Source: Natrarchaeobius halalkaliphilus
Lineage (GTDB): Archaea > Halobacteriota > Halobacteria > Halobacteriales > Natrialbaceae
Assembly: GCF_003841485.1 (NCBI RefSeq)
Contig: NZ_REFY01000003.1
Span: 248,001-312,000 of the forward strand
Direction of reading: 5' to 3'
Length of the DNA: 64,000 nucleotides
Position 1 is the first letter of the stretch; every line of letters starts with the position of its first letter. A program made the position numbers and the translations under genes. The notes beneath the pieces are model-generated. The model was not told where the DNA came from, made no database searches, and worked only from the letters and a program-made list of their open reading frames with translations. Shown in pieces: positions 1 to 64,000 of the stretch.

Positions 1-282
1 CGGATCGATCGTCGCGGTCCTGACGTTGAACCCGGTCTGGAGTGGGGCGTCGTCGAGTCGAGCGAGTTCGCGGTCGACGAAGGCGATCGGATCCGACGGG
101 AGGAACTCGTTCCGGTCCCGGTCGCGGAGTGCCCGTGCCCCGGCCCTCGAGTCCTCGTCGAGAGCGATACCGCCGAGGAACGCGGCCCCGACGAAGCTGG
201 CTCCGGCTCGGGCCCAGTCCGCGTCGGACTCGCCGCTCAGACTCGAGAGCGCAAGCGGCGGTGAGAACGTGACGGAGGACAT
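1..282 (-). CDS. tRNA-dihydrouridine synthase-like protein (5' part only)
   Basis: An open frame runs from an ATG at 282 leftwards off the window edge, giving the first 94 codons. The protein starts MSSVTFSPPLALSSLSGESD and contains AAFLGGIALDE, the form I know from the haloarchaeal flavin TIM-barrel proteins annotated as tRNA-dihydrouridine synthase-like, which often follow cofD. Only 5 bases separate it from the cofD stop, so the two are probably co-transcribed. The FMN- and substrate-binding residues lie outside the window, so whether it reduces tRNA uridine or another pyrimidine cannot be judged here. Confidence 0.7.
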   Translation of the reverse strand, partial: MSSVTFSPPLALSSLSGESDADWARAGASFVGAAFLGGIALDEDSRAGARALRDRDRNEFLPSDPIAFVDRELARLDDAPLQTGFNVRTATIDP

Positions 283-287
283 CAGTG

Positions 288-1280
288 CTATCTCACGATC
301 TCGACCGCCTGCTCGATCGCCTGTACGACCCGTACTGCATCGCCGGGCGCGTCGATTCGGATATCGGTCTGAATCGTCGGTCGGTCGAACTCGGCACCGT
401 CCGTCTCGTCGATGACGAAGGCGTCTGCGAACGGGTACGCGTCAGCGAGCCCTTCGGTGCTCGGATCGGCGTTGACCGCTTGCATCAACTCGCCGGCGGG
501 CCCAGAGAAGGCCTCCTCACCCAGAAACGGAGAGACCGCAACCACCGTCGTCCGTGCGAGCGCGTCCGCAAACCCGGGTAACGCGAGCATCGGACCGATG
601 CTCGTCACCGGGTTCGAGGGGCCGATAACGACCGTGTCCTCGAGCGCCTCGAGGACGCCGGGTGCCGGCTCGGCCGTCGACGAGCCGCGGAACTCGACGG
701 TTTCGACCGCGGGCTCTCCCCGGCGAGCGACCCAGTACTCCTGGAAGTGCATCATTCCCTCGTCGGTGTGGATGAGACTGGCGATCGCGTCGTCGCTCAT
801 CGGGAGAAGCTCGATCTCGAGGCCGAACGCGCTCGCCAGGCGCTCGGTTGCCTCGCTTAGCGTGTGTCCCTGATCGAGCAGGCTGGTTCTCGTGATGTGG
901 ACGGCTCGATCGCGGTCACCGATCGTCATGAACTCCGCGGAGCCCGAAAACCGTCGCCAGCTCGAGAGATCGCGTCCGGCCGTCTGTTTGTCCTCGGGAA
1001 GGTACTGCGGACCGTCGGCAAGTCCCGCGGCCGAGGCGATATCAGACAGCGCCGCGTTGGTCCGATGGGTATCGCCATCGATTCCCCACCACGTTTCCCT
1101 GTCGAGGACGCCACCCCCCTGAAACAACAGCGTATCGACGTCCGGCGAGACGAACAGTCCGCCGAGTTCGATGTCGTCGCCGGTGTTGGCGACGATCGTG
1201 GTCTCCTCCGGTGAAAACACGGCTCCAGCGCCGTCTAACAGCTTCGGCGTGCCGGTGCCCCCGGAGAGGAAGGTTACCAT
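288..1280 (-). CDS. cofD: 2-phospho-L-lactate transferase CofD
   Basis: Transfers the 2-phospholactyl (or phosphoenolpyruvyl) group from the guanylylated donor to the deazaflavin Fo, forming coenzyme F420-0. The 330-residue protein opens with [14 protein letters not shown], the glycine-rich N-terminal loop typical of the family. It also carries [10 protein letters not shown], where the Asp residues are expected to bind metal, and [13 protein letters not shown], which belongs to the nucleotide-binding fold. Length matches archaeal CofD. A dihydrouridine-synthase-like gene follows 5 bases after its stop. The coding start at 1280 is preceded by an AT-rich stretch (tacttaaccg) at about the leaderless-promoter distance. 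Confidence 0.93.
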
Positions 1281-1352
1281 ATTCTACAGTTCTCGTCGCA
1301 GGGTACTTAACCGCTTGCGCCGCCCGGTCATCGTCCGAACGTCCCCGATCAC

Positions 1353-2906
1353 TCACTCGACGATCCAGTCGGCAAAGCTTCCCTCGAGGAGCGTCTCCCG
1401 CTGTCGGCTCACGTACTCGCGTTGCATCGATTCGATCGCACCGCCGAGAGAGGTTCCGTTCTCGAGCGCGGCGCGGACCTGCTCTCGTTTCCAGCGTCCC
1501 GGCGTCAAGTGCTGTCGGACGCGCCGCCGAAGCGGGTACAGATACTTCGCCGCGTCCTCCTCGCTCAGACCGCGATTCACCAGCCCGTCCTCCGCGTGAG
1601 CAAGCAGGTCTTCGTAGAGCTGGAGGCGATTCGTCGTGACCTTTCCGTCGTTCGTGATCCACGTCATATCCGCCTCGAGACCGTCGCGCATCGCGGCGTA
1701 GAAGTTCTCGCGGGCGATCTCCCAGTCGAGATCGTTGACGGGGTGTTCGAGGCGGGTCAGGCTCTCCATCAGCCCGGCAAACGCCGCGAGAAACGACACC
1801 GAGTCCCGGACCGTCGGCTGAGCGGGAATCGGGCGGAACTCGATTCGAGCGTTCGCGGCCGACCGCGTCGGACCGCCGAAAACCGGACGGACCCACCGCC
1901 AGTACGTGCCGTGTTTGCGACGGAAGTGTGGGAACTCGTCGTCGAAGCGTTGTCCCGACTCGACCGGCATCGGCACCACCGTATCGTCGTTCGCGATCCG
2001 ATCGACCGCGTCCTCGATCGCCGCCAGATCGCGCGGAAAGCGAACCTTGCCTTCGCCCGTCGCTGGATCGTTCAGGACCGTCTCGAAGACGCTGATCCGG
2101 TGTTCCATCCAGCCGTCCTCGAGGACCTCGTCGGCGGTTACGTCCTCGTCGTAGAGATCCGGCGGGAAGAACGGGGAGTTCACGCCGAGAGCGAGAAGCG
2201 GACCTGCCGCGCGGAGGGCGTAGTTGAAATACAACGGCAAGTCGAGCGCGTGGGGGACCTGGTAGTGCGGTTGGATGGACGTGATGAGGCTCTCGGGCAT
2301 GACCGTGTCGGCCTCGAGCGAGACGTGTGGCGCGCGAATACACATCCCGGCGGCCTCGGCACGGTTCGTGTTGGCCATCGCGTGATACCGAGCGGAGGCG
2401 CTCATGTTCGTCGCGACGCGGATCGAGCGATCGGAGCCGGCCTCGCCGGGAACCGTTCGCTCGACGCTGTCGGTGAGATACGTCCCGCTATCTTCGCCCT
2501 CGGGCGGAATCGTCCAGAGGGCGTCGCTGACCGGACGCATCCGCTCGGACTTGGTCACGTCGAGCGCCGTTCGGAGGCGCGCCTTGACTTCCGACTCCTG
2601 GGCGGCGAGACCGTCCGCGTTCAGCGGCTGGGGACTCGTCGTCATCTCCGCGTTGTGCAACCCGAGTTCCTTCTCGAACCCGATGAGTTCGAGCAGTCGG
2701 CGGGGAACCCTGCGGAGCTCACAGCCGTCGTCTTTGATCGCGTAGAACTCGTACTCGAGGCCGATGATCGCCTGTGGATTGTCGAATACGCCGTTCTCGA
2801 TACCCTCTTTGATCACCGCGGCATCGTCTTCGGCTCGCGCTCGAAAGTCGTCGGCGTCGACCGACAGCACGTCAGCAACTCGGGCGGCGAGTTCCTCCTC
2901 TGGCAT
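1353..2906 (-). CDS. glutamate-cysteine ligase-like (GCS2 family) protein
   Basis: A 517-residue member of the carboxylate-amine/glutamate-cysteine ligase (GCS2-type) superfamily. The N-terminal GLEYEFYAI motif is the metal/glutamate-binding strand. Later ARIEFRPIPAQPTVRDSV matches the conserved basic-acidic strand of the family. It is longer than the classical haloarchaeal GshA (about 360 residues), with extensions at both ends, so the amino-acid acceptor may differ from cysteine. A synthase for gamma-glutamylcysteine, the main haloarchaeal thiol, is the default guess. The start at 2906 is supported by TTTAAA at 2932-2937. Confidence 0.7.
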   Translation of the reverse strand: MPEEELAARVADVLSVDADDFRARAEDDAAVIKEGIENGVFDNPQAIIGLEYEFYAIKDDGCELRRVPRRLLELIGFEKELGLHNAEMTTSPQPLNADGLAAQESEVKARLRTALDVTKSERMRPVSDALWTIPPEGEDSGTYLTDSVERTVPGEAGSDRSIRVATNMSASARYHAMANTNRAEAAGMCIRAPHVSLEADTVMPESLITSIQPHYQVPHALDLPLYFNYALRAAGPLLALGVNSPFFPPDLYDEDVTADEVLEDGWMEHRISVFETVLNDPATGEGKVRFPRDLAAIEDAVDRIANDDTVVPMPVESGQRFDDEFPHFRRKHGTYWRWVRPVFGGPTRSAANARIEFRPIPAQPTVRDSVSFLAAFAGLMESLTRLEHPVNDLDWEIARENFYAAMRDGLEADMTWITNDGKVTTNRLQLYEDLLAHAEDGLVNRGLSEEDAAKYLYPLRRRVRQHLTPGRWKREQVRAALENGTSLGGAIESMQREYVSRQRETLLEGSFADWIVE

Positions 2907-2931
2907 ATCTCCGAGTGTGAGGCGGACCGCC

Positions 2932-2937
2932 TTTAAA
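2932..2937 (-). promoter_or_regulatory. TATA-like box of the GCS2-family gene
   Basis: TTTAAA lies 26-31 bases upstream of the ATG at 2906, with no Shine-Dalgarno sequence between them. This spacing is typical of a leaderless haloarchaeal transcript and supports that start. Confidence 0.5.
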
Positions 2938-3028
2938 ACCGTCCCTTACTGGATGGGAACGGACTGTGGGCGACTCCCAGTGCACCTTCGGCCGAACGCT
3001 TATGTTTCAGGTGGTTGCTCTTATCGAC

Positions 3029-3577
3029 ATGGATGCGATCCGCTCCCCGCCGATCGAAACGCTGGCGATCGCCTGCAAGCGCTACGGGCCGGGTCGAATG
3101 CCCGGGGCCGGCCGGCGCGATATCGGGGCCGGCTACGCTGGGAGCGCCGCTGCGCTCGCCATCGCCATCGGGTTCGCACTCTCGATGGCCGTTCTCCCCA
3201 CACTCGGTCTGTCGTCCGATTTTGCTCATCCGTTCTGGGGGCTTGCCGCGCTCGTTTCCCTTCCGATCGTTGTCCCGGTCGCATTCGTCGCGAGCGTCTT
3301 CGTCTGGCGCGCGCTCCCGAGCGATGTGCCGTACTTCGGCGTCGTGGCTGGATTTCTCGCGACCGTGGTGACGTATCTCGCCTCGCTCGCGATCGTTTTT
3401 CTGATCCGATTGCTCTGGTTCTGGTGGACTGGAGCCGAAAGCGTTCTAGTCGATGTCGGTGGTTTCGTCGCGTTGATCGGGCTCTTTGCGACAGTTCTCA
3501 CCGTCTGGCTGACGATCCCGGTCGGCTGTGTCAGCGGTGCCATCTACGAATACGCTCGCCGGATTTCGTCGGCGTGA
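3029..3577 (+). CDS. multi-pass membrane protein of unknown function
   Basis: A 182-residue protein with about four hydrophobic segments (SAAALAIAIGFALSMAVL, ALVSLPIVVPVAFVASVFVW, FLATVVTYLASLAIVFLIRLLWFWW, ALIGLFATVLTVWLTIPV). An upstream in-frame ATG at 2966 exists. The ATG at 3029 is preferred because an AT-rich box (gcttatgttt) lies about 25 bases before it and the extra 21 residues are not membrane-like. It is divergent from the GCS2-family gene. I do not recognise the family; no catalytic motif is visible. Confidence 0.6.
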   Translation: MDAIRSPPIETLAIACKRYGPGRMPGAGRRDIGAGYAGSAAALAIAIGFALSMAVLPTLGLSSDFAHPFWGLAALVSLPIVVPVAFVASVFVWRALPSDVPYFGVVAGFLATVVTYLASLAIVFLIRLLWFWWTGAESVLVDVGGFVALIGLFATVLTVWLTIPVGCVSGAIYEYARRISSA

Positions 3578-3648
3578 TGGACACAGCCGTCGCACCCCCT
3601 CGAGGGGTCTCAGAACCGTTTTATCGCTTCCCGCGATAGACTTCCCCG

Positions 3649-5367
3649 ATGGAGTTCGCCACCTTCGCTGACCGCGCCGGGACGATCGAAGCCGAACCGG
3701 CGGATCTCGAGATCGTCGCGCACGTCGAGACGCTGCTCGAGGAGGCGGGCGACGACGATCTCGAGATCGTGGCTCGGTTCGTTCAGGGACGAGTCTTTCC
3801 CGCCTGGAACTCGACGACGCTGGATATCGGGCCCAGTACCTGTTACGAGGCGATCGCTCGCGCTGGCGGAACGAACGTTAGCGCCGACGACGTGGAGGAT
3901 CGGCTGGCCGAGCTCGGAGAGATCGGGGCCGTAGCCGCGAGCTACGATTTCGGCGGCCAGCAGGGTCTAGACGCGTTCACCGGCGGTGGGGCGGGCGACG
4001 GGGACCTCACCGTTCGCGAGGTTCACGGGACGCTCACCGATCTCGCGGCCGCCGAGGGATCAGGCAGTCACGACCGGAAAGTCGATCTCCTGTTCGGCCT
4101 GTTCAACCGGTGTTCGAGCGACGAGGCGCGCTATCTCGCTCGACTCGTGCTCTCGGAGATGCGAATCGGCGTCGGTGAAGGCTCGGTCAGGGACGCCATC
4201 GCTGACGCGTTCTCCGTGCCCGAAGATCGGGTCGAGCGTGCCCTGCAGGTGTCGAACGACTACGGACGCGTCGCACGGATCGCCCGCGACGAGGGACTCG
4301 ACGGTCTCGACGCGATCGATCTCGAGGTGGGTCGGCCCGTCCAGGCGATGCTCGCACAGGCGGGAACCGTCACCGACGCGCTCGAGGAGTGGGACGAAGC
4401 GGCCGTCGAGTGGAAATACGATGGGGCCAGAATCCAACTCCACCACCAGCCGGCAGCCACCGCGGACGGCACCGATCCGGGGTCAGGAGAAACCAGGGTC
4501 TTTTCGCGGAACATGGAGGCGGTCACCGATGCGCTGCCGGAAGTCGTCGAGTACGCCGAGGCGACGCTGTCGGAGTCGGTGATCTTAGACGGCGAGGTCG
4601 TCGCGGTCGACGAGGAGGGCGAACCGCTCCCGTTCCAGGACGTTCTCACGCGATTTCGCCGGAAGCACGACGTCGAAAAGGCCCGCGAGGACGTCTCCGT
4701 TCGACCGGTGTTTTTCGACTGTCTCCACGCGGACGGTGAGGATCTGCTCGAGAAACCCCTGACCGATCGTCACGATCGGCTCGAGTCCGTCCTGACAGCC
4801 GGTTCGGACGCATCAGATCCGGCCGACGTCGAGGGGCTGTCGTTGCTGTGGCTCACCGACGACGCCGACGAGATCGAGTCGATCGACGCCGAAGCGCTCG
4901 CGGCCGGCCACGAGGGGATCATGCTCAAAGCGCCCGACTCGAGGTACTCGCCCGGACGCCGCGGCAAGCACTGGCGAAAGCACAAACCCGAGGTCGAGAC
5001 GCTCGACTGCGTCGTCACCGGAGCCGAGTGGGGCGAGGGGCGACGCGCGACCGTTCTCGGAACGTTCGAACTCTCCGTTCGCGACGGCGACGACCTGGAG
5101 ACCGTCGGCAAGGTCGCAACCGGGATCACCGACGAGAAACTGACCGAGCTGACAGAGCTGCTCGAGCCCCACATCGTCACCGAAGACGGTCAGACGGTCG
5201 ATCTCGAGCCGGCGGTCGTCTTCGAGGTCGGCTACGAGGAGATCCAGACCTCACCGACGTACTCCTCGGGCTACGCGCTTCGATTCCCGCGGTTCGTCGG
5301 CGTTCGCCACGACAAAGGTTTCGACGACGCGGAGACGCTCGAGCGCGTAGAATCGCTTCGGTCGTGA
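3649..5367 (+). CDS. lig: ATP-dependent DNA ligase
   Basis: Seals nicks in duplex DNA during replication and repair. The 572-residue length and domain order fit archaeal/eukaryotic type-I ligases: an N-terminal DNA-binding domain (about residues 1-210), the adenylation domain with the lysine motif WKYDGAR (Lys256), then motifs FSRNMEAVTDALP, ILDGEVVAVDEEG, FFDCLHADGEDL and GIMLKAPDSRYSPGRRGKHWRKHKP, and a C-terminal OB-fold. A TATA-like ttttatcg sits about 27 bases before the ATG, indicating a leaderless start. It stands alone as a single transcription unit. Confidence 0.95.
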   Translation: MEFATFADRAGTIEAEPADLEIVAHVETLLEEAGDDDLEIVARFVQGRVFPAWNSTTLDIGPSTCYEAIARAGGTNVSADDVEDRLAELGEIGAVAASYDFGGQQGLDAFTGGGAGDGDLTVREVHGTLTDLAAAEGSGSHDRKVDLLFGLFNRCSSDEARYLARLVLSEMRIGVGEGSVRDAIADAFSVPEDRVERALQVSNDYGRVARIARDEGLDGLDAIDLEVGRPVQAMLAQAGTVTDALEEWDEAAVEWKYDGARIQLHHQPAATADGTDPGSGETRVFSRNMEAVTDALPEVVEYAEATLSESVILDGEVVAVDEEGEPLPFQDVLTRFRRKHDVEKAREDVSVRPVFFDCLHADGEDLLEKPLTDRHDRLESVLTAGSDASDPADVEGLSLLWLTDDADEIESIDAEALAAGHEGIMLKAPDSRYSPGRRGKHWRKHKPEVETLDCVVTGAEWGEGRRATVLGTFELSVRDGDDLETVGKVATGITDEKLTELTELLEPHIVTEDGQTVDLEPAVVFEVGYEEIQTSPTYSSGYALRFPRFVGVRHDKGFDDAETLERVESLRS

Positions 5368-5535
5368 ACCGGCTCGGATGGCTACCGCCGTGATCCGGCT
5401 CGGGCGACCATCGTTCCGAACCGAGTCGATCGTTCAGTCGGCCCAAATCGAACGACAGAGGCCGCCTTCGCAACCGGACAAAGGACTCTTTTACCTTGAC
5501 GAATCCATTTATGTTTCCTGACCCTACAGTGGGAT

Positions 5536-6753
5536 ATGAATCGGTTCACGCGACGCGATGTCCTCCTCACGACTGGATCGTTCGGTGCGATCACCGTCAG
5601 TGGCTGTCTGAACGATCCGAGTACCGGTGATGGGAACGGAGGTAGCGGCGGAAACGGCGACGGCAACGGTAGCGGGAACGACAACAGTGTCGATAACGGT
5701 GACGCCTCCTTCGACACCTTTCAGCTCGGCCCGTCGCTCTCACGGCCGCTGTGGGCCGAACGTGCGGACGATCCTCCCGGATTCGTCACCGTCATCGAAA
5801 CTGAGCGCGACGAGCCGTGGATGGTCGACGATCCCGACGAGATAGACGGTCTCGAGGAGTGGTACGGAGAGACGGATTTCGACGAGTCGGTGATCGTCTT
5901 CGTCGGAACGGTCGGCCCGAACACGTGCTACAGCGAGGTCGACGTCGACGACGTGACGATCTCGACGGTCACGCTCGAGGGCGAGGATTCTCGTCCTGCG
6001 ATAACTGCGGCGGCCCGTCCCGTGGACACGAGCGACGAGGACGAGGCCTGCGGCGAAGCGGTCACCTACCCGAGCGCATTCGTGCGCGTTACCGGGGACG
6101 ACCTCCCCTCCGAGGCGCTGTTTACGGTCACGAACGGCTGGGACGAAACCGACGACGTCGACAGCGCGGGCGGGCTGATCGATCCGGCGGAGCTACCGGG
6201 ATTCGTTCGGCCGCCGCACGATCCCGAAACCGTTCCCGAGGCCCTTTCGTGCGACGAAGACGAGTTCGAGCGACACTGGTCGCCCGACGACGAGATCTCC
6301 TGGGGCGAAACGACCGACGACGACGGGAGTCCGAAGCTCTCTCTGCGCGCCGAGAACGCGGAGTACAGCGGCGACGACGCGGCCGAGGCCCTCGAGTTCG
6401 GACGCGGAGACGAGATCAGAATCCGGATGCGAAACGTCTCCGATCGGCCGGTAATGACCGGCAACCGGAACAAGTACAATCTCGAGGTCTCGACCGAGGA
6501 CGGCTGGGCGGACGTCCGCGGTACGACCGACGATGACCCGATCGACTACACCGATGAGGGGGTCGTCCACTCACCGGGCGATGGCTTCGAGTGGACGATC
6601 GAACTCACGGAGGCCGGTATCCTCTCGGCCAGCGCCCACGAGGATCGCTTCGAGATCTGCCCGGACCTTCCAGACGGCCGGTACCGATTCGTCTTCAGGG
6701 GGACGTCAGGGGACGCCACGCTCGCCGTCGCGTTCGACTACGGCGGAGCGTGA
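5536..6753 (+). CDS. secreted lipoprotein, unknown function
   Basis: A 405-residue exported protein. The N-terminus RRDVLLTTGSFGAITVSGC combines a twin-arginine signal with a lipobox cysteine, so it is probably Tat-exported and lipid-anchored on the outer face of the membrane. A low-complexity Gly/Asn/Ser linker of about 25 residues follows. The rest is very acidic and shows no enzyme motif I recognise; the C-terminal part (residues 240-405) looks like a beta-sandwich. The start is supported by an AT-rich catttatgtt box about 25-30 bases upstream. Confidence 0.65.
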   Translation: MNRFTRRDVLLTTGSFGAITVSGCLNDPSTGDGNGGSGGNGDGNGSGNDNSVDNGDASFDTFQLGPSLSRPLWAERADDPPGFVTVIETERDEPWMVDDPDEIDGLEEWYGETDFDESVIVFVGTVGPNTCYSEVDVDDVTISTVTLEGEDSRPAITAAARPVDTSDEDEACGEAVTYPSAFVRVTGDDLPSEALFTVTNGWDETDDVDSAGGLIDPAELPGFVRPPHDPETVPEALSCDEDEFERHWSPDDEISWGETTDDDGSPKLSLRAENAEYSGDDAAEALEFGRGDEIRIRMRNVSDRPVMTGNRNKYNLEVSTEDGWADVRGTTDDDPIDYTDEGVVHSPGDGFEWTIELTEAGILSASAHEDRFEICPDLPDGRYRFVFRGTSGDATLAVAFDYGGA

Positions 6754-6811
6754 TCTCCCCACGTCGCGACAGGTAAGCACCCTTAAGAGCCGCGGGAAAC
6801 TGGATCTTCGT

Positions 6812-7945
6812 ATGCAACCGCGCGACCTGTCCGATCACGTCGCCTACGAGGCGGGTCGGGGTATCGAAGAAGTCGCCCGTGAGCTCGGGCGCGATCCCAC
6901 GGAGTTCGTCAAACTTGCCTCGAACGAGAACCCCCACGGTCCCTCGCCGGCCGCCGCCGTCGCCATCCGCGAGACGGCATCGAGCGTGAGTTCGTATCCC
7001 AAATCCGCACACGCCGATCTCGTCCGCGCGATCGCTGATCGGTTTGGCGTCGACGACCAGCAGATCTGGCTGGCGAACGGCGGCGACGGTGCCATCGACT
7101 ACCTCCACCGGGCCACCCTCGAGCCAGGAGACGCTGTTCTCACCCCGACGCCGGGATTCGCTTACTACGGAATGAGCGCCAGGTTTCACCACGGCGACGA
7201 CCGAGCCTACTCCCTCGAGCGAGCGGACGACTTCGAGCAGACGGCGGCCGGGGTGCTCGAGTCCTTCGACGGCGAGCGAATCGTTTGGGTGACGAGTCCG
7301 CACAATCCGACGGGGACCACCATGGCGCTGGCGGAGATCGAACGGCTTGCCGAGGAAACGCCCGCGGAGACGCTCGTCGTCGTCGACGAAGCGTACGGCG
7401 AGTTCGCGGACCGCGACAGCGCCGTTGCGCTGATCGAGGGACGGGCGGGATACGACGCTCGGGACGACGTCGCCGTCTTGCGAACCTTCTCGAAGGCGTA
7501 CGGACTAGCCGGCCTTCGACTCGGCTACGCGATCGTTCCGGAGGAGTGGGCCGAGGCGTATACGCGCGTGAACACTCCGTTCGCGGCGAGCGAACTCGCC
7601 TGCCGGGCCGGTCTGGCCGCGATCGACGACGACGAGCACGTCGAGCGAACCGTCGAGACGGCGCGGAACTCCCGCGACGCGATGTGCGATCGGCTCGACG
7701 CCCACGTCTGGCCGAGCGAGGGGAACTTCGTCCTCGTCGACGTCGGGAACGCGACGGCCGTCTCAGAAGCGCTCCGAGAACGCGGCGTCATCGTCAGGAA
7801 TTGCTCGAGTTTCGGCCTTCCCGACTGTCTCCGGATCACTTGCGGAACCGAGGAAGAAACCGAGCTGGCGATCGAAACGACAAACGATGTCCTCGCTGAT
7901 CGAGCCGCCGGGACGGGAACGCGACTGGGGGTCACCGACGAATGA
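6812..7945 (+). CDS. hisC: histidinol-phosphate aminotransferase
   Basis: PLP-dependent class I/II aminotransferase (377 residues) converting imidazole-acetol phosphate and glutamate to histidinol phosphate. KLASNENPHGPSP near residue 33 is the substrate-binding loop typical of HisC. HNPTG and VVDEAYGEF are PLP-site motifs, and the Schiff-base lysine is Lys228 in RTFSKAYGLAGLRLGY. A longer open frame begins at 6533 inside the previous gene. The ATG at 6812 is chosen because the TATA-like ccttaagag lies about 27 bases before it. Its stop overlaps the next ATG (ATGA), so it heads a three-gene operon. Confidence 0.92.
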   Translation: MQPRDLSDHVAYEAGRGIEEVARELGRDPTEFVKLASNENPHGPSPAAAVAIRETASSVSSYPKSAHADLVRAIADRFGVDDQQIWLANGGDGAIDYLHRATLEPGDAVLTPTPGFAYYGMSARFHHGDDRAYSLERADDFEQTAAGVLESFDGERIVWVTSPHNPTGTTMALAEIERLAEETPAETLVVVDEAYGEFADRDSAVALIEGRAGYDARDDVAVLRTFSKAYGLAGLRLGYAIVPEEWAEAYTRVNTPFAASELACRAGLAAIDDDEHVERTVETARNSRDAMCDRLDAHVWPSEGNFVLVDVGNATAVSEALRERGVIVRNCSSFGLPDCLRITCGTEEETELAIETTNDVLADRAAGTGTRLGVTDE

Positions 7946-8451
7946 GGATCGCCGTCACCGGAACGCCCGGAACCGGGAAGACGACCGCGACCGATCTGCT
8001 CGAGTCGCGGTTGGATATCGTCCACCTCAACGAGATCCTCGAGTCGGAGGAACTCTACACCGAGGTCGACGCCGAGCGTGAGAGCAAGGTCGCTGATCTC
8101 AATGGGCTTTCCGACTGGCTCGACGGCCGCGACGACGCGATGATCGAGTCACACCTCGCACACCGCTTCGAGGTCGACCGAGTCGTCGTGCTCCGGTGTG
8201 AACCCGAATCGCTCGAGGATCGACTACTCGAGCGTGGCGAATCCCGCGCGAAAGCGAGAGAGAACGCGGAGAGCGAGGCACTCGACGTGATCCTCGCGGA
8301 GGCCGTCGAAGAACACGGCCTGGAGTCGGTGTACGAGGTCGACACGACCGATCTCGAGCCGGAGACGGTCGCGGACGAACTCGAAGCCGTCGTCGCGGGT
8401 GACCGAGAGCCAGGTGCAGGTGAGGTGGAGTTCGTGGGGTATCTCCAGTGA
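7942..8451 (+). CDS. adenylate kinase-like NTPase (Fap7/hCINAP type)
   Basis: A 169-residue P-loop protein with GTPGTGKTT at residues 7-15, an HLNEI segment and a short lid region (RLLERGESRAKARENAESEAL). This is the archaeal putative adenylate kinase family related to Fap7/hCINAP, which joins adenylate kinase/ATPase activity with small-subunit rRNA maturation. It overlaps hisC by 4 bases and the next gene by 4 bases, so translational coupling is likely. The role in ribosome assembly is known for the family and not shown here. Confidence 0.85.
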   Translation: MRIAVTGTPGTGKTTATDLLESRLDIVHLNEILESEELYTEVDAERESKVADLNGLSDWLDGRDDAMIESHLAHRFEVDRVVVLRCEPESLEDRLLERGESRAKARENAESEALDVILAEAVEEHGLESVYEVDTTDLEPETVADELEAVVAGDREPGAGEVEFVGYLQ

Positions 8452-9059
8452 CGCTCGATCAGCTTCGTCCGTACGTCTCTCGGTTTCTCGATCCGTTCGT
8501 CGAGGGTTTCGATCGGATCGGAATGACTCCCGACGGCGTCAGCGTGCTCGCGTTCGGGATGGCGATTTTAGCCGCCGTCGCGTTCGTTCTCGGCGGGCGC
8601 GCGGACCCGATCTGGTACGTCGGTGCTGCGGCGTTAGTCTTTCTCAACGGCTGGCTCGACGTAATCGACGGCGCGCTCGCGCGCGAACAGGACGTCGCTT
8701 CCGCCGGTGGCGACCTCCTCGATCACGTCCTCGACCGCTATGCGGACATCGTCATCATCGGTGGTCTGGCCGCGGGAGTCGAGAGTTACTTCCTCGGATT
8801 CCTCGCCGTTACCGGCGTCGTCATGACGTCGTATCTGGGAACCCAGGCACAGGCTGTCGGTCTCGAGCGCGTCTACGGCGGACTCGTTGGCAGAGCGGAT
8901 CGACTGGCAATCATCGGCTTCGTCGGATTTCTCGCCTATCCGATCGAGGGAACCTACGGCGGTCTCACGCTCGTCGGCTGGCTGCTGGTCTTTCTCGCCG
9001 TCGTCGGTCATCTGACTGCCCTACAGCGGTTTTTCTACTCCTGGACGGCCCTCGAGTGA
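8448..9059 (+). CDS. CDP-alcohol phosphatidyltransferase (archaetidylinositol phosphate synthase-like)
   Basis: Integral membrane enzyme of 203 residues joining CDP-archaeol with an alcohol phosphate in ether-lipid head-group synthesis. The full CDP-alcohol transferase signature is present with exact spacing: Asp71, Asp74, Gly75, Ala78, Arg79, Gly88, Asp92, Asp96. About five or six hydrophobic segments surround it. Archaetidylinositol phosphate synthase is the most likely assignment for a protein of this size. It starts with GTG in a GTGA overlap with the upstream kinase-like gene, which is the reason for the chosen start. Confidence 0.85.
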   Translation: MTLDQLRPYVSRFLDPFVEGFDRIGMTPDGVSVLAFGMAILAAVAFVLGGRADPIWYVGAAALVFLNGWLDVIDGALAREQDVASAGGDLLDHVLDRYADIVIIGGLAAGVESYFLGFLAVTGVVMTSYLGTQAQAVGLERVYGGLVGRADRLAIIGFVGFLAYPIEGTYGGLTLVGWLLVFLAVVGHLTALQRFFYSWTALE

Positions 9060-9119
9060 CGGATTCGTGACGGGTGTCTCGCCGCATCCTTTATCACTCG
9101 CCACGATATAGGTGCGGAC

Positions 9120-9659
9120 ATGGTTCAGTGCGAGATGTGTGGCGCCGAGACGTCGTCTCCGAAGACTATCAAGGTCGAGGGTGCGAAACTCGACGTGTGT
9201 TCGAACTGCACCGACTTCGGCACTGAAGTCAAACAGCCCACCAGTTCGACCGCGTCGACGAAGTACTCGACGGGATCGAGCTCCGGGGAGAGTTCGGGCA
9301 CGTCGAACAGTCAGTCCGCTTCCTCCTCGAGTTCGGGCGGCTCGAGTTCTCGCCGGAAAGATATGTTCGACGACATGGACGAACTCGTCACGGACTACGA
9401 CGATCGCGTCCGAAACGCTCGTGAAAAAAAGGGAATCAGCCAGTCGGATCTCGCGAACGAACTCAACGAGAAGGCGAGTCTGATTCGTAAGATCGAGCGC
9501 GGCGATACGCTTCCGAGCGATCGCGTACAGTCGAAGATAGAGCGGTTCCTCGAAATCGATCTCAGTGCGGAGGGGGGTTCAGCCGACGATGCGGAGTGGT
9601 CGGGCGGATCGTCCTCGGGGAGTTACACGCTCGGTGACGTCGTCAAGCGAAAGGATTGA
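9120..9659 (+). CDS. archaeal multiprotein bridging factor aMBF1
   Basis: A 179-residue transcription or translation accessory protein. An N-terminal zinc ribbon (CEMC at residues 4-7, CSNC at 27-30) is followed by a long Ser/Gly-rich linker and a cro/C1-type helix-turn-helix (about residues 90-145, with ISQSDLANELNEKASLIRKIERG). This is the architecture of archaeal MBF1 (TIGR00270-like). It is monocistronic, with ctttatcac about 27 bases before the ATG. The linker is unusually serine-rich, and a similar low-complexity tail precedes the C-terminal SYTLGDVVKRKD. Confidence 0.88.
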   Translation: MVQCEMCGAETSSPKTIKVEGAKLDVCSNCTDFGTEVKQPTSSTASTKYSTGSSSGESSGTSNSQSASSSSSGGSSSRRKDMFDDMDELVTDYDDRVRNAREKKGISQSDLANELNEKASLIRKIERGDTLPSDRVQSKIERFLEIDLSAEGGSADDAEWSGGSSSGSYTLGDVVKRKD

Positions 9660-9732
9660 CGACCGTCGAGCGTCTCGAAACCGTCGTCGGTGACTCGCAA
9701 GCTATTTCTTCGATGCGAATCCGATCTCTGGT

Positions 9733-10377
9733 ATGTTCATCCTCGTCAATCTGAAGACGTACCCGTGTGATCCGGTCGCAGTCGCTGAAGCCGTTCGCGA
9801 CGTCGACGAATCCACCGACGCCCGCATCGGCGTTGCGCCGCAGGCGACTCACCTCGAGCGCGTCGCTGAGACGGGAGCCGAGACGTGGGCCCAGCACGTC
9901 GATCCGATCGAGTACGGCAGCAACACCGGACACACGCTCGCGGAATCCGTCGCCGATGCCGGCGCGGTCGGCACGCTGATCAATCACTCGGAGCATCGAC
10001 TCAAACTGGCAGATATCGACGGTGCAGTTCGGGCAGCATCGCGAACGGATCTCGAGACCGTCGTCTGTGCGAACAACCCCGCCCAGGTCGGTGCCGCAGC
10101 CGCGCTCGGTCCGGATGCGGTCGCCGTCGAGCCACCGGAGCTCATCGGGACCGGAACGCCGGTCAGTCAGGCCGATCCCGAAGTCGTCGAAGGAGCGGTC
10201 GGGGCCGCTGCGAGCGTCGATATCGACGTCTCAGTTCTCTGCGGTGCGGGAATCAGCACAGGCGACGACGTCGTCTCCGCCCGCGACCTCGGCTCCGAAG
10301 GCGTTCTCCTCGCAAGCGGCGTGGCCAAGGCGGACGATCCACGGACCGCACTCGAGGATCTCGTCGACCCCCTCTGA
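9733..10377 (+). CDS. tpiA: triosephosphate isomerase
   Basis: Interconverts dihydroxyacetone phosphate and glyceraldehyde 3-phosphate. At 214 residues it has the short archaeal TIM-barrel length. Visible catalytic residues are Asn6 and Lys8 (VNLKTY), the His in INHSEHR, and the Glu in [11 protein letters not shown]; the phosphate-binding loop CGAGIS and the final [12 protein letters not shown] strand are also present. Flanked by aMBF1 and a conserved haloarchaeal protein, with no obvious operon partner. Confidence 0.95.
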
Positions 10378-10444
10378 AGTCACCGATCCGGGCGACCGGC
10401 CGTCGGGAGATACGACTTTTTGTCTCGCGACCGAAGACGTTAGT

Positions 10445-10807
10445 ATGAGCGACCTCGCCGCCGCGGGCGTGACACTCGAGAACCGACTCATGAGCCACGG
10501 TATCTACGTAATCGACTTCGAACGGGACGAACGAACGGTCTCGATCGAGTACGAAGTCGTCGCCAGCGCGCCGGCGGTGACGACGGACGAAGTCGGCGCC
10601 GTCGTTCGAACGCTACTGACCGTCGCAGACGAGCGCGAGTGGGCACCGGGTCGACTCGAGGCGACCTCCCGAACGACGGACGGCGACGTTCGAGGTCACT
10701 GGCACGTCGAGAAGGAGTGGTTCGATCGACTGTCCAGCGATCTCACCGAACTCGAATTTTCGAACCTCGTTCTCGGAACGATCACGGACGATCCGATTGA
10801 AGAGTAG
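10445..10807 (+). CDS. conserved haloarchaeal protein, unknown function
   Basis: A 120-residue, acidic soluble protein. The pattern LENRLMSHGIYVIDFERDE then IEYEVVASAP, DEVGAVVRTL and a final WFDRLSSDLTELEFSNLVLGTI looks like a conserved haloarchaeal small-protein family. A larger open frame begins inside tpiA, but the ATG at 10445 is preceded by an AT-rich actttttgtc box at the leaderless distance. It lies 45 bases before the TIR-domain gene on the same strand. No function can be assigned. Confidence 0.65.
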   Translation: MSDLAAAGVTLENRLMSHGIYVIDFERDERTVSIEYEVVASAPAVTTDEVGAVVRTLLTVADEREWAPGRLEATSRTTDGDVRGHWHVEKEWFDRLSSDLTELEFSNLVLGTITDDPIEE

Positions 10808-10852
10808 TTAGATTAATGCGCATTGGCGAGAGTATTTTCTGCGATCGACATC

Positions 10853-11464
10853 ATGACCGGAGAACAGGTGTACGTTTCGCACGCACCCGGCGACCTCGAG
10901 TTCGTTCAGGAGCTGCTTTCGACGGTTCGAAACTTCCCGTTCGGTATTCACATCGCACTCGAAGAGGTCGAGTCCAACAGTATGCGTGCCCGTCTCGAAG
11001 GACGACTCGTCGAGAGCGACGTCGTCGTCGCCGTTCTGACCGAGCAAGCGTCGCGTTCGCGGTGGGTCAATCAAGAACTCGGGTACGCTCGCTCGCAGGA
11101 AGTTTCGATCCTTCCGGTCTTCGACGACGAACGGTACCGGGGTGGATTCATCTCCGATCTCGAGGGTGTACAGATCGACCGCGAGCGTCCCGCAAAGACG
11201 ATTTTCGAACTCCTCTCGAGGCTTCGGTGCGAACTCGAACCGCTCGGTCCGCTGTCCGTGCCGAACTGGTTCATCCAATTTCCGTGTCCGAGTTCTCACT
11301 GCCCAGAACGCGTCACCCTCGACATCGAACGATCTCAGTCGAAACTCTGGAACCGACACCGCCGCGGCCACGTCCTCACGGCGTCGTGTGACCACTGCCG
11401 TGCGACCTATTCGTTCGATCCGGCAACGATCGGCTTCGTTCGGCGCGACGAACGCGGTCAGTAA
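10853..11464 (+). CDS. TIR-domain protein with C-terminal zinc ribbon
   Basis: A 203-residue protein whose first ~130 residues resemble the TIR_2 fold. They start QVYVSHAPGD, continue with LVESDVVVAVLTEQASRSRWVNQELGYARS, and then a VSILPVF strand. The Glu of WVNQELGYA aligns with the catalytic Glu of NAD-cleaving TIR domains. The C-terminal ~70 residues hold two Cys pairs (CPSSHCP and CDHC) that look like a zinc ribbon. An upstream in-frame ATG (10823) would add ten residues without homology, so 10853 is chosen. It converges with the zinc-ribbon/J-domain gene, overlapping by 7 bases. Signalling or defence is inferred from the fold only. Confidence 0.7.
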   Translation: MTGEQVYVSHAPGDLEFVQELLSTVRNFPFGIHIALEEVESNSMRARLEGRLVESDVVVAVLTEQASRSRWVNQELGYARSQEVSILPVFDDERYRGGFISDLEGVQIDRERPAKTIFELLSRLRCELEPLGPLSVPNWFIQFPCPSSHCPERVTLDIERSQSKLWNRHRRGHVLTASCDHCRATYSFDPATIGFVRRDERGQ

Positions 11465-12183
11465 CCGTCCCGGCGGAGACGCTCGTAGGCGTCCGTAACG
11501 AGTTCGAACGCCGACAGGCTTCCAGTCGGCCGATCGGGGTGTGCGCGTTTGACCTGTCCGCGGTACGCAGTTTGAATCTCGTCCGGACTTGCTCCCTTCT
11601 CGACGCCGAGAACGTCTCGAGCTTTCGTCTTTCGCATGGCGACGCTGGCGATGATCCCGTCGGCTTTGGCCCGCTCTTTACACGACGGACAGAACCGCTC
11701 GGTTCGTCCGTCCACGGTCGTTATCCTGAACGGTTCGACCTCGATCAGTTCGGTACACTGCGTACACCGGTACGACTGCTCGTCCCCGAGTTCGTCGGTC
11801 GGTTCTTCGACGATCTCCCCTTGGCCGCGGTCGTCGGTTCGACCGTCGTCCCCAGATCGGTTGGCGTCATCTTCGGCCGTCGCTGTTGCGTTTCCGTCCG
11901 ACGACGTCTTCGCACACGACCGACAGCAGGAGACGACCGTCCCGTCGGCCAGTGGAATCTCCTCGAGTTCGCTCTCGAGAAAGACGCTCTCACAGCCGTC
12001 ACAGCTATTCCGCCGCTGATCGAGCGTCGAAACGCTCTCTGCAGCTCTTCGTGCGTGTGGTTCACAGTGTGGACAGCAGGCGACCGCGTCACCGTTGGGC
12101 ATCGTCACCGTCGACAACTTCTCGAGTGGGACCGTCCGGCCACAGCCGTCACAGCCGGCTCGGTTCTTTTCGGTGACGGTCAT
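11458..12183 (-). CDS. zinc-ribbon protein with C-terminal J domain
   Basis: A 241-residue protein with three tandem CxxC...CxxC zinc-ribbon-like units: CDGCG/CCPHC, CDGCE/CCRSC and CTQCT/CPSC, spaced about 45-80 residues apart. The last ~55 residues are a J domain with the signature HPD tripeptide (KRAHPDRP), which normally stimulates Hsp70/DnaK ATPase. It is not a classical DnaJ: the J domain is at the C-terminus and there is no Gly/Phe region. A substrate-recognition co-chaperone is plausible. It is convergent with the TIR gene. Confidence 0.75.
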   Translation of the reverse strand: MTVTEKNRAGCDGCGRTVPLEKLSTVTMPNGDAVACCPHCEPHARRAAESVSTLDQRRNSCDGCESVFLESELEEIPLADGTVVSCCRSCAKTSSDGNATATAEDDANRSGDDGRTDDRGQGEIVEEPTDELGDEQSYRCTQCTELIEVEPFRITTVDGRTERFCPSCKERAKADGIIASVAMRKTKARDVLGVEKGASPDEIQTAYRGQVKRAHPDRPTGSLSAFELVTDAYERLRRDGY

Positions 12184-12217
12184 CAGTGTTGATATTTATC
12201 GTCGTCATATAGTAGTT

Positions 12218-12322
12218 ATGGTGTCGTCGGTCTACAGGCTCCGACGGATGCGGCGGTGGCGTACTGAGACACATCCGGCGTTGGAGTACGCTACGTTGCC
12301 GGAGTACGTTGGTGTCACGTGA
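12218..12322 (+). CDS. possible 34-residue small protein
   Basis: A short open frame MVSSVYRLRRMRRWRTETHP... ends at TGA 12320-12322. It has an AT-rich gatatttatc box about 25 bases before the ATG and a TTTTTT run at 12343-12348 that could terminate transcription. The Arg-rich composition is unlike the acidic neighbours. It could be a genuine small protein or chance; no homologue is recognised. It occupies the gap between the J-domain gene and the channel gene. Confidence 0.25.
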   Translation: MVSSVYRLRRMRRWRTETHPALEYATLPEYVGVT

Positions 12323-12375
12323 GGTGTCCGACGCGGTACTGGTTTTTTGCCCGAGTCAGCGTCCGAATCGGCCGA

Positions 12376-13140
12376 TCAGTTCCGGATGCGTACGATCTCC
12401 TCTTCGAAGACCTTCCGGTTCGGGATGATGTACTCCTCGGAGTCGTCTTCGATTTTCGTGACGAACAGGTCGACTTCCTGGACGATTCCGGCCTGGTTGC
12501 CGATACGAATCCGGTCACCGATACCGTACGGTTGATTGAGCAACAGGTAGATACCCGCCGCACTCGAGACCAGAAAGTCCTTGAACGTGATCGTGCCGAC
12601 GATGACGATTCCCGCCGCGTACACCACGAGCAGAATCAACAGCGGGTAGACGAAGACGCCGATCTGTCCGAGTGCGATCACGAAGGCCACGTACAGGACG
12701 GAGTATTTGACCAGCTTCGGGATCACCGAGACCTCCGGAAGCTTCACACCGCGGAGGTACTCGCTAACTACAAGCTCCGATTTGTCCGCGACGATAAATC
12801 CGAGAATCAGGACCAGAACGGCGATAAACGCCCGGGGAATAAACTCGACGATCCGAAACGCGAACGCATCGGTGTCCAGCAACTGGGCGATGTAGATGGC
12901 TGTCAACACCGCAATGCCGTAGATAAACCACGAACTCAGGCGCGCGACGATGTCCACCGTCGAGGTGCCGATCGACTGTGCGGTCCGCTCGAACGGCGTT
13001 CCCTCGACGGCCTCTGGAACTCCGGACGCCGTCAGTAACTCCCTGTTGAGTCGCCCCACGAGATAGCCCACGACGAGACCGAGCGCGAGTACTGCGGCCG
13101 CGATGACCGCAGGCTCGTCGATGAGCGTCTGCCAGTCCAT
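12376..13140 (-). CDS. MscS-type mechanosensitive ion channel
   Basis: A 254-residue channel of the MscS superfamily. Four hydrophobic helices occupy residues ~10-30, 65-90, 95-120 and 135-165, followed by the MscS beta domain (GDRIRIGNQAGIVQEVDLFVTKIEDD... IIPNRKV). The open frame extends upstream to 13353 inside dacZ, but the ATG at 13140 is the natural start and begins a membrane helix. Only one base separates it from the dacZ stop. Channels of this family release solutes on osmotic downshock, and the linkage to diadenylate cyclase suggests c-di-AMP-linked osmoregulation. Confidence 0.88.
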   Translation of the reverse strand: MDWQTLIDEPAVIAAAVLALGLVVGYLVGRLNRELLTASGVPEAVEGTPFERTAQSIGTSTVDIVARLSSWFIYGIAVLTAIYIAQLLDTDAFAFRIVEFIPRAFIAVLVLILGFIVADKSELVVSEYLRGVKLPEVSVIPKLVKYSVLYVAFVIALGQIGVFVYPLLILLVVYAAGIVIVGTITFKDFLVSSAAGIYLLLNQPYGIGDRIRIGNQAGIVQEVDLFVTKIEDDSEEYIIPNRKVFEEEIVRIRN

Positions 13141-13141
13141 A

Positions 13142-13954
13142 TCAGTACGCCTCCGGATCGACCTCGAGAATAAGTTCACCCGCTTTGAACGCCCGGACGA
13201 GTCCGTCGCTCTCCGAGAGAACGATCGCGATCGCGTTCGTGTCCCGCGTGATCGCACCGCCGGCCATGTGGCGTGCACCGAGCCCCTTCGGAATATCGAC
13301 GCCCTCCGCGGAGGGCTCGAGATACCGGTAGGCCGAGACGATCTTCCCCGCATCGGAGATGACGAACGCCCCGTCGAGTCGAGAGAACTCCTTTAGCATG
13401 ACGTTGACGATCGGATCACCGACGTGGACGTGGGACTTTTCGAAGGGGTTGTACGACAGTGGTCGGGATTTGTTCATCACCTTTCCGGCGTCGCCGACGA
13501 TGAACAACGCACCGACGGGTTTGCCTTTTTGCCCTTTCTGTCCCAGTTCAATCGCCAACTCGAGGACGGCTTTGATCACCTGTGGCTCGGCGCGGGATTT
13601 CGAGAACAGGTCGTAGATCCCCGTCCGGGAGCTGGAGTTAGCCCGGACACGAGAGATCGTGTCGATTTCGTCACCGAAGACGCTGGTCGCACAGACGATT
13701 TCGTCGCCGTCCTCGACGATGTCCTGCTCGAGTGCGCCCTCGAGACCGAACCGGATGCGCTCGGAGACGTCGTCGAACTCGAGGGGCAATTCGACGAACA
13801 CCTCGGCTCCGACCTCGTTTTCCGTCCCGACGACGATCGCATCGATATCCTCGGTCTCGGCAAACTGCTCGTAGTACGAGCCACTGGGCCCAAAGAGCAT
13901 GATCGCATCGACACTCGAGAAGAGTTCCCCGAACACGTCGTCTAACCCGGCCAT
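13142..13954 (-). CDS. dacZ: diadenylate cyclase DacZ
   Basis: Makes cyclic di-AMP from two ATP. The 270-residue protein has an N-terminal regulatory half and a C-terminal DAC domain with both signature motifs: DGA (residues 194-196, in SRLDGAFVISDAGKIV) and RHMA (about residues 228-231, in GARHMAGGAITRDT). This matches the archaeal DacZ class studied in Haloferax volcanii, where c-di-AMP level affects cell size and osmotic behaviour. The MscS channel gene follows one base after its stop on the same strand. Confidence 0.93.
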   Translation of the reverse strand: MAGLDDVFGELFSSVDAIMLFGPSGSYYEQFAETEDIDAIVVGTENEVGAEVFVELPLEFDDVSERIRFGLEGALEQDIVEDGDEIVCATSVFGDEIDTISRVRANSSSRTGIYDLFSKSRAEPQVIKAVLELAIELGQKGQKGKPVGALFIVGDAGKVMNKSRPLSYNPFEKSHVHVGDPIVNVMLKEFSRLDGAFVISDAGKIVSAYRYLEPSAEGVDIPKGLGARHMAGGAITRDTNAIAIVLSESDGLVRAFKAGELILEVDPEAY

Positions 13955-14076
13955 TGCTCATACAAGCCGCGCCCGCGCGAATAAGCGTTTTGGGACGTCT
14001 GACGCGCGTCTGTCGCTTTTCTCACACATCTCAGTGGTTCAATTATCCGACACAGCCACGGACGGTCGGGGTTCCA

Positions 14077-14103
14077 CCGGTAAATCGTTACAGCAATCCG
14101 TAT
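14077..14103. repeat. dispersed 27-bp repeat, copy 1
   Basis: The 27 bases from ccggtaaatc to aatccgtat match 46202-46228 at 26 of 27 positions. At the second site the sequence is one arm of an 82-bp palindrome; here only one arm is visible. It lies in the divergent promoter region between dacZ and the Lhr helicase, about 40 bases before the helicase start. Confidence 0.7.
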
Positions 14104-14144
14104 GAAACGTGGTGCTTATCCGCCGGTCGTCCCTAGCGGCGTCG

Positions 14145-16973
14145 ATGACAGACGGGGACGTTGCGGCCTTTACACACCTCGGACCCACGGTTCGAGATGC
14201 ACTCTCCGAACGTGGGTTCTCGACGCCGACCGCCCCCCAACGCCTCGCAATCCCGCCGCTTTCGGCCGGCCAGCACACGCTCGTGATCGCTCCGACCGGA
14301 AGTGGGAAGACCGAAACGGCAATGTTACCCGTTTTCGACGACCTCGTCTCCGATGGTCCGCCAGCGGGGTTCGGTGCGCTCTACGTCACTCCCTTGCGAG
14401 CGCTCAATCGGGACATGCGCGAACGCCTTGAGTGGTGGGGTGACGCGCTCGATCTCGACGTCGCGGTACGCCACGGCGATACGACCCAGTATCAGCGGGG
14501 AAAACAAGCGGAGGATCCGCCGGAGATCCTGATCACCACGCCGGAGACGCTCCAGGCGATGTTGACGGGTGAACGCCTTCGGGAAGGACTGACGGACGTC
14601 TCCCACGTCGTGATCGACGAGGTCCACGAACTTGCGGCATCGAAACGCGGCGCACAGCTATCGGTCGGCCTCGAGCGTCTCGCGGATCTGGCCGACGGCT
14701 TTCAGCGCATTGGCCTTTCTGCGACCGTCGGTGAGCCGACGTCGGTCGGGCAGTTTCTGACCGGCGGAAGACCCTGCGAGGTTCGCCAGATCGACGTCGG
14801 AAGCAACGTCGACGTGACGGTTCACGAACCCGAGATCACCGCGGAGGACGAAAAACTCGCAGGGACGTTGCTGACCGAAGCCGATACAGCGAGCCACGTC
14901 AGGCTGATCCGAGAGCTCGTCGACGACCACGAGTCGACGCTGATCTTCGTCAACACGCGACAGACTGCGGAGGCGCTTGGATCGCGATTCACCGAACTCG
15001 GGGCCCCGATCGGGGTCCACCACGGATCGCTCTCGAAGGAGGCGCGGATCGACGTCGAGGACCGGTTCAAGGCGGGCGAACTCGACGGGTTACTCTGTAC
15101 GTCCTCGATGGAACTCGGGATCGACGTCGGTCGGGTAGACCACGTCGTCCAGTACAAGAGTCCACGACAGGTCACGCGGTTACTCCAGCGGATCGGCCGC
15201 GCGGGCCACCGCCGAGACGAGGTCTCGAGCGGAACCATCGTCACGACCCGGCCCGACGACACGTTCGAGGCCATCGCAATCGCACGACGGGCCTGTTCCG
15301 GCGAGGTCGAACCAGCGGCGATCCACGAGGGAAGCCTCGACGTGGTCGCCAACCAGATTCCGGGAATCGTCCAGAGCCGCGGCTCGACGCCCGTTCGAGA
15401 AGCGTACGACACCGTGAGCCGTGCCTATCCGTTTCGCGATCTCCCCGAGGCGACGTTTCGGGAGGTTCTCTCGGAGCTTCACCGCAATCGGGTCGTCTGG
15501 TTCGACGAGGGCGACGACCGAATCGAGACGTCGGGGAGTACCTGGCAGTACGTCTATGCGAATCTCTCGATGATTCCCGACGAGGAGACCTACGAGGTCC
15601 ACGACATCGCCTCGGGTACGCAGATCGGGACACTGGACGAGCGGTTCGTCGTCAACTTCGCCCGCCCTGGAGAGGTGTTCATCCAGCGCGGCGAGATGTG
15701 GCGGATCGCTGAGATCGACGACGACGAGGCCGTCGTCAAGGTCAGCCCGATAGAGGACCCCGCAGGCGAGGTTCCGTCGTGGATCGGCCAGGAGATTCCG
15801 GTCCCGTACGAGATCGCTCGCGAGGTCGGTGAGATTCGAACCGCCGCGGAACCACAGTTCGGTATCGGAGCTGACGCCGCCTCGGTCGGCCGAGAACTCT
15901 CCGGCCGATATCCGGCCGACGAGCGCACGCTCGCGAACGCCTGTGAGCAACTCGAACGCCACGTCGATGCCGAGGCGGCGATGCCGACGGCCGATCGCAT
16001 CGTCTGCGAACGGCACGGACGAAGCGTCGCGTTGAACGCCTGTTTCGGCCACGCGGCGAACGAGACGCTGGGACGGCTTCTTTCCTCGCTGCTCGGCCAG
16101 CAGGCCGGCTCGTCGGTCGGCCTCGAGACGGATCCCTACCGAATCGAACTCGAGGTACCGAGTTCGATCGGGACGAGCGACGTGCTCGCCGTCCTCGAGG
16201 ACACTGATCCCGGACACGTCGAGGCGATCATCGAACTCGGACTCAAGCGCTCGGATGCTCTCGCGTTCAGACTCGCACAGGTCTCTGCGAAGTTCGGCGC
16301 GCTAAAGCGCTGGCAAGGCTCCGGTCGAATGTCGAACGAACGGCTGCTCGCCGCACTCGAGGGGACGCCGATGTACGAGGAAGCGATCCGCGAAGTGTTT
16401 CACGAGGATCTGGCCGTCGACCGCGCCCGAACGATCATAGAGCGAATCCAGTCCGACGATCTCGAGGTGGTGAGCCAGCGGGGCAGAACGCCGATCGGTA
16501 CGGATGGTCGATCGTCGGGAACGGAGCTGTTAGCTCCCGAGAATGCTGATGCGAGCGTCATCAAGACGGTCCGCGAGCGCATTCAAAACGACCGAATACT
16601 CCTGGCCTGCACCCACTGTCGAGAGTGGAAGGCAAAGACGACGGTCAAGCGAGTCCAGGACCAACCCGAGTGTGGCAACTGCGGTTCGACCCGGATCGCG
16701 GCGTTGAACCCGTGGGCCGACGAGGTCGTACAGGCAGTTCAGGCCGAAGAGAAAGACGACGAGCAGGAACGGGTAACCGAACGTGCCTATCGGAGCGCGA
16801 GTCTCGTCCAGGGACACGGTAAACGGGCCGTGATCGCGATGGCAGCCCGCGGAGTCGGCCCACATAACGCGGCCCAGATCATCAACAAACTCCGTGAAAG
16901 CGAAGACGAGTTCTATCGCGACATCCTTTCGAAAGAGCGCGAGTACGCACGAACTCAGTCGTTCTGGGACTAG
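14145..16973 (+). CDS. Lhr-type DEAD/DEAH-box helicase
   Basis: A 942-residue superfamily 2 helicase of the large-helicase-related (Lhr-Core) group, ATP-driven 3'-5' translocases implicated in archaeal DNA repair. Walker A is APTGSGKT (residues 49-56) and Walker B is DEVHEL near residue 157. Motif III SATVG, the second RecA domain with STLIFVNTRQTAEALG and motif VI QRIGRAGHRRDE, and a long winged-helix/Lhr C-terminal region follow. A four-Cys zinc ribbon (CTHC near 821, CGNC near 842) lies near the end. The ATG at 14145 is favoured over 14109 because the protein proper begins at MTDGDVAAF. Confidence 0.9.
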   Translation: MTDGDVAAFTHLGPTVRDALSERGFSTPTAPQRLAIPPLSAGQHTLVIAPTGSGKTETAMLPVFDDLVSDGPPAGFGALYVTPLRALNRDMRERLEWWGDALDLDVAVRHGDTTQYQRGKQAEDPPEILITTPETLQAMLTGERLREGLTDVSHVVIDEVHELAASKRGAQLSVGLERLADLADGFQRIGLSATVGEPTSVGQFLTGGRPCEVRQIDVGSNVDVTVHEPEITAEDEKLAGTLLTEADTASHVRLIRELVDDHESTLIFVNTRQTAEALGSRFTELGAPIGVHHGSLSKEARIDVEDRFKAGELDGLLCTSSMELGIDVGRVDHVVQYKSPRQVTRLLQRIGRAGHRRDEVSSGTIVTTRPDDTFEAIAIARRACSGEVEPAAIHEGSLDVVANQIPGIVQSRGSTPVREAYDTVSRAYPFRDLPEATFREVLSELHRNRVVWFDEGDDRIETSGSTWQYVYANLSMIPDEETYEVHDIASGTQIGTLDERFVVNFARPGEVFIQRGEMWRIAEIDDDEAVVKVSPIEDPAGEVPSWIGQEIPVPYEIAREVGEIRTAAEPQFGIGADAASVGRELSGRYPADERTLANACEQLERHVDAEAAMPTADRIVCERHGRSVALNACFGHAANETLGRLLSSLLGQQAGSSVGLETDPYRIELEVPSSIGTSDVLAVLEDTDPGHVEAIIELGLKRSDALAFRLAQVSAKFGALKRWQGSGRMSNERLLAALEGTPMYEEAIREVFHEDLAVDRARTIIERIQSDDLEVVSQRGRTPIGTDGRSSGTELLAPENADASVIKTVRERIQNDRILLACTHCREWKAKTTVKRVQDQPECGNCGSTRIAALNPWADEVVQAVQAEEKDDEQERVTERAYRSASLVQGHGKRAVIAMAARGVGPHNAAQIINKLRESEDEFYRDILSKEREYARTQSFWD

Positions 16974-17001
16974 TTCTACCGGAACCGGCTGACACCAGTC
17001 C

Positions 17002-17193
17002 CTGCGATCTCACTGTCAGGATTGCGGCTACCAGAACCACGCCGACTACAACGCTTCCAAGAACATCGGTTTGCAGTATCTCCGGCGTCGGCAAAACGCA
17101 GACGACGGAGGCGCACCCGTAGACGTGCGCTTGAATCGCGGGACGCTGAACGTGAGTGGAGAGTACGACCTTCTCGCCTCGTCCGAGGCGTAG
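17002..17193 (+). pseudogene. C-terminal remnant of a TnpB (IS1341-type) protein
   Basis: The frame ending at TAG 17191-17193 encodes [20 protein letters not shown] and then a tail ending [15 protein letters not shown]. This is the end of haloarchaeal TnpB: the second Cys pair of the zinc ribbon, the last RuvC acidic residue ([10 protein letters not shown]) and the characteristic C-terminal tail. Everything upstream is missing; the preceding sequence is the end of the Lhr gene. No ATG precedes it, so this is a truncated remnant of an RNA-guided nuclease gene from an IS200/IS605-family element. Confidence 0.85.
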
Positions 17194-17275
17194 AACTGGA
17201 GTCCACGCGAAAGCCCTCCCTTCAACGAGCGAGCGGGGCCATTGCCCCCGAACGAAGTAGGGGAGGGTAGTTTAC
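17194..17275 (+). mobile_element. right end of the TnpB element with structured (omegaRNA-like) tail
   Basis: Directly after the TnpB stop lies a stem with arms at 17214-17220 (ccctccc) and 17261-17267 (gggaggg). It encloses a smaller GGGG/CCCC hairpin at 17235-17248 and ends in gggagggtagtttac. This position and fold correspond to the right end of IS605-family elements, where the 3' part of the tnpB transcript forms the guide scaffold. The outer boundary is estimated. Whether it is still transcribed is unknown. Confidence 0.6.
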
Positions 17276-17368
17276 TCGTAACGCTGCGTATCGTCACCTC
17301 ATCCCAGTTTGCCACACAGTATCTGCAACAAGAGTTATTAGACGATCCCGTGTCAGCATCGAGTATCT

Positions 17369-17761
17369 ATGTCACCGTACACTCTCCTTCTCGTCGAGGA
17401 CAGCGAATTCATCACGCAACACGTCAGTCAGACGCTCGAGTCGAAACACGGATTCGAAATCGAGACGGTTCCGACGGCCACGGGGACTCGCGATGCCCTC
17501 GAGGACGGCTCGTTCGACTGCGTGATCTCGAGTTACGAACTGCCGGACGAGACGGGGATCGATCTCGCCGCGTCGATCAACGGGCGGACCGGATCGCCGG
17601 CGGTTCCGTTTATTCTCTTTACGGGGAATCCGCTCGAGTCGCTGGCCGAAGAGGCGCTCACGTCCGGCGTGTCCGCGTTCGTCAGCAAGAGCAGCCACGC
17701 GACGGGCGATATGAACGTCTTCGCCAATCGGATTCGACTCACGATACAGGCACACGAGTGA
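17369..17761 (+). CDS. stand-alone receiver domain lacking the phosphoacceptor Asp
   Basis: A 130-residue response-regulator receiver fold resembling haloarchaeal receivers. The acidic pair Glu10-Asp11, Thr85 (ILFTGNP) and Lys107 (FVSKSS) are conserved. The position of the phosphoacceptor aspartate is Ser55: the segment reads FDCVISSYELPDETG where relatives usually read FDC-IVSDY-MP. The protein therefore probably cannot be phosphorylated in the normal way and may act as a constitutive or protein-interaction module. No kinase or output domain is adjacent. The start has an AT-rich gttattag box upstream. Confidence 0.8.
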   Translation: MSPYTLLLVEDSEFITQHVSQTLESKHGFEIETVPTATGTRDALEDGSFDCVISSYELPDETGIDLAASINGRTGSPAVPFILFTGNPLESLAEEALTSGVSAFVSKSSHATGDMNVFANRIRLTIQAHE

Positions 17762-17828
17762 GCCTCGTTCAGGACCGACCGAAAGCGCATCCGTAACGGC
17801 CATAGGATTCACGCGCGTCGGTACGGAC

Positions 17829-18470
17829 ATGAAATTCGCGCCGGATGCCTGGAAGTACGCCATCGTTCCCCTGCTCGCCGCGCCGTTCGCGTTCATCTTC
17901 AGCACCACGCTCAGTATCCTTGCGCTCGCAACCGGTATCGGGACACTCGCGTTCTTTCGCGATCCGGACCGAACGCCGCCGCTCACCGGCGTCGTCACGC
18001 CGGCCGACGGAACGGTCTCCGTGCTTCGCCAGGAGGGCGATCGGGTTCGTCTCGGCGTGTTCATGAACGTCTGGCACGTCCACGTCGTTCGCGCTCCCGT
18101 CGACGCGACAGTCTCCGCCGTCGAACACGTCCCCGGCGCGAACCGACCAGCCTTTTCCAAAGAGTCCGATCGAAACGAACGAGTGCGTATCCGACTCGAG
18201 ACGACGGACGGTCGATTCGAAGGAGAGACTCCACTCGACGCCGAGATCACGCTTATCGCGGGCGCGTTCGCCCGTCGAATCCACCCCTACGTCGAACCGG
18301 GTGACGAACTCGAGCGAGGCGATCGAATCGGGCACATCGCGTTCGGCAGCCGCGTCGACGTCCTCTTTCCACCGTCGGTCGATCGAGAGGAGATCACCGT
18401 CTCTGTCGGTGACTCGATGACGGCCGGCGAAACGGTCGTCCTCGAGTCGAACGGACCGACGCTCGAGTAG
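17829..18470 (+). CDS. asd: archaetidylserine decarboxylase (Psd-like)
   Basis: A 213-residue pyruvoyl-dependent decarboxylase producing archaetidylethanolamine from archaetidylserine. Two N-terminal membrane helices (residues ~10-42) precede FFRDPDRTPP and VVTPADGTV, the typical start of the catalytic domain. The conserved VFMNVWHVHVVRAPVD follows. The self-cleavage site is Gly173-Ser174 in HIAFGSRVDV, where the Ser becomes the pyruvoyl group. The short size fits archaeal/PssD-partnered decarboxylases. It is convergent with the CDC48 gene, with only 6 bases between the ends. Confidence 0.9.
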   Translation: MKFAPDAWKYAIVPLLAAPFAFIFSTTLSILALATGIGTLAFFRDPDRTPPLTGVVTPADGTVSVLRQEGDRVRLGVFMNVWHVHVVRAPVDATVSAVEHVPGANRPAFSKESDRNERVRIRLETTDGRFEGETPLDAEITLIAGAFARRIHPYVEPGDELERGDRIGHIAFGSRVDVLFPPSVDREEITVSVGDSMTAGETVVLESNGPTLE

Positions 18471-18476
18471 TCCGTC

Positions 18477-20696
18477 TCACGCGCCGTCGGTCCCTCGATC
18501 TGCCGCCTCGAGATGGCGGCGTTCGACGACGACCTCGCTCGCTTTCGCGTTCGCTTCGGTGGGGTCGTACTCGGTCGCGACCTCCCGGATCGCCTTCATC
18601 GAGGCGTCCCTGACGAGCGCCTCGAGATCGGCACCGGTGTATCCCTCGAGGTCGGCTGCAACCGCCGAGAGATCGACGTCGGCGGCGATCGGTTTTCCGC
18701 GGGTGTGTACGTCGAGAATCTTCTCTCGAGCCTCCCGATCGGGTTCGGGGACGAGAACGTGAGTGTCGAGACGGCCGGGGCGGAGCAACGCGGGGTCGAT
18801 GTGGTCTTTCCGATTCGTCGCCGCGAGAACCACGAGATTGGGGTTCTCGCGCATTCCATCGAGTTCGGTCAGGAGCTGTGAGACGACGCGTTCGGTGACC
18901 TCGTGACCCTCGCCTCGAGCCGACGTGATGGCGTCTATCTCGTCGAAAAAGACGATCGACGGGGCGGCCTGGCGGGCGCGTTCGAACACCTCTCGGATCG
19001 CCTTCTCGCTCTCACCGACGTAACGATCGATGATCTCCGGCCCGTCGACGCGAACGAAATTGACGTCGGTCTCTCCGGCGAGCGCTCGAGCGAGCAGGGT
19101 CTTTCCGGTTCCGGGTGGGCCATAGAGCAACACGCCCGAGGGCGGCTGGGTGTTCGTCTCCTCGAAGAGCCGATCGTAGGTCAGCGGCCACTCGACCGAT
19201 TCGCGAAGGATCCGTTTTGCGTCCTCGAGACCGCCGACGTCGTCGAAGTCGGTGTTCGGTGATTCAGCGACGTACTCCCGCATCGCGGAGGGTTCGACGG
19301 ATGCGAGCGCCTCGTCGAAGTGGCGCTTGTGGACGGTCGGATCCTGGTTCCACGCCGTTCGCTCGTCCGCGTCCGTCGGTCGGTCGCGGACCGCCGCCAT
19401 CGCGGCCTCGCTCGCAACGGTGTCGAGGTCGGCACCGACGAACCCGTGGGTCCGACGGGCGATCGTCTCGACGTTCACGTCGTCGGCGAGGGGCATTCCG
19501 CGGGTGTGTACCTCGAGGATTTCGGTGCGACCCTGTTCGTCCGGCACGCCGATCTGAATCTCGCGGTCGAAGCGTCCACCGCGTCTGAGCGCGGGATCGA
19601 TCGAATCGACCCGGTTGGTCGCCCCGATGACGATCACCTCTCCGCGGCCGTCGAGACCGTCCATCAGCGTCAGGAGCTGGCCTACGATCCGGTTTTCGGC
19701 GTCGCCGTCGTCGTCGCGAGCTCCCGCGATCGAGTCGATTTCGTCGAAGAAGACGATCGTCGGCGCGTTCTCGCGGGCGGTCTCGAACGTCTGTCGGAGC
19801 TGTTCTTCCGACTCCCCTTTGTACTTGGACATGATCTCCGGCCCGGAGATCGTCTCGAAGTATGCGTCGACCTCGTTCGCGACTGCGCGTGCGATCAGCG
19901 TCTTTCCGGTTCCCGGCGGACCGTACAACAGCACGCCCGAGGGCGGCTTCACACCCAGGCGCTGGAACAGCTCCGGTTCCGAAAGCGGTAGTTCGATCAT
20001 TTCCCGGACGAGTTCGAGTTCCTCGTCCAGCCCGCCGATGTCCTCGTAGGTGACACCCGAGCTCGGACCCGGTTCGTATTCGCCCTCGTCGTCCGACCGA
20101 TCACCGACCTCGGCCGACCCGCTATTCGATGTTTCCCCATCGGTGTGACTCGATGAGACCGCGTCCTCTGTCGGACCGCGGTTCGTGTCGACGATTCGTA
20201 TCGTGGTGGTACTGGTGATTCGGACGTCACCCGCGGGACTCGTATCGACGACCCGAAACGGTTCCTGGCCGATTCCCTCGATCCGAATCTGCTCGCCGGC
20301 TCGAACCGGACGGTTACGCAACTTCTTGGTCGCTTCTCGGGTTGCAACCTGCTGGTGGGCGTTCGAAAGCGACGGCGGCGGCGTCAACGTCACCCTGTCC
20401 GCTTCGCGGATCGTCGACGTGTCTTTCGTTCGGACGACGACGGTATCACCGACGTGGACACCGGCGTTCGCACGGGTATCGCCGTCGATCTGGATGACGT
20501 TTTCGGGAACCGAAGAGTCGGCGGGCCACATCTTCGCGACCGTCGACGATCCCCCTTCGATGACGACGGAGTCACCGCTGAGGACGCCCAGTTGACGACG
20601 CGCCATCTCGGGAATTCTGGCGACGCCACGTCCAGCATCGCGTTTTTCTGCGGCACGAACCGACAGCGAAACGCCTTCAGTATCCGACCCGCTCAT
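18477..20696 (-). CDS. CDC48/VCP-family AAA ATPase
   Basis: A 739-residue double-AAA unfoldase. The N-terminal double-psi barrel domain (SLSVRAAEKRDAGRGVARIPEMARRQLGV) is followed by two AAA modules. Walker A motifs GPPGTGKTLIARAVANE near residue 257 and GPPGTGKTLLARALAGE near 524, and Walker B IVFFDEIDSIAG and IVFFDEIDAITS, are intact. It probably extracts or unfolds proteins for the archaeal proteasome. The open frame continues upstream to 21011, but homology begins at MSGSDTEGVS (ATG at 20696). An acidic, Ser-rich linker of about 45 residues between the N domain and D1 is notable. Confidence 0.93.
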   Translation of the reverse strand: MSGSDTEGVSLSVRAAEKRDAGRGVARIPEMARRQLGVLSGDSVVIEGGSSTVAKMWPADSSVPENVIQIDGDTRANAGVHVGDTVVVRTKDTSTIREADRVTLTPPPSLSNAHQQVATREATKKLRNRPVRAGEQIRIEGIGQEPFRVVDTSPAGDVRITSTTTIRIVDTNRGPTEDAVSSSHTDGETSNSGSAEVGDRSDDEGEYEPGPSSGVTYEDIGGLDEELELVREMIELPLSEPELFQRLGVKPPSGVLLYGPPGTGKTLIARAVANEVDAYFETISGPEIMSKYKGESEEQLRQTFETARENAPTIVFFDEIDSIAGARDDDGDAENRIVGQLLTLMDGLDGRGEVIVIGATNRVDSIDPALRRGGRFDREIQIGVPDEQGRTEILEVHTRGMPLADDVNVETIARRTHGFVGADLDTVASEAAMAAVRDRPTDADERTAWNQDPTVHKRHFDEALASVEPSAMREYVAESPNTDFDDVGGLEDAKRILRESVEWPLTYDRLFEETNTQPPSGVLLYGPPGTGKTLLARALAGETDVNFVRVDGPEIIDRYVGESEKAIREVFERARQAAPSIVFFDEIDAITSARGEGHEVTERVVSQLLTELDGMRENPNLVVLAATNRKDHIDPALLRPGRLDTHVLVPEPDREAREKILDVHTRGKPIAADVDLSAVAADLEGYTGADLEALVRDASMKAIREVATEYDPTEANAKASEVVVERRHLEAADRGTDGA

Positions 20697-20795
20697 ACCC
20701 CTTCTTTTCGGTCCGTCGTCTTGAGAATTGCCCCGCCACCGTGGCGCATCCCGACCGAAGAAACGCATTTGTGGCCTCGCCACGGACTTGAGAAT

Positions 20796-20930
20796 ATGGT
20801 GGAACAGACCCAGCGAGACGACGCCACCTGGCACGAGTGTGAAACGTGCGGGTTGCTTTTCGACGAACGGTCGGATGCGATCGAACACGAAAAACGGTGT
20901 GACGACAGTGATCCGTCCTACATTCAGTGA
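20796..20930 (+). CDS. small zinc-finger protein
   Basis: A 44-residue protein with one zinc finger of type CxxC-x(12)-H-x(4)-C (CETCGLLFDERSDAIEHEKRC). Such tiny zinc-finger proteins are common and conserved in haloarchaea, though their targets are unknown. The ATG at 20796 follows agaat immediately after a divergent gap with the CDC48 gene. The reading frame is open further upstream, but only the part from 20796 looks like a protein. Confidence 0.7.
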   Translation: MVEQTQRDDATWHECETCGLLFDERSDAIEHEKRCDDSDPSYIQ

Positions 20931-20973
20931 TCGACGCGAAACCGATGGCTCCGGTGCGAACGAACGCCGGCCC

Positions 20974-21225
20974 TCATTCGCGTTCGGTCCCGTCGCGGTG
21001 ATCGGCCGCAAGGGACTGGGCGCGCTCTAGGGTATGCGTCTCCGTCCAGCGGACGCGGTCTGCGTCCCCGTAGGCCAGCACCGTTTTGAGTTCGTCACGC
21101 AACACGCCGTGATCGACTGCGAGGACGGTTCCGGAGCCGTCACCGAGTTCGTAGACGCCGGGCCGATCGGGCGCACTCGCCACGGTCTCCCGATCGAGTT
21201 CCCGCCAGGGTTTCCGGAGCGCCAT
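20974..21225 (-). CDS. small conserved haloarchaeal protein
   Basis: An 83-residue protein beginning MALRKPWRELDRETVASAPDRPGVYELGD. The RPGVYELGD segment recalls the first strand of GIY-YIG-like folds, but the catalytic GIY-YIG core is missing, so no nuclease activity is implied. The ATG overlaps the upstream stop in a TGATG junction, so translation is probably coupled to the 167-residue gene before it. Function unknown. Confidence 0.6.
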   Translation of the reverse strand: MALRKPWRELDRETVASAPDRPGVYELGDGSGTVLAVDHGVLRDELKTVLAYGDADRVRWTETHTLERAQSLAADHRDGTERE

Positions 21226-21728
21226 CAGGATCGAGACTCCTCTCGGGAGGCGTCACCGGACGAACGAGATCCTCGGGTCTCCGACGATCCTCCGCCGTCG
21301 GCACTCTCGTCGACCAGTTCGTAGGCGTGTTCGCTCATCTCGTCTTCCGCGAAAACGAAGACTCGACCGTCGACGCTCGAGTGATCCGCCTCGACCCGGA
21401 TCGAGTAGGCGTCCGTCGAGACGGTGACGCCGGGAAACAGTCGCTCCTCGTCGCTGCCGTCGAGCATCACGCGACCGACGCCGGTCGTCTCGAGGATTCC
21501 ATCGTGCGTATCGCGGTCGTTGACGTACGTCATGACGCCCTCGATGCCCTCGGGGTCGGTAACGAGGACGTGAACGTCCTTTCCCGGCGGGGTCGTGATC
21601 GGTCCCTCGACTGGCTTTGGCGGACCGTGGTAAAACACCTCTCGCCCGTCGAGATACTCGACGACGACGCCACCCTCGACGAAGTCGACGCCGATCGTGC
21701 TGGGTGCGACGTTGTTTCGCGCGCTCAT
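21225..21728 (-). CDS. conserved haloarchaeal protein, unknown function
   Basis: A 167-residue protein starting MSARNNVAPSTIGVDFVEGGVVVEYLDGREVFYHG, with a beta-rich, acidic body and a disordered Ser/Arg tail. This looks like a conserved haloarchaeal DUF5796-type family. The ATG at 21728 is chosen because the longer frame (to 21785) adds a basic, unrelated leader. It is coupled to the downstream 83-residue gene by one base of overlap and divergent from shikimate kinase. Confidence 0.6.
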   Translation of the reverse strand: MSARNNVAPSTIGVDFVEGGVVVEYLDGREVFYHGPPKPVEGPITTPPGKDVHVLVTDPEGIEGVMTYVNDRDTHDGILETTGVGRVMLDGSDEERLFPGVTVSTDAYSIRVEADHSSVDGRVFVFAEDEMSEHAYELVDESADGGGSSETRGSRSSGDASREESRS

Positions 21729-21841
21729 AATCGGCGTCTTCGGCCGGGCCGGGGAAAAACGGTGTGTTCTTTCCTCGAGGAACACGCGGACGGTCCGGCG
21801 AGACCGTCAGCCGTAAATACGCCCTCTGAGAGTATTTTCGT

Positions 21842-22714
21842 ATGGACGGCCGCGCCGTCGCCCCGGCAGCTGGAACGGTTCTCAACGCGCTCGCGACCGG
21901 AACCGGTGCAGCGTTTGCGATCGATCTCGAGACGACAGCGACCGTCGATCTCACCGACACTGGCGAGATCGTCGGTGAGATCGTCGGCCGACCCGACGCC
22001 GATACCTCACTCGTCGAGCGCTGTGTCGAACTGACGATCGAAACGCACGCCGAATCCGCTGGACTCGACGAATCCGCCGTCGGTGCAAGGGTACGCACCG
22101 AGAGCGACGTTCCGATGGCCTCCGGATTGAAAAGCTCGAGCGCCGCGGCCAACGCAACGGTGCTCGCAACGCTCGATGCGCTGGCAGTCGTCGACTCGGT
22201 GGACCGAATCGATGCGTGTCGTCTGGGTGTCCAGGCCGCTCGAGACGCTGGCGTAACCGTTACCGGCGCGTTCGACGACGCAAGCGCAAGCATGCTCGGC
22301 GGCGTAACCGTCACTGACAACGCGACGGACGACCTCCTCGTTCGCGACGAACTGGACCGGCACGCCCTGGTGTATACTCCCCCCGAACAGTCTTACAGCG
22401 CTGACGCCGACGTTTCGGCCTGTGAACGGATCGCGCCGGTGGCAGAACTCGTCGAAGAACTCGTCCTCGAACAGCGGTACGGCGAGGCGATGACCGTCAA
22501 CGGCTTTGCGTTCTGTGGCGCGCTCGAGTTTTCGACGGGGCCGATGATCGACGCGCTTCCCGACGCGGCCGGCGTCTCGCTGTCGGGAACCGGGCCGAGC
22601 TACGTCGCCGTCGGGGACCGAGATACGCTTGCGGACGTCGAAACGCGCTGGACCGAACGCGACGGAACGGTCCGGCTGTTACAAACGCGAACGGATGGAA
22701 CACGAACGATATGA
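21842..22714 (+). CDS. aroK: archaeal shikimate kinase (GHMP family)
   Basis: Phosphorylates shikimate in the aromatic amino-acid pathway. The 290-residue protein belongs to the GHMP kinase superfamily used by archaea in place of bacterial AroK. It has MDGRAVAPAAGTVLNALATGTG at the N-terminus and the ATP-binding loop VPMASGLKSSSAAANA near residue 95. GVTVTGAFDDASASMLGG and the C-terminal VSLSGTGPSYVAVG loop follow. Its stop overlaps the chorismate mutase ATG by 4 bases, forming an aroK-aroQ operon. Confidence 0.93.
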   Translation: MDGRAVAPAAGTVLNALATGTGAAFAIDLETTATVDLTDTGEIVGEIVGRPDADTSLVERCVELTIETHAESAGLDESAVGARVRTESDVPMASGLKSSSAAANATVLATLDALAVVDSVDRIDACRLGVQAARDAGVTVTGAFDDASASMLGGVTVTDNATDDLLVRDELDRHALVYTPPEQSYSADADVSACERIAPVAELVEELVLEQRYGEAMTVNGFAFCGALEFSTGPMIDALPDAAGVSLSGTGPSYVAVGDRDTLADVETRWTERDGTVRLLQTRTDGTRTI

Positions 22715-23034
22715 CTCGAGATACTGAGACGACCGAAAATCAGATCGGAGATCGGACGACGGACGACATGGCACTCGACGAGCTTCGCGAGGAGATCGAG
22801 ACGATCGATCGGGAGATCGTCGAGCTGATCGCCCAGCGAACGTACGTCGCGGATACGATCGCACAGGTCAAAGAAGAAGAAGGGCTACCGACGACCGACG
22901 AGAGTCAAGAACAGCAGGTGATGGACCGAGCCGGTTCGAACGCCGAACAGTTCGATGTCGATGCGAACCTCGTGAAGGCGATTTTCCGGCTTCTGATCGA
23001 GCTGAATAAGGTTGAGCAAAGGAATACTAGATAA
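22711..23034 (+). CDS. chorismate mutase (AroQ class)
   Basis: Rearranges chorismate to prephenate for Phe/Tyr synthesis. The all-helical AroQ fold is clear in LDELREEIETIDREIVELIAQRTYVADTIAQVK, with the active-site Arg/Lys residues, and in the C-terminal helix FRLLIELNKVEQ. At 107 residues it has a ~20-residue N-terminal extension; an internal Met at residue 20 is an alternative start. The last ten codons and the following 140 bases recur at 24583-24752 (see findings). Confidence 0.9.
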   Translation: MTRDTETTENQIGDRTTDDMALDELREEIETIDREIVELIAQRTYVADTIAQVKEEEGLPTTDESQEQQVMDRAGSNAEQFDVDANLVKAIFRLLIELNKVEQRNTR

Positions 23035-23170
23035 CACTAAGCGGGTTTCTGAGAGCGTGTGACGCGTAGTCCGGACTCAGAAATCTTCTGGTTGTTGTTC
23101 AGTTGGTTCGTATCGAAGGGTATGAGCTGTGGACCGATCATCGGAACCAGCGGACACGACACGTGCGAAT
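23002..23170. repeat. direct repeat A: aroQ 3' end plus downstream flank
   Basis: About 169 bases from ctgaataagg to acgtgcgaat align throughout with 24583-24752, at roughly three quarters identity by eye. The repeat includes the last codons of the chorismate mutase gene (LNKVEQRNTR here, LNKVEQRSNR in copy B). It flanks the NUDIX/MazEF island on its left side. Confidence 0.8.
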
Positions 23171-23180
23171 GGAACGATTA

Positions 23181-23681
23181 TCAACGACCCAGTTCATCAA
23201 TCGCGGTGAGTAACTGTTGAAGACCCGATGCACGAAGTGCTGGTGCGTTCGTTTTGAGTTCGTCCCGTGACCAAAAGCGAGCAGCAGCTGCATCATCATC
23301 CGCTTGAAGCGTACCTTCTGCCGCGACCTTGGATGCAGCGTAATTGAACGAAACCATTGTGAGACCGTTGCCAGCATCCAGAAATCCGTCTCCAATGAGC
23401 GTCAGGTCAGTCGGTGAAACTGAGAGGCCTGTTTCTTCCCCCAGCTCACGCGCTGCACCTTCACGAGGTGATTCATCGTATTCGAGATATCCACCTGCAA
23501 GGAACCATTCTCCAATGTCTAAACCTCTTCCGCGTTCAATCAATAACGCACTGTCTCCGTCAATTACTGTCGCTCGCGCCATTGGACCTGGATTTCGGTG
23601 AACAGTAAGGACACATTCACGACAATATGGAATTGATTCCTCAGCCCTTACTCTGGTAGTGATAGGGATTATCGTAGCCAA
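23181..23681 (-). CDS. NUDIX hydrolase, separated from its zinc-ribbon N-terminus
   Basis: Hydrolyses a nucleoside diphosphate-linked substrate. A complete Nudix box runs from GGYLEYDESP through REGAARELGEETGL. The frame opens at a TTG (23681) inside an inserted element and includes YCREC, the second half of a zinc ribbon whose first half (CPLCG) now lies beyond the insertion. The ATG at 23582 (MARATVIDGD) is an alternative start giving the bare Nudix domain. The catalytic domain looks intact, so residual activity is possible. AT-richer than its neighbours, it lies in the accessory island. Confidence 0.75.
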   Translation of the reverse strand: MATIIPITTRVRAEESIPYCRECVLTVHRNPGPMARATVIDGDSALLIERGRGLDIGEWFLAGGYLEYDESPREGAARELGEETGLSVSPTDLTLIGDGFLDAGNGLTMVSFNYAASKVAAEGTLQADDDAAAARFWSRDELKTNAPALRASGLQQLLTAIDELGR

Positions 23682-23763
23682 CCGCAGGGTTTGACGCCCG
23701 TCCGTCGACGCTGTGTCTCGGTACGTTGAGGGAGAAACTATGAACTCCTACGATAATCCCTAT
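23662..23763. mobile_element. 102-bp MITE-like element inserted in the NUDIX gene
   Basis: Perfect 16-bp inverted repeats, atagggattatcgtag at 23662-23677 and ctacgataatccctat at 23748-23763, bound a 102-bp segment with no gene. Outside the arms, read on the gene strand, the flanks are CACTC and CACTA, a possible imperfect target duplication. It interrupts the zinc-ribbon coding part of the NUDIX gene. Confidence 0.75.
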
Positions 23764-23823
23764 GAGTGCGCATCCACACAGTGGACAATTCGTGATGTGA
23801 TCTGTTTCAATCGTCCATGCCAT
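23764..23823 (-). pseudogene. severed 5' end of the NUDIX gene (first zinc-ribbon half)
   Basis: From ATG at 23823 the frame reads MAWTIETDHITNCPLCGCAL up to the MITE boundary. Joined to the sequence beyond the element it gives CPLCG, a 15-20 residue gap, then YCREC and the Nudix domain, the usual haloarchaeal zinc-ribbon NUDIX layout. Read straight through, the frame continues into the element and stops just after it, so the product is cut off. Confidence 0.7.
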
Positions 23824-23901
23824 GATGGTAATTCATACCAATAGTTCTTCTGCTAACACCACTCAGTTCGCCGTTCCTCTATACTGATCACAGCAGATAC
23901 G

Positions 23902-24255
23902 TCAGTCCAATCCGAGACTCAGTTTCAACGCTTCGTCCACTGCCTCCATCGTTTCTGTGTCGAGGCCTCCAAGTACCGAGTGAATCCGCTTTTCAATGGA
24001 AACGGCACGAATCTGGTCGAGACGAACAGACGAATCCTTCTCGAAGGGCGACTCTGCTGCTTCGACGAGAACCTCGAATGGATAGCCTCGATACGTCCCT
24101 GTCGCAGGGGCAACGATAGTCGTACTGGCATTTTTGTTCCCAACGTCGTTTTGGACGACTACTGCAGGACGAGTTTTCTTCATCTCGTGGCCTTCTGCAG
24201 GATCAAGTCGAACGATAACGACGTCACCGCGACGAACCTTCGTATCCTCGCTCAT
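23902..24255 (-). CDS. MazF/PemK-family endoribonuclease toxin
   Basis: A 117-residue MazF-like toxin, a sequence-specific mRNA interferase. RRGDVVIVRLDPAEGHEMKKTRPAVVVQND is the typical start, with the conserved Arg-Pro-Ala-Val strand, and NASTTIVAPATGTYRGYPFEV then SSVRLDQIRAVSIEKRI complete the SH3-like barrel. It overlaps the upstream antitoxin gene by 4 bases. The pair sits in an island bounded by direct repeats. A decayed, internally deleted copy lies at 25143-25323. Confidence 0.88.
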   Translation of the reverse strand: MSEDTKVRRGDVVIVRLDPAEGHEMKKTRPAVVVQNDVGNKNASTTIVAPATGTYRGYPFEVLVEAAESPFEKDSSVRLDQIRAVSIEKRIHSVLGGLDTETMEAVDEALKLSLGLD

Positions 24256-24491
24256 TTATCCAGCTCGCTCCACGCGTCGTCCGACGCGTCGTCCCACTCT
24301 TCTGCAAGTTCTTCTGCACTCTCAGACGCCTCGCGGTAGGCGGCTGCCAGTTCGTCTTCGTCGGGATGGTCGGATTCGACCTCAACGACTGCGACGGTTA
24401 CGCGCTTGTTCGCGTACTTCGTCCCGAGATAGATTCGACCACGGTCGTCAGTTTCGTTGGTCTGGAGGTCTCGCACATCGACTTTCGTCAT
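24252..24491 (-). CDS. MazE-like antitoxin
   Basis: A 79-residue acidic protein. Its N-terminal half (DDRGRIYLGTKYANKRVTVAVVEVE) resembles the SpoVT/AbrB DNA-binding strand-turn. Its C-terminal half is a Glu/Asp-rich helix expected to bind and neutralise the toxin. It is first in a two-gene operon, with its stop overlapping the mazF ATG by 4 bases. Autoregulation is expected for the family but no operator was identified. Confidence 0.75.
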   Translation of the reverse strand: MTKVDVRDLQTNETDDRGRIYLGTKYANKRVTVAVVEVESDHPDEDELAAAYREASESAEELAEEWDDASDDAWSELDK

Positions 24492-24582
24492 GTTCCCAAC
24501 TAGATGCTACTACTGAATAAGTTTTGCCCACTATTACCCACGACAAATATTTTCTGTGACTCGTACCATGGATTTCATCTAC

Positions 24583-24752
24583 CTGAACAAGGTCGAGCAA
24601 AGAAGCAATAGATGAGCACTGAACGGATTTCTAAGCGCGTTTGCCTACCTGATTAGCGTTCCGGATTTTCCGGTTGCTGATCAGTTGGTTCGCGTCGAAT
24701 GGGTTGTGTAACGGACCGATCACCAGAACCAGCGGACACTACACGTGCGAAT
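24583..24752. repeat. direct repeat B: second copy of the aroQ 3' end and flank
   Basis: This segment matches 23002-23170 along its whole length. It starts with codons for LNKVEQRSNR and a TGA stop, although no chorismate mutase gene precedes it. It then continues with the same non-coding block (ttggttcg...gaaccagcggacac...acgtgcgaat). The cold-shock gene follows about 70 bases later. Confidence 0.8.
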
Positions 24753-24823
24753 GTAGTGTGAGGAGTCGTGGTACCGCGACCCTCGGAAGAGTTATCCCTC
24801 ATCCAACCCTCCGTTTATTTGTA

Positions 24824-25030
24824 ATGGCAAACGGTAAGGTTGATTTCTTCAACGACACTGGCGGCTACGGTTTCATTTCGACTGATGACGGCGACCTCGA
24901 CGACGACGAAGACGTTTTCTTCCACATGGAGGATGTCGGCGGCGAAGACCTCACGGAAGGTACTGAGGTCGAGTTCGACATCGAGTCCTCGCCCAAGGGA
25001 CCTCGTGCGACGAACGTCGTCCGGCAGTAA
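24824..25030 (+). CDS. cspA: cold-shock domain protein
   Basis: A 68-residue single cold-shock domain acting as an RNA/ssDNA chaperone. It has MANGKVDFFNDTGGYGFIST with RNP1 (GYGFI) and RNP2 (VFFHM), ending in KGPRATNVV. The acidic insertion DDGDLDDDEDV is typical of haloarchaeal Csp. A longer open frame starts at 24674, but the family begins at 24824. Upstream, a near-palindrome around gtcgtggtaccgcgac could form a hairpin in the leader if the transcript starts early. Confidence 0.93.
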   Translation: MANGKVDFFNDTGGYGFISTDDGDLDDDEDVFFHMEDVGGEDLTEGTEVEFDIESSPKGPRATNVVRQ

Positions 25031-25142
25031 CACTGAGGCATAATTGTCGTTCACAGCGACAGACAATAATTTCGATTTTTTAGAAGGTTGCGCGTCCGAG
25101 CTGACGCTATCTGTACACTCTGGACTGGCCGAAGCAGATACG

Positions 25143-25323
25143 TCAATCGAGTCCGAAACTCAGTTTCAACGCTTCGTCCACCGTCTCTCTATCGAGGCGG
25201 ATCGACGAACTTTTTTCGAACGACGGCTCCCCCGCTTCGACGAGAATCTCAAGTGGATAGCCCCGAGATGTCTCCGTCGAAGGTGCAACGATAGTTGTAC
25301 TGGCGTTTTTGTTCCCAGCGTCG
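25143..25323 (-). pseudogene. internally deleted mazF remnant
   Basis: On the minus strand the frame reads AGNKNASTTIVAPSTETSR, then GYPLEILVEAGEPSFEKSSSIRLD, then jumps to ETVDEALKLSFGLD and a stop. Compared with the intact MazF at 23902-24255 it lacks the first ~37 residues and about 25 residues between SVRLD and ETMEAVDEAL. Similarity continues past the stop (agcagatacgtca in both). There is no start codon in place, so it is a decayed paralogue. Confidence 0.8.
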
Positions 25324-25408
25324 CCGCATAAGGTCGTGCAGAGCGGTGCTCGGTAACAACTGAGTGTAGTCCTGCGTCATTCGTCCGTCGGTTCTATGGC
25401 CACTCGTG

Positions 25409-27025
25409 CTAAGTTGAGTCGTCTCCAGATGCTCCTCTCGCTCTGTCGCTCATCGGGATCTCGTTCTCAAGGAGTTCTATAATGTGTTCAGCAGTGACCG
25501 CCGACGAATCGATACTCCCCGCGGCACCAGCTTCGAGCAACTCGTCGGTGTCGTCAGGTTGATTGGTGCGGACAAGAAGCGGCGTATCGACGTCGACATC
25601 CACTATCGCGTCCGTGCGATCTCGGTCGGGATACAGGGAAACGATAAGCGCGGCGTTCTCTGCCTGAGCACGCTCCCATACGTCGTCGTTCGAGACTGCA
25701 CCGTAGATGTAGTTGTACGACTTGGTCGTGTCGGTGATCGACTCGCGGTCGTCGCCGACGAACACCAGTGTTCGATCGATCCGTTCGTCTCGAAGCCCAC
25801 CTGAGCCGTATCTGCTCCCGGCGATGATCACGTGGTCGGTGAGTTTTGCTTCGTCGGAAATGTTCGTGGTGATCGTTTCACCGGCTCGGTCGAAGAACTT
25901 CTTTTTTCGAAGTGTCCGTTCGATCTGTCCGGCACGGGACGAGGTGAAGGCGGCTGCGATCATCGTCACGACAGCAGCGAGAACGATCGCGTTGAACACG
26001 GCACGGTCGATGGCCTCAGCACCGAGGGCTTCGATAGCTATGAACAGGCTAAACACGCTGACGTGGTCGAGTGAAAGTCCGGTCGACACCGCCGTTCGAC
26101 CGTCGTATTCACGGGCCAAGAGCAACACCGCGACGAGCAGCGGATTGATAACCAAGATCGCAAGGACGAGCACGAGTGTCAAACCAAGCGATTCGACCGT
26201 CGGAACCGTGAGCAACGCGCCGAGCGTGATGAAAAAGATCGGGGCGAAGAAGTCCTCGAGGTCTTCGATCGTGTCCGTGAGAGTCAACGATTGTGGGTAC
26301 TCGTCGACCACGGCGATACCGGCCGCGAACGCGCCGACGACGATCGACAGTCCGACCGCTTCTGCGATCGCCATCGCACCGATCGCGAACGTGATCGCCA
26401 CCAACATCAACAACTCAGCGTCGTCGTTGATCGGTGAGATCATCCGGACGAACAGTGCGTACCGAACGACAAGCGCCAGTGCGAACAACCCAACCGCGGC
26501 GACGGCGGGTTCCCACGACGGCGTCGATACGTAGACCACGGCACTGAGTACGATGATGGCGATTATTCCCAGTATATCCTCAACAAAGTGGATCGAACGC
26601 GCTAGCTGCTCGCTGGCCGAGGACGCTCTACTCGAGTCCTGCAGGTAACTGGTTGCGATCAACGACGAACTCAGTCCAGCCGCGATCCCGAGAAACGCTG
26701 CGTTCTCGAGATCGAGCCCCAGGCCGACACCCGCCGCGAATCCAAGGAAACCGACGATCGATACCTGAACGATGCCGATGATAGTACTCGTTCGTCCCTG
26801 CGATCTGACGGTCCCTATGTTCACGTTCACGCCGAAGACGAATACGATGAAGGCGATACCCCACTGGGCGAGTTCGAGCAGTTGCGTTTCGTCGATGACG
26901 AGCCCCGCGAGGATCCCAGCGACGATATAAAACGGCGTTATCGGAAAGGAACGTTGAGTAACGACAATCAAAACGGCCGCTGCGATCACAAAGATCGCCG
27001 TTATCGCGAACAGGGTATCATACAT
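25409..27025 (-). CDS. CPA2-family cation:proton antiporter with degenerate C-terminal domain
   Basis: A 538-residue Kef/NapA-type membrane protein with about 12-13 hydrophobic segments over residues 1-390. GILAGLVIDE, FVFGVNVNIGTV and GLSSSLIATSYLQ mark the core of a monovalent-cation/proton antiporter. The C-terminal ~130 residues resemble a TrkA-N nucleotide-binding domain (DHVIIAGSRYGSGGL), but the Gly-rich loop and several strands are eroded. Its start lies inside the end of the upstream antiporter gene (8-base overlap), so the two are probably made together. Confidence 0.82.
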   Translation of the reverse strand: MYDTLFAITAIFVIAAAVLIVVTQRSFPITPFYIVAGILAGLVIDETQLLELAQWGIAFIVFVFGVNVNIGTVRSQGRTSTIIGIVQVSIVGFLGFAAGVGLGLDLENAAFLGIAAGLSSSLIATSYLQDSSRASSASEQLARSIHFVEDILGIIAIIVLSAVVYVSTPSWEPAVAAVGLFALALVVRYALFVRMISPINDDAELLMLVAITFAIGAMAIAEAVGLSIVVGAFAAGIAVVDEYPQSLTLTDTIEDLEDFFAPIFFITLGALLTVPTVESLGLTLVLVLAILVINPLLVAVLLLAREYDGRTAVSTGLSLDHVSVFSLFIAIEALGAEAIDRAVFNAIVLAAVVTMIAAAFTSSRAGQIERTLRKKKFFDRAGETITTNISDEAKLTDHVIIAGSRYGSGGLRDERIDRTLVFVGDDRESITDTTKSYNYIYGAVSNDDVWERAQAENAALIVSLYPDRDRTDAIVDVDVDTPLLVRTNQPDDTDELLEAGAAGSIDSSAVTAEHIIELLENEIPMSDRARGASGDDST

Positions 27026-28721
27026 CGAAATCGCCCTCTCGAGAGCGCGTGCCAGCTTCGTTTTTCCATCGTATCACGTCGTTTTTCTCCCCGATCGTCC
27101 CCTCGTCATCCACTCCGGCGAGGATCGTTGACACCGCGTCCTCGAGTAACTGCTGTTCACGAATCACGTGGCTAGCGCCGGTCTGCTCGAGTTCGTTCGC
27201 GTCGGCTTCGTCGTTTGCCAGTACGATGACGTCTGCGTTGCCGGCATCTTCGATCAGTCGACGATTGATATCCGTTCGGTCGAGGGTGCTGAGAACGAGA
27301 GCCGCCTCACGTACGTTCGCGTCCTTTCTGATCTCGCCGTGACGGGAATCGCCGAAAATGAATTCGAGATCTTTTCGCCGTAGTGTCTCGATGCGTTCCC
27401 GCTGATCTTCGACAAAGACGACGTCTTCGAACCGATTCTCGAGCGTTTCAGTGAGTCGCCCGGTCACGCCGTCGTACCCAACGATAACGGCGTGATTCTC
27501 GTAGGTGAGCGGATCGAACTCGATCGGATCGTCGTGTTCGAATCGCTCGAGGTACGGCCGAACACGCTCGTAGATCTCACGGTTGTAGATCACGTAGTAC
27601 GTCGAAATCGGCATGGTGATCAGGGCCATGAGACTCAAGAAACCAAGAATTGCCTCAGCAACGAATCCTTCGTTGACGGCGAGGGCCCCAAGCACGATCG
27701 AAAACTCGCTAACCTGTAGCATAGAAATCGTTCCGAGGAACGACGTTTCCATATCAAATTTCTGGCTGTAAAAGAGTCCAAAGACGATGAAGAAATTGAT
27801 TGTGAGGAGTGCGAAGGAGGCGATCACCGCTTCCTGCCAGTAAACCAGCAACTGTCCTCGTTCCATCTGGAGTGCGATACTGGCAAAGAAAACCGCGATG
27901 AATAGATCGGTTACCGGCCGCATCTGCTCTTTGAGCTCCGTACTGTAAGGCAGGTTCGCGAGCGCGAGTCCGGCGATGAACGCGCCAAGCTCAACCGACA
28001 GATCAAGCACTTCAGCGGCGTAAATGAAGACGAACGCCCACGCGATGCCGACGGTAAACAGTGCGCTCTTGTTTGTGGCACTGGCTCGCAAAAGCGTAGG
28101 AAGCACGTACTTGCTCGCTAAGTACGCGCCGACGCCCATGACGATCATCAGGACGATGACTCGAGAGATGCTAAATGCGATCTGCTCGGCGCTATCGACG
28201 GTTCCAACGGCCAGAATTGCGAGCGCGAAAACCAGATAGATGTCCTGAAAGATGAGCACGCCGATATCGACCCTCCCGTAGAGGGATTTGAGTTCGTCTT
28301 TGTCGCTGAGCACCTTGACGATAATCGGCGTTGCGCCGAACGTGGTCGCCAGTGCGAGTATGAGCGATTGATAGAGCGTAAAGCCAAGCAACAACGCGAG
28401 CGTCGTCGATGCGACCGCCTGTAAAATTGCTTGCCCGACTGCGATTTTGCCGACGGGCCGCATGATCTCTTTGATGTCCTCGAAACTCATCTTGATTCCG
28501 AGCAAGAACAGGAGGAATCCCAGCCCCAACTCGGCGATGACCTCGATTAAACCCGACTCCCCAGTGATGAGACCGAGTCCGATCGGGCCGATAACGACGC
28601 CGGTAAGTACGTATGCGACGATCGTCGGCTGCTTTGTCAACCGAGCCACGTAGCCGAGAATCGCAGCCGAAGCGAGAAGCAACGCGAAATCCGCCGAGAC
28701 TGCAATCTCCTCAAGAGGCAC
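27018..28721 (-). CDS. CPA2-family cation:proton antiporter with TrkA-N domain
   Basis: A 567-residue KefB-type antiporter. Twelve or so membrane helices (from ADFALLLASAAILGYVA to ILGFLSLMALITMPISTYYV) include TFGATPIIVKVLSD, the ion-site helix region. Residues ~410-545 are a RCK/TrkA-N domain with a recognisable nucleotide loop (HAVIVGYDGVTGRLTETL) and acidic strand end (VVFVEDQ). The substrate is probably K+ or Na+ against H+, gated by nucleotide binding. It is first in the two-gene unit with the gene at 25409. Confidence 0.88.
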   Translation of the reverse strand: MPLEEIAVSADFALLLASAAILGYVARLTKQPTIVAYVLTGVVIGPIGLGLITGESGLIEVIAELGLGFLLFLLGIKMSFEDIKEIMRPVGKIAVGQAILQAVASTTLALLLGFTLYQSLILALATTFGATPIIVKVLSDKDELKSLYGRVDIGVLIFQDIYLVFALAILAVGTVDSAEQIAFSISRVIVLMIVMGVGAYLASKYVLPTLLRASATNKSALFTVGIAWAFVFIYAAEVLDLSVELGAFIAGLALANLPYSTELKEQMRPVTDLFIAVFFASIALQMERGQLLVYWQEAVIASFALLTINFFIVFGLFYSQKFDMETSFLGTISMLQVSEFSIVLGALAVNEGFVAEAILGFLSLMALITMPISTYYVIYNREIYERVRPYLERFEHDDPIEFDPLTYENHAVIVGYDGVTGRLTETLENRFEDVVFVEDQRERIETLRRKDLEFIFGDSRHGEIRKDANVREAALVLSTLDRTDINRRLIEDAGNADVIVLANDEADANELEQTGASHVIREQQLLEDAVSTILAGVDDEGTIGEKNDVIRWKNEAGTRSREGDFDV

Positions 28722-28805
28722 AGTGGTCGATTTCAGATGTCGAGATACAAGTATATTCTGACAAGATCGGTGAATAGTTCCTATCGGAACCCTTCCGACC
28801 GTTGT

Positions 28806-30062
28806 TCAGGGAAAGCTTCCTGCTTCGTCGAACGCATCAGCAACCCGTTGGATCGCGACGACGTAAGCGGCAGTTCGCGGATTCTCGAGGTCGTACTCCT
28901 CGATCGTTTCGACGAGGGCGTCGAAGGCGTCGACGACGATGTCTTCGAGTTCGTCGTTGACCGTCTCTTCGGTCCAGTAGAAGCGCTGGCGGTTCTGGAC
29001 CCACTCGAAGTACGAGACGGTCACACCGCCGGCGTTGGCGAGAATATCCGGGATGACGAAAACGTCCTCACCTTCGAGAATTGCGTCGGCTTCGGGCGTC
29101 AACGGACCGTTTGCGGCCTCGGAGATGACGTCGGCCGTTACGTCCGTCGCGAGGTCGCCGTCGATCGCGTTCTCGAGGGCCGCAGGGATGAGCAAGTCGA
29201 CGTCGAGCGTGAGGACGTCCTCGTTGGTGATCTCCTCGTCGGCGTTCGGGTAGCCGACGACGCTTCCGGTCTCGTTTTTGTGCTCTTTCGCATTGACGGG
29301 ATCGAACCCATCCGGATTGTAGATACCGCCGCTCGAGTCGCTCGCAGCGACGACGGTTGCCCCCATCTCGTCGATCAGCTTTGCGGCGATCCAGCCGGCA
29401 TTTCCGTACCCCTGGACGGCGACGGTCGCGCCCTCGAGGTCTTTGCCGAGGTAGTCGAACGCTTCGCGGGCGGCGATAACCGTGGATCGGCCGGTGGCTT
29501 CGACGCGTCCTTCGCTTCCGCCGCTTGCGAGGTTTTTCCCGGTGATGACGCCGGGCTCAGTGGTGTTTTCGAGGGTTTCGTAGGTGTCTTTGATCCAGTT
29601 CATTTCCCGCTGGCCCGTGTTAACGTCGGGTGCGGGAACGTCGCGGTCTTCACCGATCATGGGCCGCAGTTCGGTTGCGAACGCGCGAGTGAGTCGCTCG
29701 AGTTCGCTCTCAGAGTATTCGGCCGGATCGACGATGATTCCTCCTTTTCCGCCGCCGAGCGGAATGTCGACGATCGCGGTCTTGTAGGTCATCCAGCCGG
29801 AAAGCGCCTTGACTTCGTCGCGCGATACCTGCGGGTGATAGCGGATACCACCTTTGTAGGGGCCACGATCACCGTTGAACTGTGACCGAAACGCCGTGAA
29901 CCGTTCCAGTGAGCCGTCGTCGAGTTCGACCGTCAGATTGGTCTCGAGCACTCGTTCCGGATGCTTCAGACGCTCGATGACGTCGTCGTTGACGTCGAGG
30001 TACGTCGACGCCTCGTCGATCTGTGACTGCAGACTTTCGAACGGATTCGTGGTACTGGACAT
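28806..30062 (-). CDS. gdh: glutamate dehydrogenase
   Basis: Reversible oxidative deamination of glutamate to 2-oxoglutarate. The 418-residue hexameric-type enzyme has the substrate loop [12 protein letters not shown], the catalytic lysine segment [14 protein letters not shown], and the Rossmann loop [16 protein letters not shown]. The end [17 protein letters not shown] is also typical of haloarchaeal Gdh. A TATA-like cttattttag lies about 30 bases upstream of the ATG. In haloarchaea that use the methylaspartate cycle, glutamate is an entry compound. The gene stands alone. Confidence 0.95.
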
Positions 30063-30172
30063 TACGAGACGGTTTCGGGGAAACTAAAATAAGCGTGACG
30101 AATGCCCATGATACACATAATCTAATAATATAAGGTATTTTAATGTGGTTGTATTTCTTCTAGATGGTAACT

Positions 30173-31045
30173 TCACTCGTCGATCTCGCCACCTCGAGAG
30201 ACGCAGTGACGGCGACGAATTCGTTCGGCGCGAGCGATCAGCGGCGCGTCGATCATCTCTCCATCGAGTTCGAACACTCCCCGTCCCTCTCTATCCGCGT
30301 GGCGTTTGGCCTCGAGAACGGCAGTAGCCCACTCGAGTTCGTCGTCGTTGGGTGTAAACGACTCGTTGATCGGTTCGATCTGTGCGGGATGGATGGCGAG
30401 TTTTCCGTCGTAGCCGAGGGTGATCGCAAACTCGGTCTCCTCGCGAAGCCGCTCCTCGGCTTCGAAGTCGGGAACGAGCGTATCGATCGCGTCGCAGCCG
30501 TGTACACTCGCGGCGATGACGACGCGTTCGCGTGCGTAAAGGACCTCTGTTCCGTCGTCCGTTCGTCGCGCGCCGATATCCGCGGCGAGATCTTCGGCAC
30601 CGAACACCAGCGCGTCGGTGGCGGGAACCGAAGCGATCTCAGGCGCAGCCAGGACACCACGTGCAGTTTCGATCAGCGCGAAAACCGGGCACGACTCGCC
30701 GTACGACTCGAGGGCGTCGACCAGCTCCCGAACGTCGTCCGGAGAACCCGCTTTCGGACACATCACGCTATCGAGACTGACGTCGGCGTCCTCCGAGCCG
30801 AACACGGCGTCTATATCCGCTTCGAACTCGTCGCGTTCCGCATTGGTCCTGAGACAGATCTCCGGCTTCGGGTCGAAGTCGGAGTCAGCGAGGACGGTTC
30901 GAACGTTCTCCCGTGCGGTGGACGTTCGATCGGGCGAGACGGCGTCCTCGAGATCGAAGACGACGACGTCGGCGCTCGAGTTGGCCGCCTTCCGAAGCAT
31001 CTCCGGCCGATCGCCGGGTGTAAAGAGCACGCTTCTGCGGACCAT
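30173..31045 (-). CDS. CitE-like HpcH/HpaI-family lyase
   Basis: A 290-residue TIM-barrel lyase of the CitE/malyl-CoA lyase family. RRSVLFTPGDRPEML, VVFDLEDAVSPD (metal and CoA site), a conserved ALIETARGVL and LAIHPAQIEPIN are all present. Likely reactions are cleavage or formation of malyl-CoA or beta-methylmalyl-CoA; no citrate lyase alpha or gamma gene is nearby. It is divergent from a MaoC-type hydratase, which supports a role in acyl-CoA or C4-C5 acid metabolism. Confidence 0.85.
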   Translation of the reverse strand: MVRRSVLFTPGDRPEMLRKAANSSADVVVFDLEDAVSPDRTSTARENVRTVLADSDFDPKPEICLRTNAERDEFEADIDAVFGSEDADVSLDSVMCPKAGSPDDVRELVDALESYGESCPVFALIETARGVLAAPEIASVPATDALVFGAEDLAADIGARRTDDGTEVLYARERVVIAASVHGCDAIDTLVPDFEAEERLREETEFAITLGYDGKLAIHPAQIEPINESFTPNDDELEWATAVLEAKRHADREGRGVFELDGEMIDAPLIARAERIRRRHCVSRGGEIDE

Positions 31046-31181
31046 ACCGGAGACTGCGGGGAGGAGGGTCCTGAAAGTACGGGCTGCTGCCCAGATGCTG
31101 CGAGCGGACGATCACGGGTGGCCGTCCACCCACACCCGGCGTGACAGCAGATTTTTATCGCCACTGTTCGATTCCGAACCT

Positions 31182-31643
31182 ATGTCCGGACGATACTACG
31201 AGGAGTTCACCGTCGGTGAAACGATCGAACACGGTCGACGGCGAACCATCTCCGAAAGCGACAACCAGCGCTTTTGTGATCTGACCATGAATCAACAGCC
31301 GTTGCATCTGGACCGGGAGTTCGCACGGGAGTCGGCGTTCGGTGAGCGGGTGGTCAACGGCCTCTATACGATGTCGCTCGCGGTCGGCATCGCGATCCCG
31401 GAGACGACCGACGGAACGATCGTCGCGAACCTCTCTTACGACGAGGTCTCCCATCCGAACCCGGTCGTTCACGGCGATACGATTCGCGTCACCTCGACCG
31501 TCACCGAAAAGCGCGAAACGAGCGACGGCGAACGCGGCATCGTCACCATGCACCTCAAGGTATTCACCCAGAACGACGACCTGGTCTGTGAGTTCGATCG
31601 AACCGTGCTCTCGCTGAAACGCGAACACGAGGAGAGATCCTAA
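31182..31643 (+). CDS. MaoC-family (R)-enoyl-CoA hydratase-like protein
   Basis: A 153-residue single hot-dog domain. YYEEFTVGETIEHGRRRTISESDNQRFCDLTMNQQPLH includes the hydratase Asp/His motif region. A VNGLYTMSLAVGI helix follows, then SHPNPVVHGDTI. It may hydrate an enoyl-CoA such as a mesaconyl- or crotonyl-type thioester. It is shorter than the double-hot-dog mesaconyl-CoA hydratases known from Haloarcula. The ATG at 31182 follows a tttttatcg box by 27 bases. Its stop overlaps the next ATG (TAATG). Confidence 0.82.
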   Translation: MSGRYYEEFTVGETIEHGRRRTISESDNQRFCDLTMNQQPLHLDREFARESAFGERVVNGLYTMSLAVGIAIPETTDGTIVANLSYDEVSHPNPVVHGDTIRVTSTVTEKRETSDGERGIVTMHLKVFTQNDDLVCEFDRTVLSLKREHEERS

Positions 31644-32239
31644 TGGCCGAGTCGACTCCGGGATCGACCGACGGAACCGGACGGTCGGGTCCGACCAACG
31701 CAGACGCCGGCACGGACCCGAACGACCGGGACCTCGAGTGGCTTTCGCTCGACGACGGAGAGGAGATCGTCTGGGCGGATGGGCCCGACAGGAGAACGCT
31801 CGTTCCGGCGTTCGTCATCGGCGTCCCGCTGGCGATCGTCCTGATCGGTATCCTCATCATCGTGGGCGAGTACCTCCGCGTGACAAACACGCACTACGTC
31901 GTCACGGATCGCGCCCTCTATCGAAAAAGCGGCGTCCTCTCGCGGGACGTAAAGCGAATCGATCACGAAAAGATTCAGGACATCTCCTACTCCCAGTCGG
32001 CGCTCGGAACCGTCTTCGACTACGGGACGGTGGAGGTCAGCACCGCCGGTGGATCGGGCGTCGAGATGGCGTTCAAATCCGTTCCGGAGCCCAAAGCCGT
32101 CCAGCAGCTCATCAGCGAGCTGATCGACCGCGACCACCGCGAAAAGACCGACGACCGGTCGAAGGACGACGTTCTCGAGGAGATCCTCGCGGAATTGCGA
32201 TCGATCCGGACGACGCTCGAGGAGCCAGATCATGACTGA
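31643..32239 (+). CDS. membrane protein with bacterial PH (bPH2) domain, first of pair
   Basis: A 198-residue protein: a disordered acidic N-terminus, one long hydrophobic hairpin (LVPAFVIGVPLAIVLIGILIIVGEYL), then the bPH2 core TNTHYVVTDRALYRKSGVLSRDVKRIDHEKIQDISYSQSALGTVFDYGTVEV. A C-terminal amphipathic helix (EEILAELRSIRTTLEE) could mediate pairing. It is translationally coupled to maoC (TAATG) and overlaps the next bPH2 gene by 8 bases. The YdbS/YdbT-type pairs are of unknown function, usually linked to membrane stress or transport. Confidence 0.8.
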   Translation: MAESTPGSTDGTGRSGPTNADAGTDPNDRDLEWLSLDDGEEIVWADGPDRRTLVPAFVIGVPLAIVLIGILIIVGEYLRVTNTHYVVTDRALYRKSGVLSRDVKRIDHEKIQDISYSQSALGTVFDYGTVEVSTAGGSGVEMAFKSVPEPKAVQQLISELIDRDHREKTDDRSKDDVLEEILAELRSIRTTLEEPDHD

Positions 32240-32888
32240 CCGCAGCCGGTCGAACAACGGGCGACAACCGGTCTCCGGAACGGGACCGAGCCACGACCTC
32301 CAGCCATCCACCGAGGCCCACGGATCGCTCGAGTGGCTGGCGCTTATCCGAGAGGGGGGTAGCGCACCGGGCGAAACGATCGTTTGGCGTGATGGTCCGC
32401 GAATGCAGACGGCGTATCCGTGGGGTGCACTCGCCCTCGTGGGCGTCCTTGTTCCCCTCGTAACGATCGCGCTCGATATCTTTTCTGCGCTCGCACTCGT
32501 CTGGGCACCGGTCGTCTCGATTCCGGCGGTGTGGGGGGTCCTCCGGATCGCTCGGACGGAGTACGTCCTCACGAGCCGGCGGGTCGCCATCAGGCGTGGC
32601 GTCCTCGGTATCAGCGTCGAGACGGTGGACCTCGAACGCGTCCAGAACACGACCCTCACACAGCATTCGGTCGCCCGTATCGTCGGCTACGGAACCGTCA
32701 CGATCGAAGCCGCGAGCGGCGAGACGTTCACGCTCCGCAACGTCGAAAAGCCGGATGCCGTTCGGAATCGGCTCGAGGCCCAGCGTGAACTCGGCCGTTC
32801 GACCGACGTTCCGGGAGCGATAGAGCAGTGGGAGGCGGTGCTCGAAGAGATTCGTGGCTTGCGTCGTACGATCGATCCGTCGACGTAA
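32232..32888 (+). CDS. membrane protein with bacterial PH (bPH2) domain, second of pair
   Basis: A 218-residue paralogue of the preceding gene with the same plan. An acidic N-terminus is followed by a hydrophobic hairpin (YPWGALALVGVLVPLVTIALDIFSALALVWAPVVSI) and a bPH2 core (TEYVLTSRRVAIRRGVLGISVETVDLERVQNTTLTQHSVARIVGYGTVTIEAAS). It ends in an EEIRGLRRTID helix very similar to that of its neighbour. The overlap implies coupled synthesis, so the two probably form a heteromer. Confidence 0.8.
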   Translation: MTDRSRSNNGRQPVSGTGPSHDLQPSTEAHGSLEWLALIREGGSAPGETIVWRDGPRMQTAYPWGALALVGVLVPLVTIALDIFSALALVWAPVVSIPAVWGVLRIARTEYVLTSRRVAIRRGVLGISVETVDLERVQNTTLTQHSVARIVGYGTVTIEAASGETFTLRNVEKPDAVRNRLEAQRELGRSTDVPGAIEQWEAVLEEIRGLRRTIDPST

Positions 32889-32955
32889 CGCTGCTCCGGG
32901 CGACCGATCTCGATTCCGTCGGAAGCTGACCAGATTCAATCGTCGGCCGATCCGT

Positions 32956-33306
32956 TCATATAACCATGGAGATCATGTAGACGTTGATGCAGACGGCGAC
33001 GGTCCACGGGACCGCGAGTCCGGCGGGAACGATCGGCCGGTACTCTCGAGGAAGCAGAGATCGACAGAACAGCGCGACGCCGACGGCGAGACCTTTGAGA
33101 ACGATCATTCCCACCAGCCCGTAGCCCTCGATCGCGCCGCGAGCGACCGGGTTCGACTCGGCCAATCCGAGATGGAGGCCGACGAACGTCGTCACGATGT
33201 CACCGACGAGCGAGAGCGCAACGAACACCCAGAGCAGTCGCTCGAGTTCGGCAGGCGTGGCGGTTACTGGTATTCGGGGGTGTGAGTAAACCCCGTCTGA
33301 ACTCAT
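32956..33306 (-). CDS. small membrane protein (DUF5658-like)
   Basis: A 116-residue protein with three to four helices. LERLLWVFVALSLVGDIVTTFVGLHLGLAESNPVARGAIEGYGLVGMIVLKGLAVGVALF has the GDxxTT...ESNP arrangement seen in haloarchaeal DUF5658-type proteins. The open frame extends to 33564, but the ATG at 33306 begins a plausible short cytoplasmic tail and upstream residues lack this character. Met at 33427 is an alternative start. Function unknown. Confidence 0.6.
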   Translation of the reverse strand: MSSDGVYSHPRIPVTATPAELERLLWVFVALSLVGDIVTTFVGLHLGLAESNPVARGAIEGYGLVGMIVLKGLAVGVALFCRSLLPREYRPIVPAGLAVPWTVAVCINVYMISMVI

Positions 33307-33571
33307 AGGCTCCCCGCCGGAGTCGAACCGACCGTGGGGCCACCGGGAGCGTGCGGAGACCGCACGCGTCGGTTCCAGTACGGTCGGTATTGTTATGCAA
33401 ACCGTAGCGAATAGAAATCGGTCCATAGCGTCGGTCAACCGAGTCGTAGAGACGGGTATCCTGTAACAACCATCGACCGACGGCTGGCGGTAATCGTCAC
33501 CGGTGTGTCCCGACAGTCGTGACTGGTGGCGATTGCGATCGATCCCAGGGCGGGTCGACGTCAAATCGCCT

Positions 33572-35356
33572 TCAAAGAACCGTGCCGTGTTTTTTGTCGG
33601 GAAGCGATTTCTCGACGTCCTCGTAGAACGCGAACCGAGCGGCCAGTTCCTCTCGAAGGGAACTCGGCGGAACGATCTCGTCTATGACGACCTCGCTCGC
33701 CATCCGATGAACGTCGATGTCCTCGCGGTACTCCTCCCGGAGTTCGCGCTCCCGGCGATTTCGCTCCTCCGGATCGTCGATCTCCGAGAGCTTTCGTGCA
33801 TAGACCGCGTTGATCGCGGCCTCGGGGCCCATGATCGCGATCTCGCCTGACGGAAGTCCGATGACGCTCTCGGGATCGTATGCGGGACCACCCATCGCGT
33901 AAATTCCCGCGCCGTAGGCCTTGCGAACGACGACCGTCTGTTTCGGCACCGTCGCCGACGAGGTCGCGTAGATCATCTTCTTTCCCTTCTCGAGGATTCC
34001 GTTCTTTTCCACCTGCGATCCGGCCATGAACCCGGGCGTGTCACACAGGTACAGTAGCGGGATGTTGAACGCATCCGACGTCCATACGAACTCGCCCGCC
34101 TTCTCGGCGGCGTCCGGAAAGATCGCACCCGCGCGGTGGGCGGGCTGATTGGCGACGATTCCGATCGGGCGACCGTCGATGCGAGCGTACGCCGTGATGA
34201 TCTCCTCACCGTACTCCGGCCGGAGTTCGAGAACCGATCCCGCGTCGACCACGCGATCGATCACGTCCCGCATGTCGTAGCCTTTGTTCGGATGCGGTGG
34301 AACGACGGCATCGATCCCCGCGGGCCGATCGTCCGGTGGCATCGACTCCCGTTGTGGCGGCTTCTCGTCCGCGTTATCCGGGAGGTACGCGATCAACCTG
34401 GCGACGAGTTCGCGGGCGTGTTCTTCGTCCTTCGCGACGAGATCCGCGGAGCCGGACTCGCGCGCGTGAACCGCCGGTCCGCCGAGTTTCTCGAGGTCGA
34501 TGTCCTCGCCGGTAACCATGCGGACCATCCTGGGTGAGGCGATCGCCATCGCGGACATTCCCTCGACCATCACCGTGAAATCAGCGAACACCGGGGTGTA
34601 CGCCGCACCGGCGATACACGGACCGTAGAGGACGCAAATCTGCGGGACCCGCCCCGAGAGCATCGAGTGATTGTAGTAGTACTTTCCGATCCCCTCGCGG
34701 TTGGCGAAGAAGCCGGTCTGGCGATCGATTCGCCCGCCCGAGGAGTCCATCAGATACAAGACAGGACGGCCGGTTTTCAGCGCCCGCTGTTGCATCCGGA
34801 GAAACTTCTCGACCCCTCTGGCGGCCATACTCCCACGCTTGACCGTGTAATCGTTCGCCATGAAGTGAACGTCCCGTCCCTCGAAGGTCGCCCCGCCCGT
34901 GATGAGACCGTCCGCTGGCAGCCGGTCGTCGGTCTCTTCGCCCGCACCGTCCGGATGCCAGTCGTCGAAGGCGGCGAATTTCCCGTCCTCGAAGAGGAAC
35001 TCGTCGTTCTCACCGCCGAACCACAACTCGAGGCGATCCCGGACGAAGAGCTTGTCTTCCTCGGAGAGCTGCGCTCTGTATCGTTCGGGCCCGCCCTCGA
35101 GAATGTCTTCGATCTCATCGACGAGTCGCCGCTCCCGATCGGTCGGCTCGAATCTCTCGCGATCCGCGTTCTCGCTTTCCTCACCGGTTGCTGTCGGCGG
35201 CGCTGCCGACGATTCGCGCTCGCTCGCGGAGACGGCGGTCGGTTCGTCGTCGTCACCGAGGTACACCTCGACCGTCTCCTCGAGGTGTTCCGCCAGGGCA
35301 GCGGCGATCACCGATGCCTCCTCGTCCGTCGCCGTCGCCGTGATACGAACGTGCAT
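33572..35356 (-). CDS. acyl-CoA carboxylase carboxyltransferase with N-terminal extension
   Basis: A 594-residue biotin-dependent carboxyltransferase. The crotonase-fold core carries YLMDSSGGRIDRQ, GPCIAGAAYTP, NQPAHRAGAIFPDAAEKA and LLYLCDTPGFMAGS, which bind acyl-CoA and biotin. The first ~60 residues (MHVRITATATDEEASVIAAALAEH) look like the small epsilon/PccX-type subunit, fused through an acidic linker. No biotin carboxylase or biotin carrier is adjacent. Propionyl-CoA or methylcrotonyl-CoA are candidate substrates. The longer frame (to 35557) is rejected as it begins in unrelated sequence; the ATG at 35356 starts the extension. Confidence 0.8.
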   Translation of the reverse strand: MHVRITATATDEEASVIAAALAEHLEETVEVYLGDDDEPTAVSASERESSAAPPTATGEESENADRERFEPTDRERRLVDEIEDILEGGPERYRAQLSEEDKLFVRDRLELWFGGENDEFLFEDGKFAAFDDWHPDGAGEETDDRLPADGLITGGATFEGRDVHFMANDYTVKRGSMAARGVEKFLRMQQRALKTGRPVLYLMDSSGGRIDRQTGFFANREGIGKYYYNHSMLSGRVPQICVLYGPCIAGAAYTPVFADFTVMVEGMSAMAIASPRMVRMVTGEDIDLEKLGGPAVHARESGSADLVAKDEEHARELVARLIAYLPDNADEKPPQRESMPPDDRPAGIDAVVPPHPNKGYDMRDVIDRVVDAGSVLELRPEYGEEIITAYARIDGRPIGIVANQPAHRAGAIFPDAAEKAGEFVWTSDAFNIPLLYLCDTPGFMAGSQVEKNGILEKGKKMIYATSSATVPKQTVVVRKAYGAGIYAMGGPAYDPESVIGLPSGEIAIMGPEAAINAVYARKLSEIDDPEERNRRERELREEYREDIDVHRMASEVVIDEIVPPSSLREELAARFAFYEDVEKSLPDKKHGTVL

Positions 35357-35812
35357 ACCTATTCGTGTGTGGAGATCGATAAAAAATCCAGCGTGCCTCC
35401 CCTTTTCGAACTGATCGTTCGATTCCCCGTCGAAGAGAGCCGTCCGCACCGAGACGGACACCGCGTCGACCTCACCGTGGGGCGAGGACCGGAGGGGTGT
35501 CAACGCGGCGGTGCGGACGAGTAGAGAGTGGATCGCTGTCCCCGTGGTCACCATCACGGAGACAACCGTTCTGATCGGGCTGGAGGGACGTACGTTCGCG
35601 TTCAGTCGTTCACGTGTTATTTATACTTACAGTATCACGCGGCGAAACGAGCCGCTCGAAGTGGATGTCCGCTCGTCGATGGCCGTGAGAACTATTGTTC
35701 GACGCCGACAACGATTGCATCGGTTATCGAACAGCGTCGCTCGTCTTTGGGACACAGTAGAGGCGCGGGCTGCGACGAGCGTCGGGGGAACGAAACGCGC
35801 GCCGGAGCCGAG

Positions 35813-36637
35813 ATGAGGGGGATAACCGTAACACTTCAAAAAGGGGGAGTAGGAAAGACCACGGTCGCGATCAACCTGGCAGAACGACTCGCGACTCGAG
35901 ACAACGACGTGCTTCTCGTCGACGTGGATCCACAGGGAAGCGCCACGGAGGGCGTCGGATGCGGGGACGCCTACACCGCAGAGAGGTCTCTCAGGCACGT
36001 CCTTGAGCGAACCGATCCGCTCGATCCGGGCGCGCTCTGTCGGCCGGTGGCGGGCGATACCCGGTTCGATCTCCTTCCGTCGAACGCGGAACTGCAGCAC
36101 GTGAGTCGCCGGATTTACGGCGATGACAGCGGTGAGCTGTTGTTTTACCGGCGAATCGTCAAGCCACTCGCAGACGAGTACGACTGGGTCGTCTTCGATG
36201 CGCCGCCGACGATCGGACCGCTTTCGAACGCCGCGTTGATCGCGACGCGACAGGTTGTTCTCCCGCTTCAGCTATCCAAACCGAGTGCGGATGCGCTGAT
36301 CCGAACCGTCACGAACCAGTTGTTTTCGCTCAACGACCGCCTCTCCGATCCGATCGATATCCTCTCGATCGTTCCGAACCGGGTCAAAGGCGATAACGAG
36401 GAGAAACGCGTCCTCGAGGCGATCGAGGACAGCCAGTTCGAGCCGTATCTCCCGTCGTTTTCCCGCTCGGATCGCCTGGAAACATCACCTGGGCCCGGTA
36501 TCCGAGAACGGATCGCGTTCCGTCGCGCGTACCGGGACGGCGTCCCGCTGTCGACGTACGATCCGAACGCGGACATGCTCGAGCGATTCGAGACGCTCGC
36601 GGCCATCGTCGAGAACCGATCGACCGAGTCGGTGTGA
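35813..36637 (+). CDS. ParA-family ATPase
   Basis: A 274-residue MinD/ParA-superfamily ATPase. It starts with MRGITVTLQKGGVGKTTVAINLAERL, which includes the deviant Walker A KGGVGKTT, then LLVDVDPQGSATEG and VVFDAPPTIGPLSNAALIA. No ParB-like gene or parS-like repeat array is adjacent, so positioning of a chromosomal or other cargo is a guess. An ORF extends upstream but the P-loop must lie near the N-terminus, which fixes the ATG at 35813. The ~450 bases upstream (35357-35812) contain no recognisable gene. Confidence 0.88.
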   Translation: MRGITVTLQKGGVGKTTVAINLAERLATRDNDVLLVDVDPQGSATEGVGCGDAYTAERSLRHVLERTDPLDPGALCRPVAGDTRFDLLPSNAELQHVSRRIYGDDSGELLFYRRIVKPLADEYDWVVFDAPPTIGPLSNAALIATRQVVLPLQLSKPSADALIRTVTNQLFSLNDRLSDPIDILSIVPNRVKGDNEEKRVLEAIEDSQFEPYLPSFSRSDRLETSPGPGIRERIAFRRAYRDGVPLSTYDPNADMLERFETLAAIVENRSTESV

Positions 36638-36727
36638 AGTACGAGCTATCCGTCTCCGTGGAACCGTCGACACCACTCCGTTCGAGGGATCGCAGCCCAC
36701 TTACGGCCACCCCGAGAACGGGCGATC

Positions 36728-37795
36728 ATGCAGATCAAAGACCGGGAGCGGATCGAGGGTGGACGCGAACGGGTCACGGTCGTCCCTGAGAGCGTCGACG
36801 ACCTCTGGCACTTGCAGTACGTCCTCGAGCCCGGCGATCGCGTCGCGGGCGATACGACCCGACGGATTCAGCGCAACGACGAACAGATGCGCGATACCGG
36901 TGGCGAACGCGAACACATGTGGGTCGCAATCGCCGTCGACGACGTCGAGTTTCACAAATTCGCAAATCGGCTGCGCGTCGGGGGAGAAATCGTCGCGTGC
37001 TCGCGAGAAGATCAACTCGACTTTCACCACACGCTGAACGTCGAAGAACGCGACGAGCTCTCGATCGAGAAACAGTTCAAGCCGGATCAGGAGGCACGCC
37101 TCGAGGAAGCCGAGGAGGCGACCGAGAATCCGGACGTCGCTATCGCCACGGTCGAGGAGGGGCAGGCACACGTCCACACCGTCGCCCAGTACGGGACCGA
37201 AGAACGGGCGACGATCACCGGGCCGACAGGGAAAGGTGAGTACGCCCGCGAGCGCTCGGAGCTATTCAGCGAGCTCGGTGACGTCCTCAAACGGATGGAC
37301 GTCGACGCGATCATCCTCGCCGGTCCCGGATTCACGAAACAGGACGCCAGGAAGTACCTCGAGAACAACGAGCCGGAGGTGGCGGCGCTCTTGACGATGG
37401 TCGACACGGCGAGCGTCGGTGACCGCGGCGTTCACGAGGTGCTCAAACGCGGTGCCGTTGCTGACGTCCAGCAGGAAACGCGAATCGAGAGCGAGGCCGA
37501 GTACATCGACGAGCTCACCAGGCGCATAGCGGAGGGCGCAAAGGCGGCCTACGGCCCCGAACAGGTCGAACAGGCCGCAGAGTTCGGTGCGATAGAACGC
37601 CTGCTCGTTCTGGACGACCGACTCCGCAAGGAACGCGGTCCCGACGGCGAGTGGAGCGTCGACGTCGACGAAATCGTCAGAACGACCGAACAGAAAGGCG
37701 GCGAGGTAACCGTCTTCTCGAGCGAGTTTCCACCCGGCCAGCAGCTCTCGAACCTCGGCGGAGTCGCGGCGCTGTTGCGCTACCGACTCGAATGA
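36728..37795 (+). CDS. pelA: Pelota/Dom34 mRNA surveillance protein
   Basis: A 355-residue release-factor-like protein rescuing stalled ribosomes with aEF1alpha and ABCE1. The N-terminal Sm-like domain (residues 1-~130, [13 protein letters not shown]), central eRF1-like domain ([20 protein letters not shown]) and C-terminal domain ([23 protein letters not shown]) are all present. The eRF1 GGQ loop is absent, as expected for Pelota. The stop overlaps the next ATG in ATGA. Confidence 0.95.
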
Positions 37796-38115
37796 GTTCG
37801 TTGATTCCGTGGTCTGGGCTGCTCTGGGCGCTCGCGGTACTGACGTACGGTTTCGGTGACTTCCTCACGACGATTCGAGGGCTACAGCGCGATGGCATCG
37901 AAGAGCGACAGTCCGGGGCGCGGATCGTCCTGGGCGAACCGCCCTCCATGTGGCGGTTCGGTCTCTTCAAGGGGCTTCTTTTGACCGTCTTTTTCGTCGG
38001 CTACGTCCTGCTCGAGGGATATCGGTTCAGGATCGCGATTCCCGCTGGGATCGCCGTGATCGGATCGTACGCCGTCTTGAACAACGGACGGGTGCTTCTC
38101 GACGGGTCGGACTGA
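37792..38115 (+). CDS. small membrane protein coupled to pelA
   Basis: A 107-residue protein with three hydrophobic segments ([64 protein letters not shown]). The GDFLTT helix recalls the GDxxTT of DUF5658-type proteins such as that at 32956. Its ATG overlaps the pelA stop by 4 bases, which is the main reason for choosing this start. No function recognised. The following gap (38116-38358) shows no gene. Confidence 0.65.
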
Positions 38116-38358
38116 TTCGACGACGGGATCGACCAGTACGGTGGTGGAGGGAAAGACTCGCCTGCGTTGGCATCTGTCTCTCACTGAGACGGATATTACA
38201 CCCACCTGTCATCTTACGGGAACGGTACTGGGAAGTCTCCAATCGAACCCTTGTTTCGACAGTCACTGACGTTCACCATCGCGCTCAATGAGTATCGGCT
38301 CCCACTCGGAGGAATAGATACATTAATTGGAGGACTGATACGTTATTCGTAGTGTTGC

Positions 38359-38553
38359 ATGGCGAACAGAGATGATGTCACGAGAGAGTTAGCGAGATGT
38401 ACGGAATGTGGATCGGTGTATGCAGCGCGACAGTGGCCGGGCGGTACTATCCAGCCCATCGGAGCGGGCAACTGCGATTGTGGATCTACGAACTTCGTTC
38501 TCGTCACCGACGCCGGTGAGGACCCCTCCACAGGGGGAGTCAACGCGGAGTAG
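38359..38553 (+). CDS. small zinc-ribbon protein
   Basis: A 64-residue protein with a CxxC...CxC zinc ribbon (ARCTECGSVYAARQWPGG then AGNCDCGSTNFVLV). Such domains in haloarchaea often bind nucleic acids or partner proteins. An AT-rich acattaatt box lies about 28 bases before the ATG. It is convergent with phoU, with adjoining ends at 38553/38554. Function unknown. Confidence 0.65.
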   Translation: MANRDDVTRELARCTECGSVYAARQWPGGTIQPIGAGNCDCGSTNFVLVTDAGEDPSTGGVNAE

Positions 38554-39225
38554 TCAGTAGATCAGCTCGTCGTCGTTTTCGACCATGTACAGCGTTCGTG
38601 CGGCGATATTGACCGCGTGATCCCCGACGCGCTCAAGATCCCGAATCGTCAACAGAAGCCGCGACACGTCCTGTAGGATCAACTCGACTTCGTCGGGAGA
38701 GTCGAGTTCGCGCTCGATCAGGTCGCGAACGACGATGCTGCTGGCTCGCTCTGCAAAGTTGTCGACGTCGTCGTCGTCGACTGCGAGCCTCCGGCACGCG
38801 TCGACGTCCTCGCGTTCGTACGCACTCATCGCCTCGGACACCATCTCGAGTGTCATCTCGCCCATCGCCTGAACGTCGACGTCCGGAAAGAGGTCCCGCT
38901 CCGCTTCGAGCGTGTACTCTCCGAGGTTGACCGCGAGATCACCGATCCGCTCTAAATCGGTGATGATCTTGAACGACGCGGCGATGAACCGAAGATCGCT
39001 CGCGACGGGTTGCTGGAGTGCGAGTAGATCGATACAGTCCTGCTCCAGATCGAGGTACATCCGGTTGATTTCGCCGTCGCCGGTGATGACCTCGTTGGCC
39101 AGATCGTCGTCCTTTTGCTCGAGAGCGTCGAGTCCCATGCGGAGTCGCTCGAGGACGACTTCGCTCATGTAGAGGATGTCCTCGCGTAGCTCCGCGAGTT
39201 TGTCCTGATACGATTGTCGAGCCAT
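38554..39225 (-). CDS. phoU: PhoU-family phosphate regulator
   Basis: A 223-residue protein of two three-helix PhoU repeats, each with the metal-binding pattern (IITDLERIGDLAVNLGEY and LTIRDLERVGDHAVNIAART). PhoU controls phosphate uptake and signalling. No pst transporter or phosphate regulator gene is adjacent here, so it is either a stand-alone copy or its partners are elsewhere. The start at 39225 has an AT-rich atatagtttt stretch about 25 bases upstream. Confidence 0.92.
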   Translation of the reverse strand: MARQSYQDKLAELREDILYMSEVVLERLRMGLDALEQKDDDLANEVITGDGEINRMYLDLEQDCIDLLALQQPVASDLRFIAASFKIITDLERIGDLAVNLGEYTLEAERDLFPDVDVQAMGEMTLEMVSEAMSAYEREDVDACRRLAVDDDDVDNFAERASSIVVRDLIERELDSPDEVELILQDVSRLLLTIRDLERVGDHAVNIAARTLYMVENDDELIY

Positions 39226-39328
39226 AGTTCAGCCACCCGTGCGTGCGGGGATATAGTTTTTGCACCCCGCTGTCTGAAACGGAACCTTGTACCCCGGCGT
39301 ATGAATCAGAACCGGGAGTTCGACCCAC

Positions 39329-39967
39329 CTATCCGAAGTTTTCGATCAGCGCGTCGTCGGCGTCACCGCCGGCCCCATCGATCACGTCGGCAACGAACGT
39401 GACGAAGTCGTCGAACCCGAACGCGTAGAGCCGTCCCTCCTCGAGATGCGCCTCGAGTGCATCCGCTAGATCCCCGTCCGCGTCTTCTTCGAGAACGAGT
39501 ACCGACGCCCCATCGTCTGCAAGCGCCTCGAGGCGGTCGAGGTGTGCTGGCTCGTCGTCCTGATAAATGACGACGGCGGCGTGGCTGGCCTCTCGAGCGG
39601 CTTCTGCGATCGAAATCGCGGGGCCAACGCCCGGTCCTCCCGCCACGGCGACGACGTCTTCGTCGCGTTCGTAGGTGATCGTCCCGAACGGACCCTCGAG
39701 GTGAACCGTCTCGCCACCATCGAGGTCGGCAAGCCACGGCGAGAGATCGCCGTCCGGGTCGATTCCGACCGTGATCTCGAAGCTGTCGGTCACCGACGGC
39801 GACGACAGCGTGTAGTGTCGACTGATCTCTTCACCCGTGGGTGCGGCCCGGAGCAACACGAACTGACCGGGCGCGGCCGCGAACTCCTCGGGCGTCTCGA
39901 GTTCGATTGCGATCGTATCCGGGCCGACGTCCGCTACTGACTCGACGGTGACTGGCGTCCCCTCCAT
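39329..39967 (-). CDS. FAD-dependent ferredoxin/flavodoxin reductase-like oxidoreductase
   Basis: A 212-residue FNR-superfamily protein. FAD-binding residues are in APGQFVLLRAAPTGEEISRHYTLSSPS (RxYT/S motif) and the NAD(P)-binding loop in VVAVAGGPGVGPAISIAEAA. There is no [2Fe-2S] domain, so it is the minimal two-domain reductase. The natural partner could be a ferredoxin, but none is adjacent. The divergent gap to korA (39968-40373) carries a TATA-like sequence but no further gene. Confidence 0.8.
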   Translation of the reverse strand: MEGTPVTVESVADVGPDTIAIELETPEEFAAAPGQFVLLRAAPTGEEISRHYTLSSPSVTDSFEITVGIDPDGDLSPWLADLDGGETVHLEGPFGTITYERDEDVVAVAGGPGVGPAISIAEAAREASHAAVVIYQDDEPAHLDRLEALADDGASVLVLEEDADGDLADALEAHLEEGRLYAFGFDDFVTFVADVIDGAGGDADDALIENFG

Positions 39968-40373
39968 ATCAGCGGGTTTGTGGCCGGACTGAAAAGGGGT
40001 TTCGTTCCCGGCGACGGTTCCACTGAACGGGCGATTCGACGACGGGCGCTTCGACCGGGCCGATACGGTGCTCTCTCGAACCGTTATCGTTCGATCGATG
40101 ATCCGGGGTCGTCGGCGAGTGCGTGGAATCGGGGCGATCGAACAGGGAGTCGCCTACGAACCGCTATCCTCTTTGTGATTTCTGTTCGAAGATGAGTGTA
40201 TTTTGGTCGAAGCGGAGAGGTGGAACCTCTCGCTCGGTATCTCGAGTTACGGTATACGGTTCATAACTATAAACCAAACTCACATTCAGTTGGAAACCAG
40301 TTAGCTAGCACGACGGTATCTCGATTGGGGTTTCAGAAGCCTTTTCATTTACTGGGGGCAAGTTCGCCATAAC

Positions 40374-42131
40374 ATGGCTGAGGATCTCAACTGGGCGATC
40401 GGAGGCGAAGCCGGAGACGGTATCGACTCCACTGGAAAGATTTTCGCTCAGGCACTTTCCCGGGCCGGACGGCACGTATTCACCTCGAAAGATTTCGCCT
40501 CACGAATCCGCGGTGGATACACCGCCTACAAGATTCGTACTTCCGTCGACGACGTTCAAAGCGTTGTCGACAGGCTCGATATTCTGGTCGCACTCACCCA
40601 GCGGACGATCGACGAAAACCTGGACGAACTCCACGAAGGAAGCGCAGTCATCTACGACGGCGAACGGTCCTGGGAGGCCGACGTCCCGGACGAGGTGACT
40701 GCCGTCGACGTTCCGCTCAAGTCGCTTGCCGAAGACGCGGGCGGTGCGATCATGCGAAACGTCGTCGCCCTCGGTGCCGCGTGTGAAATCACCGGTTTCG
40801 ACGTCGGATATCTGGACGAGTCGCTCGAGAAGCGATTCGGCGGCAAAGGCTCGAAGATCGTCGAGAACAACAAGGATGCGGCCCGACTGGGCCAGGAGTA
40901 CGTCCAGGAGAACTACGATCTCTCGCATCTGGGCTACGACCTCGAGACGACGGACAACGATTACGTCCTGTTGAACGGCGACGAGGCGATCGGAATGGGC
41001 GCACTTGCGGCCGGCTGTCGCTTCTACGCCGGGTATCCGATCACGCCTGCGACGAACGTCATGGAGTACCTGACGGGACGGATCGAGGAGTACGGCGGGC
41101 ACGTCGTTCAGGCGGAAGACGAACTCTCCGCGATCAATATGGCCCTGGGCGGGGCTCGAGCGGGTGCACGCTCGATGACGGCGACTTCCGGGCCGGGTAT
41201 CGACCTGATGACCGAAACGTTCGGACTCGTTGCTACCAGCGAGACGCCGCTCGTTATCGTCGACGTCATGCGCTCCGGTCCCTCGACCGGGATGCCGACG
41301 AAACAGGAGCAGGGTGACCTGAACATGACGCTCTACGGCGGTCACGGCGAGATTCCACGCTTCGTCGTCGCACCGACGACGATCGCTGAGTGTTTCTGGA
41401 AGACCGTCGAGGCGTTCAACTACGCCGAGAAGTATCAGACGCCGGTGTACGTCGTCTCGGACCTCGCGCTTGCAGTAACCGAACAGACGTTCCCACCGGA
41501 AGCCTTCGATATGGACGAGGTCGAAATCGACCGCGGGAAGCTCGTCGACGAAGACGAGGTTGACGAGTGGCTCGACGCGCAGGATCGGTTCCGCGCTCAC
41601 GCCGTCACCGACGACGGAATCAGCCCGCGTGCGATTCCCGGGACGACCGACGGCGCACACATGTCCACCGGCCTCGAGCACGACGAACTCGGCCGTCGAA
41701 CCGAGGACGAGGGCGAACGCGTCAGACAGGTCGACAAGCGAAACCGCAAGGTCGAAACGGCCAAAAACGAGGAGAACTGGGACTACCGCGAGTTCGGAGA
41801 TCCGGACGCGGACAACCTCGTCATCTCGTGGGGGTCGAACGAGGGTGCGCTGGTCGAAGCGCTCGACTACCTAGAGGAGGACGGCATCGACGTGCGCGTG
41901 ATCTCGGTTCCGTACATCTTCCCGCGACCGGATCTCACCGGTGAGATCGAGGCGGCCGACGAGACGATCGTCGTCGAGTGTAACGCGACCGGCCAGTTCG
42001 CAGACGTGATCGAACACGACGTCCTTACCCGCGTGAAACGCATCAACAAGTATACCGGCGTCCGCTTCAAAGCGGACGAACTCGCGACAGAGATTACCGA
42101 CAAACTCTCCGAAGAGGTGCCAGCACAATGA
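40374..42131 (+). CDS. korA: 2-oxoacid:ferredoxin oxidoreductase, alpha(-gamma) subunit
   Basis: A 585-residue fusion. The N-terminal gamma-like domain (GGEAGDGIDSTGKIFAQALSRAGRH, residues 1-~200) is joined to the alpha domain (GCRFYAGYPITPATNVMEYL, AEDELSAINMALGGARAGARSMTATSGPG, then a C-terminal transketolase-like part). With KorB it oxidises 2-oxoglutarate (or pyruvate) to acyl-CoA and CO2, passing electrons to ferredoxin. The start follows a tttcatttac box by about 30 bases. It is coupled to the downstream gene by a 4-base overlap. Confidence 0.93.
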   Translation: MAEDLNWAIGGEAGDGIDSTGKIFAQALSRAGRHVFTSKDFASRIRGGYTAYKIRTSVDDVQSVVDRLDILVALTQRTIDENLDELHEGSAVIYDGERSWEADVPDEVTAVDVPLKSLAEDAGGAIMRNVVALGAACEITGFDVGYLDESLEKRFGGKGSKIVENNKDAARLGQEYVQENYDLSHLGYDLETTDNDYVLLNGDEAIGMGALAAGCRFYAGYPITPATNVMEYLTGRIEEYGGHVVQAEDELSAINMALGGARAGARSMTATSGPGIDLMTETFGLVATSETPLVIVDVMRSGPSTGMPTKQEQGDLNMTLYGGHGEIPRFVVAPTTIAECFWKTVEAFNYAEKYQTPVYVVSDLALAVTEQTFPPEAFDMDEVEIDRGKLVDEDEVDEWLDAQDRFRAHAVTDDGISPRAIPGTTDGAHMSTGLEHDELGRRTEDEGERVRQVDKRNRKVETAKNEENWDYREFGDPDADNLVISWGSNEGALVEALDYLEEDGIDVRVISVPYIFPRPDLTGEIEAADETIVVECNATGQFADVIEHDVLTRVKRINKYTGVRFKADELATEITDKLSEEVPAQ

Positions 42132-42991
42132 GCTCCGACGTCAGATTCACCGACTTCAAGTCCGACAAACAGCCGACCTGGTGTCCCGGATGCGGCGATT
42201 TCGGGACGATGAACGGGATGATGAAAGGCCTCGCTGAAACCGGCAACGATCCCGACAATACGTTCGTCGTCGCCGGCATCGGCTGTTCCGGGAAGATCGG
42301 GACCTACATGCACAGCTACGCCCTTCACGGGGTCCACGGCCGCGCGCTTCCCGTCGGAACCGGCGTCAAGATGGCCCGACCCGATCTCGAGGTTATGGTC
42401 GCCGGTGGTGACGGTGACGGTTACTCGATCGGTGCCGGTCATTTCGTCCACGCCGTTCGACGGAACGTCGATATGACGTACGTGGTCATGGACAACCGGA
42501 TTTACGGCCTGACGAAAGGACAGGCGTCCCCGACCTCGCGCTCGGACTTCGAGACGTCGACGACTCCCGAGGGGCCGAAGCAACCTCCGGTCAATCCGCT
42601 CGCGCTTGCACTCGCATCGGGTGCGTCGTTCATCGCACAGTCGTTCAGCTCCGACGCGCTTCGTCACCAGGAGATTATTCAGGAGGCCATCGAGCACGAC
42701 GGGTTCGGCTTCGTCAACGTCTTCAGTCCGTGCGTGACGTTCAACGATGTCGACACCTACGACTACTTCCGCGACAGCCTCGCAGACCTCGAGGAAGAAG
42801 GTCACGATCCGACGGACTACGAGGCCGCAAAGGAGGTCATCCTCGACGGTGAAAAGGAGTATCAGGGAGTCATGTATCAGGACGAAAACTCCGTTCCGTA
42901 CCACGAACAACACGGCGTCACCGAGGACATGTCCGACATTCCGGACGGCGCACCCGAGGACGCGATGGACCTCGTTCGCGAGTTCTACTGA
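42128..42991 (+). CDS. korB: 2-oxoacid:ferredoxin oxidoreductase, beta subunit
   Basis: A 287-residue TPP-binding subunit. The TPP motif is GDGDGYSIGAGHFVHAVRRNVDMTYVVMDN, and Cys residues in WCPGCGDFG and GIGCSGK are expected to ligate the 4Fe-4S cluster. The pair matches the haloarchaeal 2-oxoacid ferredoxin oxidoreductases studied in Halobacterium. Which of the two substrates (2-oxoglutarate or pyruvate) is used cannot be settled by reading; the KorA-like size supports 2-oxoglutarate. Confidence 0.92.
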   Translation: MSSDVRFTDFKSDKQPTWCPGCGDFGTMNGMMKGLAETGNDPDNTFVVAGIGCSGKIGTYMHSYALHGVHGRALPVGTGVKMARPDLEVMVAGGDGDGYSIGAGHFVHAVRRNVDMTYVVMDNRIYGLTKGQASPTSRSDFETSTTPEGPKQPPVNPLALALASGASFIAQSFSSDALRHQEIIQEAIEHDGFGFVNVFSPCVTFNDVDTYDYFRDSLADLEEEGHDPTDYEAAKEVILDGEKEYQGVMYQDENSVPYHEQHGVTEDMSDIPDGAPEDAMDLVREFY

Positions 42992-43098
42992 AACCCCTCG
43001 ATCTGGCGACTGTTTTTCGTTCGACTACCTCTCGAGTCACCACCGTCATACGAGACCGAATACCTGTGGTCGAGCGGCATTCGGTGACGGACGCCGAA

Positions 43099-43749
43099 TC
43101 AGACCGGGTGCTCGGCGGACTCCATCAGTAGCTCGACGTTTGCTGACTCCTCGGCGAGCAGTTCCGGGTGGGTACCAAGCAAGACGATCGAGTCGTCATT
43201 GTGGCGGAACGACGTCAGTGCGAGTTCGACCGCGATCGTTTCTCCGCCCTCCCGAGTCTCCCCGGTGAACCGATCTACGTCACGACCTTCGCCCAGGGTT
43301 TCGAGCGAAAACGAGTCCTTGTGCTGGATGTCGTCGACGTCGACGTTCGCCTGACCGACGAACTCCTCGAGCAACTCCTCGTTGCTCATATCCTCGAGCG
43401 GGTTGAACGATCGTCCCATCACCTCCATTCCGGGAACTGAGACGGCCACGAAGGAGTTCGCATCGTGTTCGATGCCCTCGATCGTACGCGTTTTCGTGTA
43501 CGTCGAAAGCCACAGCGTCGCCCGGACCTCACGCTCGAGGCCGCCGACTTCGACCGTTTCCTCGATCGTTTCCTCGTCGACCTCGGCTTCGTTGTATCCC
43601 GTCTCCGAAAGCGCAGACTCACTGGGAGCGACGCGTCCGGCCTCGAACTCGAGGGGGCCGTCTCCGAGAACGAAATCCAGACAGCCGGCCGTTACCGCGA
43701 GCGTTCCAGTCGCTCCAGCGGCAAGTATCGATCGTCGAGCGAATGGCAT
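43099..43749 (-). CDS. haloarchaeal lipoprotein (DUF6517-like)
   Basis: A 216-residue exported protein. MPFARRSILAAGATGTLAVTAGC is a Tat-type signal with lipobox Cys23. The mature part is beta-rich and acidic with WLSTYTKTRTIEG and a VEVGGLEREVRATLW segment, the pattern of haloarchaeal DUF6517-type lipoproteins. The longer frame to 43998 begins in non-homologous sequence, so ATG 43749 is chosen. A TATA-like gaataacaac precedes it on the minus strand. It is divergent from the aminotransferase. Function unknown. Confidence 0.75.
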   Translation of the reverse strand: MPFARRSILAAGATGTLAVTAGCLDFVLGDGPLEFEAGRVAPSESALSETGYNEAEVDEETIEETVEVGGLEREVRATLWLSTYTKTRTIEGIEHDANSFVAVSVPGMEVMGRSFNPLEDMSNEELLEEFVGQANVDVDDIQHKDSFSLETLGEGRDVDRFTGETREGGETIAVELALTSFRHNDDSIVLLGTHPELLAEESANVELLMESAEHPV

Positions 43750-43912
43750 TACCGAAGACTGGTAAACCAGGTTGTTATTCGTTTCGGCCAGGTGATCACG
43801 CACGGACAGATCTCGACGGTCGCTGATCGTCGTCTCGGTTCCGCCGATGCTCGGAGAACCGTCGTCGGGTGACACATCAAGAGTTATCGGGTTCGGTCGC
43901 GCCCGTTCAGGC

Positions 43913-45034
43913 ATGACGGAGTTTTCCCACCGCGTCGAGCAGGTTTCGATCAGCGGCATTCGTAAAGTGTTCGAAGCCGCCGGCGAGGACGCGATCAACC
44001 TCGGGATCGGACAACCGGATTTCCCGACGCCCGAACACGCTTGCCAGGGAGCGATCGACGCGATCGAGAACGGTCGAACTGACGCCTACACGTCAAATAA
44101 AGGAACGCACAGCCTTCGGGAGGCGATTGCGACCAAGTACGACCGCGAGTATGGACTCGAGATCGACCCCGAAGACGCGATCGCCACGTCGGGTGGAAGC
44201 GAGGCGTTACACCTCGTTCTCGAGGCCCACGTCGATCCGGGACAGGAGGTGATATTTCCCGATCCAGGGTTCGTCTCCTACGACGCGCTGACGAGAATTG
44301 CCGACGGTACGCCGAAGCCGGTGTCGCTCCGGGAGGATCTCACGCTAGATCCGGCGGCGGTCGAAGCGGCGATCACGGACGAAACCGCCGTCTTCGTGGT
44401 CAACAGTCCCGCGAACCCGACGGGCGCGGTCCAGAGCGAGGCGGACATGCGGGAATTCGCCCGCATCGCGGACGAGTACGACGTACTCTGTCTCTCCGAT
44501 GAGGTCTACGAACACATCGTCTTCGAGGGCGACCACCGCTCCCCGCTCGAGTTCTCCCGAACCGACAACGTGGTCGTCGTCAGCGCCTGCTCGAAGACCT
44601 ACTCGATGACCGGCTGGCGACTCGGCTGGGTCGTCGGCTCCACCCGTCGAATCGAACGCATGCTTCGGGTCCACCAGTACGCTCAAGCGTGTGCCTCCGC
44701 ACCCGCACAGTACGCCGCCGAAGCGGCGCTCACTGGACCGCAAGAGCCGGTCGACGAGATGGTCGCCGCCTTCGAGCGTCGGCGCGATGTCGTTCTCGAC
44801 GGACTCGAGGACGCCGGACTCGAGGTGCCGACGCCACAGGGTGCGTTCTACGTCATGCCGAAGGTTCCGGAGGGATGGTGTGAGGAGGTACTCGACCGCG
44901 ACGTGATCGTCGTCCCCGGAGACGCCTTCGGAGCCAACGGCGAGGGATACGCCCGAATCTCGTACGCGACCGGTATCGCGGAGCTGAAAGGCGCACTCGA
45001 GATCATCGACGACGCGACAGCAGCTGTCAAGTAA
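43913..45034 (+). CDS. class I/II aminotransferase (aspartate/aromatic type)
   Basis: A 373-residue PLP enzyme. INLGIGQPDFPTPEHA, NSPANPTGAV, CLSDEVYEHIVFEG and the Schiff-base lysine in SACSKTYSMTGWRLGWVVG are typical of the aspartate/tyrosine aminotransferase group. The exact amino donor cannot be read from sequence. An upstream in-frame ATG (43847) lies within the divergent promoter region; MTEFSHRVEQVSISGIRKVF at 43913 is the natural start. Confidence 0.9.
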   Translation: MTEFSHRVEQVSISGIRKVFEAAGEDAINLGIGQPDFPTPEHACQGAIDAIENGRTDAYTSNKGTHSLREAIATKYDREYGLEIDPEDAIATSGGSEALHLVLEAHVDPGQEVIFPDPGFVSYDALTRIADGTPKPVSLREDLTLDPAAVEAAITDETAVFVVNSPANPTGAVQSEADMREFARIADEYDVLCLSDEVYEHIVFEGDHRSPLEFSRTDNVVVVSACSKTYSMTGWRLGWVVGSTRRIERMLRVHQYAQACASAPAQYAAEAALTGPQEPVDEMVAAFERRRDVVLDGLEDAGLEVPTPQGAFYVMPKVPEGWCEEVLDRDVIVVPGDAFGANGEGYARISYATGIAELKGALEIIDDATAAVK

Positions 45035-45093
45035 GACACCCGGTTCCTGGATACACATTCTTATCCCCAACCGTGCCGTGATCTCCGAACGAG

Positions 45094-46059
45094 ATGCGAG
45101 CTGTCCACCTACACGAACAAGGCGATCCTGACGTACTGCAGGTCGAAAATATCGATCGACCGGAGCCGGCAGACGACGAGATCCTGGTCGAGGTGGCTGC
45201 CGCGGGCGTCAACCCCGTCGACACCTACTTCCGAGACGGTTCTTACGAACCCGCTGAGGTTCCCTTTACACCTGGCGTCGACCTCGCCGGTGTCGTCGCG
45301 GAAACCGGAGAGAGCGTAACGGAGTTCGACGACGGCGATCGAGTCTACGGAACCGGTATCGGAAACGGAACCTTTCAGGGAGCGTACGCCGAGTACGCGA
45401 CGGTTCCGGTCGATCGTGTCGTCTCACTCCCCGACGGAGTCGACCTCGTCGATGCGGGTGCGGCCGGCGTCGCAGCCGTTACCGCCTGGCGTGCACTCAT
45501 CGACCACGGCGACCTCGAGCCGGCCGAGTACTGTCTCGTCCACGGCGGTTCGGGAGGCGTCGGCCACGCCGCCGTCCAGATCGGTGCCGCGGTCAGCGCT
45601 CGAGTCATCACGACGGCTGCACCGGAGTACCACGACGAGCTTCGGAACCTCGGCGCAACGGCGGTCCTCGATTACGTGCGCGACGATCTCGAGGACGCGG
45701 TTCTCGAGGCGAGCGACGGCGGCGTCGACGTAATCCTCGACCATCGTCTCGACGACTACCTGCAGTTCGATGCGGACGTCGCCGCCAAGAACGCTCGCGT
45801 CGTCGGCATCGGTGAGAACAGTCCGGACCCGGCGTTTTCGAACGACGGGACCGCTCGCTCGAAGGACGTTACCTACACATTTATGAGCATGTTCAACGCG
45901 CCCGATCTGCGCGTGCCGCTCCGTGGGACCGCCCACCTCATGGACGCCGGTGAGCTGTCGATCGAACTGGCCCGACGCTACGACCTGGACGAAGCCGGGG
46001 AGGCACAGCGAGCGGTGATGGAAGACAGCGTCTTTGGAAAACTAGTTATCGAGCCCTGA
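45094..46059 (+). CDS. NADPH:quinone oxidoreductase (MDR family)
   Basis: A 321-residue zinc-independent medium-chain reductase. It starts with MRAVHLHEQGDPDVLQVENI, has the GVNPVDTYFRDG substrate loop, a nucleotide loop HGGSGGVGHAAVQIG (AxxGxxG-type), and the C-terminal half folded around VLDYVRDDLEDAV. No zinc-binding Cys cluster is visible. It may reduce quinones or enone-type substrates. A gap to 46147 contains no gene. Confidence 0.85.
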   Translation: MRAVHLHEQGDPDVLQVENIDRPEPADDEILVEVAAAGVNPVDTYFRDGSYEPAEVPFTPGVDLAGVVAETGESVTEFDDGDRVYGTGIGNGTFQGAYAEYATVPVDRVVSLPDGVDLVDAGAAGVAAVTAWRALIDHGDLEPAEYCLVHGGSGGVGHAAVQIGAAVSARVITTAAPEYHDELRNLGATAVLDYVRDDLEDAVLEASDGGVDVILDHRLDDYLQFDADVAAKNARVVGIGENSPDPAFSNDGTARSKDVTYTFMSMFNAPDLRVPLRGTAHLMDAGELSIELARRYDLDEAGEAQRAVMEDSVFGKLVIEP

Positions 46060-46146
46060 GATGGACGAGAGCCACGACTGTTCGTTCCTGGGAGAAGTCG
46101 GCCTCGAGGACGACCAGTACTCGTTCGCGGCGGGCCGACGCGACTC

Positions 46147-46228
46147 ATACGGTTTACTGTAAATCATTGCCGACGCACCCGCCGCCCGGGTCGCGGGTGC
46201 GCCGGTAAATCGTTACAGTAATCCGTAT
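46147..46228. repeat. 82-bp palindromic repeat, with arms shared elsewhere
   Basis: Left arm atacggtttactgtaa and right arm ttacagtaatccgtat are near-perfect inverted repeats extending over ~35 bases each, with a CG-rich centre. The right arm also occurs at 14077-14103 (26 of 27 identical). This looks like a dispersed intergenic repeat or MITE. It borders the truncated oxidase fragment that follows. Confidence 0.75.
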
Positions 46229-46692
46229 CACACGCCGCCGACTTCGGAACGGAACACCGCGGAGACGGCGTCAGACCGGATGCGGTGGTCTGGCCCGAAT
46301 CCGCCGGCGACGTCTCCGCCGTCCTCTCGGCGGCGACCGACCACCGCGTTCCGGTCACCCCGTATGCGGCCGGGACGGGGCTGGAAGGCAGTGCAGTCCC
46401 GAGATACGGGGGTATCAGTCTGGATCTCACCCGGATGGATGCGATCTTCGACTATCGCCCGGACGATTTCCAGATCGACGTCGGACCCGGACTCATCGGG
46501 AAAGCCGTCGACGAGTACGTCGCTGCCGATGGACTGTTCTTTCCGCTGCTGCCATCGTCGGGCGATATCTCGACGATCGGTGGTATGATCGCGACCGATG
46601 CGAGTGGCATGCAAACCGTCAGGTACGGCGAGGTTGCTGACTGGGTGATCGGACTCGAGGACCGAAGCCCTGGCAAGGACGGTGGGCGGTAG
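46225..46692 (+). pseudogene. truncated FAD-linked oxidase (GlcD/LldD-like) fragment
   Basis: The frame VSHAADFGTEHRGDGVRPDAVVWPE through YAAGTGLEG, YRPDDFQIDVGPG and SSGDISTIGGMIATDASGMQTVRYGEVADWVIGLE is the FAD-binding part of a D-lactate/glycolate-type dehydrogenase. It lacks the first ~50 residues, replaced by the palindromic repeat. After VIGLE (46659) it runs into unrelated sequence and stops at 46692. The remaining ~300 residues of the family are missing, so it is a dead fragment, though a GTG at 46285 could start a short peptide. Confidence 0.75.
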
Positions 46693-46695
46693 CGA

Positions 46696-47652
46696 TCAAA
46701 AGCAACTCGGGTCGCACTCCGAGCCGTCCCGCCACGTCGCACCATCGAAGTTCACGTCGGAAATCGTCGCCCCGCTCAAGTTCGCGTTTTCGAGCGTTGC
46801 ATCTCTCAGATCGGCACCGGTTAGATCGGCGGTCGTGAGGTCCGAGTTCGAGAGATCCGCACCCGAGAGCGTCGTTTGGGAGAGATCCGCACCCGAGAGA
46901 TCGGTCCCGGAGAAATCGGTGTTCGAGAGATCTTCGCCGGAGAGATCGATCTCCGGAAGCGCCACACCGCTCGCGATCGTCCCGGTCAGAGTGACGTTTT
47001 CGATGGTTGCGTCCTCGAGTATCGTCCCGGAGAGATCGGCTCCGCTGAGGTCCGTCCCGGTGAGAAGCGCCTCGGAGAGGTCGACGCCGGAGAGTTCGGC
47101 GTCCGACAGGTCCGCATCCGAAAGGTCCGACGACGAGAGAGTTCCGTCAGCGAGGATGACTCCGGAGAGGTCGTCGTTCGAGAAGTCTCGACCGGGAAGG
47201 TCGGCCCCCGAAAAATCGGTTCCCGAAAGCTCCGCTGCGGCGAGTTCGCTGACCAGAATGTCCGCGTCCCTGATATCCGCATCAGAGAGATCCGCACCCG
47301 AGAGATCCGCGAGGAAGAAGTTCGCTTCCCTGAGATTCGCGCCGGAGAGATCCGCGTCCGAGAGGTCGGCTTCGGTAAAGTCCGCACCGCGGAGTTCACA
47401 CCCGCTCAGGTCAGCGCCAGCGAGATCGGCTTCCGGCTCGATCGTGTAGCCGTTACACGCTCTCGTTTCACGGTCCCCGCGTGCCAGACAGCCTGCGAGC
47501 CCTGTGATCGCTCCGGCCGTCCCGATCGCACCGAGACGCTCGAGTAGCTTTCGTCTGGACGCACACGCTTTCGAATTCGGACTGAAGCGATCGAATTGCA
47601 TGATCTGGAGGGCAGTGGTCGACTCCCACTTCGATGTGAATACTGAAGCCAT
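46696..47652 (-). CDS. exported pentapeptide-repeat lipoprotein
   Basis: A 318-residue protein. An N-terminal ~50 residues with RRKLLERLGAIGTAGAITGLAGC give a Tat-like signal and lipobox cysteine. More than 40 tandem pentapeptides of the A(D/N)LSG type follow (ADLSGADLSGCELRGADF...), folding as a right-handed quadrilateral beta-helix. It ends with Cys-containing ECDPSCF. The repeats are unusually Asp-rich. An internal Met near residue 19 may be the true start, closer to the signal. An anchored surface function is likely; the partner is unknown. Confidence 0.85.
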   Translation of the reverse strand: MASVFTSKWESTTALQIMQFDRFSPNSKACASRRKLLERLGAIGTAGAITGLAGCLARGDRETRACNGYTIEPEADLAGADLSGCELRGADFTEADLSDADLSGANLREANFFLADLSGADLSDADIRDADILVSELAAAELSGTDFSGADLPGRDFSNDDLSGVILADGTLSSSDLSDADLSDAELSGVDLSEALLTGTDLSGADLSGTILEDATIENVTLTGTIASGVALPEIDLSGEDLSNTDFSGTDLSGADLSQTTLSGADLSNSDLTTADLTGADLRDATLENANLSGATISDVNFDGATWRDGSECDPSCF

Positions 47653-47827
47653 CTCCCAAATCAGTTGCGGTCGACGATACGGACGAGCCCGACGATCGGA
47701 ATCCGTGACAGCCGTTCCGTAGCGAGTAACGTTTCCGTTTCGTGGAAAATATCGCGATTAACCCGTGTCAGACTCGTGGTGAGTCTCGGGGATGGGATAT
47801 ATACATCAGCTCGTCATCACACTGCGT

Positions 47828-48688
47828 ATGTCCCTGGTTCGACATGGCTCGGGCCTCGAGGCGAACGTACGGGCGTTCTGGTCCCAGGTCCACCCCGTTT
47901 TTATGCTGCCCCCACTTGCCGCGTCGCTGTTCGGGGCGCTCCTCGCAACCACTATCGATCCGACGCTCGCCGCTGTTCACGTCACCGCGATGTTCGCCGC
48001 GGTCTATACGGCACACGTCAAGGACGGATACGTCGACTTCCACGTCAGGGACGAAGACGACGATCATCCGCTCACGGTGGGCGGGTGTCGGATCGGGATC
48101 GCAGCTTCGACGACGATCTTCGTCGGCTGTTGTCTCCTCCTCGTCGTTCTCGCAAACCCGTTGGCAGTTGGACTCACCGTTCCGACGTGGCTGATCGCGT
48201 TCTTTCACGCCCCCCAGCTCGATACCAACCCGCTCACTGCGACGACGGGATACCCGATCGGAATCGCGCTCGCGATTCTCGGCGGCTACGCGACTCAGAC
48301 CGGGACGCTTTCGGCGGTCGTGGTCGGATTCGCCCTCGTCTTTCTGTTCTTGCTTTCCGGGATCAAGGTGATCGACGACGCCCAGGATTACGAGTACGAT
48401 CGCTCGATAGCCAAACGGACCGTCGCCGTCGTTGTCGGCCCCCGTCGAGCCTACTCCATCGCGTACGGGCTGATACTGACTGCGCTGTTCGGCGTCGCTG
48501 CACTGGCCGTTGTCCGCGTGTTCCCCCCGGGTGCGGTCCTCGCCGCGCTCGCGTTTGCCGCAGTTGCCGTCGTTGCCCGCCAAGCCGATCCGGAGATCGC
48601 AACCATGTTGCTCATTCGCGGTTCGTACGTCTTTCTGGCGGTGCTCGTCGCGGCCGTCTGGTTCGAGCCGCTTGCGGCGCTCGGATGA
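47828..48688 (+). CDS. UbiA-family prenyltransferase
   Basis: A 286-residue integral membrane prenyltransferase with eight or nine helices. The first Asp-rich site is at HVKDGYVDFHVRDEDDDHPLT and the second at KVIDDAQDYEYDRSIAKRT, the pair that holds Mg2+ and prenyl diphosphate. Lycopene elongase and archaeal lipid geranylgeranyl transfer are the main options. The ATG at 47828 is chosen over 47792 because a TATA-like gatatatac box lies about 28 bases before it. Confidence 0.83.
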   Translation: MSLVRHGSGLEANVRAFWSQVHPVFMLPPLAASLFGALLATTIDPTLAAVHVTAMFAAVYTAHVKDGYVDFHVRDEDDDHPLTVGGCRIGIAASTTIFVGCCLLLVVLANPLAVGLTVPTWLIAFFHAPQLDTNPLTATTGYPIGIALAILGGYATQTGTLSAVVVGFALVFLFLLSGIKVIDDAQDYEYDRSIAKRTVAVVVGPRRAYSIAYGLILTALFGVAALAVVRVFPPGAVLAALAFAAVAVVARQADPEIATMLLIRGSYVFLAVLVAAVWFEPLAALG

Positions 48689-48712
48689 ATCGCTCGAGCT
48701 GTCCGCTCACGT

Positions 48713-48961
48713 TCAAAAGACGCCAAGTAGCCAGAGCAGCCACGACGCCAGGCTCGTGAGACCGAACGCGGCGAACAACAGGCCGAACCATCGTCTGGTC
48801 ATCATCGTCGTCAGTCTGTATCCGCTGTAGGCCGCGAGGATTCCGACGATCGGAATCACGACCGAAACGGCCGCCGAAATGATCGCGCTCCACAGGTGGA
48901 TCACGTTCTCTTCGCGGACGTACTCGATGTCATCCATCAGCGTCGGTGTCGGTTCGCTCAT
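48713..48961 (-). CDS. small two-helix membrane protein
   Basis: An 82-residue protein with an acidic N-terminus and two hydrophobic segments (AIISAAVSVVIPIVGILAAYSGY and FGLLFAAFGLTSLASWLLWLLGV) joined by RLTTMMTRRW. It is convergent with the UbiA gene, ending 24 bases from it. A 14-bp palindrome at 48996-49009 lies about 40 bases upstream of its ATG. Function unknown. Confidence 0.6.
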   Translation of the reverse strand: MSEPTPTLMDDIEYVREENVIHLWSAIISAAVSVVIPIVGILAAYSGYRLTTMMTRRWFGLLFAAFGLTSLASWLLWLLGVF

Positions 48962-48995
48962 CTCTTACCTTGGCGTAAGTAGTCGACCACAATAA

Positions 48996-49009
48996 ACTGA
49001 CCGGTCAGT
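48996..49009. promoter_or_regulatory. perfect 14-bp palindrome, possible TetR-type operator
   Basis: ACTGACCGGTCAGT is a perfect palindrome 35-48 bases upstream of the small membrane protein gene. The TGACCGGTCA core and position overlapping the expected BRE/TATA area make it a candidate repressor site. No regulator gene is adjacent. The rest of this ~295-base gap (48962-49255) shows no gene. Confidence 0.35.
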
Positions 49010-49255
49010 CAGCTTCGATCTGTGCCATCCCCTGAGTTACAGCGTTCGAGGCCGCTTTCGGATTGGCCTGCGTCGTCGACGATCGTTCGCTCGAGTAGTT
49101 GGTCGTCGCTCTCGAGACCGGGCCCGCAGCCATCTCGACCCTGCGTACGGTACACGTTCACAAAGGAATGCCGTGGCGGTTCGCCCGGTGATTACTGCTA
49201 TGTATGAAACAGGATGGAAAATATTAAGCGTCGGTATAGCCTAGCCGGACCTACG

Positions 49256-50260
49256 ATGACTGAGTACGTTTCGACCACACCGGGGCTCTTTCCGCTCCCC
49301 GACTGGGCGAAAGACGACCTTTCGGATCTCAAGGGCCACCAGAAACACGACCTCATCACTGGGGACGAAGACGACGCGATCACGGCCGTCTACGAGGACG
49401 CCCGCGAGGAGGTACTCGACCGACAACGGGAGGCCGGCCTCGATCGAATCGCTGAGGGACAGCTTCGCTGGGACGACATGCTCGCCCACCCGCTCGCCGT
49501 CCACGATTCCGTCGAGACGGAGGGAATCGTCCGCTACTACGACAACAACAACTTCTATCGGGACCCGGTCGTTACCGGCGATCTCACGTTCTCCGGCGAC
49601 GTCGCCTCGGAGCTCGAGACGACCGCCGAGTTGACGGACGGAGACGCTTTGCAGGCGGTTCTTCCGGGGCCCTACTCCCTTTCGGATCTGGCCACCGACG
49701 AGCACTACGGCGACGAAGCCGAGTTTCTCGGTGCCGTGGCCGACTTCCTCGCGGGCGAGGTCGATGCGTTCCCCGACGTCGAGACGCTGTTCTTGCTCGA
49801 GCCATCGCTCGTCGAGAACGCCCCCGACGACGGTCAGGACGAACGGGCCAGTGAGGCGATCGATCGGGTCGCAAACGCGACCGACGCCGACGTCGTCGTC
49901 CAGCCCTACTGGGGCGCACTCTCGGAGAAGGCGTACGCCCACCTGCTCGATGCCGATATCGACGCGGTCGGTTTCGACTTCGTTGCCGACCAGGACGACA
50001 ACGTCTACAACATCCAGGAGTACGGCGCGACGGACGACGTCTCGCTCGGTCTCGCTGATGGACAGAGCACGCTCGTCGAGGATCCCGAAGCGATCCGGGA
50101 CCGCGTCGACTGGGTCTTCGATCAGATTCCAGTTTCCGAGTTCGAGACGGTGTACCTGACGACGAACACGGAGACGTTCTACCTACCCTACGCGAAGTTC
50201 GAGGAGAAACTCGCCGTCCTCGCAGAAGCCGCGGAGCTCGCGGAGGTGAAAGCAGCATGA
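49256..50260 (+). CDS. methionine synthase (MetE) N-terminal-type protein
   Basis: A 334-residue UROD/MetE-like TIM barrel, the first of the two proteins that haloarchaea use for methionine synthesis. YVSTTPGLFPLPDWAKDDLS, LRWDDMLAHPLAVHD, VLPGPYSLSDLA and the PYWGALSEKAYAHLLD core match the folate-side half. It lacks the catalytic zinc site. Its stop overlaps the ATG of the next MetE gene by 4 bases. The in-frame ATG at 49214 is rejected because it adds a non-conserved leader. Confidence 0.87.
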   Translation: MTEYVSTTPGLFPLPDWAKDDLSDLKGHQKHDLITGDEDDAITAVYEDAREEVLDRQREAGLDRIAEGQLRWDDMLAHPLAVHDSVETEGIVRYYDNNNFYRDPVVTGDLTFSGDVASELETTAELTDGDALQAVLPGPYSLSDLATDEHYGDEAEFLGAVADFLAGEVDAFPDVETLFLLEPSLVENAPDDGQDERASEAIDRVANATDADVVVQPYWGALSEKAYAHLLDADIDAVGFDFVADQDDNVYNIQEYGATDDVSLGLADGQSTLVEDPEAIRDRVDWVFDQIPVSEFETVYLTTNTETFYLPYAKFEEKLAVLAEAAELAEVKAA

Positions 50261-51333
50261 CCACGAACGAGAACAAAGACCAGTTCCGACCGGACGATCA
50301 CGAGAACGATCACTTCCTGCTGACGACCGTCGTCGGCAGCTATCCGAAGCCGAAGTGGCTCAACCGCGCAAAAGAGCTCTACCAGGACCCCGATCACGAC
50401 TTCGACGATGACGACTATCAGGAAGCCAAAGACGACGCGGCTCGCCTGATCACGAACGAACACGAACGCGCCGGCCTGGACGTCGTCGTCGACGGAGAGA
50501 TGCGGCGCAACGAGATGGTCGAGTTCTTCGCCCACCGAATCGAGGGCTACGAGTTCAACGGCCCGGTCAAAGTCTGGGGACACAACTACTTCGACAAACC
50601 GAGCGTCGTCAGCGACGTCGAGTACGACGAAAGCTGGCTCGTCGACGAGTACGAGTTCACCGCCGCCGCGACCGATCGCCCGGTCAAGGTGCCCATCACG
50701 GGACCGTACACGCTCGCGAGCTGGTCGTTCAACGAAGCCTACGAGGACGATGCCGAACTCGCATACGACCTCGCGGACCTCGTCAACGAGGAGATCGAAA
50801 AGCTCGTCGAGGCCGGCGCTCGCTACATCCAGATCGACGAACCCGCGCTCGCGACCACGCCGGACGATCACGCCATCGTCGGCGAAGCGCTCGAGCACAT
50901 CGTCGCGGACATCCCCGAGGACGTCAGGATCGGCCTCCACGTTTGTTACGGCGACTACTCCCGGATCTACCCCGAGATACTCGAGTTCCCCGTCGACGAG
51001 TTCGATCTCGAACTCGCCAACGGCGACTACGACCAGCTCGACGTCTTCAAAGACCCCGAGTTCACGAAAGACCTCGCGCTCGGCGTCACCGACGTCCACG
51101 TCGGCGAGGCCGAATCGGTCGAGCAGATCGAGCGAAACATCCTGAAAGGACTCGAGGTCGTCCCGCCGGAACAGCTGGTTCTCTCGCCGGACTGTGGCGT
51201 CAAGCTCCTGGACCGCGAGGTCGCCTACGGCAAGATGGCGAACATGGTCGAGGCCGCCCGCAACGTCGAGGCGAAACTCGACGCCGGCGAAATCGACGTC
51301 GAGCGCGGTGCGCCGACGCCGGCCGACGACTGA
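50257..51333 (+). CDS. metE: methionine synthase (MetE) catalytic-type protein
   Basis: Transfers a methyl group to homocysteine, making methionine. The 358-residue barrel has LLTTVVGSYPKPKWL at its start, a VPITGPYTLASWS strand and QIDEPAL. The zinc-binding residues lie in HVCYGDYS (His, Cys) and LSPDCGVKLLDR (Cys). The cobalamin-independent split-MetE arrangement is typical of archaea. It follows the partner gene in a 4-base overlap. Confidence 0.9.
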   Translation: MTTNENKDQFRPDDHENDHFLLTTVVGSYPKPKWLNRAKELYQDPDHDFDDDDYQEAKDDAARLITNEHERAGLDVVVDGEMRRNEMVEFFAHRIEGYEFNGPVKVWGHNYFDKPSVVSDVEYDESWLVDEYEFTAAATDRPVKVPITGPYTLASWSFNEAYEDDAELAYDLADLVNEEIEKLVEAGARYIQIDEPALATTPDDHAIVGEALEHIVADIPEDVRIGLHVCYGDYSRIYPEILEFPVDEFDLELANGDYDQLDVFKDPEFTKDLALGVTDVHVGEAESVEQIERNILKGLEVVPPEQLVLSPDCGVKLLDREVAYGKMANMVEAARNVEAKLDAGEIDVERGAPTPADD

Positions 51334-51495
51334 TCCCGACACGATCGAGTCGACGAGAGGACCAGGCTCGAATCGGAGAGGACGCGACTCGAGTTAACGA
51401 AAGAGTGCGACTCGAGCCGGCGGGAAAATACCAGAGCACGCGACGTCGCGATCGCGAGCCCCGACACGACGCGACCGATCACGGGAACCTGAGAG

Positions 51496-51663
51496 ATGAG
51501 CAACGATATCCTCGTCGCCGGCGAAGCGCTCGTCGACTTCATTCCCGTTCGGCCCGGACCGATCTCGGCGGTCGAGGGCTTTCGTCGTCGGGCCGGCGGT
51601 GCGCCGGCGAACGTCGCCGTCGGACTCGACGCACTCGCGGAGATAGTCGTTCATTGGCCGTGA
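51496..51663 (+). pseudogene. truncated PfkB-family carbohydrate kinase
   Basis: From ATG 51496 the frame encodes MSNDILVAGEALVDFIPVRP and then RAGGAPANVAVGLDALAE, the first strand and GG-PANVA substrate motif of ribokinase/fructokinase-type sugar kinases. After about 48 residues it runs into IVVHWP and a stop at 51661. The remaining ~250 residues are absent. It marks the left edge of the decayed zone after metE. Confidence 0.8.
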
Positions 51664-51976
51664 ATATTCGTTCCCGGACCGATCTCGGCGGTGTCGGCCG
51701 GGACTCAAGGGATTCGACGAGTCGTTTCGTTCCTCACGTACCTTTTCGACCGCGGTGGCGTGCGCTGTTGAGGGGGCGAGTGACGACGAGACGGCTCCAC
51801 GAGCGTACACGAAATCTTCAAGAATCCGTGAGCAGACAGCGCTGTGTGCCGGCAAGGAGAAACCTAACTGGAAAGACACGATTACTTTCAACTGTAATGA
51901 TAGTACAATTCTCCCGCCGAACCTCTCCGAAAGGCCAGTCCCGGCGTACGACTCGTTCGATGTGACGCGAGGGTAG

Positions 51977-52180
51977 TCAGTCGGTGTAGACGGTCAGTGA
52001 CGGAAAGTATGTCTCGAAGAATCCACCGTGGAAATTGACCAACGCGTCCGCGTCTACGGTTCCATGTCCACCGATGAGGTAATCCGCGGCGATATGCTGA
52101 CGCTGTGTGAGACTTTCATCACACACTTCACAGAAGATTGTCTATTTCACCCCACACATTGGGCACAGAAGCCAATCCGT
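51977..52180 (-). pseudogene. broken zinc-ribbon protein fragment
   Basis: On the minus strand a frame reads WLLCPMCGVK, a TAG stop (52144-52146), then TIFCEVCDESLTQRQHIAADYL, VDADALVNFHGGFFETYFPSL and ends TVYTD with TGA. The two CxxC motifs are close together like a zinc ribbon and the tail is protein-like, so it appears to be a gene with an in-frame stop and missing 5' end. The family is not recognised. Confidence 0.45.
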
Positions 52181-52489
52181 CCGTCGAGTCGTGTCCTGCT
52201 GGAAGCGTTCCTCGCTCGAAACAACGCCGCTCGTGATGGTTCGATGAGTTGAGCAGTGAGATTTTCGAGAAATTAATTGATTCCGACACAGTAACGAAAC
52301 TCAGTGTATACACAATAGTTCTTAACAGAATGATTATATATTTAACGTTAACTAAAGTGTTAATTTCCAAAACTGAAGAGGGGAAGGTAAATTGGAAGCA
52401 GTATGATCAGCAGGCAGAGGGTAAAAATATATCATGTCCAATTGTAATTGCGATTCACTCAGTTGTTGGTAACACCCGACGGGCACTGT

Positions 52490-53231
52490 CTAGTTCAGGA
52501 CCTCCTCAGCTGGCGTTCGGCCATTGAGCGCTTGATTCGGTCGATCGTGGTTATAGTGGTGTCTGAAGCGTCTGAGCCAGCGTCTTGCGCTGGCCGGACT
52601 GCCCCGCCAGAAGGAGTGAAAGCGGTCGATCCGCATTGAGACGGTCTGAAACCACTTTTCGACGTGGTTTCGGTCGCTGTAGTTGGGGTGACCGCTCAAT
52701 TCGTGGCGCGCGAGGGCAGTCAGATAGCCGCCAGCATCGACGAGAAACTCTGTCTCGTCGAGATCGTATTTCTCGGTGAGCCGATGCAGGAACGCCGCCG
52801 CGGGGTCAGTCCCGCGGCGTTGACAAGACGCTACGCGTCTCGTTCGCACACCAGAACGCTCGCGTTCTGGGGACGGCTGAAGACGTCGATTTCGAGCAGT
52901 AGCTTCGATTCCGTGTCGATCGCGGCGTACAGCCACTTTTTCTCACCGTTAACCTCGATCTGTTTCTCATCGACCGCGACCCGCGACGGCGTCGCCGTCG
53001 GCGGGTCGCTCTGGGCCTCCGACAGCTTGTGCGTCCAGTTCCAGATTGCACCGTGAGAACGCTCAATACCGAGTAATTCGAGGACCGCGACGACTTCTCG
53101 AACCGACAATCCCATCGAATGCAGGCGCACCCCGAACACCCTGACGGGTGTCGGGTGCGCTCGTTCTCCCAAACCTCACCACAATCCACGTTCAAGGTTT
53201 CTCTGAGCAGGTCGGCGAGTTGCATGAGCAC
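52490..53231 (-). pseudogene. IS6-family transposase, frameshifted
   Basis: Three frame segments on the minus strand join into one DDE transposase. MLMQLADLLRETLNVDCGE to ENERT comes first. FGVRLHSMGLSVREVVAVLELLGIERSHGAIWNWTH with VAVDEKQI (first Asp) follows. AAAFLHRLTEKYDLDETEFLVDAGGYL (second Asp) with NHVEKWFQTV (Glu) and HYNHDRPNQALNGRTPAEEVLN ends it. The first shift is near 53165 and the second near 52820-52870, where a palindromic insertion and TAG interrupt it. Catalytic residues survive but the gene cannot make a full protein. Confidence 0.8.
52817..52872. repeat. small palindromic insertion in the IS6 transposase
   Basis: Between the codons for DVFSR and those for GTDPAAAFL lies about 55 extra bases holding two hairpins: ccagaacg/cgttctgg at 52851-52870 (8-bp arms, 4-base loop) and agacgc/gcgtct at 52826-52840. 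Typical IS6 relatives run directly from DVFGR to GTDPAAAF, so this is an insertion. Exact borders are uncertain. Confidence 0.5.
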
Positions 53232-53581
53232 TTCTCGCCACCACCTGCTCGCTTCTCAAACCCTCATCTACACAGTGCCGGGCAATTTAATTTATAAATA
53301 TATTATGAATACTTAATAGAATTAAGAATATATTAAGAGTGTATTTATCGGCATATTCAATACGTAGCAACTCTCCTTTCGGCGATTGTTCGTGGGAGAC
53401 AGCACCGAAAGGAAATGGGTGTGATGCCGAGTGGCAGGCCTCAACAACAGATACTCGGACCAAACTCCGTACGCTCTACCCTGCCTCAAATAACGTTTGA
53501 ACTAGACAACTTCCGATACACCACTAAACAACATAGATCAATATAGAAAAATTTATATAATAGAGAGTAGAATATAGTAAT

Positions 53582-53764
53582 ATGGCCGAGACTCGAATGA
53601 AAACTCATAAAATTGGATTGATTTTAATTTCCATATTAGGTTTATCATTCGTCGTTCTCAACCCTGGTGTTACTGTAATCATGCTAACTATATTGCTCCT
53701 CATAAATTTATACGCCATCAGTTTAGCAATTGGTATTTTGGATGAGATTAAAGATTTGCAATAG
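53582..53764 (+). CDS. AT-rich small membrane protein
   Basis: A 60-residue protein: a basic N-terminus (MAETRMKTHK), then IGLILISILGLSFVVLNPGVTVIMLTILLLINLYAISLAIGI forming two hydrophobic segments. The DNA is much richer in A/T than the housekeeping genes, as is the ~300-base stretch before it (53280-53581), where no other gene is seen. It is probably recently acquired. A TATA-like atttatataa lies about 25-30 bases upstream. Function unknown. Confidence 0.5.
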   Translation: MAETRMKTHKIGLILISILGLSFVVLNPGVTVIMLTILLLINLYAISLAIGILDEIKDLQ

Positions 53765-53902
53765 GACAGGATATAACTGAAGCATGTGCAAATAAGCTAT
53801 TTCGGACGTTCTTGTGAAGAACATTGTTGCTGAGTCAGAGAACCGTTCAATCATTTTGAATGATATGACCGTGGTGAATCGCCATACGCCGTTGGATTTG
53901 CC

Positions 53903-54045
53903 TAGCTCACGGCACGTTTGATGTTGTAGACAGCACACATCAGAACGATTTCACGGAATTCACGATACCCAGCTTCGCGCACGCACGTCGTCGCCGAGCG
54001 TGCGCTTGATCACCGAGAAGACGGTCTCAGATAACGCTCTCGGCG
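53903..54045 (-). pseudogene. C-terminal remnant of an IS4/IS5-type transposase
   Basis: The minus strand encodes ALSETVFSVIKRTLGDDVRARS and, after a one-base shift, WYREFREIVLMCAVYNIKRAVS with a TAG stop at 53903-53905. This is the end of a haloarchaeal IS5-like transposase (ETV-S-IKR, YREFREI-LMC-VYNIKRA). The rest of the element is missing; upstream sequence to 54230 shows no matching frame. Confidence 0.75.
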
Positions 54046-54256
54046 CCGGCCCGCACACGGTGTTCGCGACGCGAGGGTCGGACGGTTCGATCGCGGTCGC
54101 GGCGGAAGAATCGCCGTGGTCCGTGGCGGAGGCCGTCCAGACAGGAGCGATCTCGAGTCGATGCTCGAGTGAACGCCATCCGCATTGTCACTCGCCAAAC
54201 TGTCGCTCGAACCGACGGAAGGAACCACTTAGTCGATGGCTGGTGTAGCCCGGTCC

Positions 54257-55225
54257 ATGGAGATCGGTGTTCACACGCCACCGCTCGCGGACGAATCGCT
54301 CGAGGGCGCGCTCGCGTACCTCTCGGAATTCGGCGTCGACGCGATCGAACCGGGCGTCGGTGGCCACCCCGGCGACGACCACCTCGTTCGCCGGGAGTAC
54401 CTGGACGACGAGCAGGCTCAGGCCGAACTGCGAGAGTTGCTCGAGACGTACGACGTTCGGATCAGCGCGCTCGCCATCCACAACAATCCGCTTCACCCCG
54501 ACGACGACCGAGGCGATCGAGCGGACACCGAACTCCGCGAGGCGATCGAACTCGCGTCCCAACTCGAGGTCGGAACCGTCACCTGCTTTTCGGGGCTCCC
54601 GGCCGGCGGCCCGAACGACGAGGTTCCCAACTGGATCACGACACCCTGGCCGCCCGAGCACGCCGAGGCCCTCGCGTATCAGTGGAACGTCGCCCTCGAG
54701 TACTGGGACGACCTCGCGGCCCACGCGGCGGACCACGACGTCGACGTCGCGATCGAGATGCACCCCAACATGTTGGTCTACGAGCCCAGCGGGATGGCGC
54801 GGCTGCGCGAGGAGACCAACGATCGCATCGGCGCGAACTTCGATCCCTCCCACCTCTACTGGCAGGGCATCTCCGTCACGGACGCCATCCGGTTTCTCGG
54901 CGAGCGAAACGCGATCCACCACGTCCACGCCAAGGACACTCGGATATACGACGAACAGGCGCGCCTGAAGGGCGTCCTCGATACGACCGCCTACGACGAC
55001 GAGCCGAACCGGTCGTGGCTGTTCCGATCGGTCGGTTACGGCCACGACGAGTCCCACTGGAAGGAAATCGTCTCGACGCTCCGGATAGTCGGCTACGACG
55101 ACGTCCTGAGCATCGAACACGAAGACTCGCTGACGAGTTCGCGTGAGGGCCTCGAGAAGGCGATCGAACTGCTCGAGCGGGCAGTGTTCCGGACCGAGCC
55201 GGGCGAAGCGTACTGGGCGGAGTGA
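54257..55225 (+). CDS. sugar phosphate isomerase/epimerase
   Basis: A 322-residue xylose-isomerase-like TIM barrel (AP endonuclease 2 superfamily). It has IGVHTPPL, FGVDAIEPGVGGHPGDDH, CFSGLPAGG, DVAIEMHPNMLVYEP, NFDPSHLYWQGIS and HVHAKDT, in which His, Glu and Asp residues form the metal site. The neighbouring Gfo/Idh/MocA oxidoreductase suggests joint catabolism of a sugar or inositol-like compound. The ATG at 54257 is preferred to 54236 by homology. Confidence 0.87.
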   Translation: MEIGVHTPPLADESLEGALAYLSEFGVDAIEPGVGGHPGDDHLVRREYLDDEQAQAELRELLETYDVRISALAIHNNPLHPDDDRGDRADTELREAIELASQLEVGTVTCFSGLPAGGPNDEVPNWITTPWPPEHAEALAYQWNVALEYWDDLAAHAADHDVDVAIEMHPNMLVYEPSGMARLREETNDRIGANFDPSHLYWQGISVTDAIRFLGERNAIHHVHAKDTRIYDEQARLKGVLDTTAYDDEPNRSWLFRSVGYGHDESHWKEIVSTLRIVGYDDVLSIEHEDSLTSSREGLEKAIELLERAVFRTEPGEAYWAE

Positions 55226-55293
55226 GCGCCGGCGGCCGCGTTCGCGCCGGTTCCCCGTGGTACTATGTCGGTCGCTGTTGGGAGTGTCTACGT

Positions 55294-56478
55294 ATGACGC
55301 TGTCAGTCGGTGTCCTCGGCTACCGGTTCATGGGGAAAGCACACGCGAACGCGATGGCTCGGCTCCCGATGTTCTTTCCCGACGCTCCGGCCATCGATCG
55401 ACACGTCCTAGTCGGCCGCGACGAGCGGGCGCTGTCGGAGGCCGCAGATCGACTCGGATTCGCCTCGATTTCGACGGACTGGGAAGCGGTCGTCGACGAC
55501 GTCGACGTCTTCTACAATCTCGGTCCGAACCACGTCCACGCCGAGCCGTCGATCGCCGCCCTCGAGGCGGGGACGCCGGTGTTCTGCGAGAAGCCGCTCG
55601 CGCCGACGCTCGAGGAAGCAGAACGAATGATCGAGGCGTCGCGCGAGGCCGGCGACGACGTTCCCGCGGGCTGTGCGTTCAACTACCGGTTCGTCCCCGC
55701 GATCCGGTACGCGAAGGGACTGCTCGAGGCGGGCGAACTCGGCGAGATCCACCACGTTCGCGGGCGGTACCTGCAGGACTGGCTGGTCGACCCAGACGCG
55801 CCGTGGTCCTGGCGCAACGACAAGGAACTGGCGGGATCGGGCGCACTCGGTGATCTGGGTGCCCACACGATCGATCTCGTTCGTTTTCTCGTCGGGAGCG
55901 ACGACCTCGCTGGCGAGATCGAACGCGTTAGCGGCCACCTTCAGACGTTCGTCGAGGAGCGGCCGGTGGAGGGGGCCGGAACATCAGCGGAGCCTCGAGC
56001 GACCGAAGACGACAAGGCCGTCGAGCGCGACGACACGCGCCCCGTGACCGTCGACGATGCCTACACCGCCCAGCTCGCGTTCGAAAGCGGTGCGATGGGA
56101 ACGCTCGAGGCCTCCCGGTTCGCGACGGGACACAAGAACGATCACACGATCGAGATCCACGGCTCCGAGGGGAGCCTGCGATTCTCGCTCGAGCGCATGA
56201 ACGAACTCGAGGTACTGCGTGGCGACGCTCGAGGCTACGAGACGGTGCTGGTTACCGACGAGGACGATCCCTACGTCGACCACTGGTGGCCACCCGGCCA
56301 CGTCCTCGGCTGGGAGCACACGTTCGTCCACGAGAACTACGAGTTCCTCTCTGCGGTGGCGAACGGAACGTCGTTCGAGCCGAGCTTTGAGGACGGCCTC
56401 GCCGCCCAACGCGTCCTCGCGGCGATCGAAACCAGCGACGAGCGTCGAACGTGGGTCGCGCCGGACGAATCGTCGTAG
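55294..56478 (+). CDS. Gfo/Idh/MocA-family oxidoreductase
   Basis: A 394-residue NAD(P)-dependent sugar or inositol dehydrogenase. The N-terminal Rossmann domain begins LSVGVLGYRFMGKAHANAM (Gly-rich loop), with FCEKPLAPTLEEAERM carrying the EKP motif. GDLGAHTIDLVRFL supplies the catalytic His region. A C-terminal ~50-residue insertion rich in Glu/Asp (VEERPVEGAGTSAEPRATEDD) is unusual. It follows the isomerase gene by 68 bases in the same direction, likely as one unit. Confidence 0.88.
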   Translation: MTLSVGVLGYRFMGKAHANAMARLPMFFPDAPAIDRHVLVGRDERALSEAADRLGFASISTDWEAVVDDVDVFYNLGPNHVHAEPSIAALEAGTPVFCEKPLAPTLEEAERMIEASREAGDDVPAGCAFNYRFVPAIRYAKGLLEAGELGEIHHVRGRYLQDWLVDPDAPWSWRNDKELAGSGALGDLGAHTIDLVRFLVGSDDLAGEIERVSGHLQTFVEERPVEGAGTSAEPRATEDDKAVERDDTRPVTVDDAYTAQLAFESGAMGTLEASRFATGHKNDHTIEIHGSEGSLRFSLERMNELEVLRGDARGYETVLVTDEDDPYVDHWWPPGHVLGWEHTFVHENYEFLSAVANGTSFEPSFEDGLAAQRVLAAIETSDERRTWVAPDESS

Positions 56479-56487
56479 CTCCAGCTG

Positions 56488-56736
56488 TCAGGACGACTCG
56501 AGTCTGGTCACGGTGTGGATCTCGTCGTAGCGGACGCTGCCCTCGGTCAGGGGCTGTCCGTCGAGTTCGAGATATCCCGGATCGATGCCGGTGACTTCGC
56601 CCGTAATCGTCGGGCTATCGCTGCCGGTCCGCTCGGCCTCGCGTATCTCGACGGTGTCGCCAACGTCGACGTGCTCTTGAATCAGTTTCGCGGCTCGTTT
56701 CTGGTCGGCTTCCGGAGGAATCGTTAGTTCGGTCAT
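56488..56736 (-). CDS. small conserved protein, unknown function
   Basis: An 82-residue acidic protein with a beta-barrel-like pattern (VGDTVEIREAERTGSDSPTITGEVTGIDPGYLELDGQPL ... YDEIHTVTRL), reminiscent of small SH3-like or OB-like domains. It lies convergent to the Gfo/Idh gene, ending 9 bases beyond its stop. The gap on its other side (56737-56913) holds no recognisable gene. No function assigned. Confidence 0.55.
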   Translation of the reverse strand: MTELTIPPEADQKRAAKLIQEHVDVGDTVEIREAERTGSDSPTITGEVTGIDPGYLELDGQPLTEGSVRYDEIHTVTRLESS

Positions 56737-56913
56737 CGTACGCCACCGGAGGGCCGCTACCCTCGTAATCGACGGCGCGTCAGGTGCCGGGCACTTTTGT
56801 GCGGTCCCGGTGATGGCGATCGACTGAACGGGATTAGGCCGGTAAAGAGAGGGTCGAATATAATTCGGAAGAGGATCGGGACTGAAACGTTTCGTATCAA
56901 GTAGAGTAACAAA

Positions 56914-57462
56914 CTACTCCTCTCGATCCAGTACTGATTCCAGTCTGGAGTTCCGGTTCATAGTTGGAATATCGGATTCGATGAGTTTGGCACAGGCTTC
57001 GACGAAGTTGGTGTTTCCCATTCGTCCGCAGACTGTGTAGAGGTCATCATCAGTTTTGATGCAAATATCGATGACGTCGTGATTTTCGTGGCGGAAGAAG
57101 TTGCGCGTAGTTGCGACCCCGCCGATGATCAAGAAGATTGTAAAGATAACGATCACGTTCTGATCCGGTCCCGGGTCTGGATCAGCGAAGGCCAGTAAGT
57201 AAGCGAACGCAACCAGTACGAGTGTGAGAATACCGAAGAAGAACCCAAGGAAGCGGAATCGGTGAAGGGTCGTGTCTCGGTCGAATGTAACGTCGTTAAT
57301 CTCGGAAATTGGAACGCTGATAGAGGACTCTTCATCATCTGTGGTGTACGTAATGGTGCTGTTATCCATACCGAACGTCCCGAGGTCATCGTCATCGATG
57401 ACGTATTCATCTAGGTGAGCCTGACAAGTGAACTGCGACACTACTGATCTCGTGACTTTCAA
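56914..57462 (-). CDS. membrane protein with cytoplasmic PH-like flanks
   Basis: A 182-residue protein. Two hydrophobic segments (RFLGFFFGILTLVLVAFAYLLAFA and QNVIVIFTIFLIIGGVATT) sit between a beta-rich N-terminal part and a beta-rich C-terminal part (IDICIKTDDDLYTVCGRMGNTNFVEACAKLIES), an arrangement like a split PH/GRAM domain. ATG at 57369 is an alternative start. Slightly lower GC than neighbours. Function unknown. Confidence 0.55.
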   Translation of the reverse strand: MKVTRSVVSQFTCQAHLDEYVIDDDDLGTFGMDNSTITYTTDDEESSISVPISEINDVTFDRDTTLHRFRFLGFFFGILTLVLVAFAYLLAFADPDPGPDQNVIVIFTIFLIIGGVATTRNFFRHENHDVIDICIKTDDDLYTVCGRMGNTNFVEACAKLIESDIPTMNRNSRLESVLDREE

Positions 57463-57580
57463 TCTATTTGATTTCTTTGGTGTCTCATCAATTCTATGAA
57501 ATTCTCGTGAGGGATACGCGCCCTGTCTCTCGTACCGTCTTTCTAATTCCCATGGGAATCGACGGAATTCCCCAGGTCAG

Positions 57581-57676
57581 TTACTCCTCCCACTGCGTCG
57601 ATATATACAGGAGTGCGATCAAACAGAGGATAACGATTACGAACAACGCCACCGTCATGGGCCGGAGTTCGATCAT
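57581..57676 (-). CDS. possible 31-residue single-pass membrane peptide
   Basis: The end of a minus-strand frame reads MIELRPMTVALFVIVILCLIALLYISTQWEE, a single well-formed transmembrane helix. The frame is open to 57934 through sequence overlapping the HD-hydrolase start, but only the last 31 residues look like a protein. It may be a real micropeptide. No homologue is recognised. Confidence 0.3.
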   Translation of the reverse strand: MIELRPMTVALFVIVILCLIALLYISTQWEE

Positions 57677-57821
57677 ATCGGGCGTTCGGACGCGACGAGC
57701 AAGTCGGTACCGGTTTCGGGAGCGAAGCTCCCCGTCTTCACCTGCGAACACCGCTCTCTCTGTACCGCTCACCGTTGAACGGTCACAACGGTTTTTGTCC
57801 GAACCGCCCCAATTACGGACA

Positions 57822-59048
57822 GTGAAAGTCATCAAAGATAGCGTCCACGACCACATCCAGGTCAACGGCGTGGCACGCGACCTGATCGACACGCCGGCGC
57901 TCCAGCGGCTTCGACGGATCAGCCAGCTCGGCACCGTCTCGTTGGTCTATCCCTCGGCCAACCACACTCGCTTCGAACACAGCCTCGGCGTCTATCACCT
58001 CGCGTGCAACGCGCTCGAGGGACTCGCAGTCGAGGGTCAACGGGCCGAACGGGTTCAGGCGGCCGCCCTGCTCCACGACGTCGGCCACGGTCCGTTCAGC
58101 CACAATCTCGAGGAACTCACGTACCGGCGAACGGGACGATACCACGACGACGTTCACGATCTCCTGGCGGACGGCGAGGTCGGATCCGTGCTTCGCGACC
58201 ACGACCTCGAGCCGGGGACGATCGCGGATCTCGTCGCCGGAGAGGGACGCTTCGGACAGATCGTGTCGGGCGAACTCGACGTCGATCGGATGGACTACCT
58301 CGTTCGAGACGCCCACCACACGGGCGTTCCGTACGGAACGATCGATCACGGTCGCCTGGTCCGAGAGCTCACGTTCGTCGACGGCGAACTCGTCCTCGGG
58401 GAGGGAAACGTCCAGTCGGCAGAGAGCCTCCTCGTCGCGCGGGCGCTGATGAATCCGACCGTTTATAGCCACAGCGTCGCCCGCATCGGCAAGGCGATGC
58501 TCCGGCGAGCGGCCGAACGCCTCCTCGAGTCGACCGATATCGATGCCGACCGTCTCCAGCGAATGGACGATTCGGACGTGATCGCCTCGTTGCGAGCAAC
58601 CGAGGCGACCGCGGAGTTTTCGAGACGGCTGGATCACCGAGATCTCTACAAACGGGCCGTCTGGGCCGAAATGGACGACGTTCCGGGCGGTATCATCGAG
58701 GCCGATCACCGGACGATTCGAGAGTTCGAACGCGATATCGCCACCACCGCTGACGTCGATCCGGACTGCGTTATTCTCGACGTGCCGAGCCGGCCGTCGA
58801 TGACCGAATCGACGTCTCGAGTGGTGGTCAACGGGGAGGTTCGGCGGCTCGAACAGCAGTCACCGCTGGTCGGGGCGCTCCGGGCAGCCCAGTACTCTCA
58901 GTGGCGACTGGGCGTCTATACGCCGCCCGAATTCCTCGAGAGCGTCGGACGTGCGGCGGTCTCGGTGCTCGGTCTGGACATCGACGGCGCGCTGGTAACC
59001 GAGGTTCGTGATGGACTCGATGCGACACTCGATCAGTTCATGGAATAA
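57822..59048 (+). CDS. HD-domain phosphohydrolase (dNTPase/SAMHD1-like)
   Basis: A 408-residue HD hydrolase, probably a nucleotide triphosphohydrolase. The metal site is built from HTRFEHSLGVYHLA, AALLHDVGHGPFSHNLEEL (the HD pair) and LDVDRMDYLVRDAHHTGV. Length and motifs match archaeal members of the dGTPase/SAMHD1 family. The chosen start is a GTG at 57822 (MKVIKDSVHDHIQVNG), since the 118 residues before it in the open frame lack homology. Substrate specificity cannot be read. Confidence 0.87.
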   Translation: MKVIKDSVHDHIQVNGVARDLIDTPALQRLRRISQLGTVSLVYPSANHTRFEHSLGVYHLACNALEGLAVEGQRAERVQAAALLHDVGHGPFSHNLEELTYRRTGRYHDDVHDLLADGEVGSVLRDHDLEPGTIADLVAGEGRFGQIVSGELDVDRMDYLVRDAHHTGVPYGTIDHGRLVRELTFVDGELVLGEGNVQSAESLLVARALMNPTVYSHSVARIGKAMLRRAAERLLESTDIDADRLQRMDDSDVIASLRATEATAEFSRRLDHRDLYKRAVWAEMDDVPGGIIEADHRTIREFERDIATTADVDPDCVILDVPSRPSMTESTSRVVVNGEVRRLEQQSPLVGALRAAQYSQWRLGVYTPPEFLESVGRAAVSVLGLDIDGALVTEVRDGLDATLDQFME

Positions 59049-59200
59049 ACGCAGTACGTCGCGATCCAGACTATGACATATTAGTGTTATTTTCATAAAA
59101 GAGTCCTACTCACATCATATACTAGATTATTATATTTCCAGATTCAATTAGAGTCCTGCAGCTCGTATGGACGACGAACTCTGTCGAACCGATCGCATCG

Positions 59201-59821
59201 TTAACAGTCACAACCGCCCTGCTCGAGCAGGTCGCGGACCGTATACTGCTGTTTGCAGTCCTTGCAGGTCACGGTGACGTTGACGAGGACGTCGAACTCC
59301 CCGACGTCGAGCACGTCGTTTCGATCGAGCTGGGCGACCGTATCCTCGGTTACTGCGGCGGTTCGGTTTCGAAGTGCACCGAGTTTGTCCCTGCTTCGCT
59401 CGAGTCGCTCTTCGTCGGAGGGGGACTCGAGTTCGGCCTCGAGACAGTTCGTCAGATGGTTGTAGACGGTCTGGTGGGAGACGAAATCGCCTTCAATGTC
59501 CTCGACCGGCACGGAATCGCGCTCGAGCTCCTTTCGCGTCTGGACGCGCGTTCCGCTGCTGACGTCGTCCCCCGTAAGCAGCCGGTAGGTGTTCTCTATT
59601 TCGCCGTCTCTGTACTGGAGGCCCGCATCGTCCAGGGCCGCCTGGAGGACGCGTTGATTCATGTGCTCTGCGAGCTCGCGGGTGCTGTAGCGTTCGTCGG
59701 TTCGATCGGTCCAGTAGCGAACGAGTTCGTCGTCGAGATTCGAGAGACCGTATCGCTGACCGATGCGACCGACTTTGCATCCACACGTCACGTTGGACTC
59801 GTCGGTAGTTGATTCGCTCAC
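59201..59821 (-). CDS. rdfA: rod-determining factor RdfA
   Basis: A 206-residue protein matching the haloarchaeal RdfA family, required for the rod cell shape in Haloferax volcanii. CGCKVGRIGQRYGLSNLDDELVRYWTDRTDERYSTRELAEHMNQRVL is the conserved N-terminal region. The C-terminal part carries CKDCKQQYTVRDLLEQGGCDC, a likely zinc-binding pair. A basic helix-turn-helix-like middle section suggests regulation. The AT-rich gap at 59049-59200 contains no gene. Confidence 0.8.
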   Translation of the reverse strand: MSESTTDESNVTCGCKVGRIGQRYGLSNLDDELVRYWTDRTDERYSTRELAEHMNQRVLQAALDDAGLQYRDGEIENTYRLLTGDDVSSGTRVQTRKELERDSVPVEDIEGDFVSHQTVYNHLTNCLEAELESPSDEERLERSRDKLGALRNRTAAVTEDTVAQLDRNDVLDVGEFDVLVNVTVTCKDCKQQYTVRDLLEQGGCDC

Positions 59822-60117
59822 TACCGGTCGATAGTCGGGTTGTCCTCAAAAACGTTCCGGAGGTGTATCTATTTACACAAATACGTACGTAATGGGTTGC
59901 TCGTCACGATACGCGCTGGTTCGGCCACCCTCCCATAGTGATCCTTTTACGTCATGATCACGGATTAAGCAATTGCGGAGGTATATATCTAGACAGACAT
60001 TAATGGGCGGTCGGACGGTATCCTTTCGCGCTCGGCTACGAGCGTTTCGATTTCCGTCGGCGTCCGGAGAGATGTGCCGCCGGTGCGTTTACGAGCGCGT
60101 CCGTCGATAGCTCCGAT

Positions 60118-61242
60118 ATGGAACTCTCAGACGAACAGGAGCTCGTTCGGGAGACGGTTCGGTCGTTCGTCGCGAACGAGGTAGCTCCCGCCGTCGGAGA
60201 GGCGGACGCAACCCAGACGTTTCCCGAAGGCGTCTGGGACGGACTGGCCGAGTTGGGGCTGACCGGGCTCTCGGTTTCGGACGCGTACGGGGGAGACGAC
60301 GCCGGTGCGGTAACTCAGAGCATCGTCAACGAAGAACTCGCATACGGCCACCTCTCGGTGGCAACGGCACTGTCCGTCCACATCCTGGCGACCGCCTGTA
60401 TCCGGGAGTTCGGCACGGAAGACCACCGCGAGGAGTGGCTCCCGAAGATGGCCGCCGGTCGACCGGTCGGCGCGTTCGCGCTGTCGGAAGCCGACGCCGG
60501 CTCGAATCCGGCGGAGATGAGTACGCAGGCCCGCCTCGAGGACGGAGAGTACGTCATCGACGGGCGGAAACAGTGGATCACGAACGGCCAGCGTGCCGGT
60601 GTCGTGATCCTCTTTGCGAAGACCGACCGCGACGACCCCGACACTGTCACGCAGTTTCTTGTTCCGACGGACGTCGACGGATTCTCCGTCGGCAAGAAAG
60701 AGGACAAGCTCGGATTGCGGGCCAGCGATACGACGTCGTTGATCTTCGACGGCGTTCGGATCCCGGAGGCTAACCGCCTGACAGACGTCGGTGCCGGTCT
60801 GAAAGCGGCGTTCTCGACGCTGACCGGCGGCCGAATCGCCATCGCGAGCCAGGCCGTCGGACTCGCACAGGCGGCACTGGATGACGCACTCGCCTACGCG
60901 AGCGAACGCGAGCAGTTCGGCCGGCCGATCGCTGACCATCAGGCGATCGCACACAAACTCGCGGAGATGGGAACCGACGTTCGGGCCGCGCGGCTGCTCA
61001 CTCGAGACGCCGCCAGAAAGAACGACGGAGACGTCGATCCGATGGCCGCGAGCATGGCGAAGTATTTCGCGAGCGAGACGGCCGTCGACGTCACAAACGA
61101 GGCACTACAAGTTCACGGCGGCTACGGATACACGACGGCGTTCGACGTGGAGCGCTACTACCGCGACGCCAAGGTTACGACGATTTACGAGGGGACGTCC
61201 GAAATCCAAAAGAATATCATCGCACGGCACCTGACGGAGTGA
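60118..61242 (+). CDS. acyl-CoA dehydrogenase
   Basis: A 374-residue FAD enzyme for the first step of fatty or branched acyl-CoA oxidation. GAFALSEADAGSNPAEM, QWITNGQRAGVVILFAKTD, VDGFSVGKKEDKLGLRASDTTSLIFDGVRIPEANRL and the catalytic Glu region TIYEGTSEIQKNIIARHL are present. Chain length cannot be fixed; short-chain is likely. The 59822-60117 gap holds a possible TATA (gtatatatc) but no other gene. Methylmalonyl-CoA mutase lies downstream. Confidence 0.93.
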   Translation: MELSDEQELVRETVRSFVANEVAPAVGEADATQTFPEGVWDGLAELGLTGLSVSDAYGGDDAGAVTQSIVNEELAYGHLSVATALSVHILATACIREFGTEDHREEWLPKMAAGRPVGAFALSEADAGSNPAEMSTQARLEDGEYVIDGRKQWITNGQRAGVVILFAKTDRDDPDTVTQFLVPTDVDGFSVGKKEDKLGLRASDTTSLIFDGVRIPEANRLTDVGAGLKAAFSTLTGGRIAIASQAVGLAQAALDDALAYASEREQFGRPIADHQAIAHKLAEMGTDVRAARLLTRDAARKNDGDVDPMAASMAKYFASETAVDVTNEALQVHGGYGYTTAFDVERYYRDAKVTTIYEGTSEIQKNIIARHLTE

Positions 61243-61443
61243 CGTCAACGGGGGCGTGTCCCGCTGTCGCCGTCGACTCGACTGCGGGAGGTTTCGGATG
61301 GATCATACACCAACGTCCGGCACACCGACCGGTCGGTCACGGTTCCACCGGAACCGACTGGTAGCGGTCGGTCTCTCTCCGCCGTTCGTCGGTTCGTCTC
61401 GCACGGAACAAGACTTTAGGACGCTGACAGCGATATCAGTGGC

Positions 61444-63144
61444 ATGTTCGACCAGGACGACCTCGAGGGAATCCGGGACCACCGCGAGCGTTGGCGGACG
61501 AACACCCTCGAGCCGACGCTCGGCCGACACGGCGAGCGCAAAGACCGGTTCGCCACGGTTTCGAACCGCGAGGTCGGTCGCCTCTATACCCCCGAGGACG
61601 TCGCTGAGTTGGATTACGAGGAGGATCTCGGCTTCCCCGGCGAGCCGCCGTACACGCGGGGACCGTATCCGACGATGTATCGCGGACGTCTCTGGACGAT
61701 GCGTCAGTTCGCCGGCTTTGGGACTGCAGAAGAGACAAACGAGCGGTTTCACTACCTCATCGACGAGGGACAGACAGGGCTATCGGTCGCCTTCGATATG
61801 CCGTCGCTGATGGGTATCGATTCGGACCACCAGATGAGCGAAGGGGAAGTCGGAACGGAGGGCGTCGCCGTCGACACGCTTCGGGACATGGAACTGCTTT
61901 TCGACGGAATCGATATCGGTGAGGTGTCGACGTCGTTTACGATCAATCCCTCCGCGCCGGTCATCTACGCGATGTATATCGCCCTGGCAGATCAACAGGG
62001 CGTTTCACGCGAGGAAATTAGAGGGACGCTCCAGAACGACATGCTCAAGGAGTTTATCGCCCAGAAAGAGTGGGTGATTCCGCCCGAACCGTCGCTCGCG
62101 GTCGTCACCGACACGGTCGAATTCGCCGCGGCGGAGACTCCGAAGTTCCATCCGGTCTCGGTTTCGGGCTATCACATCCGCGAGGCCGGTTCGACCGCCG
62201 CACAGGAGGCCGCTTTTACGCTCGCGGACGGCTTTGCGTACGTCGAGGATTGTCTCGATCGCGGCCTCGACATCGACGAGTTCGCACCGCTGCTTTCGTT
62301 TTTCTTTAACTCCCACAACTCGATCTTCGAGGAGATCGCGAAGTTTCGGGCCTCGCGTCGCGTCTACGCCCGCGTCATGGACGGGCGATACGGTGCCTCA
62401 CAGCCTGAATCGAAGCGACTGAAGTTCCACACCCAGACCGCCGGCCAGTCCCTGACCGCCCAGCAGCCCCTGAACAACGTCGTTCGCGTCACAATCCAGG
62501 CGCTCGCGGGCGTCCTCGGGGGAACGCAATCCCTCCACACCAACAGCTTCGACGAGGCGCTTGCACTTCCCACCGAAGAGGCGGTCCGAGTCGCCCTCAG
62601 AACCCAACAGATCATCGCAGAGGAGTCCGGTGCGGCCGACATCGTCGACCCGATGGGCGGAAGCTTCGCGATCGAGGCGCTCACCGACGAGATGGATACC
62701 GAGATCGAACGCTACCTCAAGGAGATCGAGGAACTCGGGAACGGCTCGATTCGCGATGGCGTCCTCGAAGGGATCGAGCAGGGCTACTTCCAGCGCGAGA
62801 TTCAGGACGCGAGCTACGAGTACCAGCGGCGGGTCGAACGCGGCGAGGAGGTCGTCGTGGGCGTCAACGAGTACACGATCGAAGAGGACACCGCGCCGGA
62901 GACCCACGAGATCGACGAGACGACCCGTGATCGACAGATAGAGCGCCTCGAGCGCGTCAAATCTGAACGCGACGGGGACGCCGTCGACGCGGCACTTTCG
63001 GCGCTGTCGAGTGCGATATCGACCGACGAAAACACGATGCCCTACATCGTGGATGCGGTGAAAGCGTACGCGACGATGGGCGAGATCATGGCGGAGTTCG
63101 AAGCGCACTTCGGCTCGTACCGAGAAGAACTCAGTCCCATCTAA
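61444..63144 (+). CDS. methylmalonyl-CoA mutase, large (alpha) subunit
   Basis: A 566-residue barrel domain of methylmalonyl-CoA mutase, interconverting methylmalonyl-CoA and succinyl-CoA with adenosylcobalamin. FPGEPPYTRGPYPTMYRGRLWTMRQFAGFGTAEETNERFHYL, GLSVAFDMPSLMGIDSDHQMSEGEVG and the TAGQSLTAQQPLNNVVR region are diagnostic. The B12-binding domain is not present in this polypeptide, as in other archaea where it is a separate small subunit; that gene is not in the window. A 200-base gap separates it from the acyl-CoA dehydrogenase. Confidence 0.93.
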   Translation: MFDQDDLEGIRDHRERWRTNTLEPTLGRHGERKDRFATVSNREVGRLYTPEDVAELDYEEDLGFPGEPPYTRGPYPTMYRGRLWTMRQFAGFGTAEETNERFHYLIDEGQTGLSVAFDMPSLMGIDSDHQMSEGEVGTEGVAVDTLRDMELLFDGIDIGEVSTSFTINPSAPVIYAMYIALADQQGVSREEIRGTLQNDMLKEFIAQKEWVIPPEPSLAVVTDTVEFAAAETPKFHPVSVSGYHIREAGSTAAQEAAFTLADGFAYVEDCLDRGLDIDEFAPLLSFFFNSHNSIFEEIAKFRASRRVYARVMDGRYGASQPESKRLKFHTQTAGQSLTAQQPLNNVVRVTIQALAGVLGGTQSLHTNSFDEALALPTEEAVRVALRTQQIIAEESGAADIVDPMGGSFAIEALTDEMDTEIERYLKEIEELGNGSIRDGVLEGIEQGYFQREIQDASYEYQRRVERGEEVVVGVNEYTIEEDTAPETHEIDETTRDRQIERLERVKSERDGDAVDAALSALSSAISTDENTMPYIVDAVKAYATMGEIMAEFEAHFGSYREELSPI

Positions 63145-63314
63145 AACCGGTTGGTGTCCATCGGGTGGCGTCGCTTTCTCCGATCCGTCAGGTTGTCCGG
63201 ATGGCCGGCCCGGCGACCTTACACGTTCCGGGCAAGCGCCGAAGTGGGTGTACGTCGAACCGGCACTGTCGATCGCTTGCACGGCGGTCCGAGCGGTCGA
63301 GGACGGAACTACCC

Positions 63315-64000
63315 ATGACCAACATCGGCTATCACGCCTCACACGAACAGTTCGCGCCGTCGAAACTCCTCGAGTTCGTAACGCTAGCTGACGAGTACGG
63401 GTTCGACGACGTGCTGGCGTCCGATCACTTCCATCCCTGGAGCGAGCGTCAGGGTGAGTCGGGATTCGTCTGGTCCTGGCTCGGTTCGGCAATGGAAGCG
63501 ACCACGATGACCTTCGGAACCGTCAACGCACCGGGCTATCGTTACCATCCCGCGATCGTCGCACAGGCCGCGGCGACGCTTCGGGAAACGTATCCGGAAC
63601 GCTTCTGGCTCGCCGTCGGGAGCGGCCAGTTGCTCAACGAAGGTATTACGGGCGGAAACTGGCCCACCAAGGCGGACCGAAACGAGCGCCTCGAGGAATC
63701 CGCACGGGTAATCCGTCGCCTCTGGGACGGCGAGGACGTCACGCACGACGGTCGAATCGACGTCGAACGGGCGACGCTCTATACGCGACCCGAAACGTCC
63801 CCCCCGCTGGTCGGTGCGGCGCTCTCCGAGGAGACCGCAGGCTGGCTCGGCGCTTGCGAGTGGACCGACGGACTGATCACGATCGCGACGCCGGATCACG
63901 AGGGCCTCGAGCGGCGGATCGACGCGTTTCGAGAGAACGCACCGGACGAACCGGTCTTCCTCAAGGTTCAGCTCTCGTATGCGACGGACGAGGAGACCGC
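63315..64000 (+). CDS. luciferase-like (LLM class) flavin oxidoreductase, 3' end cut by window
   Basis: The frame is open from ATG 63315 to the window end (228 codons). NIGYHASHEQFAPSKLLEFV, YGFDDVLASDHFHPW and WSWLGSAMEATTMTFGTVNAPGYRYHPAIVAQAAATL are typical of TIGR03885-type flavin-dependent oxidoreductases with a bacterial luciferase-like barrel. F420 or FMN may be the cofactor; the presence of cofD in this genome makes F420 possible. The C-terminal part is missing from the window. Confidence 0.8.
   Translation, partial: MTNIGYHASHEQFAPSKLLEFVTLADEYGFDDVLASDHFHPWSERQGESGFVWSWLGSAMEATTMTFGTVNAPGYRYHPAIVAQAAATLRETYPERFWLAVGSGQLLNEGITGGNWPTKADRNERLEESARVIRRLWDGEDVTHDGRIDVERATLYTRPETSPPLVGAALSEETAGWLGACEWTDGLITIATPDHEGLERRIDAFRENAPDEPVFLKVQLSYATDEET

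Follow-up and report, generated by a model that had tools for sequence, protein, structure and literature searches.

The locus lies in a 64,000-nucleotide stretch of Natrarchaeobius halalkaliphilus DNA, the whole of which is referred to here as the window, and centres on a forward-strand gene (10853..11464, +) encoding a protein of 203 residues. The protein consists of a TIR domain (residues ~4-127), a linker (~128-138) and an Hsp33-like Cys4 domain on the C-terminal (~139-200). The reading frame begins at an ATG, which is preferred over an upstream TTG at 10823 because Met1 is invariant across the family. In Pfam, TIR_2 matches well over its cut-off (2.5e-10, 41.3 bits against 28), the predicted fold is that of a TIR domain, and Glu75 and four cysteines are invariant. 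The first-pass annotation had described a 203-residue protein joining a TIR-like domain to a C-terminal Cys4 zinc domain, a description confirmed by the open reading frame, the TIR_2 match and the invariant cysteines. Family members measure ~186-205 residues and combine a TIR domain bearing a catalytic-type Glu with a C-terminal Cys4 domain.

Among conserved core genes on the same strand, the nearest is that of triosephosphate isomerase (tpi; 9733..10377, +; Pfam TIM 1.2e-35), found near the TIR gene in almost every haloarchaeal locus. Between the two sits a small open reading frame (10451..10807, +), usually conserved at this position and without a family match; its identification as Pcc1 is unsupported. 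Both belong to a conserved run formed by a hisC-like aminotransferase, an AAA kinase, a CDP-alcohol transferase, an HTH protein, triosephosphate isomerase, the small frame and finally the TIR gene, which thereby occupies a fixed chromosomal place in haloarchaea, at the end of the run. The HTH protein (9120-9659), conserved upstream of tpi, carries an N-terminal Cys4 knuckle and is multiprotein-bridging-factor-like. The other window neighbours are a J-domain protein, an MscS-type channel, a diadenylate cyclase and an Lhr helicase. The MscS-type gene and the DacZ-type cyclase gene adjoin on the same strand (12376-13954) and are possibly a c-di-AMP osmoregulation pair. A link between them and the TIR protein, of the kind known for cyclic-nucleotide-activated TIRs, was rejected, as the two genes lie near the TIR gene in this window only. 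The helicase (14142-16973) has WH_Lhr and DEAD_assoc domains and scores high in BrxHI defence models, yet seems to be an Lhr of the ordinary kind.

The AlphaFold2 model of the TIR-zinc protein (mean pLDDT 79) adopts a TIR fold, with low confidence in the region of the BB loop (38-43) and in the linker at 133-137. Its best structural match is the SPARTA TIR domain (Z 16.4, 2.1 Å over 125 residues), and the SARM1 TIR domain aligns at Z 15.5, so the fold first proposed from the letters of the sequence is upheld by structure prediction. Alignment puts Glu75, the last residue of WVNQE (codons 71-75; 11063..11077, +), at the position of the Glu in the WxxxE motif of AbTIR and Brucella TcpB. All 47 aligned proteins, from haloarchaea and methanogens, have Glu75 and the four cysteines (C145, C150, C179 and C182), and the conservation of this Glu among homologues, on which the earlier proposal depended, is thus borne out. 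In a 24-member alignment W71, Q74, E75, G77 and the four cysteines are invariant, and methanogen homologues keep E75, G77, A79, R125, W139 and the same cysteines. A deep alignment reaching ~22% identity retains only 11 invariant columns, E75 among them. The stand-alone TIR NADases AbTIR, TcpB/BtpA and TcpA share with the family the TIR_2 domain, the [ST]HA..D box, the Glu at the WxxxE position and a similar fold. The family differs from them in its added C-terminal Cys4 domain, its core and syntenic distribution, its putative activity and the loss of the WxxxE Trp in methanogen members, W71 being invariant in haloarchaea only.

The same fold is shared by nucleoside 2-deoxyribosyltransferases, and an enzyme of this kind, or a nucleotide N-glycosidase-like one serving nucleotide salvage or clean-up, would fit the common E-[IL]-G-x-A context, the PF05014 matches of the window protein (0.019) and of a methanogen member (0.0053), and the alignment of structures 7o62 and 7m5h with the model at Z 13.7. 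These structures rank below the TIR structures, however, and the N-terminal [FY]-[IV]-[ST]-H...D box is TIR-like. Of the five full-length proteins tested, every one exceeds the TIR_2 cut-off and falls short of that of PF05014, the four methanogen members reaching 40-46 bits with TIR_2, and a deoxyribosyltransferase-like function is quite improbable.

The C-terminal Cys4 domain (residues 139-200; 11267..11452, +) was searched alone as a profile. Its top match is the redox-switch domain of Hsp33 (1xjh, 7.4e-6 over columns 6-61; 1i7f, 3.9e-4), the next unrelated match following at 0.014; B. subtilis Hsp33 reaches only an E of 1.1, and Pfam returns scattered weak zinc-ribbon matches only. In hhalign, the domain aligns with the C-terminus of E. 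coli Hsp33 at a probability of 93% (P 2.4e-7), and the control zinc regions of DnaJ, PyrI and TopA give 0.094, 0.0093 and 9.3e-4. In common with Hsp33 (HslO), the domain has four cysteines with 27-28 residues between the pairs (~30 in Hsp33), a helix between these pairs, and a YxF[DN] strand after the C-terminal CxxC. It departs from Hsp33 in its first cysteine pair, which is Cx4C in haloarchaea or CxxC in methanogens instead of CxC, and in being joined to a TIR domain, with no N-terminal Hsp33 chaperone domain. Because the CxC of Hsp33 is missing from the first pair, redox behaviour does not follow from the resemblance. Zinc ribbons are prone to convergence, which counts against a relation to Hsp33, and the match concerns short Cys-rich domains. 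When the four cysteines of Hsp33 are oxidised, zinc is released and the domain unfolds; client proteins subsequently pass to DnaK/J (PMC7423844). The possible stress role suggested in the first-pass annotation gains support from this Hsp33-like domain.

The zinc domain of the window protein has a net charge of +3, unusually non-acidic for a halophile; equal-length segments of neighbouring proteins average about -5, and 4% of them reach +3. This charge would suit a zinc domain that binds nucleic acid, with a TIR domain that removes nicotinamide from NAD-capped RNA or acts on RNA ends, as part of RNA-processing housekeeping. Cleavage of NAD-RNA is known for archaeal TcpA and for a number of bacterial TIR proteins (PMC10937652), and NAD-RNA has been detected in Haloferax volcanii (PMC10663502). 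Averaged over the family, however, the domain's charge is ~0 among haloarchaea and -1.7 among methanogens, and net charge was rejected as proof of RNA binding, being suggestive in haloarchaea only. The TIR part is also acidic, and TcpO, which has a large negative patch, failed in NAD-RNA decapping (PMC10937652). With no conserved RNA-related partner besides, a dedicated role in RNA processing is unlikely.

On the opposite strand, a convergent gene (11458..12183, -), whose 3' end overlaps that of the TIR gene by 7 bases, encodes a 241-residue protein in which three Cys4 modules are combined with a J domain. Pfam identifies the DnaJ domain at 2e-9 (37.9 bits against a cut-off of 27.8), and the six CxxC knuckles making up the three modules and the HPD at 215-217 are all invariant. 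The J domain with its HPD is common to DnaJ/Hsp40 co-chaperones; the layout differs, the J domain here being C-terminal, behind three separate Cys4 modules. Every module has, in the model, a helix after its second knuckle, and so resembles a treble clef more closely than a classical zinc ribbon. Of the earlier description of this neighbour as three zinc ribbons plus a J domain, the J domain and the number of modules therefore stand and the ribbon type does not. Module number varies elsewhere: the first module is matched repeatedly in the core loci of three genomes (G001, G006 and G013; loci L061 and L064), whose J proteins carry extra Cys4 modules.

Within the haloarchaeal family, the J protein is matched in 92/125 genomes, one of them by the J domain alone. 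Both genes are present in 88 genomes, counting that of the window, and are adjacent and convergent in 83 of these, in keeping with the conserved linkage that the first-pass annotation had anticipated for a functional pair. In five genomes of the Haloterrigena group they are separated by 145-160 kb or placed on different contigs. The TIR gene occurs without the J gene in 16 genomes, its position unchanged in those loci that were examined, and the J protein without the TIR protein in 3; in G079 and G083 loss of the TIR gene has left the J gene where it was. Since either gene can persist when the other is lost and the block as a whole tends to be syntenic, ordinary synteny accounts for much of the adjacency. 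Outside the family, the TIR protein was found in only five genomes of the haloarchaeal class sample (three of one genus, two of another). The same five are the only ones with a close J-protein relative (1e-42 or better), unlinked in two; representing two independent lineages at most, this co-occurrence is suggestive only. The notion of a pair is accordingly supported in part, by the adjacency and by the co-occurrence in outside haloarchaea; the single-gene genomes, the unlinked relatives and the methanogens, which carry the TIR gene alone, speak against it.

Many TIR domains are scaffolds, and the one here might only oligomerise, the protein signalling or scaffolding together with chaperones, the J protein for example. 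The haloarchaeal linkage to the J-domain gene, and the co-occurrence of the two even where unlinked, agree with such an adaptor. The methanogens, however, have no J-protein neighbour, and the retention of a catalytic-type Glu among so few invariant columns is at odds with a purely structural role, which makes a non-catalytic adaptor improbable.

The TIR protein is present in 105/125 genomes of its haloarchaeal family (a count that includes a short, degraded match in G054), nearly always as one copy, and other TIR_2 proteins occur in only 17/125 of the same genomes by hand count. Several genera of the family are without the gene, which is therefore not universally essential. In G054 (core locus L157) only the short match is left and in G071 the gene is split into two frames, both apparently recent losses. 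With the haloarchaeal family profile, full-length homologues of 184-202 residues were found in methanogens of the same phylum: in 46/50 genomes of one order, including 33/33 of the good ones, and in 51/112 genomes of a second family. No J-protein gene lies beside the TIR gene in the methanogen loci, and a methanogen operon or conserved partner was rejected, as no neighbour family recurs in more than 4/19 loci. In the tree, the haloarchaeal and methanogen groups fall on either side of one well-supported branch. Pairwise dN/dS has a median of 0.19 (300 pairs), indicating purifying selection. The distance between TIR proteins correlates positively but noisily with that of housekeeping genes (Spearman 0.46), so that vertical descent rests mainly on synteny and on grouping by lineage. 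One match comes from a large Natrinema replicon of 987 kb that is catalogued as a plasmid. A mobile or viral origin was rejected: no match to the TIR-zinc protein was found in the phage collection, three viral contigs match at ~23% identity with none reaching the zinc domain, and a viral search with the haloarchaeal motifs found no copies. The family is thus old, mostly vertically inherited and nearly always single-copy. It is part of the core genome of one haloarchaeal family and one methanogen order, and a second methanogen family carries it widely.

Defence is the role of most prokaryotic TIR enzymes characterised so far, and the protein could be a constitutive antiviral TIR, Thoeris-like or acting by abortive infection, that has become fixed in these lineages. 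PADLOC ThsB models match it at 6e-7, and Pfam ThsB_TIR does so just above its cut-off. The likeness to Thoeris ThsB consists of the TIR domain and this weak profile match; the window gene differs in its extra zinc domain and in having neither a ThsA partner nor a defence neighbourhood, and no ThsA or other effector gene is found among the window neighbours. Its near-universal, syntenic distribution also contrasts with the sporadic one of other TIR_2 proteins, and no viral or phage copies were found. A fixed antiviral TIR is decidedly unlikely. The patchy spread and the defence or mobile context typical of mobile anti-phage genes are not what is seen, given the 105/125 and 33/33 genomes and the fixed haloarchaeal synteny, and the stable inheritance of a core protein speaks against a defence gene that roams. 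The suggestion of a defence role in the first-pass annotation is accordingly not supported: within the family the gene is near-universal, mostly single-copy and syntenic, it is core or widespread in two methanogen groups, its flanks are housekeeping genes with no defence system nearby, and searches of phage and viral collections did not find it.

The reading that we favour, tentatively, is that of a resident housekeeping or stress TIR glycohydrolase, acting on NAD+ or NAD-RNA and governed by a zinc/thiol switch. The TIR N-glycosidase would act on NAD+ or an NAD-like end, either free NAD+ or NAD-capped RNA; an archaeal TcpA cleaves both NAD+ and NAD-RNA in a Glu-dependent manner (PMC10937652). 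The Hsp33-like domain would set this activity, restraining the enzyme while zinc-bound and reduced; oxidation or loss of zinc would unfold the domain and release the TIR activity, as a graded metabolic stress response and not as antiviral suicide. In haloarchaea, the zinc/J-domain co-chaperone may help to reset or monitor the enzyme. It would be inessential to the function, because the methanogens have no J gene there. For the TIR-zinc protein, then, catalysis and redox control are inferred, as is any contact with the J protein. The fuller proposal, a TIR NAD(P)+/NAD-RNA glycohydrolase under an Hsp33-type switch that acts on core physiology as a conserved, non-immune regulator of oxidative stress in haloarchaea and methanogens, coupled to the J protein in haloarchaea, is doubtful.

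To our knowledge, work on prokaryotic TIR enzymes has dealt almost entirely with antiviral or secreted effectors. Searches for TIR with zinc in haloarchaea, TIR with Hsp33 and Thoeris in haloarchaea found nothing in the literature collection covered, and among papers on TIR and Methanosarcina none, judged by title, concerned the TIR-zinc family. New here are the full-length methanogen homologues, without a J partner or conserved neighbours, and the resemblance of the zinc domain to the Hsp33 switch. In conclusion, the core distribution of the TIR-zinc gene suggests that TIR chemistry takes part in the everyday or stress physiology of archaea, and, if the favoured reading is true, TIR NAD+ chemistry would also have a resident physiological role in these organisms.
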